IMG/VR virus record: IMGVR_UViG_3300045115_000290
Span: 1 to 23,883 of that record
Reading direction: 5' to 3' (one strand)
DNA: 23,883 nucleotides
Origin: a virus
Shown: in pieces, positions 1 to 23,883 of the stretch
Layout: every line of letters begins with the position of its first letter
Numbering within the stretch: position 1 is the stretch's first letter
Translations under genes and position numbers: made by a program
Notes under the pieces: generated by a model
What the model saw: only the letters and a program-made list of their open reading frames with translations
Told to the model about the DNA's origin: nothing
Database searches by the model: none

Positions 1-1167
1 CTAGGCGCCGCGGCGCCCCCTCCCCCCAGAAACGGTCTCGACCACACCCCGCAGGTGCTCCGGCGCGTGGTGGCCGTACACGTTCTCGACGATGGCTTCG
101 GTGGTGCCGAGCGCACCCGCGATCAGGCTGAACCTGGCGCCGGCCTGCACCGCCCAGGTCGCGAACGTGTGGCGCAGGATGTGCGGCGTGACCTCGGGTC
201 CTAGCCCGGCCGCCTTTCGCGCGGTGTTCCAGGATCGGCGCAGCTTCAGCACGGGCAGGCCCTGGAACTCGACGACGTGCGTCGCGCTCTGGCGCTGCCA
301 GCGCTCGAGGTGCGCGCGGAGGCGCCGGGATAGCGGGATCGGGGTCCGCCGCTTGGTGCTCTCACCTTCTCCGCTCCCCCGCCGGTAGAGGATGCCGGCC
401 CGGAGGTCGATGGATCCCGCCGTCGGGCTGGGCAGCCACCGTAGCCGCACGATCGCATCGTGCCGGGTACCGGTGTAGAGGCCGATCAGCACGAAGCGGG
501 CGACGTGCCGGGTCTTGCCCTGGTCCTCTCCCGTGCGGCGCCAGATCTCGCGGCCGGTGACCGGGTGCGTACCGATTCGCCGGAAGCCCAGTGCGGCCCA
601 GAGCAGGCGGGCGATCTCCGAGCGGGTCAGCCACCGGTCTCGTGCCGGCGCTTTGTCCGGCAGATGGACCGGTACCGGGTACAGCAGCTTGTGCTCCTTG
701 TGCGCGTAGCCAAGCGCTGCGCTCAGCACCTCGAGCTCGCGCCGCGCGGTCTGCGCACCGACGCGAGGCGCCGTCTCGGGATCCTTGTAGCGGGCCTGCG
801 GCATGGCTGTCCGCCAGCGTACATAGCCTGCGCAGAGGTTCGGCGTGGCGTGCGCCACCATCCGGCCGTCGAAGAACGTGACGAGGTGGGGCATGGCGCT
901 CCACACCACATCGGGGCGCTTGGTGTTCGCCGCCCGCTCGTCGGCGTAGAGGGTCAGGACGTCCGAGATGAGGACCCGAGCCGGATCACCTCGGCCGAAG
1001 TCCGGCTTGTGCTTGCGCGCGAGGTATTCCTGCAGCGCTCCTTCAGCCGCTTCGCGCTCTCCATGGCGGCGGCCCGTGCTGATCTCGACGCCGCCGGTAT
1101 CGCGGACGACCCACCGATCATCCCGCTTGCGGTAGTAGAGGCGGGCGCCTTTGGCTGGACGTGGCAT
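1..1167 (-). CDS. int: Tyrosine recombinase (phage integrase)
   Basis: Site-specific recombinase that would integrate and excise the prophage by Arg/Lys/His/Tyr chemistry. At 388 aa it has normal phage integrase length. An N-terminal core-binding region spans about residues 60-165. Catalytic residues read in order: Arg235 in TGTRHDAI, Lys272 in STKRRTPIPL, His329 and Arg332 in HILRHTFATW, and the nucleophile Tyr364 in VYGHHAPEH. The position usually filled by His after 'LG' is Thr355, which I recall as tolerated in related phage integrases of this host group. The ATG at 1165-1167 lies inside the upstream xis-like gene, so the two overlap by 214 nt. The stop codon occupies bases 1-3 of the window, so the expected attachment site just beyond is not visible. 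It is the last gene of the leftward operon. Confidence 0.96.
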   Translation of the reverse strand: MPRPAKGARLYYRKRDDRWVVRDTGGVEISTGRRHGEREAAEGALQEYLARKHKPDFGRGDPARVLISDVLTLYADERAANTKRPDVVWSAMPHLVTFFDGRMVAHATPNLCAGYVRWRTAMPQARYKDPETAPRVGAQTARRELEVLSAALGYAHKEHKLLYPVPVHLPDKAPARDRWLTRSEIARLLWAALGFRRIGTHPVTGREIWRRTGEDQGKTRHVARFVLIGLYTGTRHDAIVRLRWLPSPTAGSIDLRAGILYRRGSGEGESTKRRTPIPLSRRLRAHLERWQRQSATHVVEFQGLPVLKLRRSWNTARKAAGLGPEVTPHILRHTFATWAVQAGARFSLIAGALGTTEAIVENVYGHHAPEHLRGVVETVSGGRGRRGA

Positions 1168-1379
1168 AGCTCGATCATCCGCCTGATGTCGGCGAGCGTG
1201 GTGAAGTGCTTGCCCGCGATCTCGAAGATGCGCAGGCGACCACGCCGCGCCTCGGACCGCAAGGATTTGGCAGACACACCGGAGCCCGTGCCGAAAGCCA
1301 TAACGGCGGCGATGTCGAGGCGCAGCGGTGTGTCGTCGGCGACCTCAGATCGGTCAGGCAGGCGGTCAGTCCGCGGCAT
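954..1379 (-). CDS. Excisionase-like small DNA-binding protein, overlapping int
   Basis: A 141-aa protein whose first 65 residues look like a small winged-helix/excisionase-type domain (DTPLRLDIAAVMAF, then SLRSEARRGRL, then IAGKHFTTLADIRRM). From memory, similar proteins lie directly upstream of integrases in many Rhizobiales prophages and islands. They also share the odd Ser/Thr/Arg-rich tail seen here (LKERCRNTSRASTSRT), which argues that the 214-nt overlap with int is coded in both frames. The ATG at 1377-1379 was chosen because it overlaps the end of the preceding gene by 14 nt and skips an unconvincing upstream extension. Its likely role is directing excision with the integrase, inferred from position and resemblance. 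No catalytic motif is expected. Confidence 0.75.
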   Translation of the reverse strand: MPRTDRLPDRSEVADDTPLRLDIAAVMAFGTGSGVSAKSLRSEARRGRLRIFEIAGKHFTTLADIRRMIELCHVQPKAPASTTASGMIGGSSAIPAASRSARAAAMESAKRLKERCRNTSRASTSRTSAEVIRLGSSSRTS

Positions 1380-1608
1380 GGCCGCCCTCCCCCTGCCGCC
1401 ACACCAGCGGCTGCGCCCCGTCCAGCACAAGGTGATGCCCACGCGCCATCGGGTGAACCGAGCTGCTGTCTGCCGAGCGCGTACGCCGCGTGCCGAACTG
1501 GTTGGTCAGCGACGTGGCGATCTCCGTGGCCGTCACACCCTGGCACCACATCTGCTCCATGCGACGCAGCGCAGGTGCTGGCCATCGTGGGTTCACAAGC
1601 TCAGCCAT
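1366..1608 (-). CDS. GcrA-like HTH small protein
   Basis: An 80-aa protein. Residues about 8-48 follow the pattern of the N-terminal helix-turn-helix of GcrA-type cell-cycle regulators: a Trp, then RRMEQMWCQGVTATEIATSL, then an Arg-rich segment and a V-H pair. The usual GcrA signature after the turn is only partly kept (SADSSSVHPMARG), so this is a resemblance and not a firm family assignment. It would be a DNA-binding regulator. The ATG at 1606-1608 sits one base from the stop of the preceding gene, and the stop overlaps the xis-like start, so translation is probably coupled. The other reading frames here have poorer composition. Confidence 0.6.
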   Translation of the reverse strand: MAELVNPRWPAPALRRMEQMWCQGVTATEIATSLTNQFGTRRTRSADSSSVHPMARGHHLVLDGAQPLVWRQGEGGHAAD

Positions 1609-1609
1609 C

Positions 1610-1948
1610 TCAGCGCGCCTTGCCGAGGTCGACCAGCAGGCTGGGGCGACGATGCGGCCGCGGCAGCGGTACGACCTCGGCCGGGAACGGCCGTAGGCCG
1701 GTGACCATCGCGCTGTCGTCCAGCATCGCCGGCACGCGCGCGGAGAGGATGCCGAACCTGTCGACGGCGAGCTGGCTGTGCTGCCGAGCCTGAGCGAGGC
1801 GCAGGCGGACCATTGCGAGAGCCCGCTCCTCCACGTCGAATATCGGCGTGAACGCCCCGACGGCGCGTTTGGCCGCTTCGATCAGAACGGTATTGCGCAT
1901 CAGCGCCCAGGTCAGGGCATCGGCGCGGAGGTCGTCCGGCAGGGCCAT
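1610..1948 (-). CDS. Hypothetical protein (112 aa)
   Basis: Not recognised. A mixed, mostly helical-looking protein with balanced composition (LTWALMRNTVLIEAAKRAV, then VEERALAMVRLRLAQARQ) and a basic, proline-containing C-terminus. There is no signal peptide or membrane segment. The ATG is preceded by GGAG, overlapping the stop of the upstream gene region, and the stop lies one base before the GcrA-like gene. This tight packing supports a real gene in the leftward lysogeny/integration operon. Function unknown. Confidence 0.7.
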   Translation of the reverse strand: MALPDDLRADALTWALMRNTVLIEAAKRAVGAFTPIFDVEERALAMVRLRLAQARQHSQLAVDRFGILSARVPAMLDDSAMVTGLRPFPAEVVPLPRPHRRPSLLVDLGKAR

Positions 1949-1951
1949 GAC

Positions 1952-2338
1952 CTACTCCGCCGCCCGAGGGAGCGAGCATCGCTCCGCCAGTATCGCGCCG
2001 CGCTCGTGCGCCTGGGCGACGAGGCTCGCGTCGATACCCGCCTCGTCCAGGGCTTCGACGTCCAGGCACAGCGGGTCGCGGACGTTGGCGGCAGCACGCA
2101 GCAGGGCTGCCTCCTTGCGCATCTCGTCGGCTAGCCAGAGCGCCACCGCGCGCTCCTGACCGGTCAGGCAGTCGTCGCGGTTGACGGCGTTGGCCAGTCG
2201 GTGCCGGGCGGCGCGGATGTCGACGCCGAGCCGGGTCAGGTCGGCGAGCGCCGCGCTGGCGCCGGTGTGCCGCGCGGGCTCGGGATCGGCGGTCAGTGCG
2301 TCGAGGCTCGGGGCAGCGGCGTGGAGGGGCGCGATCAT
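1952..2338 (-). CDS. Hypothetical protein (128 aa), helical
   Basis: Not recognised. The sequence is Ala/Leu/Arg-rich and predicted helical by eye, with alternating charged and hydrophobic residues (LADLTRLGVDIRAARHRLANAV, then VALWLADEMRKEAALLRAAANV). There is no Cys motif or membrane segment. It starts three bases after the stop that the frameshifted upstream gene would use and ends just before the GGAG of the next gene, so it fits the operon. Function unknown. Confidence 0.7.
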   Translation of the reverse strand: MIAPLHAAAPSLDALTADPEPARHTGASAALADLTRLGVDIRAARHRLANAVNRDDCLTGQERAVALWLADEMRKEAALLRAAANVRDPLCLDVEALDEAGIDASLVAQAHERGAILAERCSLPRAAE

Positions 2339-2341
2339 GGG

Positions 2342-2621
2342 TCAGGCGCTCTCGGGCAGGCGGAAGCCGTGGCGGCGGGCGAGGGTATCGGTGAGACGGG
2401 GCGCGCAGGATGGTGCGGGCGGCGGCGGCCCAGGAGCCGTGCATGGCGGGCGGATGCGCGAAGCCGCCGGCTTGGAGGGCGCGGTGCATCGCGGCCTCGG
2501 CGAGGATGGCGGAGGCGTCTTGGCGGGCGGTGCGGGCCGGGTGGTCGCCGCGGGCGGGGTAGCCCACGACCGTGACGGCGTGGGCGAGAACCGCGGCGTG
2601 GCGGCGGGCGCGGGCGCTCAC
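2342..2621 (-). pseudogene. Small hypothetical gene with an apparent +1 frameshift
   Basis: Not recognised. A GTG start at 2619-2621 overlaps the stop of the upstream 40-aa gene (GTGA) and opens a frame with gene-like composition (VSARARRHAAVLAHAVTV, later GSWAAAARTILRA). That frame then runs on without a stop through three downstream genes, with Pro/Arg-rich shadow-like sequence. A different frame supplies a sensible ending, LTDTLARRHGFRLPESA, with a stop at 2342-2344 just before the next gene. Dropping one base from the run of four G at 2398-2401 joins the two halves into a 92-aa protein. Either the gene is genuinely broken or the base is a sequencing error. Confidence 0.6.
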
Positions 2622-2740
2622 AGGCCGCCTCGGGTGGCCAGCAGGGCCAGTACCAAAGCGGCAACCCACGCGGCGAAGACGAACCAGCAGAGGTCGCAGC
2701 GCTCGCGCGTCGGGTGAGAGAAGCCGCGCTCGGCACTCAC
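2618..2740 (-). CDS. 40-aa single-pass membrane protein
   Basis: A very short gene found by overlap logic. Its GTG start (2738-2740) shares bases with the TGA of the upstream gene, and its TGA shares bases with the GTG of the next. The product begins with a hydrophilic stretch containing a C-x2-C pair (RERCDLCW), followed by a hydrophobic helix (FVFAAWVAALVLALLA) and a short RGGL tail. It could be a small inner-membrane protein. Nothing indicates a holin function, and the location in the integration operon argues against lysis. Function unknown. Confidence 0.6.
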   Translation of the reverse strand: MSAERGFSHPTRERCDLCWFVFAAWVAALVLALLATRGGL

Positions 2741-2973
2741 AGCACGCTCCACACGAGCCGGCCCGCGGAGCCGAGATAGGTCAGCGCGAAGGTGGCGGTG
2801 ACGGCGAACCTGACCCAGCCGGCGATAGCGGCACGGCGGCGAGCGGCCGCGAGGGCGGCGGGCGGGTAGCTCGCCGGGACGACCAGCAGGCCGTCAGCGG
2901 TGCGGTGGGAGGGGAAGGATGCGCGGTGCACGGTGGGCTCCATCGCGGCGGGGCGATGGATATTATTCTGCAT
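2737..2973 (-). CDS. Hypothetical protein with one C-terminal membrane helix; first gene of the int operon
   Basis: A 78-aa protein not recognised by family. After a hydrophilic N-terminus and an Arg/Ala-rich stretch (LAAARRRAAI) it has one hydrophobic helix near the end (VRFAVTATFALTYLG). The start is uncertain. The ATG at 2971-2973 lies inside an operator and directly behind a TATAAT, which would imply a leaderless transcript. The ATG at 2941-2943 (MEPTVHRASF) gives a 68-aa product and fits a -10 at 2964-2969 better. The gene ends in a 4-nt overlap with the 40-aa gene, so it heads the leftward operon that ends in int. Confidence 0.6.
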   Translation of the reverse strand: MQNNIHRPAAMEPTVHRASFPSHRTADGLLVVPASYPPAALAAARRRAAIAGWVRFAVTATFALTYLGSAGRLVWSVL

Positions 2974-3025
2974 TACGCAGATTATATGTCAACTGCGCTT
3001 CGCATATTATTCTGCATAACGCTGA
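2961..3025 (-). promoter_or_regulatory. Leftward promoter of the int operon with two repressor-type operators
   Basis: On the minus strand TTGACA (2987-2992) stands 17 nt from AGAATA (2964-2969), with a TATAAT at 2981-2986 as an alternative -10. Two inverted repeats cover it: TCTGC-attac-GCAGA at 2967-2981 and TCTGC-ataac-GCTGA at 3011-3025, each preceded by ATTAT. The same motif occurs at the repressor/Cro intergenic region, so the lysogenic repressor or the Cro-like protein probably controls integration and excision genes as well. Confidence 0.7.
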
Positions 3026-3049
3026 CGTGTGGGCGCTTGGTGCCGCCCA

Positions 3050-3077
3050 TGATAAAGCCCCGCGCGAGGGCGGGGCT
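3050..3077 (-). terminator. Rho-independent terminator of the protease cassette
   Basis: On the minus strand an 8-bp perfect stem (AGCCCCGC / GCGGGGCT, 3056-3063 with 3070-3077) with a 6-nt loop is followed by TTTATC. It lies 23 nt beyond the stop of the 85-aa gene, so it would end the leftward repressor-protease transcript before the int promoter. Confidence 0.8.
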
Positions 3078-3100
3078 GCGACGGGAGGTTTGTTTTCGGC

Positions 3101-3358
3101 CTACTGCCCAATCGGGCTCGGCCGCTGAGTGCTGGCAGTCGCACGCTTCTTCACTGATCGGATGCCGCCCGTCTTGCGAACGGCGATCGGGAAGCCCAGG
3201 TACCCCGAGCGTAGCTTTGTCAGCTCGCTGTGCCGCTCGGACCGCACATAAACATACAGGGTGGGCGCTCCGTCTCGCGCACCCACGCCGGTTGAAACAT
3301 ACCATTTGCGGCCGCGAAGCTCGGTATCAAGGAGCTTGGCCGCCCGGTCTGGCGTCAT
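3101..3358 (-). CDS. 85-aa protein resembling the N-terminal domain of the adjacent protease
   Basis: Not a family I can name. The start codon lies one base after the stop of the protease gene, so the two are surely co-transcribed. Residues about 20-68 (VSTGVGARDGAPTLYVYV, then GFPIAVRKTGGI) line up by eye with protease residues about 56-106 (VGFSEGEDGPTVHIYL, then GVRVRAHRMGPI). Both keep G-x-DG-x-PT, a Y-[VL] strand, a later 'G-x-[PR]-[IV]' and a closing 'G-x-I'. This suggests a free copy of the protease's accessory domain, which could act as inhibitor, substrate or sensor; that is inference. The C-terminus is basic and Ser/Thr-rich. A terminator follows 23 nt downstream. Confidence 0.75.
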   Translation of the reverse strand: MTPDRAAKLLDTELRGRKWYVSTGVGARDGAPTLYVYVRSERHSELTKLRSGYLGFPIAVRKTGGIRSVKKRATASTQRPSPIGQ

Positions 3359-3359
3359 A

Positions 3360-4445
3360 TCAAACCCCGTGTCCGCTCACGAGCGAGAGTCCTCCGAACG
3401 AACGAGCAATGCAAGCCATCGGTATCATCCACGCATACTCACCAGTCCGGTTTGCAGCGAACACCAGCCCAACGGCGTGCTTCCCGTCGTCCGTGACAAC
3501 CAAGCTGCCCGAGTCCCCTGGCAACGCGAATGGCTCACCATTTGCCGCGGCAATGGTCCATACGTCCTGGAACCAAACAACACCTTTGAAATGCTTGGCC
3601 GTATAAGACACCGGGGTCGGAGTCGATACTTTAGCTTCGACTTCTCCAAACTTCAAATGCGTCGTTCGGCCAAACTTCATGACTGCCATGCCGGGTTCCG
3701 GTTCGATAGAAGACGCTGGTGTATCGTAGCCATCGGCGGCATCGCCTTGCCAAGAGCTCACAACTCGATGATCCACGACCCTGGCAAGTGCCAAATCAGC
3801 ATCACATGGATTGACGAAATTCGGATCTCCGCTCCTCATTTCGTGAATATCCCAGTGCCGTCCAATCTCACCAGGCGCGCGGATACCGGCCCTCCCATCA
3901 GTCGCACCTGGCGACAGGATTGGGACGTCACGGGGCACGTGGTTGCATCCGGCGAATACATGGTTGTTTGACAACAAATACAATTCATTATCTCTACTTC
4001 GCCTGACTATCGCGCCAAATGTGCCAACAGAAGACTCAGTTGTAGGGCCGCATGAGCTTCCGCAACAAACTCGGCCATTGCGCTCAAATAAATGACCAAA
4101 GTTGGTCGCAGTACCAGCCGCGTCAGGCTTCACATTGATTGGACCCATCCGATGCGCTCTGACACGCACGCCATCAATCTCATCTGGGAGAGAACGAATT
4201 AGAGCGTTCGTACCGCGCGTGAGATAGATGTGCACCGTTGGGCCATCCTCGCCCTCCGAAAAGCCTACCGACTGAACTGATATATTGCCGAATCCGTCCA
4301 GTTCATCGTGGCTAATTGCCACTGCGCTTGTTGACGCAGCCGACACAAGCCTTCGCACCTCGACCGGACCAACAGTGGCGTTGTACTTTCCATCGCGGAG
4401 AAATTCATAAGCTAAGCGCTTTGCAACCAACTCGGCCCCAGACAT
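3360..4445 (-). CDS. Trypsin-like serine protease (prophage cargo gene)
   Basis: A 361-aa chymotrypsin-fold peptidase. The catalytic triad can be read: His162 in LLSNNHVFAG, Asp215 in NPCDADLALA and Ser312 in ALPGDSGSLVVT. A 'KFGRTTHLKFGEV' segment (about 257-269) and 'VGTFGAIVRR' (140-149) match what I recall of a NAL1-like group of bacterial trypsin-like proteases. Residues 1-125 form a separate N-terminal domain resembling the downstream 85-aa protein, followed by a Cys cluster (VCCGSSCG, 127-133). There is no signal peptide, so it should act in the cytoplasm. Base composition is visibly more A/T-rich than the flanking genes and codon choice is looser, signs of separate acquisition. It lies 80 nt behind the repressor gene in the same orientation, so it is probably expressed in the lysogen. 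Substrate unknown. Confidence 0.88.
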   Translation of the reverse strand: MSGAELVAKRLAYEFLRDGKYNATVGPVEVRRLVSAASTSAVAISHDELDGFGNISVQSVGFSEGEDGPTVHIYLTRGTNALIRSLPDEIDGVRVRAHRMGPINVKPDAAGTATNFGHLFERNGRVCCGSSCGPTTESSVGTFGAIVRRSRDNELYLLSNNHVFAGCNHVPRDVPILSPGATDGRAGIRAPGEIGRHWDIHEMRSGDPNFVNPCDADLALARVVDHRVVSSWQGDAADGYDTPASSIEPEPGMAVMKFGRTTHLKFGEVEAKVSTPTPVSYTAKHFKGVVWFQDVWTIAAANGEPFALPGDSGSLVVTDDGKHAVGLVFAANRTGEYAWMIPMACIARSFGGLSLVSGHGV

Positions 4446-4525
4446 TTCCTAACGTCCCATTGTAAGTTGTTATTGCAACGTCTCGACTGCGGATCCTTCG
4501 GCCTGCGCGGCGCACGCCTCGCGGC
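4446..4525 (-). promoter_or_regulatory. Spacer between repressor and protease, possible weak promoter
   Basis: Eighty bases separate the repressor stop from the protease start. On the minus strand a TACAAT lies about 15 nt before the ATG, with no good -35 at the proper distance, and AGGAAATG supplies a ribosome binding site. There is no hairpin with a T-run, so read-through from the repressor promoter is the simplest source of transcription. Confidence 0.35.
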
Positions 4526-5374
4526 TCACTCCGTTGTCAGCCGGCCGAGGTAGCGGCCGGTAATCGTGATCTCGTCCAGCGTCCGGTCCTCGGGCGTGTG
4601 CTTCGGATTGTCGGAGATTAGGCGCACCCTCACCGGCTCTTGACCTCGCGCCGACGAGATCTCTAGCCTCTTGAGGATCACACCGCCCAGCGCATCCGCG
4701 AGGGCGTAGATGCCGGGCGGCGAGGGCACACGATGCCCGACATCGACGAACACGATGTCGCCGTCGTGGATCTTCGGCTCCATGGAATCACCCATCGCCT
4801 CGAAGCAACGCACCCGATGAGCCGGAACACGGAATCGCCCACGAACCACATCAGCCGGCAGGCGCCACCAATCTTTCACACCCTCAGCGGCGTAGCTGTT
4901 GCCGTCCGGGTTCATCAGGTCGGTGACATGGGTCATGCCGCCCGGGCCCATGCCGATCGCAACATCGGCCTGCAGGATCGCGTCCTGCGGCAGTCTGCCG
5001 ACGTCGCGCCCCATCGTGCCCTCGACCATCCGGGGCTCCAGCTCGACCTGGTCGAGAGCATCGGGATCGAAGCTGCCGATGAGAGGTTTGCGCTGCCCCT
5101 GCTTGTTCACCTGCGTCTTGTAGACTGGTTTCAGATCCGGCTCGGGACCCTGTCCATAAAGGATCCACACTACAGGGACGCCGAAAAACTTGGCGTATCG
5201 CTGAGCATCTGCCTCATCGAAGCCACGAGTGCCCGCCTCATGACCTGAGTATGTCCCGTAGGGAATGTCCATCGCCTCAGCGGCAGCCTTAGCGAAGCGA
5301 TAGCGGCGCTCCCGCGCCCGCTTGAGGCGCGCGTGCTTGTCGTCGATCGGATCCTCAGCTGCGGGCGCGCTCAT
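4526..5374 (-). CDS. Lysogenic repressor, XRE HTH plus S24 (LexA-like) peptidase domain
   Basis: A 282-aa CI-type repressor. An N-terminal HTH (about 12-70: RLKRARERRYRFAKAAAEAMDIPYGTYSGHEAG, then DEADAQRYAKFFGV) is followed by a linker and a C-terminal S24 domain. That domain has Ser197 in GDSMEPKIHDGD and the partner Lys235 in GGVILKRLEI, the dyad of self-cleaving repressors. SOS/RecA-stimulated induction is therefore likely. The start at 5372-5374 was chosen because the HTH begins there and the upstream extension runs through the operators. A -10-like CATAAT sits six bases before this ATG, so the mRNA may be leaderless, as is known for lambda cI from PRM. It binds, by inference, the TCTGC/GCAGA operators beside it. 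Confidence 0.93.
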   Translation of the reverse strand: MSAPAAEDPIDDKHARLKRARERRYRFAKAAAEAMDIPYGTYSGHEAGTRGFDEADAQRYAKFFGVPVVWILYGQGPEPDLKPVYKTQVNKQGQRKPLIGSFDPDALDQVELEPRMVEGTMGRDVGRLPQDAILQADVAIGMGPGGMTHVTDLMNPDGNSYAAEGVKDWWRLPADVVRGRFRVPAHRVRCFEAMGDSMEPKIHDGDIVFVDVGHRVPSPPGIYALADALGGVILKRLEISSARGQEPVRVRLISDNPKHTPEDRTLDEITITGRYLGRLTTE

Positions 5375-5465
5375 GCCTGCATTATGCAGAGAAACGTTCT
5401 GCAAATCTGCAATCGGCAGGCTTGCCTTTGCCTCTGCGATGTGCAGATTATTCTGCCCATGCAGA
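5375..5465. promoter_or_regulatory. Divergent repressor/Cro operator-promoter region
   Basis: Inverted repeats of one motif fill this region: CCTGC-attat-GCAGA (5376-5390), a TCTGCAA direct pair (5398-5404, 5406-5412), GCAGA-ttat-TCTGC (5443-5456) and TCTGC-ccat-GCAGA (5452-5465), the last spanning the Cro-like start codon. Rightward promoter: TTGCCT (5422-5427), 17 nt, AGATTA (5445-5450). Leftward -10: CATAAT (5381-5386 on the minus strand). Both -10 boxes lie inside operators, giving mutually exclusive control. Confidence 0.8.
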
Positions 5466-5800
5466 ACTTCAGCGATGTCATCGACCGCTTCGGATACGCT
5501 GGGATGGCTGCCCTCCTGGCCAAGCCGCCCGGGACGGTCAGCTCCTGGAAGACGCGGAACCTGATTCCGCCGGAGTTCTGGGACGCGCTCGTTCAAGCGG
5601 CACCCGCCAGCAACGTCCACGGGCTCACGCACCAGCTGCTCGCGCGGTTCGCCGCTGAGCGGCGAGTCGCTTCACAGGCGCCAGGGGCCGACGAGGTGCG
5701 AGCAACTGGGGGCGATAGCCCGGCCAGCCTGGAGGCCGAGGTTCCGATCGCCACACACTGCATCGAATTCGTCGGCTTCAGCGAAGGCCAATCTCGATGA
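5459..5800 (+). CDS. Cro-like HTH regulator
   Basis: A 113-aa protein divergent from the repressor. Residues 3-45 (FSDVIDRFGYAGMAALLAKP, then GTVSSWKTRN, then IPPEFWDALVQAA) match the compact HTH pattern of Cro/YdaS-type phage proteins that recognise repressor operators. The ATG at 5459 was chosen because the HTH starts there. There is no Shine-Dalgarno, the -10 box ends eight bases upstream and an operator covers the start codon, so translation may be leaderless and autoregulated. The 50-residue tail (ARFAAERRVASQAPGADE onward) is low-complexity and unlike known Cro proteins. Its end overlaps a convergent minus-strand gene by 23 nt. Confidence 0.85.
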   Translation: MQNFSDVIDRFGYAGMAALLAKPPGTVSSWKTRNLIPPEFWDALVQAAPASNVHGLTHQLLARFAAERRVASQAPGADEVRATGGDSPASLEAEVPIATHCIEFVGFSEGQSR

Positions 5801-6035
5801 TCTCGTCGAGTCGCGCCTTCGCCTTCGTGCGGACGGTCTCCTCGTGGCCCTTTGCGACACGAAGCGGCACTCGGTCGAGGCCATCGTGTCCGACGCTGTG
5901 CCAGCGCGCGCGCACCTCGGCCGGATCCTGCCCCGCCGCTCGCGACAGCGCCGCGATCCGCCTGAGCGCCATCAACAGCACCTGCTGCTGGGCCGCCTGC
6001 TCGGCGATGATGTCGTCGAAGTCGCCCGGACGCAT
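5778..6035 (-). CDS. Hypothetical protein (85 aa), convergent with the Cro-like gene
   Basis: Not recognised. The 85-aa product is charged and helical-looking (DDIIAEQAAQQQVLLMALRR, then RTKAKARLDEIIEIGLR) with no Cys motif or membrane helix. An excellent ribosome binding site (GGCGGAGGA) precedes the ATG at 6033-6035, which is why the longer upstream extension was not used. It is transcribed against the rightward early genes and overlaps the last 23 nt of the Cro-like gene, so early transcription would run antisense through it. Its promoter must lie in 6036-6167, the 132-bp A/T-richer spacer it shares with the next gene. Confidence 0.7.
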   Translation of the reverse strand: MRPGDFDDIIAEQAAQQQVLLMALRRIAALSRAAGQDPAEVRARWHSVGHDGLDRVPLRVAKGHEETVRTKAKARLDEIIEIGLR

Positions 6036-6167
6036 CGCGCAGTCCTCCGCCAAAATACGGCAAGAGAATGTAAGCGTGACCGCAGCTTTCGTCCTTATCA
6101 AAAGGCATGCTCTAGCGCCTTTTCTTCTGTTTCCTGCGGCTAATCTCGACGAGACGGAGATGTTCGC

Positions 6168-6398
6168 ATGACGCCGGATACCTGCACCGAGACGGGCATC
6201 GAGAAGATCGTGCACGGGCGGCCGGTCGAGGCCTTCGCCATCTCGGATGGCGACAGTGTCGTGCTTGGCGTGGTGCGCACCGGCCGGAACGGCGACCACT
6301 TCAAGCTGTCGCTCGCGCTCACCCGGGAGGAGGCGCGGCACTTCCTAGAGGTCGCGCGCGCGGCCGTGGACGCCTCGGAGCGGGGAGAAGCGGCATGA
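6168..6398 (+). CDS. Hypothetical protein (76 aa)
   Basis: Not recognised. A 76-aa protein with a beta-rich first half (KIVHGRPVEAFAISDGDSVVLGVVRTG) and a helical second half (LTREEARHFLEVARAAVDASERG). ACGGAG lies ten bases before the ATG. Its TGA overlaps the ATG of the following 51-aa gene, indicating a small operon. The fold pattern would suit a small protein-protein or nucleic acid-binding module, but nothing identifies it. Confidence 0.7.
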   Translation: MTPDTCTETGIEKIVHGRPVEAFAISDGDSVVLGVVRTGRNGDHFKLSLALTREEARHFLEVARAAVDASERGEAA

Positions 6399-6550
6399 TC
6401 CGCGCCCTCCTCGCCTGGCTGGACACGTCAGCGGCCGCTGAGTCGCGCAGGCCCATCGTTGCCGCTCTTGACCTGTCGCGTGGCGGCATCGGCGTCGCGT
6501 TCGGCGTGGCCGATGCGCCGTGTACTGCTTTCGTCACCAGGAGGCTGTGA
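6395..6550 (+). CDS. Small hypothetical protein (51 aa)
   Basis: A short gene in 4-nt overlap (ATGA) with the preceding one and with GGGGAGAAG as ribosome binding site. The product begins MIRALLAWLDTSAAAES and continues PIVAALDLSRGGIGVAFGV, moderately hydrophobic but without a clear membrane helix. It ends just before a convergent minus-strand gene. No function can be proposed. Confidence 0.5.
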   Translation: MIRALLAWLDTSAAAESRRPIVAALDLSRGGIGVAFGVADAPCTAFVTRRL

Positions 6551-6564
6551 TGGTCATCCTGGCC

Positions 6565-6876
6565 TCAGCTCTTCGTCGCATACTTGGCGGAAGCCAGATC
6601 GTGCACGTACTCGGCACGGGTCTGTGGTCGGTTCGGCTTCCCCGTGGCTTTGAGCCAAGCCTTGAATTCCTCGGACTTGATCTCAATCCACTCAATGTTT
6701 CTGCCAGCCTTGGCCGCTTCCACGGTCGCTATATCAGCAAAAGCGCGCCACTCGTCGTAAGTGTCCTCCATATCATTCTCGTCCGGCTCAATGGCCTTCA
6801 CGCGCGGGTAGTCTTCTCGGCTGTACCACGAGATTGCGACCAGGACCGGCTCTTTCGGTCTCGGCATTTTCGGCAT
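6565..6876 (-). CDS. Hypothetical protein (103 aa), minus-strand accessory gene
   Basis: A clearly protein-like sequence of 103 aa, richer in Lys, Glu, Ile and Tyr than its neighbours and encoded by more A/T-rich DNA. It resembles, from memory, small Rhizobiales hypotheticals sharing an S/R-E-DYPR motif, a central DTYDEW and a late F-x2-W (here SREDYPRV, DTYDEWRAFA, EEFKAWL). I know of no assigned function. Start could be Met1 (6876) or Met4 (6867). The gene opposes the surrounding rightward early genes, which with its base composition suggests an independently acquired cargo gene. Confidence 0.8.
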   Translation of the reverse strand: MPKMPRPKEPVLVAISWYSREDYPRVKAIEPDENDMEDTYDEWRAFADIATVEAAKAGRNIEWIEIKSEEFKAWLKATGKPNRPQTRAEYVHDLASAKYATKS

Positions 6877-6920
6877 TTCCGAAGCTCCGTCGGTTTGGTT
6901 GGCACCTCCGATGGTAGCAG

Positions 6921-6957
6921 CGCCGTGCGGCGTTCCGACCTGCTCCGCCGCACGGCG
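6921..6957. repeat. Perfect 12-bp inverted repeat upstream of two divergent genes
   Basis: CGCCGTGCGGCG (6921-6932) and CGCCGCACGGCG (6946-6957) are exact reverse complements around a 13-nt loop. There is no T-run on either side, and it lies upstream of genes in both directions. It could therefore be an operator, an RNA attenuator or a weak terminator for the upstream plus-strand genes. Confidence 0.55.
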
Positions 6958-6983
6958 CGTGCACTTTCCTGTGGGGGCGCTGC

Positions 6984-7097
6984 ATGAGCGCCGCCTGCTG
7001 CACGCCCCGCCCCGTCGCCGTTCGCGCCTACACCTGCCGCCGCGGTGTCCGCTGGCATCTCACGGACGACGGCTGGATCAAGGTCGGGGGGCGCTGA
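6984..7097 (+). CDS. Small hypothetical protein (37 aa)
   Basis: A 37-aa ORF starting at an ATG preceded by GGGGGCG. The product is rich in Arg and Cys near the N-terminus (MSAACCTPRPVAVRAYTC) and ends in a plausible small beta-rich segment (RWHLTDDGWIKVGGR). I recall comparable tiny proteins in rhizobial phages, but length alone makes this uncertain. No function assigned. Confidence 0.42.
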   Translation: MSAACCTPRPVAVRAYTCRRGVRWHLTDDGWIKVGGR

Positions 7098-7690
7098 CAT
7101 GCGCTCCTCTCACGATATCCGCATATCCCGAATCCGTCGGCTCTGCCGCCCTGGCCCTGTCGATGTTGCGCCCGGCCCCGCTGGTTCCCCCGCCGCACTT
7201 GCCGGGCGCCTCTTCGACTGCGTGGGCCTGATCGCCCGCGCCAAAGCCTTGTCGGACACGCAGCGCGCTTCATGGACGCCTGCGCCGGTTGACGCAGATC
7301 AACGCACCATCGGTCGCCGCACGGCCATGCTGCGGCGTCGTCCTTGGGGGTGTCGGAGCAAGGGCGACGGTTTCCGAGCACCACTTCGCCCCTCTCGTCC
7401 ATCACAGCCGAGAGGGGCGCTTTGCGTGTTGCCCACGACATGCGTCGCCCTCGACGGGGCGGCTCCTCTTCCCATCGCTCCGGTCGAGGCAGCGTGCGGC
7501 CTCCCGGAGGCGAGGGCGAGCGGCGTGATCCGCAGAGACTCGGACCCGCGCCGCTCGCTTTCCCATTCGCGTGACCGTCAGCCGGCAAGCATCGTCGGTC
7601 GCGCTAGTGTAGTGCTGCGTTCCCCCATCCACCTCCTGCATCTTGGTATCTCCAGTTCTCAGCGTCATCTGAGCACAGGAGACTTCCACC
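7098..7690. other. 593-bp stretch without a convincing gene
   Basis: Open frames cross this region on both strands but none keeps gene-like composition throughout. One plus-strand frame is gene-like for only about 20 codons near 7207-7270 (GRLFDCVGLIARAKALSDTQR) and decays on either side, which may be a gene remnant. The region contains a strong hairpin at 7387-7419 (listed separately). Its last 50 bases lead into the ribosome binding site of the HTH gene at 7691. No clear -35/-10 pair was found. A small RNA ending at the hairpin is possible. Confidence 0.4.
7387..7425 (+). terminator. Candidate terminator hairpin
   Basis: CGCCCCTCTCG (7387-7397) and CGAGAGGGGCG (7409-7419) form a perfect 11-bp stem with an 11-nt loop, followed by CTTTGC. 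The T-run is short, so termination efficiency is uncertain. It lies in a region without genes, between the early small genes and the replication cluster. Confidence 0.6.
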
Positions 7691-8203
7691 GTGCGGACAA
7701 AAACTTCCACGCGACGCACAATGTTCACGAACGCTGACGCCCAATCCCAGGCGCTGCCCCTCGTGCACGCCCTCTTCCGGGACGCCCACTCGCGGTCCGG
7801 ATCGCGCATGGCCGCCTACGAGCGGACGGCCGAGCAGATCGGTCGCTCGCCGAACTGGGTCCGTAAGCTCATCGGCCGGCGCGCTGACGCTGTCGTCGAG
7901 CACCGTGACTTCCTGAACATCCGCGCCGCCTACGACCGGCTGTGCGCGCGGATCGAGGCTGCAGCAGAACACGAAGAGGCTCGCGTCGACGCACTCAGGA
8001 GGACACGTCATGCCGCGGCTCGTGAGGGCGATCGTTCGGCTGTTCCGGGCGTGGCGCGCACGGCGGGCGGAGGAGAGATCAGCCGCCGGTATGCCGCCGC
8101 GGGAATGGATGCCGCGCCTCTGGGACCGCGAGCGGCGGGAGAGACCGACCACGCCGCGCCGGAGGTGATCTCGCGCACCAGCGATGGGCAGGCCGCATCA
8201 TGA
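7691..8203 (+). CDS. HTH-type small protein, start of the replication cluster
   Basis: A 170-aa ORF with a GTG start behind ACAGGAGA at seven to nine bases. Residues about 25-75 hold a helix-turn-helix-like segment (RMAAYERTAEQIGRSPNWVRKLIGRR) and a helix (FLNIRAAYDRLCARIEAAA), which fits a DNA-binding early phage protein. GC3 is very high up to about residue 100 and then drops, where another gene (8010-8168) with a strong ribosome binding site is embedded in a different frame. The last 65 residues may therefore be a by-product of a missing stop, although the TGA does overlap the ATG of the next gene. Confidence 0.7.
   Translation: MRTKTSTRRTMFTNADAQSQALPLVHALFRDAHSRSGSRMAAYERTAEQIGRSPNWVRKLIGRRADAVVEHRDFLNIRAAYDRLCARIEAAAEHEEARVDALRRTRHAAAREGDRSAVPGVARTAGGGEISRRYAAAGMDAAPLGPRAAGETDHAAPEVISRTSDGQAAS
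8010..8168 (+). CDS. Embedded small basic protein (52 aa)
   Basis: Lies wholly inside the 3' part of the preceding ORF in another frame, yet has the best Shine-Dalgarno of the area: AGGAGG at 7997-8002, seven bases before the ATG. GC3 is higher here in this frame than in the overlapping one. The product is Arg-rich (MPRLVRAIVRLFRAWRAR, later PREWMPRLWDRERRERP), possibly amphipathic at its N-terminus. Not recognised. Either both frames are used or the preceding gene ends in non-functional sequence. Confidence 0.5.
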   Translation: MPRLVRAIVRLFRAWRARRAEERSAAGMPPREWMPRLWDRERRERPTTPRRR

Positions 8204-8625
8204 CGGCCCGCCCCGAGCAGATCTTGCAGACGAAGATCGTCGTGGCGCTGCATCGCCGCTTCGACTGCCGCTGCGTCCATGTGCCGAACGGGGGCGGCCG
8301 CACGAAGCTCGAAGCGCTCGCCCTGCGCGACATGGGCGTGTGGGCCGGCCATCCCGACCTGATCGTCTACGGGCGCGACGGGCGTCTGCTGCTGATCGAG
8401 ATCAAGGATCGCATCCAGGCGCGCGAGCGCGCCGTGGCGCCGGGCGAGCGGCTGACCACGCTGTCGGAGGCGCAGCGCCATGCCGTGCCGGAACTGCGAG
8501 CGCGGGGCTTCGCGGTCGCGGTGGTCGACACCGTGGAGGACGCGGTCGCCGTGGCCGAGGCGGCCGGCTTTGCGCCGCGCACCGCCCGACCGCTCCCCGC
8601 GGCCGAACTGACGACGGGGTTCTGA
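8200..8625 (+). CDS. VRR-NUC domain nuclease
   Basis: A 141-aa stand-alone VRR-NUC (virus-type replication-repair nuclease) protein. Motifs in order: HVPNGGGRTKLEALAL with Glu38, AGHPDLIVY with Asp53, LLLIEIKD with Glu67 and Lys69, and LSEAQRHAV with Gln92. Such phage proteins cleave branched or flap DNA and sit in replication or recombination clusters; Holliday-junction resolution is a likely role. Length is typical of phage versions (about 100-150 aa). The start overlaps the TGA of the upstream ORF (ATGA). Another nuclease is encoded about 1 kb downstream. Confidence 0.9.
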   Translation: MTARPEQILQTKIVVALHRRFDCRCVHVPNGGGRTKLEALALRDMGVWAGHPDLIVYGRDGRLLLIEIKDRIQARERAVAPGERLTTLSEAQRHAVPELRARGFAVAVVDTVEDAVAVAEAAGFAPRTARPLPAAELTTGF

Positions 8626-8627
8626 CG

Positions 8628-8966
8628 ATGGCGCTGATCCCGCTCACGCATGGGCTTAATCGCGAGGGACAAGAGCGTGTTGTCTCGCTCGCTCGCGCGA
8701 CGCACCAGGGTATGGCGCATTTCGCTGGGACTGGCCCGGCCAGCTCGACCTGCCGGGAATGCCGGTTCTGGCAGCACTCCAGCACGTGGCACGCTGCCGG
8801 CGGAAAGCACGGAGGCGCACCCCGACCAGCGCCGTGCCGACGCTACGCAGAACTGATGCGAGAGCGTGGCCGGCCCGTGCCGCACCAAGCGCTGGCCTGC
8901 AAGCATTTCGACGCGGCGGAACGGCCGCAGCCGCTTCAGCGCCCGCGCAGGGAGTTCGAGGCATGA
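8628..8966 (+). CDS. Four-cysteine, probably zinc-binding hypothetical protein
   Basis: A 112-aa protein whose Cys residues (Cys42 and Cys45 in TCRECRFW, Cys70 in PAPCRRY, Cys91 in ACKHF) are spaced like a zinc site. I associate this pattern with small conserved phage proteins of unknown role in replication clusters. The first 35 residues (MALIPLTHGLNREGQERVV) are polar and lack motifs. It begins two bases after the VRR-NUC stop and ends in a 4-nt overlap with the next gene, so it is translationally coupled on both sides. Confidence 0.75.
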   Translation: MALIPLTHGLNREGQERVVSLARATHQGMAHFAGTGPASSTCRECRFWQHSSTWHAAGGKHGGAPRPAPCRRYAELMRERGRPVPHQALACKHFDAAERPQPLQRPRREFEA

Positions 8967-9205
8967 TCAAGGTCAAGCCCAGGGCTCACCAGGCTCCGGC
9001 TCGCGTCACCCCGGTCCACGACGTCAGGGCCTACGATCTCGCCCGCGACTTGGTGCGCGAGATGGAGGAATGCGGGTGCGCCGTGATCGAAGTCGACATC
9101 GACGAGGACGGCGCCGTCTCAGGCGCGACCTTCAACGATGATGCGGTTCAGCTGATCGAGCGGAGGATCCACACCGCCCTCCTGAATGGAGGGATCGCGC
9201 CGTGA
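8963..9205 (+). CDS. Hypothetical protein (80 aa)
   Basis: Not recognised. A small alpha/beta protein: a basic N-terminus (MIKVKPRAHQAPARV), a helix (DLARDLVREMEECGC), an acidic strand-turn-strand (VIEVDIDEDGAVSGATF) and a final helix. The ATG overlaps the upstream stop and the stop overlaps the downstream GTG. It is part of the tightly packed early operon. No function can be proposed. Confidence 0.7.
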   Translation: MIKVKPRAHQAPARVTPVHDVRAYDLARDLVREMEECGCAVIEVDIDEDGAVSGATFNDDAVQLIERRIHTALLNGGIAP

Positions 9206-9651
9206 ACCCCTTCGAGGCGCTCGCCGAGGCGCAGATCCCGGCGCCCGTGAAGGCGCGAGCTGCCGCCGTCGAGAGGCGGCGCGCTCGCGCAGCGCAGGCC
9301 GAGCGCGATCTGCGCGACGAGCAGATCCTGCTCAAGAGCTACCGGGCTTGGAAGCGGGCGAAGCGCGATGCTCTGCTGTCTGGTCCGCACGGGCGCGAGG
9401 TGCGGGGGCTCATCCAGTTCCTCGAGAGCATGACGCTGTCCTCGGCGCCGGCCCTGATCGCGCTCATCGAGCGCGCGGCCTGGATCCGCACGATGACGGC
9501 CGACGAGCGGCACGACCTCTTCGGGATCGTCGCGCGCGGAATCACCCGATGCCGCGAGAAGGCGGGCCTGCCGCCCTTCGACGACGAGATCCCGTGGATG
9601 CAGGAGCCGAAGGCCGCGAGCCGGATCAAAGCCATCATGGAGGTGTGGTGA
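9202..9651 (+). CDS. Hypothetical protein (149 aa), coiled-coil N-terminus
   Basis: Not recognised. A GTG start overlaps the previous stop, with GGAGG about ten bases upstream. The N-terminal 60 residues are Arg/Ala/Glu-rich and probably coiled coil (KARAAAVERRRARAAQAERD). The rest is helical (LIQFLESMTL, ALIALIERAAWIRTM) and ends with a short acidic-aromatic stretch (FDDEIPWM). Position before the exonuclease suggests an early DNA-metabolism accessory, inferred from context alone. The stop shares one base with the exonuclease start. Confidence 0.7.
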   Translation: MNPFEALAEAQIPAPVKARAAAVERRRARAAQAERDLRDEQILLKSYRAWKRAKRDALLSGPHGREVRGLIQFLESMTLSSAPALIALIERAAWIRTMTADERHDLFGIVARGITRCREKAGLPPFDDEIPWMQEPKAASRIKAIMEVW

Positions 9652-10745
9652 TGATCGCCTCCGCCATGGCGGCGCACGCCGCGGCCTCGGAGCGGGACTG
9701 GCTCGCCGACCGGTCACAGACGGTGGGCGCGTCCGAGATCGGGCAGTGCGCGCGCCGGGTGTTCTTCGCCAAGAACGAGGGCGACACGCAGTACGGGCGC
9801 GCCCGCGATCAGGAGCACGCGGACCGCTGGGGCGCCAAGGTCCGCGGCACCATCTACGAGGCGGCTTGGTGGGTGCCGGCCCTCCGGCGCGCCTACGGCG
9901 AGCGGCTCTGCATGGCAGGGGACGAGCAGGTCACCCTGGCCGACGAGTACCTGTCGGCAACGCCGGACGGGCTGCTGTCCGGCTGCGCGCCCGACGCACT
10001 CGCCCATCTCGGCGTCCCGGATCTCGGCGGCGACTGCGTGCTCCTGGAGTGCAAGACGGCTGATCCCCGCACGCGGCTCGACGCGGCGAAGCCCGAGCAC
10101 GTGTTCCAGGTTCAGGTGCAGCTCGGCCTCGTCCGGCTGCTGACGCCGTTCCGGCCGGCCTACGCCGTCGTCTCCTACACCGACACATCGTTCTGGGACG
10201 AGGTGCGGGAGTTCCCGGTGCGCTTCGACGAGGCGGTGTTCGCGGCCGCGCGCGCCCGCGCCCGCGCCATCATGACGGCGCGCGATGTCGACGAGATCCG
10301 GCCCGAGGGCATCGTGGCGGGTGGGCGCGAATGCGACCTCTGCCCCTTCACCGCCGCCTGCGGGAGGGCGCGGGCTGCCAGGGTGCCGGAGCGTGCCGAC
10401 GCGCTCGACGAAGCGGCCGCCGCCGCGGTGGCCGCCTTGGCCGCGCGCATCCGGGCCGGCCGCGCGGCGCTCGCCGATCTCGAGCGAGAAACGCGGGGCC
10501 TCGAACAGGATCTGCGCGACGCGTTGGCGGAGGCGGGCAGCCGGCGCGCCGAGGCGGGCGGCTTCCGGGTGACGTGGTCTGCCGTGAAGGGCCGGCCCGC
10601 CTACGACCACAAGGCGATCCGCGCGGCCGCTGCGGCGGCCGGCATCGACGTCGAACAGTTCGTGACCACCGGCGACCCGACGGACCGCCTGGTCATCATC
10701 GAGATCCCGGCTCCTGCCGGGGCCGACGCGGCGTGCGCCGCCTGA
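9651..10745 (+). CDS. PD-(D/E)XK exonuclease with probable Fe-S cluster (Cas4/AddB-like)
   Basis: A 364-aa nuclease. Motifs: ASEIGQCARRVFF with Cys33, GTIYEAAW with Glu70, SATPDGLL with Asp106, LLECKTAD with Glu133 and Lys135, and a Gln-rich HVFQVQVQLGL. A C-terminal C-x2-C-x5-C (Cys228, 231, 237 in CDLCPFTAAC) joins Cys33 to complete the four-cysteine 'iron staple' known from Cas4, AddB and Dna2 nucleases. Residues about 245-300 are a coiled coil, followed by a small conserved-looking end (GGFRVTWSAVKGRPAYDHKAI). It probably resects DNA ends for phage recombination or replication. An upstream in-frame extension was not used because the ATG at 9651 directly follows the prior stop. Confidence 0.88.
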   Translation: MIASAMAAHAAASERDWLADRSQTVGASEIGQCARRVFFAKNEGDTQYGRARDQEHADRWGAKVRGTIYEAAWWVPALRRAYGERLCMAGDEQVTLADEYLSATPDGLLSGCAPDALAHLGVPDLGGDCVLLECKTADPRTRLDAAKPEHVFQVQVQLGLVRLLTPFRPAYAVVSYTDTSFWDEVREFPVRFDEAVFAAARARARAIMTARDVDEIRPEGIVAGGRECDLCPFTAACGRARAARVPERADALDEAAAAAVAALAARIRAGRAALADLERETRGLEQDLRDALAEAGSRRAEAGGFRVTWSAVKGRPAYDHKAIRAAAAAAGIDVEQFVTTGDPTDRLVIIEIPAPAGADAACAA

Positions 10746-10759
10746 GAAGCGAGGAACAG

Positions 10760-11653
10760 ATGAACGACGTCATGGAACGACCCGGCACCTCTCTGGCAGC
10801 GCCGCAACGCAACGTCTTCGAGCAGTACGCCGAGGCGTCGCAGACCAACCGCATCGTCGGCGACCTGCTGAAGTTCTCGAAGGGCGAGTACCTCGCGGGC
10901 CAGGACGGGCGCGAGATCGAGGAGGGCAAGCGGCTCGTCGCGAACATGGACGAGCTGATGGTCGGGTGGGTGAAGTGGGAGGACGGCAAGCCCGCCGACA
11001 TGCGAATGGGCCGGATCGTCGAGGGCTTCCAGCCGGTCGGGCGCGCCAGCCTCGGCGACACCGACAAGGAAGAGTGGGAGCAGGACGACAACGGGCAGCC
11101 GCGCGATCCCTGGCAGGCCACGAACTACCTGATCCTGAAGGATCCGGACGGGGAGCAGCTCTACACCTTCGCGACGTCCTCGAAGGGCGGCCTGGGCGCG
11201 ATCGGCAAGCTCTGCGGCGCCTACGGCAAGGCGATGCGGCAGCGCCCGGACCAATTCCCGGTCATCGCGCTCGGGATCGACAGCTACCGGCACCCGAACA
11301 AGGCCTACGGCAAAATCAACACGCCGAAGTTCGAGATCGTGGCCTGGACCGGCAAGTCCGCCTTCGCCGAGGCCCTGGCGGCCGAAGCTGCGGAAGCCGC
11401 GGAGCGCGCGGAGGACGACATCCCTTTTGACGGCGCGGTCGCTCCGGAGCCGCCGAGACCCAGTTCTGAGTCCCTCGTCCCGGGGCGGCGGAGCAGGTCG
11501 CCCCGGGTCCCTCGTTCAAGCGCAGGACGCGATGCCGGACAAGCGCACCACCGCATCGGACTTCCTCGTGGCCGTGTTCGGCCCGGTGTCGAGCGCGCCG
11601 GTGTTCCTGTGCTCGCTGCCCAACGCCGACGCGCGCGACCGCGAGAAGGGTGA
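10760..11653 (+). CDS. Conserved phage DNA-metabolism protein, SSB-like acidic tip with possible frameshift
   Basis: The open frame gives 297 aa, but only the first 223 look native. The body (residues about 40-195: GEYLAGQDGREIEEGKRLV, ATNYLILKDPDGEQLYTFATSS, KFEIVAWTG) resembles, from memory, uncharacterised proteins in alphaproteobacterial phages beside exonucleases and primases. A helical linker then leads to EDDIPF, the signature that in single-stranded DNA-binding proteins is the extreme C-terminus. Here the frame runs on into 74 Pro/Arg/Ser-rich residues overlapping the primase gene by 122 nt. At 11422-11428 the sequence CCCTTTT fits the -1 slippery pattern and would bring TGA (11428-11430) directly after the Phe. 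The start has GAGGAA six bases upstream. Role inferred: ssDNA-binding or annealing partner of the exonuclease. Confidence 0.7.
   Translation: MNDVMERPGTSLAAPQRNVFEQYAEASQTNRIVGDLLKFSKGEYLAGQDGREIEEGKRLVANMDELMVGWVKWEDGKPADMRMGRIVEGFQPVGRASLGDTDKEEWEQDDNGQPRDPWQATNYLILKDPDGEQLYTFATSSKGGLGAIGKLCGAYGKAMRQRPDQFPVIALGIDSYRHPNKAYGKINTPKFEIVAWTGKSAFAEALAAEAAEAAERAEDDIPFDGAVAPEPPRPSSESLVPGRRSRSPRVPRSSAGRDAGQAHHRIGLPRGRVRPGVERAGVPVLAAQRRRARPREG
11470..11515. repeat. Palindrome flanked by 9-bp direct repeats
   Basis: GTCCCTCGT occurs at 11470-11478 and again at 11507-11515. Between them CCCGGGGCG (11479-11487) and CGCCCCGGG (11499-11507) are exact inverted repeats around an 11-nt loop. The element lies between the likely real end of the preceding gene and the primase start. 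It could be an mRNA hairpin or a tiny mobile-type insert. Confidence 0.6.
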
Positions 11654-14180
11654 GCGCTACGTCCTCACCCGGGATCGCGAAACGATCCACGGGCACGTCG
11701 CGAAGTGGGACCGGCCCGACCGGGGGCTGTTCTTCTCCGTCGGCACGCTGCGGCACGGCGCCCGCCCGCAGGCCGCCGGGGGCTCGCCCCGCTGCAAGGC
11801 GAACCTCGCCGAGATCGTGTGCCTCCACGCGGATGTCGACTTCAAGGGCGTGGAGATCGGTCGCGACGAGATCCTGGCGCGTGTCCGCGCGCTGCCCTGC
11901 CCGCCGTCGGTCATCGTGTTCTCGGGACGTGGCCTGCACCTCTACTGGCTCCTCAACGAGGCCATCGAGGCGACGGACGAGGCGATCGAGCGCGTCGAGG
12001 CGCTGAACGCACAGGTCGCCGACCTCGTCGGCGGCGATGCCGTTCAGGATGCCTGCCGGCTGATGCGGGTGCCGGGCACCCACAACACGAAGGACGGCGG
12101 CTGGACGGAAGTCGAGATCGTCGAGGCGCGCTACGAGCCGCGCTACGAGATCGGCGACCTCGAAGAGATGCTGGCGATGATGTCGCCGGTGATCCGGCGG
12201 CGCGCTCCGTCGAGCGGATTGGCAGGCGCGGTGCAGACGACGAACCCGTTCCTCGCCGCCGCGGCCCGGTTGGGCTTCAAGCCACCGATCGACGTCGAGC
12301 AGCGCCTCGCCGCGATGGCCTACCAGGGCGCGGGGGACGCCGCGATCCACACCACGCAGCTCGCCGTGACGGCGGCCCTCCTCACCCGAGGTGCCGATCC
12401 GGAGGAGACGGTCGAATCGGTCCTCGCCGCCACGCGCGCCGCCGCGGGCGAGTACGGCGCACGCTGGAACTGGACTCGCGAGGACCGGGCGATCAGGCGG
12501 ATGTGCGAAGACTGGACCCGCAAGCATCCAGAGATCGCGCGCGCCGCCGCGCAGCCCCGAGCGCAGGCCCGCCAAGCGGATCGCGGCGCGGCCATGACGG
12601 GCGCGGCCGAGGGCCTACGCGAGGGGTCGACCGGCGCGACCCTGCACGACATCGGAGCGGAGCGGCGCAAGCGCGGCGGCACGGCGCGCACGGCCGGCAA
12701 GGGTGCGGCGCCGGTCGCGATCGCGGAGGGCGTCATCGAGACGATCCGCGCGGGCGGCGGCGACATCGCGCTGACCGAGGGTGACGTCTGGCTCTACGAG
12801 GCCGGGGTGTGGACGGCCTGCACGGCCGGCGACGAGCAGTGGATGCGCACGCTCATCCAGCGCGGCTGCGACCAACTTGGACATCCCGGAGACACCAAGA
12901 TCGCCAACGCCGCATGGAAGCGCCTGAACGAGAGCCCGGATCTGCACCACCGGAAGGTTCAGTGGGATGCCGGCGGCTTCGTCGCCACGACGAACGGGCT
13001 CCTTGATCTGCGCAGCCGCGCGCTGACCCCGCACCGGCCCGACGCGTGGTGCAGGGCCAAGATCGGGCAGCCCTACGACGCGACCGCGTCCTGCCCGACC
13101 TTCCTGCGCTTCCTCGACGGCTGCTTTTCCAACCTCGCTCCGGCGGAGCGGACCGCGGTGATCGAGGCGCTGCAGGAGGCCTTCGGCGCCTTCCTGGCCA
13201 TCAAGGTGCTGGGCCGGGAGCAGCGCAAGGCGCTGTTCCTGCTCGGCCCTTCGCGCACCGGCAAGACGCAAGTCTCGACGGTGGCGCGCCGCCTGATCGG
13301 CGAGCCGGTGGCGTCACCGTCCGTGGTCGACATCAGCGAGCAGTTCGGCATGGAGATGCTGCACGGCGCGCGTGCCTGGATCCGCGACGACGCCGTGAGC
13401 GAGCAAGACCGGATCGACCCAGCGCGGTTCAAGGCCATCGTGACCGGCGAGACGGTCAACGTGAACCGCAAGGGCCGCAGCTTCGCGCAGGTCGCCTTCG
13501 AGATCCCGATCGTGCTCACCACCAACGCAATGCCGCGGGCCCGGGATTCGTCGGACGCGATCTACAACCGCGCCCTCGTGATCGAGATGACGAACGTCGT
13601 CGAGGAGGAGGAGGCCGCGGCCGCCCGGCGCGCTCTCGGCCTGCCGGCGGATTGCGTGGTCGGCGAAGCGATCGCGGAGCGGGAGGGATCCGGCATCCTC
13701 AACTGGGCGCTCGATGGGCTCGACCGCCTGCGGGCGCGGGGCCGCTACGACCCGCCGGTGACGATGCGGGACGCGGTGCGGCGCTTCAAGGATGACAACA
13801 ACCCGGTCGCGGCGTGGCTCTCCGCTGCGGCGGAGCGCGACCCGGGCTGCAAGGTGTCGCGGAAGGATCTGCTCTGCTCGTTCAACGGCTGGCAGCGCGA
13901 CGAGCAGGGCGACGAGGCCAAGGCCTGGGGCGGGCGGCAGTTCTTCCCCAAGCTGCGCCCGCTGGCGCCCTGGGCCGACCTCGACGGCGAGCAGGGGCAT
14001 GACGGCGAGCGCTACGCGACGGGGCTGCGGCTGACGCAGGCCGGCTTGCGGTTCTGGGACGACCACCGCCTTGAGCCGCTGCGGAACGGAACCAAGGGCT
14101 ATTCCAGCCGCGACGTGGACGTGAACCGGAACCACGGGTCGGCCCACGAGGGCGAGGAGGGCCGACGATCGGAGTTCTGA
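11532..14180 (+). CDS. Primase-helicase (archaeo-eukaryotic primase plus SF3/D5 helicase)
   Basis: An 882-aa replication initiator. The N-terminal part has primase-type motifs: HADVDFKG with Asp101 and Asp103, and VIVFSGRGLHLYWLL (about 127-141), followed by RVPGTHNTK. A hinge rich in Ala/Arg (about 340-400) leads to a D5_N-like region and an SF3 helicase: Walker A GPSRTGKT (572-579), Walker B WIRDDAV (Asp619/Asp620) and motif C VLTTNAMP (Asn665). A C-terminal winged-helix-like segment completes a P4 alpha-type layout. It should open the origin, unwind and prime phage DNA; the repeats directly downstream are a natural target. The ATG at 11532 has CAGGACG before it. A longer in-frame start was rejected because it crosses the palindrome. 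Confidence 0.93.
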   Translation: MPDKRTTASDFLVAVFGPVSSAPVFLCSLPNADARDREKGERYVLTRDRETIHGHVAKWDRPDRGLFFSVGTLRHGARPQAAGGSPRCKANLAEIVCLHADVDFKGVEIGRDEILARVRALPCPPSVIVFSGRGLHLYWLLNEAIEATDEAIERVEALNAQVADLVGGDAVQDACRLMRVPGTHNTKDGGWTEVEIVEARYEPRYEIGDLEEMLAMMSPVIRRRAPSSGLAGAVQTTNPFLAAAARLGFKPPIDVEQRLAAMAYQGAGDAAIHTTQLAVTAALLTRGADPEETVESVLAATRAAAGEYGARWNWTREDRAIRRMCEDWTRKHPEIARAAAQPRAQARQADRGAAMTGAAEGLREGSTGATLHDIGAERRKRGGTARTAGKGAAPVAIAEGVIETIRAGGGDIALTEGDVWLYEAGVWTACTAGDEQWMRTLIQRGCDQLGHPGDTKIANAAWKRLNESPDLHHRKVQWDAGGFVATTNGLLDLRSRALTPHRPDAWCRAKIGQPYDATASCPTFLRFLDGCFSNLAPAERTAVIEALQEAFGAFLAIKVLGREQRKALFLLGPSRTGKTQVSTVARRLIGEPVASPSVVDISEQFGMEMLHGARAWIRDDAVSEQDRIDPARFKAIVTGETVNVNRKGRSFAQVAFEIPIVLTTNAMPRARDSSDAIYNRALVIEMTNVVEEEEAAAARRALGLPADCVVGEAIAEREGSGILNWALDGLDRLRARGRYDPPVTMRDAVRRFKDDNNPVAAWLSAAAERDPGCKVSRKDLLCSFNGWQRDEQGDEAKAWGGRQFFPKLRPLAPWADLDGEQGHDGERYATGLRLTQAGLRFWDDHRLEPLRNGTKGYSSRDVDVNRNHGSAHEGEEGRRSEF

Positions 14181-14191
14181 CCCCTCACGGA

Positions 14192-14440
14192 CCGCAACAG
14201 ATCGCGCCACACATCGCAAAAAGATGTGTTGCCGCAACACTTCGAAGTGTTGCGGCCTCTGGGGCGCCACAGATCGGAAGTGTTGCGGATGGCCGATGTG
14301 TTGCCGAAGTGTTGCGGGTCAAGCGCTTGATATCAATGACGATTTCGCTCCGCGCAACAGTGCAACACTTCTCTCTTACTTCAAGCCAGGAGAATGAAAA
14401 TATGAGAACCTCACGAGAACAAAGATCAAGAAGAGAGTTC
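14192..14440. other. Putative phage replication origin with GAAGTGTTGCGG iterons
   Basis: Copies of one motif: GATGTGTTGC at 14223, its inverse CCGCAACACTTC at 14232-14243 abutting GAAGTGTTGCGG at 14244-14255 (a 24-bp perfect palindrome), GAAGTGTTGCGG at 14277-14288 and 14306-14317, GATGTGTTGCCG at 14295-14306, and inverse GCAACACTTC at 14362-14371. A 12-bp palindrome TCAAGCGCTTGA lies at 14319-14330, and 14319-14440 is clearly more A/T-rich than the genome around it. Iterons plus an A/T-rich stretch next to a primase-helicase is the P4-type origin arrangement; function is inferred. Confidence 0.75.
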
Positions 14441-14491
14441 TGGAGCGGGGGTAACGCGCGCGCGAGGCGTTCTGTGGCGGACGGCCTCTGA
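14402..14491 (+). CDS. Possible 29-aa peptide
   Basis: A short frame beginning MRTSREQRSRREFW with AGGAG about 12 bases upstream, and whose TGA overlaps the ATG of the next gene (TGATG). The coupling and ribosome binding site favour translation, but the peptide is short and its A/T-rich start lies in the putative origin. It may only serve to couple translation. Not recognised. Confidence 0.3.
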   Translation: MRTSREQRSRREFWSGGNARARRSVADGL

Positions 14492-14982
14492 TGCGGTCGG
14501 AGCGCGCCGAGCGGGAGATCGAGCGATTGCAGCCGGCGATCACCGCGGCGGCCGTCGCCTTCGAGCAGCGCTGGACGCTCGCCGCCCTGCGGCGCGTCGA
14601 TGCGGGCCTGCACGCCCGGCTGCTGCGCCAGCACGCCCTCTGGACCGCCGCTCTGGCCGGCGATGACGTGGTGGAGGTCGTCGCCCAGGGCGAGGCGATG
14701 GTGCGTGGCTGGCGCGCTGCGGTGGCGGCGATGATCGCGGAGGGCGAGCAGGACTGCGCATGCCTCGTCGGTCGCGATACCGCCTCGGGCCTCGTACTGG
14801 CCATCGGGACGAGCCTCGCGGCCGCGGATCAGGTGCGTCAGAGCGTCGGGCCCGACGCGGTGTTCCTGACGCCGGATGAGGTCGCCGGCCTACTCGCAGG
14901 CCTCGGCGGATTCGAGACCCTCGCGGCGATCAAGCGGGCCTTCCCCGGCGCCACCGCGTCCGCCGTGTCCCCATCAATCTGA
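14491..14982 (+). CDS. Hypothetical protein (163 aa)
   Basis: Not recognised by family. Strongly helical by eye, Ala-rich (EIERLQPAITAAAVAFEQRW, then VEVVAQGEAMVRGWRAAVAAM), with a central CACLVGRDTASGLVLAIG and a C-terminal helix (TPDEVAGLLAGLGGFETLAAIKRAFPGA). There is no signal peptide or clear membrane segment. It begins directly after the putative origin and is the first gene before the MucR-like and NusG-like regulators, so it may belong to the middle/late control group. Confidence 0.72.
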   Translation: MRSERAEREIERLQPAITAAAVAFEQRWTLAALRRVDAGLHARLLRQHALWTAALAGDDVVEVVAQGEAMVRGWRAAVAAMIAEGEQDCACLVGRDTASGLVLAIGTSLAAADQVRQSVGPDAVFLTPDEVAGLLAGLGGFETLAAIKRAFPGATASAVSPSI

Positions 14983-14990
14983 CCCCGAAT

Positions 14991-15029
14991 CCCGCCACAG
15001 CGGGCACCACCCGGGCGGCCGCGCCGCCC
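14991..15029. other. Two small hairpins in the spacer before the MucR-like gene
   Basis: CCCGC-caca-GCGGG (14991-15004) and GGGCGGC-cgc-GCCGCCC (15013-15029) stand side by side in a 63-bp spacer. There is no T-run. They may slow transcription or shape the leader of the following gene; an effect is not demonstrated. Confidence 0.4.
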
Positions 15030-15045
15030 CACACCGGAGAGATCC

Positions 15046-15474
15046 ATGAACGACGCCCCCACCCCCGCCCTGATCGACGTCACCGCCGGCATCGTCAGCG
15101 CCTTCGTCGGCCACAACGCCGTGCCGGCCGCCGAACTGCCCGGCCTGATCGCATCGGTGCACGGCGCGCTCGCCGCCCTGGGACGGCCCGTGGAGCCTCA
15201 GCCCGAGCCGCTCGTCCCGCCGGTGCCGATCCGCAAGACCGTCATGCCGGACCACATCATCAGCCTCGAGGACGGCAAGCCCTACAAGACCCTCAAGCGG
15301 CACCTCGCCGGGCGGGGGCTCACGCCAGACGACTATCGGGCGAAGTGGGGTCTTCCGTCGGACTACCCGATGGTCGCCGCGAACTACGCCGCACAGCGCT
15401 CCGACCTTGCCAAGGCGGCGGGGCTGGGGGCGAGCCGGCGCAAGCCGCAGCTGGTCGGTAGCGAGGCGGTCTGA
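15046..15474 (+). CDS. Ros/MucR-family transcriptional regulator, finger cysteine replaced
   Basis: A 142-aa protein with the characteristic Ros/MucR C-terminal region: ISLEDGKPYKTLKRHLAGRGLTPDDYRAKWGLPSDYPMVAANYA is recognisable over residues 71-114, followed by RSDLAKAAGLG. The zinc-finger cysteine expected in the 'CLEDG' position is Ser73, whereas the KTLKRHL helix with His86 is kept. Zinc-less members of this family are known in rhizobia, so DNA binding may persist. The N-terminal helix-rich part (about 8-48) matches the MucR oligomerisation region. CGGAGAGAT precedes the ATG. As a phage-borne member it may regulate late genes or host promoters. Confidence 0.87.
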   Translation: MNDAPTPALIDVTAGIVSAFVGHNAVPAAELPGLIASVHGALAALGRPVEPQPEPLVPPVPIRKTVMPDHIISLEDGKPYKTLKRHLAGRGLTPDDYRAKWGLPSDYPMVAANYAAQRSDLAKAAGLGASRRKPQLVGSEAV

Positions 15475-15528
15475 CACCCCGGGCTGGCGCTGCGGTGCCG
15501 GCCCTCATCCTGCAGCGTGGAGTTTGCG

Positions 15529-16143
15529 ATGTCCCGCCGTGGTACTGCCCTCGCCCAAGCCGCCGGTGAGGCGACGGACGTTCCGGCGTTGCCGGCCGAC
15601 CCGGCTTTGCGCCTCGGCGAGCGCTGCCGCTGGCCTCGGGACACGCGCCGGGCGGCCGCTATGGCGCAGGCTGCCGGGGAGCCGAACCCGCTGCGCTGGC
15701 ACGCCGCCGTGACCAACCCGGGCTGCGAGTTGATCGTGCGTGACGCAATGGCTCGCCGAGGCATCGACACGGTGCTGCCGATGCTCCGGTTCTGGCGGGT
15801 GCGCCACCGCAAGCGGCTCATCGCCGAGCGCCCCCTGATGGCCCGCATCGTGGTGTTCGGGTTCGACCCTTCGACGCAGCACATCGCCGGCATCTACGGC
15901 CTCGAGCGGATCGTGCGCGGCGCCTCGGAGCGTTGGGCCGCGCTCGACCTGGAAGAGGTGCACGACCTGCGCCTGCGCATCCTCAGGGGCGAGTTCGACG
16001 CCACGCTGCGGGAGAGCCACCCCTACATCGAGGTGCCGCCACTCATCCGGCATTTGGTCAAGATCGGCGCCCTGCGGTTCGAGGCCACCTGCACCCACAA
16101 GGCCGCGCGGAACTTGGGCTTGAAATTCAAGGATGTAGCGTGA
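15529..16143 (+). CDS. NusG/RfaH-like transcription elongation (antitermination) factor
   Basis: A 204-aa protein. Residues about 56-132 follow the NusG N-terminal (NGN) domain plan: RWHAAVTNPGCELIVRDAM, GIDTVLPMLRFWRVRHRKR, then RPLMARIVVFGF and IYGLERIVR. These correspond to the 'WY..-T..G.E......L', 'P', 'R....' and 'pL.pgYvFv' steps of NusG. The C-terminal part is not a recognisable KOW domain. The first 50 residues are a low-complexity extension. The start at 15529 has GGAG seven bases upstream. Standing directly before a structured RNA element and the packaging/capsid genes, it is a good candidate for an antiterminator of late transcription; that role is inferred. Confidence 0.8.
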   Translation: MSRRGTALAQAAGEATDVPALPADPALRLGERCRWPRDTRRAAAMAQAAGEPNPLRWHAAVTNPGCELIVRDAMARRGIDTVLPMLRFWRVRHRKRLIAERPLMARIVVFGFDPSTQHIAGIYGLERIVRGASERWAALDLEEVHDLRLRILRGEFDATLRESHPYIEVPPLIRHLVKIGALRFEATCTHKAARNLGLKFKDVA

Positions 16144-16145
16144 TA

Positions 16146-16223
16146 TCTGGCGGACACTCGCACGGAAGGTCGTTTGCACCTGCCGTGCGTTAGCATTGGC
16201 AGCGTGAGCATGGCTCCGCCAGA
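16146..16223 (+). promoter_or_regulatory. Structured RNA element before the late genes
   Basis: Nested inverted repeats: outer TCTGGCGGA (16146-16154) with TCCGCCAGA (16215-16223); inner CGCACGG (16159-16165) with CCGTGCG (16183-16189), continued by AGGT (16167-16170) with ACCT (16178-16181) around a 7-nt loop. The inner arm gives an 11-bp stem with one mismatch. Only a weak T-run follows. It could be a terminator, or a recognition element for the NusG-like protein encoded just upstream. The remaining bases to 16304 show no convincing gene. Confidence 0.6.
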
Positions 16224-16304
16224 TGCCGCCCCCACACCTCCTCCGGTGACGAAGCGTCGAGCCCCGGCCCCCACGTTGACGTGAGGTAGCGCGAAGGGTG
16301 GCTC

Positions 16305-16679
16305 GTGCCCGCATCCGGTGCAGCCTCGAGACCTGCCATGCCCCGCCTCGGCACGCTCAAGCCGCGCCTGGCCGTGCTCGACACGCGCACGGCAAAGCCT
16401 CCACCCAAGCAAGCGGATCCCGAACTGCTCACCGAAGCGCATCGAGTGTGGCGTCTGGCGGTGATGCAGAGGGCGGGATGGCGCTGTCAGGCCCCGGGCT
16501 GCACGGTGCAGGGCGGACGCGGCGGGCAGCGCCTGTTCGCCGACCACATCGTCGAGCGGCAGGATGGTGGGGATCCCCTCGACGTCGCCAACGGTCAGGC
16601 CCTGTGCGGGCGGCATCACAGCCTCAAGACAGCAGCGGCCCGGGCGCGCCGGATGGGCGAGGCGGCGTCATCGGCCTGA
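16305..16679 (+). CDS. HNH endonuclease
   Basis: A 124-aa HNH protein of the kind that sits next to the terminase in HK97-like phages and assists genome packaging. Seen: Cys61 and Cys66 (CQAPGC), the DHI of the first motif (Asp80-His81 in FADHIVERQDGG), Asn96 in DVANGQALC, then Cys101 and H-H-x2-K-T (His104/His105 in CGRHHSLKT). Four zinc ligands and the catalytic His-Asn-His set are complete. The start is either GTG 16305, with GAAGGGTGG upstream, or ATG 16338; the N-terminal 40 residues are basic and disordered either way. Terminase genes follow 95 bases later. Confidence 0.88.
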   Translation: MPASGAASRPAMPRLGTLKPRLAVLDTRTAKPPPKQADPELLTEAHRVWRLAVMQRAGWRCQAPGCTVQGGRGGQRLFADHIVERQDGGDPLDVANGQALCGRHHSLKTAAARARRMGEAASSA

Positions 16680-16774
16680 CCCCGGGGGGGGTCGAAAGTC
16701 CGTGCGCTCAGGGGCTCGCCACCGCATCGGGGCTCATTCGCAGAATTTTGCTAAGCCCTTGCTGGGCGTGGAAC
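16680..16774. other. HNH-terminase spacer with G-run; possible packaging site
   Basis: Directly after the HNH stop comes CCCC followed by eight G, making a GACCCC/GGGGTC inverted repeat, then GCCC-ttgct-GGGC near 16755. In many cos phages the cohesive-end site lies between the HNH gene and the small terminase gene. That location and the unusual G-run are the only support here. Confidence 0.3.
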
Positions 16775-17356
16775 ATGTCCGATCTCACAAAAAAGCAGGC
16801 CGCGTTCGTTCGCGAGTACCTCCTCGACCTCAACGCGAAGCAGGCCGCGATCCGCGCCGGCTACAGTCCTCGCTCCGCGGAGGTCGAGGGCTCGCGGCTG
16901 CTCAGGCACCCTAAGGTGGTCGAGGCGCTCGCCCGGGAGCGCAAGGCCATTGAGTCGCGCACCGGCATCACGCCCGAGCGAGTGCTGACCGAGCTCGCGA
17001 AGATCGGATTCTCGGACATCCGCAAGGTCGTCGCGTGGCGCGCCAACGAGGTCGAGGTCAGCGAGGATCCGAACACCGGCGAGCCGGTCGTGCGCGCCTT
17101 CAACGAGGTGGTGCTGCACGACAGCGCGACCCTCGACGACGCGACGGCGGCTGCGATCGCCGAGGTGTCCCAGACCAAGGACGGTGCCGTGAAGGTGAAG
17201 CTCTACGACAAGCGGGCGGCGCTGGTCGACATCGGGCGCCACCTCGGCATGTTCAACCAGGGCCGGCCAGCCAGCCCGGACGGAGTTGCCGCCGGAGAGG
17301 ACCGGCCTGTCCCGCCGCGCACCGGTGACGACGGATGGGACGGCCTGCTGCAGTGA
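16775..17356 (+). CDS. terS: Terminase small subunit
   Basis: A 193-aa Terminase_2-type small subunit that recognises phage DNA for packaging. The N-terminus is diagnostic: LTKKQAAFVREYLLDLNAKQAAIRAGYSPRSAEVEGSRLLRHPKVVEAL is spread over residues 4-52, an HTH region. The middle (GITPERVLTELAKIGFSDIRKVV) and KVKLYDKRAALVDIGRHLGMF are also typical. The ATG at 16775 was chosen because family members begin right at this motif; no strong ribosome binding site is seen. The TGA overlaps the GTG of the large subunit gene, coupling the two. Confidence 0.93.
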   Translation: MSDLTKKQAAFVREYLLDLNAKQAAIRAGYSPRSAEVEGSRLLRHPKVVEALARERKAIESRTGITPERVLTELAKIGFSDIRKVVAWRANEVEVSEDPNTGEPVVRAFNEVVLHDSATLDDATAAAIAEVSQTKDGAVKVKLYDKRAALVDIGRHLGMFNQGRPASPDGVAAGEDRPVPPRTGDDGWDGLLQ

Positions 17357-19038
17357 CCAGCTGGTCCGGCGCTTGTCCAGACTGGACAGAGCGCATCCGG
17401 CGCGGGGGCAGTCTGCTTCCGGCGCTGCCGCTGGCGCGGTCCGAGGCCGACAGGGCGGTCGCAATCTTCAATCGGCTGCGGCTGCCCGATGTGTCCGGGC
17501 GACCCGAGATGCGGATTGCTGCAGGCGATTGGCTGCGGGATCTCGTCGCCGCGATGTTCGGATCCTACGACCCGGCCGAGAACGTGCGGCACCTGCGCGA
17601 ATTCTTCGTGCTGGTGCCGAAGAAGAATTCGAAGACCACCGGCGGCGCAGCCATCATGGTCACAGCCATGCTGGTTAACCGGCGCCCCCGGGCGGAATTC
17701 CTGATCGTGGCGCCAACACAGGAGGTGGCCGACCTCGCTTTCCGGCAGGCTGTCGGGATGATTGAGGCCGACCCTGTCCTGTCGCTCAAATTTCATGTGC
17801 AGGAACACCTCAAGCGGATCACTTATCGGCCGACCGGCGCCTTTCTGAAGGTGAAGTCGTTCGACCCGAAGATCGTCGTGGGGTCAAAAGCGGCCGGCAT
17901 TCTGCTCGACGAGCTGCACGTCATCGCCGAGGCCAAGGACGCGGACCGCGTGATCGGGCAGCTGCGCGGCGGGATGATCTCGCAGCCCGAGGCTTTCCTG
18001 CTGACCATCACGACGCAGTCCGAGCGGCCGCCGGCCGGCGTGTTCCGGGCCGAGTTGAACAAGGCGCGCGCGGTTCGCGACGGGCGGTTGAAAGGTACGC
18101 CGCTCCTGCCGCTGCTCTACGAGATGCCGCCCGATGCCGATTGGAAGGACCCGGCGAACTGGTCGATGGTCACGCCCAATAACGGGCGGTCCATCACGAT
18201 TGCGCGGCTGATTCCGGATTTCCAGGCTGCGGAGCAGGCGGGCGAGCAGGAGGCGCTGCGCTGGGCAACGCAGCATCTCAACCTGGAGATTGGTCTCGCC
18301 CTTCGCTCCGATCGCTGGCCAGGCGCCGAGTTCTGGTCCCGTCGCGCCGAACCGGCGCTGCATGCGATCGAAGACCCACGGGCCGGTCTACGGGCCATCC
18401 TTGACCGCTGCGAGGTGGTGGTGGTCGGCATCGACGGCGGCGGCCTCGACGACCTGTTCGGGCTCTGCGTGCTCGGTCGCGACCGCGCGACCCGCGACTG
18501 GTTCGCCTGGACTCACGGCTGGTGCCACGCGGGCGTGCTGGAACGGCGCAAGGCCATCGCCACGCGCCTGCGCGACTTCGAGGCGGCGGGCGAACTGACC
18601 ATCGTCGGCGACGAACTGGCCGACATCTCGGCGATCGTCGAGGTGGTCGAGGAGGCGAAGGATGCCGGGCTGCTCGGCGGCGTCGGCGTAGACCCGGCGG
18701 GCCTTGGCGAGCTGATCGAGGCATTCGCGGAGATCGGGGTGACGCAGGAGGCGGGCCTGCTCATCGGGGTGCCGCAGGGCTATGGTCTGATGACGGGCAT
18801 CAAGACGGCGGAGCGCAAGCTCGCCAACGGCACGCTGCGGCACTCCGGCTCCGGCCTCGCGACGTGGTGCGTCGCGAATCTGAAGATCGAACCGACCGCG
18901 ACCGCCATCCGGGCGACGAAGCAGAACGCGGGCGACGCCAAGATCGACGTCGCGATGGCCCTGTTCAATGCGGTGGTGCTGATGGCCCGCAACCCCGAGC
19001 CTCGAAGGGAGCCGGAATACGCGATGTACTTCGCGTAG
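17353..19038 (+). CDS. terL: Terminase large subunit
   Basis: A 561-aa packaging motor (ATPase plus nuclease). The ATPase has a deviant Walker A PKKNSKTT (89-96), Walker B ILLDE (183-187, Asp186/Glu187) and coupling motif TITTQS (218-223). The RNase H-like nuclease has Asp361 in VVVGIDGGGLDD, Asp447 in GVDPAG and Asp532 in GDAKIDVAMAL. The N-terminal FNRLRLPDVSGRP and GDWLRDLV segments are typical of the HK97-like branch. GTG 17353 overlaps the small subunit stop; an ATG six codons upstream is possible but lies within terS. Confidence 0.96.
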   Translation: MTSWSGACPDWTERIRRGGSLLPALPLARSEADRAVAIFNRLRLPDVSGRPEMRIAAGDWLRDLVAAMFGSYDPAENVRHLREFFVLVPKKNSKTTGGAAIMVTAMLVNRRPRAEFLIVAPTQEVADLAFRQAVGMIEADPVLSLKFHVQEHLKRITYRPTGAFLKVKSFDPKIVVGSKAAGILLDELHVIAEAKDADRVIGQLRGGMISQPEAFLLTITTQSERPPAGVFRAELNKARAVRDGRLKGTPLLPLLYEMPPDADWKDPANWSMVTPNNGRSITIARLIPDFQAAEQAGEQEALRWATQHLNLEIGLALRSDRWPGAEFWSRRAEPALHAIEDPRAGLRAILDRCEVVVVGIDGGGLDDLFGLCVLGRDRATRDWFAWTHGWCHAGVLERRKAIATRLRDFEAAGELTIVGDELADISAIVEVVEEAKDAGLLGGVGVDPAGLGELIEAFAEIGVTQEAGLLIGVPQGYGLMTGIKTAERKLANGTLRHSGSGLATWCVANLKIEPTATAIRATKQNAGDAKIDVAMALFNAVVLMARNPEPRREPEYAMYFA

Positions 19039-19057
19039 GTTCGCCAGGAGATCTTCA

Positions 19058-21037
19058 ATGAACCGTGCTTATTCGATCCTTGAGGTTAAGGCCGTCGAGG
19101 AGGAAGAGCGCGTCATCCGGGGCGTGGCGACCACTCCCACACCGGACCGCGTCGGGGACATCGTTGAGCCCTTGGGTGTCAAGTTCAAGAACCCCATGCC
19201 GCTGCTGCACCAGCACGATGCCGAGCGGCCGGTCGGCACCGTGAAGTTCGACAAGCCCACGAAGGATGGCATCACCTTCGAGGCCCGCCTGCCGAAGATC
19301 GACACCCCCGGTCCGCTGAAGGACCGCGTCGATACGGCCTGGGGCGAGGTGAAAGCCGGTCTCGTGCGCGCCGTCTCTATCGGCTTCCGCACCCTGAAGG
19401 ACGGCTACGAGTGGATGGACAGCGGAGGTATCCGCTTCCTCAAGACAGAGGTTCTCGAATTGAGTCTTGTGACCGTTCCCGCGAATGCGGACGCCAAGAT
19501 CTCCACCATCAAGTCGATCGACCGCCCCCTGCTCGCCGCGTCTGGCAATGAGCCGAGAGTGACCGATCGGCCTGTACTCCCCGGCGCTTCGGGATCTTCC
19601 AGCAACAGCAGCAAGTCCCCGAAGGAGGGAAGGCTCATGAAGACGATCGCAGAGCAGATCGCCGCCTACCGCGGCACCCGCGAGGTCAAGTCGGCTCGCA
19701 TGACGCAGCTGATGAACGACTCGGCCGAGGCCGGCGTCACGCTCGACGCGGCCCAGACCGAGGAGTACGACACCCTCGAAGAGGAGGTGAAGCAGATCGA
19801 CGCTCACCTGAAGCGCCTCGAGACCCTCGAGCGCGGCAACCGTCAGAAGGCGCCCCCCGTCGAGGGCGTGACCGGCACCGAAGCCGGCTCGGCGATCCGT
19901 GGCGGTGTCCGCGTGGAGGTCAAAGGCCCCAATCTGCCCAAGGGCACGGCCTTCACCCGCTACGCCATGGCGCTGATGCGCGCCAAGGGCAACCTCATGC
20001 AGGCCGCGGAGATCGCCAAGGGCTGGCACGACTCGACCCCCGAGGTGGAGACGGTGCTCAAGGCCGCGGTTGCGGCGGGCACGACCACGGACGCGAGCTG
20101 GGCTCGCCCCCTGGTGGAGTACCAAAACCTCACCCAGGAGTTTGCCGAGTTGCTCCGCCCGGCGACCATCCTCGGTCGCATCCAGGGCCTGCGCCGCGTG
20201 CCCTTCAACATCAAGGTGCCGCGCCAGACCGGCGGCTCGACCATCGGCTGGGTGGGTCAGGGTGCCCCAAAGCCGGTCGGCCGCCTGACGTTCGACCAGA
20301 TCTCGCTCGGCATGGCGAAGACCGCCGGCATCGTGGTGATGTCGGACGAGCTGGTGCGTTCCTCGAATCCCTCGGCCGAGGCGATCGTCCGCCAGGACAT
20401 GATCGACCAGACCGCCCAGTTCCTCGACCAGCAGTTCGTGGACCCTGCGGTGGCGGCTGTGCAGGACGTGTCCCCTGCCTCGGTCACCAATGGCGTCGAT
20501 GCGGTCGAGGCCACTGGCACCGATGCGGACGCCGTCCGGGCCGACGTGCGCGCCGTGATGGGCCGGTTCATCGCCGCCAACATGTCGCTGGCGGGCGCGG
20601 TCTGGATCATGACGGAGATGGACGCCCTGGCGCTGTCTCTGATGCTGAACGCCCTCGGACAGCCCGAATTCCCGGGCCTCGTGGTGAGCGGCAATGCCGG
20701 CGGCACCTTCTTCAGCCTGCCGGTGATCCTGTCGGAGAACATCCCGCGCAACCAGGGTTCGGGCGACCCCGTCGCGGGCGCGGGCTCGCGGATCATCCTC
20801 GCCAAAGCGAACGAGATCCTGCTCGCGGACGACGGCGAAGTCGTGCTCGATGCGAGCCGCGAGGCGTCGGTGCAGATGAACACCACGCCCGACAACCCCG
20901 CCACCGCGGCGACCGTGATGGTTTCGCTCTGGCAGAACAACCTCGTCGGCCTCAAGGCCGAGCGGTTCATCAACTGGAGCAAGCGCCGGCCCGGCGCGGT
21001 CCAGTACATCGACGGCGCCAACTACGGCAACGCCTGA
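19058..21037 (+). CDS. Fused prohead protease and HK97-type major capsid protein
   Basis: A 659-aa fusion. Residues 1-160 are an HK97-type (S78) prohead protease with His53 in LLHQHD, Ser107 in RAVSIGFR and Glu134 in EVLELSLVTVPANA. A Ser/Pro-rich linker (about 160-193) follows. From Met194 a coiled-coil delta/scaffold region (MKTIAEQIAAYRGTR, EEYDTLEEEVKQIDAHLKRLETLERG) leads into the HK97 capsid fold, with landmarks such as LLRPATILGRIQGLRRVPFN starting near 362 and FINWSKRRPGAVQYI near the end. A strong internal ribosome binding site before Met194 implies the capsid is also made alone. The protease would cut the delta region during maturation. The gene starts 19 bases after terL with AGGAG upstream. 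Confidence 0.94.
   Translation: MNRAYSILEVKAVEEEERVIRGVATTPTPDRVGDIVEPLGVKFKNPMPLLHQHDAERPVGTVKFDKPTKDGITFEARLPKIDTPGPLKDRVDTAWGEVKAGLVRAVSIGFRTLKDGYEWMDSGGIRFLKTEVLELSLVTVPANADAKISTIKSIDRPLLAASGNEPRVTDRPVLPGASGSSSNSSKSPKEGRLMKTIAEQIAAYRGTREVKSARMTQLMNDSAEAGVTLDAAQTEEYDTLEEEVKQIDAHLKRLETLERGNRQKAPPVEGVTGTEAGSAIRGGVRVEVKGPNLPKGTAFTRYAMALMRAKGNLMQAAEIAKGWHDSTPEVETVLKAAVAAGTTTDASWARPLVEYQNLTQEFAELLRPATILGRIQGLRRVPFNIKVPRQTGGSTIGWVGQGAPKPVGRLTFDQISLGMAKTAGIVVMSDELVRSSNPSAEAIVRQDMIDQTAQFLDQQFVDPAVAAVQDVSPASVTNGVDAVEATGTDADAVRADVRAVMGRFIAANMSLAGAVWIMTEMDALALSLMLNALGQPEFPGLVVSGNAGGTFFSLPVILSENIPRNQGSGDPVAGAGSRIILAKANEILLADDGEVVLDASREASVQMNTTPDNPATAATVMVSLWQNNLVGLKAERFINWSKRRPGAVQYIDGANYGNA
19622..19639 (+). 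promoter_or_regulatory. Internal ribosome binding site and start within the protease-capsid fusion
   Basis: AAGGAGGG at 19622-19629 stands seven bases before the in-frame ATG at 19637-19639 (Met194), exactly at the protease/capsid junction. It should yield a free 466-aa capsid precursor in excess over the fusion. Confidence 0.8.
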
Positions 21038-21096
21038 CGACGGCGGCCCCGCACCGCGGGGTCGTCAGTGGCGGCTCACCGATGAGGGTGAGCCGC
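21034..21096 (+). other. Two hairpins after the capsid gene
   Basis: CTGACGA (21034-21040, overlapping the capsid stop) pairs with TCGTCAG (21062-21068), enclosing CCCCGC-acc-GCGGGG. The second, GCGGCTCACC (21071-21080), pairs with GGTGAGCCGC (21087-21096) across a 6-nt loop. No T-run follows, so they more likely stabilise the capsid mRNA or reduce read-through than terminate fully. Confidence 0.6.
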
Positions 21097-21125
21097 TCGG
21101 CCAGCGTTCAACGTAGGAGGCGCGG

Positions 21126-21587
21126 ATGTCGAAGATTGACCTCGTCGCCAGCAAGGCGATCCGCTACGGCGGTCGTGCCCTGCAGCCCGGCGACCCCTTT
21201 CAGGCCACGCGGCGCGACGCCCGCGTGCTGGAGGCGATCGGCAAGGCCGAGACCGGCAAGCCCAAGATCCCTGCGGAGGCCCGGCGCGACAACAAGGGCA
21301 CTCCCCCCAATGACGCGAAGCAGGAGCAGGCCGGCCAGCGCTCCTCAGAGCGGACTGATGCGCGCCAACCATCTCGGGAAACAGAACCGGACCGGCAATC
21401 GGACGATCGCGAGATGACCGACGAGCAGAAGGCCACGCGCCTTGCGCAGCTGCGCGAGCGGTACCGCGAGACCGCGAGAGACGACCCTGATATGCGCTGG
21501 GGCATCTCGCGCCTTGAGCAGGAGATCGCCCAGGCCGCTGGCCGGCAGTACTACAACCGTCGCGACCTGCGTTCGCACAAGGGCTGA
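21126..21587 (+). CDS. Hypothetical structural-region protein (153 aa)
   Basis: Not firmly recognised. Residues 1-45 (IDLVASKAIRYGGRALQPGDPFQA, then DARVLEAIGKAE) look like a small beta-rich domain often annotated as a phage hypothetical near capsid genes. The middle (about 48-97) is charged and disordered, and the end is helical (EQKATRLAQLRERYRE, then RLEQEIAQAAGRQYYNRRDL). GGAGG lies seven bases before the ATG. Its place between capsid and portal suggests a head-completion or connector role, inferred from context only. Confidence 0.75.
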   Translation: MSKIDLVASKAIRYGGRALQPGDPFQATRRDARVLEAIGKAETGKPKIPAEARRDNKGTPPNDAKQEQAGQRSSERTDARQPSRETEPDRQSDDREMTDEQKATRLAQLRERYRETARDDPDMRWGISRLEQEIAQAAGRQYYNRRDLRSHKG

Positions 21588-21590
21588 CTC

Positions 21591-22955
21591 GTGCGCATCT
21601 TCGGGCTGACGATCACGCGCGAGAAGGCGTCCCCGCCGGCCGCGGTCGACAACCGCGGAGGCTGGTGGGGCATCGTCCGCGAGAGCTTCACGGGCGCTTG
21701 GCAGAAGAACATCGAGGTGAAGCTCGACACGGTGCTGACCTACAGCGCTGTCTTCCGTTGCGTGTCGCTGATCGCCTCCGACATCGCCAAGATGCCTCTG
21801 CGTCTCGTGGAGCGGGGCGGCGATGACATCTGGGTGCCGGTCGACAGCCCTTCGTTCAGCCCGGTCCTGCGCAAGCCTAATCGGTATCAGAACCGCATCC
21901 AGTTCATCACGAACTGGGTCGAGAGCAAGCTGATCCACGGCAACACCTACGTGCTCAAGGAGCGCGACGCTCGCGGCGTGGTGGCGGCGCTCTACGTGCT
22001 CGACCCGAATCGCGTGAAGGTGCTCGTCGCGCCCGACGGCGAGGTCTTCTATCAACTCTGCCGCGACGACCTCGCGGGCGTGACCGACCTGGATGCCGCC
22101 GTGCTGGTGCCGGCGAGCGAGATCATCCACGACCGCTGGAACACGATCTATCACCCGCTGGTCGGCACCTCCCCGATCTACGCCTGCGGGCTCGCGGCCA
22201 TTCAGGGCATCCGCATCCAGACCACCAGCGCGCACTTCTTCGCGAACGGCGCCCAGCCGAGCGGCGTGCTCGTCGCGCCGGGACAGGTCTCGCCGGACAA
22301 CGCCAAGCGCCTGAAGGAGCACTGGGAAGCGAATTACAGCGGTCAGAACGTCGGTCGAGTAGCGGTGCTCGGGGACGGGCTGCGGTACGAGCCGATGACG
22401 CAGAAGGCGGTGGACGCCCAGCTCATCGAGCAACTCCGCTGGAGCGCCGAGACCGTCTGCTCGGTGTTCGGCGTCCCGGCCTACAAGGTCGGCGTCGGCG
22501 CCCAGCCCGCCTACAACAACATCGAGAGCCTGGACGCGCAGTATTACGCACAGTGTCTCCAGATCCACATCGAGAGCATTGAGCTATGTCTCGATGAGGG
22601 GCTGGCCTTGCCGCAGAAGTACGGTACGGAATTCGATCTCGACGCGCTGCTGCGCATGGACACCGCGACGCAGATCCAGACCTACGCCGAGGGAGTGAAG
22701 GGCGGCCTGCTGAAGCCGGACGAGGGCCGGGCCAAGCTCGGTTATCGCCCGGTTGAGGGCGGGAACGCCGTCTACCTGCAGCAGCAGAACTTCTCCCTCG
22801 CCGCACTCGCGAAGCGCGATGCCCAGGAGGATCCGTTCAGCACGACACAGCCCACCGATCCCGAGCTGGCCGCTGAGGAAGTGGCGGACGAGGAGAACCG
22901 TCGCTTCGCCCTGGCGCTGCGGCTCAAGTTCGCAGAGGCGACGGCAAATGCGTGA
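21591..22955 (+). CDS. HK97-type portal protein
   Basis: A 454-aa portal, the ring through which DNA enters the head. Recognisable steps: AVFRCVSLIASDIAKMPLRLVER (about 53-75), WVESKLIHGNTYVLKERDARG (about 109-129), the HDRWNTIYHPLVGTSPI segment, FFANGAQPSGVL, then VFGVPAYKVGV with YNNIESLDAQYY, all typical of the HK97 portal family. A GTG start at 21591 lies three bases after the previous stop. No canonical Shine-Dalgarno is visible, so translation is likely coupled. The gene lies after the capsid gene, the reverse of the usual HK97 order. The acidic C-terminus ends in an 8-nt overlap with the collagen-like gene. Confidence 0.94.
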   Translation: MRIFGLTITREKASPPAAVDNRGGWWGIVRESFTGAWQKNIEVKLDTVLTYSAVFRCVSLIASDIAKMPLRLVERGGDDIWVPVDSPSFSPVLRKPNRYQNRIQFITNWVESKLIHGNTYVLKERDARGVVAALYVLDPNRVKVLVAPDGEVFYQLCRDDLAGVTDLDAAVLVPASEIIHDRWNTIYHPLVGTSPIYACGLAAIQGIRIQTTSAHFFANGAQPSGVLVAPGQVSPDNAKRLKEHWEANYSGQNVGRVAVLGDGLRYEPMTQKAVDAQLIEQLRWSAETVCSVFGVPAYKVGVGAQPAYNNIESLDAQYYAQCLQIHIESIELCLDEGLALPQKYGTEFDLDALLRMDTATQIQTYAEGVKGGLLKPDEGRAKLGYRPVEGGNAVYLQQQNFSLAALAKRDAQEDPFSTTQPTDPELAAEEVADEENRRFALALRLKFAEATANA

Positions 22956-23883
22956 TCCTGAAGCCTGGGCAGAGTCGATCTTCCGATCCGTCGAGGGCTA
23001 CCTTGCCAAATCAATGTCACCTCTGCTGGCCCGGATCGAAGCGCTGGAGAAGCGGCAGCCGGCGCGCGGTGAGAGGGGCGAGGCCGGAGAGCCCGGTCCC
23101 GGCATCAAGCAGGCAGAGATCAACGACGACGGCACCCTCGTCCTGCACATGACGACGGGCGAGACGCTCGCCGTGATCGGCCGGGTCCGCGGCCTCAACG
23201 GCAAGGACGGCCGTGATGGGTCCGATGGCGCGCCAGGCAAGGACGGCCGAGATGGCGACGCGGGTCCGCAGGGCGATCCCGGCGCAAACGGGGAGCGGGG
23301 CCTTGATGGCAAGGACTTCGACCCCGCCATGTTGGCGGCCGCTGTCGAGGAACACGTCACGAAGGCCGTCAGCCAGATCCCCGTGCCCAAGGATGGGGCG
23401 CCTGGCCGGGATGGCAAGGACGGCATCAGCCTCGCAGGCGCCTTCATAGACCGCGAGGGGCAACTCGCCGTGACGCTCTCGAACGGCGATGTGAAGCAAC
23501 TCGGGCCCGTGGTCGGCCGCGATGGCAAGGACGGGCGCGACGGCATTGACGGCAAGGACGGCGCCCCGGGCGAACGAGGGGCCGATGGCGAGCGCGGCAT
23601 GGCCGGTGAGCAAGGTGAGAAGGGTGAGCCCGGAGAGCGTGGCCCGCCCGGCGAGCAGGGCGAGCGCGGTGCCGACGGCGAGCGCGGCGCCGATGGCGAG
23701 CGCGGCCCGGCCGGTGAACGGGGTGAGAAGGGTGAGCCAGGAGAGCGTGGCCCGCCCGGCGAGCAGGGCGAGCGCGGTGCCGACGGCGAGCGCGGCGCCG
23801 ATGGCGAGCGCGGCGCGGCCGGTGAACGGGGTGAGAAGGGTGAGCCAGGAGAGCGTGGCCCGCCCGGCGAGCAGGGCGAGCGC
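22948..23883 (+). CDS. Collagen-like structural protein, open at the window end
   Basis: Starts at an ATG overlapping the portal stop and is still open after 312 codons. The first 40 residues (MRDPEAWAESIFRSVEGY, then MSPLLARIEALEKRQPA) are a helical anchor-like region. From about residue 41 on Gly-x-y triplets dominate (GERGEAGEPGPG, GKDGRDGSDGAPGKDG), with two short non-collagen interruptions near residues 52-82 and 122-148 and another near 163-190. The end of the visible part is made of 36-codon tandem repeats. Such proteins form trimeric triple helices in phage tail fibres, head decorations or tail adaptors. Its position after the portal rather than among tail genes is unusual. The distal adhesive domain is not visible. 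Confidence 0.85.
   Translation, partial: MRDPEAWAESIFRSVEGYLAKSMSPLLARIEALEKRQPARGERGEAGEPGPGIKQAEINDDGTLVLHMTTGETLAVIGRVRGLNGKDGRDGSDGAPGKDGRDGDAGPQGDPGANGERGLDGKDFDPAMLAAAVEEHVTKAVSQIPVPKDGAPGRDGKDGISLAGAFIDREGQLAVTLSNGDVKQLGPVVGRDGKDGRDGIDGKDGAPGERGADGERGMAGEQGEKGEPGERGPPGEQGERGADGERGADGERGPAGERGEKGEPGERGPPGEQGERGADGERGADGERGAAGERGEKGEPGERGPPGEQGER
23614..23883 (+). repeat. 108-bp in-frame tandem repeats within the collagen-like gene
   Basis: Units start at 23614, 23722 and 23830 (the last cut by the window edge after 54 bp). The first two differ at only two positions (CCC/CCA and CCG/GCG). Each unit is 36 codons or 12 Gly-x-y triplets and keeps the frame. Near identity points to recent duplication or ongoing slippage and would hamper assembly. 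Confidence 0.9.

Follow-up and report, generated by a model that had tools for sequence, protein, structure and literature searches.

Most of what is known about the NAL1 family of proteases comes from plants; in the sources that we searched, bacterial and phage members are nearly undescribed, and we found nothing on bacterial NAL1 homologues in the open PMC literature. In plants, NAL1 affects leaf shape, yield and flowering time, and we know of no bacterial counterpart of the TOPLESS-like corepressor. Among bacterial enzymes, SGPA, SGPB and alpha-lytic protease are of the kind made with pro regions. In temperate phages, the Rex genes of lambda are accessory genes that lie within the immunity region or close to it, and Lit of prophage e14 is a prophage-borne metalloprotease that cuts EF-Tu. 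Maize NAL1a degrades a TOPLESS-like corepressor (PMC12915138). The pro region of alpha-lytic protease guides and catalyses folding and lies across the active site (PMC2829044), and the protease SpeB is encoded beside Spi, a co-transcribed propeptide analogue for which inhibition has been reported (PMC2873492).

Here we analysed a protease gene and its small neighbour, hereafter the partner, in a stretch of viral DNA that we call the window: the 23,883 bases that make up the whole record IMGVR_UViG_3300045115_000290, possibly a phage fragment. The window belongs to a temperate phage, with an integrase (1-1167, minus strand), a repressor and a P4-type primase, and with terminase and portal genes as judged from the open reading frames. 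The features around the pair are the following.

3360..4445, minus strand: gene of a NAL1-like serine protease, 361 aa, with an N-terminal NAL1_N-like domain (residues about 46-112) and a catalytic domain (about 125-361)
4110..4310, minus strand: the protease's own NAL1_N-like domain, residues about 46-112, placed by a family N-domain HMM and the structure model
3101..3358, minus strand: partner gene, 85 aa, a free NAL1_N-like domain, separated from the protease stop by one base
4526..5632, minus strand: phage repressor, HTH plus S24 peptidase (Pfam Peptidase_S24, 1.4e-12; PHROG transcriptional repressor, 1.3e-29)
4459..4486, minus strand: weak promoter-like site TCGAGA-16-TACAAT between repressor and protease, from a consensus scan only
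3057..3071, minus strand: weak terminator-like stem-loop 3' of the partner gene, a 5-bp stem followed by TTTATC

The two reading frames that an earlier note on this DNA had described are there, of 361 and 85 aa with one base in between, and so is their position downstream of the repressor in the same orientation, 80 bp from this S24-type (CI/LexA-like) protein, whose true start probably lies inside the ORF 4526-5632. The terminator that the note had assigned to the cassette is there, at 3071-3057 on the minus strand; we grade it weak because its stem has 5 bp only. The consensus scan of 2500-6600 gave 2 promoter-like sites against 0.8 expected. We regard the pair as a two-gene cargo of a temperate phage in the lysogeny region.

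The larger gene encodes an intact serine protease of the NAL1 family, which we would expect to be catalytically active. The protein passes the curated cut-off of Pfam Nal1_C just barely (26.9 bits vs 26.1), has a sub-threshold match to Pfam Trypsin_2, and retrieves from the PDB sequences (phmmer) rice NARROW LEAF 1 (NAL1) chains only, at 2e-5. It also matches PHROG 25502 (4.5e-48) and PHROG 20754 (6.3e-18), whose annotations read unknown function and 'protease' only, and tblastn showed no close relatives in annotated phages; the only matches were four weak ones on plasmids. The earlier note had read the catalytic triad as His162, Asp215 and Ser312. The triad is indeed complete, with a different acidic residue: the alignment identifies D217 which, like H162 and S312, is invariant across 37 homologues, whereas D215 is not conserved. 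We found no hydrophobic signal on inspecting the N-terminus, in agreement with the note's claim that a signal peptide is lacking, and the protease is apparently cytoplasmic. The term “trypsin-like” refers to the fold only: Phe stands six residues before the catalytic Ser, and the term therefore does not imply that the enzyme prefers Lys/Arg as trypsin does.

The N-terminal domain of the family follows the pattern NVVGVGxGxK...(A/V)IxVxVxxKxP...IPxxidGxxTDVxEvG, and a family HMM of this domain, built with the window protease included, matches the window protease at E 1.8e-10. The Pfam model PF25608 (NAL1_N) gives no match with the window protease itself; two relatives that align with it across the N-terminal domain pass the cut-off of 27 (L062 with 33.3 bits, L014 with 27.4 bits). 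Used as a genome search, PF25608 matched nothing in 101 Chloroflexota genomes, indicating that it is too narrow for the bacterial members.

The AlphaFold2 model of the protease (pLDDT 81, pTM 0.84) aligns over its whole length, residues 1-361, with residues 92-449 of rice NAL1 (Z 25.4, 290 residues). The next structural neighbours, SGPA/SGPB and alpha-lytic protease, share the fold of the catalytic domain alone (Z 21-22). Rice NAL1 and its plant relatives thus have in common with the window protease the whole-length fold, the Nal1_C match, the N-terminal NAL1_N-like domain and the triad, while the window protein is only about 17% identical to NAL1, is phage-borne and probably bacterial-cytoplasmic, and has a free copy of its N-domain beside it. 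The earlier note could name no system of this make-up. The protease can now be named, as a member of the NAL1 family; for the pair, we found no description in open PMC papers, Pfam, NCBIfam, PHROGs or PADLOC.

The earlier note had seen a resemblance between the partner and protease residues of about 56-106, and profile comparison indicates that this resemblance is homology and not chance. For this, a profile of the partners of the window and its four closest loci (L002, L007, L008 and L135) was compared by hhalign with 43 N-domains of the family. The score was 37.8 (probability 92.6), far above the control of 60 column shuffles (mean 8.8, sd 2.1, maximum 14.6) and the reversed profile (10.7). 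Against the protease N-domains of the same clade the score was 39.0, with a shuffle maximum of 16.5, and partners from other loci scored 66.8 against the same N-domains and 49.8 against the window partner clade. Partner and N-domain share 17% identity in the profile alignment, the N-domain HMM searched against the window partner gives no match, and the kinship becomes visible only via profile-profile comparison and intermediate sequences. The partner matches nothing in Pfam, prodomains included, and nothing in PHROGs, and viral contigs searched with the partner alone returned nothing at first and later only L002.

In the predicted structures, the elements follow one another in the same order. 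The partner model (pLDDT 77.7) has a helix at 3-14, strands at 20-28 and 31-38, a helix at 44-49 and a strand at 58-62, and the N-domain in the protease model has a helix at 46-50, strands at 56-65 and 68-77, a helix at 80-84 and a strand at 93-99. This order, alpha-beta-beta-alpha-beta in both, is compatible with the note's suggestion of a free domain copy. The arrangement is a common one, however, and at this level the models do not single out a relative: the partner aligns with NAL1 95-170 at Z 5.7, where unrelated folds tie, with an alpha-lytic prodomain-like protein at Z 5.8, and with the alpha-lytic pro region (2pro) at Z 5.3 (rmsd 2.2, 55 residues), a value below 8 that KH domains equal. 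Foldseek with the partner model gave no match at E<=0.001 and placed ribosomal S3 KH domains above NAL1. The basic tail of the partner (residues 66-85) is modelled at low confidence and is probably disordered.

Next we examined whether the pairing is found elsewhere. The closest relatives of the window protease are in the phage L002 (62% identity) and in a Rhodospirillales MAG (L007, 64%), followed by a Chloroflexi MAG (L008, 44%) and a viral contig (L135, 46%, frameshifted), and in all members of this clade the partner lies at the 3' end of the protease. In L135 the protease is split over several frames (8121-8941), through frameshifts or decay, and the partner frame is open. A protease profile found the family in 12 of 385 genomes from the class of L007 and in 16 of 301 from the phylum of L008; the sample covers these two groups only, and genes at the individual loci were called from open reading frames. 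A free NAL1_N-like copy is adjacent to the protease or fused to its C-terminus in 17 of these 28 genomes, which bears out the pairing proposed in the note, and 11 lack an adjacent partner. Fourteen of the 17 pairings are backed by profile searches that excluded the sequence in question, and three (G286, G400 and G553) rest on position and motif. The partner is mostly downstream (upstream in G098, G082 and G579), with a spacing from stop to start that is commonly -11 to +10 nt.

The reverse search leads back to the protease. A partner profile from another phylum, free of alphaproteobacterial rows, gave nine matches at E<1e-4 in the 385 genomes. A NAL1-like protease lay no more than 300 bp from eight of these, even though just 12 of the genomes carry such a protease at all. 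Likewise, a six-partner profile found only two non-query matches in the 301 Chloroflexota genomes, both adjacent to the protease. Mapped onto a tree of 86 catalytic domains, partner presence takes 11 changes vs 19.6 with shuffled labels, a value that none of 500 shuffles brought as low, and the window clade forms one well-supported group in which all members have the partner. Nearly all of the 62 viral homologues lack a partner next to them, which together with the 11 genomes above indicates that the protease does not always need one. Collectively, the recurrence of the same pair in distant bacteria suggests that the small protein binds and controls the protease.

These observations fit a regulatory pairing, in which the partner is an inhibitor, a sensor or a decoy. 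A copy of the domain encoded beside the protease, often overlapping its stop codon, most simply binds the protease, and the precedents of SpeB-Spi and of the alpha-lytic pro region favour a trans-acting, propeptide-like regulator carried as phage cargo, a reading that we hold at about even confidence. Under this hypothesis, the first gene would produce a NAL1-type serine protease that is active and contains a NAL1_N domain of its own. The second, which would be co-transcribed and, given the one-base gap, is probably translationally coupled, would supply this domain as a separate chain, which would most likely bind the protease in trans and keep the enzyme inactive, and might also aid folding. 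This restraint would end when a trigger removes the free domain or when a substrate competes with it, and the released protease would then cut a small number of specific proteins, perhaps a single one, in the lysogen, where the pair is presumed to be expressed. As in SpeB-Spi, a protease gene has next to it a gene for a free copy or analogue of its own N-terminal part. However, SpeB is a secreted C10 cysteine protease with a removable propeptide and has no homology to the window pair, and inhibition, reported for SpeB-Spi, is something that we infer for the window. In alpha-lytic protease and SGPB, the precursor contains the pro region and loses it by cleavage, whereas the window partner is a separate gene, and its fold match to that region is weak (Z 5.3).

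The main rival comes from the plant proteins. The crystal constructs of NAL1 retain the NAL1_N domain, whereas a classical propeptide is removed, and the function of this domain may instead lie in assembly. The free domain could accordingly be an assembly subunit that exchanges with, or caps, the NAL1_N domain of the protease in an oligomer and sets oligomer size, localisation or substrate specificity, which we consider possible but less likely. Besides the attached domain in the solved structures, the occurrence of this domain at the N-terminus, at the C-terminus and as a free gene speaks for it: one NAL1-like protease (L030 in genome G556, ORF 1378-2460) has the domain at its C-terminus and none at its N-terminus, an exchange of position that we also count in favour of the propeptide-like reading, as it argues for physical association. 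This L030 protein also carries a putative signal peptide. A decoy or sensor, that is, a substrate mimic attacked by other proteases or by phage factors, the loss of which signals infection, would account for the homology between the partner and the domain within the protease, and for the basic, low-confidence tail; this tail is not conserved in L008 and there is no conserved cleavage site, and we find such a role improbable. That the small gene is a neutral, decaying domain duplicate without function is harder still to believe: copies that share 17% identity might be expected of one, whereas the adjacency conserved across phyla speaks strongly against it, as do the presence of the partner in every member of the window clade and its open frame even beside the frameshifted protease of L135.

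A further reading concerns the biological role and is compatible with the propeptide-like regulator: the pair may be a phage-exclusion (abortive infection) module, in which the partner would hold the protease back in the lysogen until a superinfecting phage frees it to cut an essential host or phage protein, in the manner of Lit and EF-Tu. Its location and composition are in favour. Integrase and repressor flank the cassette in both the window and L002, otherwise different phages. Its orientation relative to the repressor is opposite in the two, and the L002 partner has its stop abutting that of the repressor. In L007 the cassette is on a tRNA-bounded island, with a type IIG restriction enzyme on one side and a tRNA-Ala gene on the other. 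The protease gene has a GC content of 54.8% (GC3 53.9%) in a window of 68.4%, and 53-56% in three backgrounds of about 61-68%, as expected of a mobile module. The A/T-richness that the earlier note attributed to the cassette is thus clear for the protease and weaker for the partner gene (GC 64.0%, GC3 73.3%). The cassette resembles Rex as accessory genes by the immunity region and Lit as a prophage-borne protease; it has no sequence match to the Rex families in Pfam or PHROGs, and Lit is a metalloprotease whereas the window encodes a serine protease.

Against exclusion, neither protein matches a PADLOC family at E up to 1, and the copy of L135 adjoins a lysozyme-like gene instead. Nor is there a shared theme in the wider family: of the 87 proteins encoded nearby, at most two share a Pfam family, the neighbours are mostly housekeeping genes, PADLOC matches among them are scattered, the type IIG enzyme of L007 is the sole close defence neighbour, and the viral homologues show no consistent neighbourhood. 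The superinfection-exclusion or abortive-infection role that the earlier note put forward gained no support; we consider it possible, though rather unlikely. The CARD-NLR trypsins of Caulobacter (PMC13236601) differ in architecture.

The conserved free copy offers a direct handle on the role of the NAL1_N domain. If the partner of the preferred reading, a propeptide-like regulator, inhibits the enzyme, the pair would be a serine-protease counterpart of SpeB-Spi that spans distant phyla and is moved by phages, and if the phage version excludes other phages, it would add a protease-based type of exclusion. One may go further and suppose a widespread, undescribed bacterial regulatory or immunity module, a NAL1-type cytoplasmic protease held by its own free N-domain and released by a signal, which temperate phages captured beside the repressor as an exclusion system. 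We regard this wider picture as doubtful; were it true, it would also indicate what the plant NAL1_N domain originally did.

Free NAL1_N-like genes also occur apart from the protease. In three genomes (L148 in G663, L149 in G595 and L179 in G627) such a gene is far from the protease, which is elsewhere in the genome. In a fourth (L161 in G309, C157:11813-12010) the gene comes without a NAL1-like protease and is divergent to a subtilisin-like protease, as judged from sequence; from this single case one may suspect that proteases of more than one type use the domain. On two Rhizobium plasmids (L003 and L004), a partnerless NAL1-like protease adjoins radical SAM and HEXXH peptide-modification genes, as if it matured a modified peptide. 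Other NAL1-like proteases, from IMG/VR phages, are fused to further domains, to a GH25 lysozyme with SH3 in L058 and to SpoIID in L059, and L092 has one within a protein of 1962 aa with a weak fn3 match.

In the window itself, palindromes of the type TTCTGCATTATGCAGA are present at 2966-2982, 3010-3026 and 5375-5391 and are probably operators of the phage repressor. None is directly upstream of the protease. The first two lie either side of the start of a leftward ORF at 2973, and the third is on the repressor/cro side.
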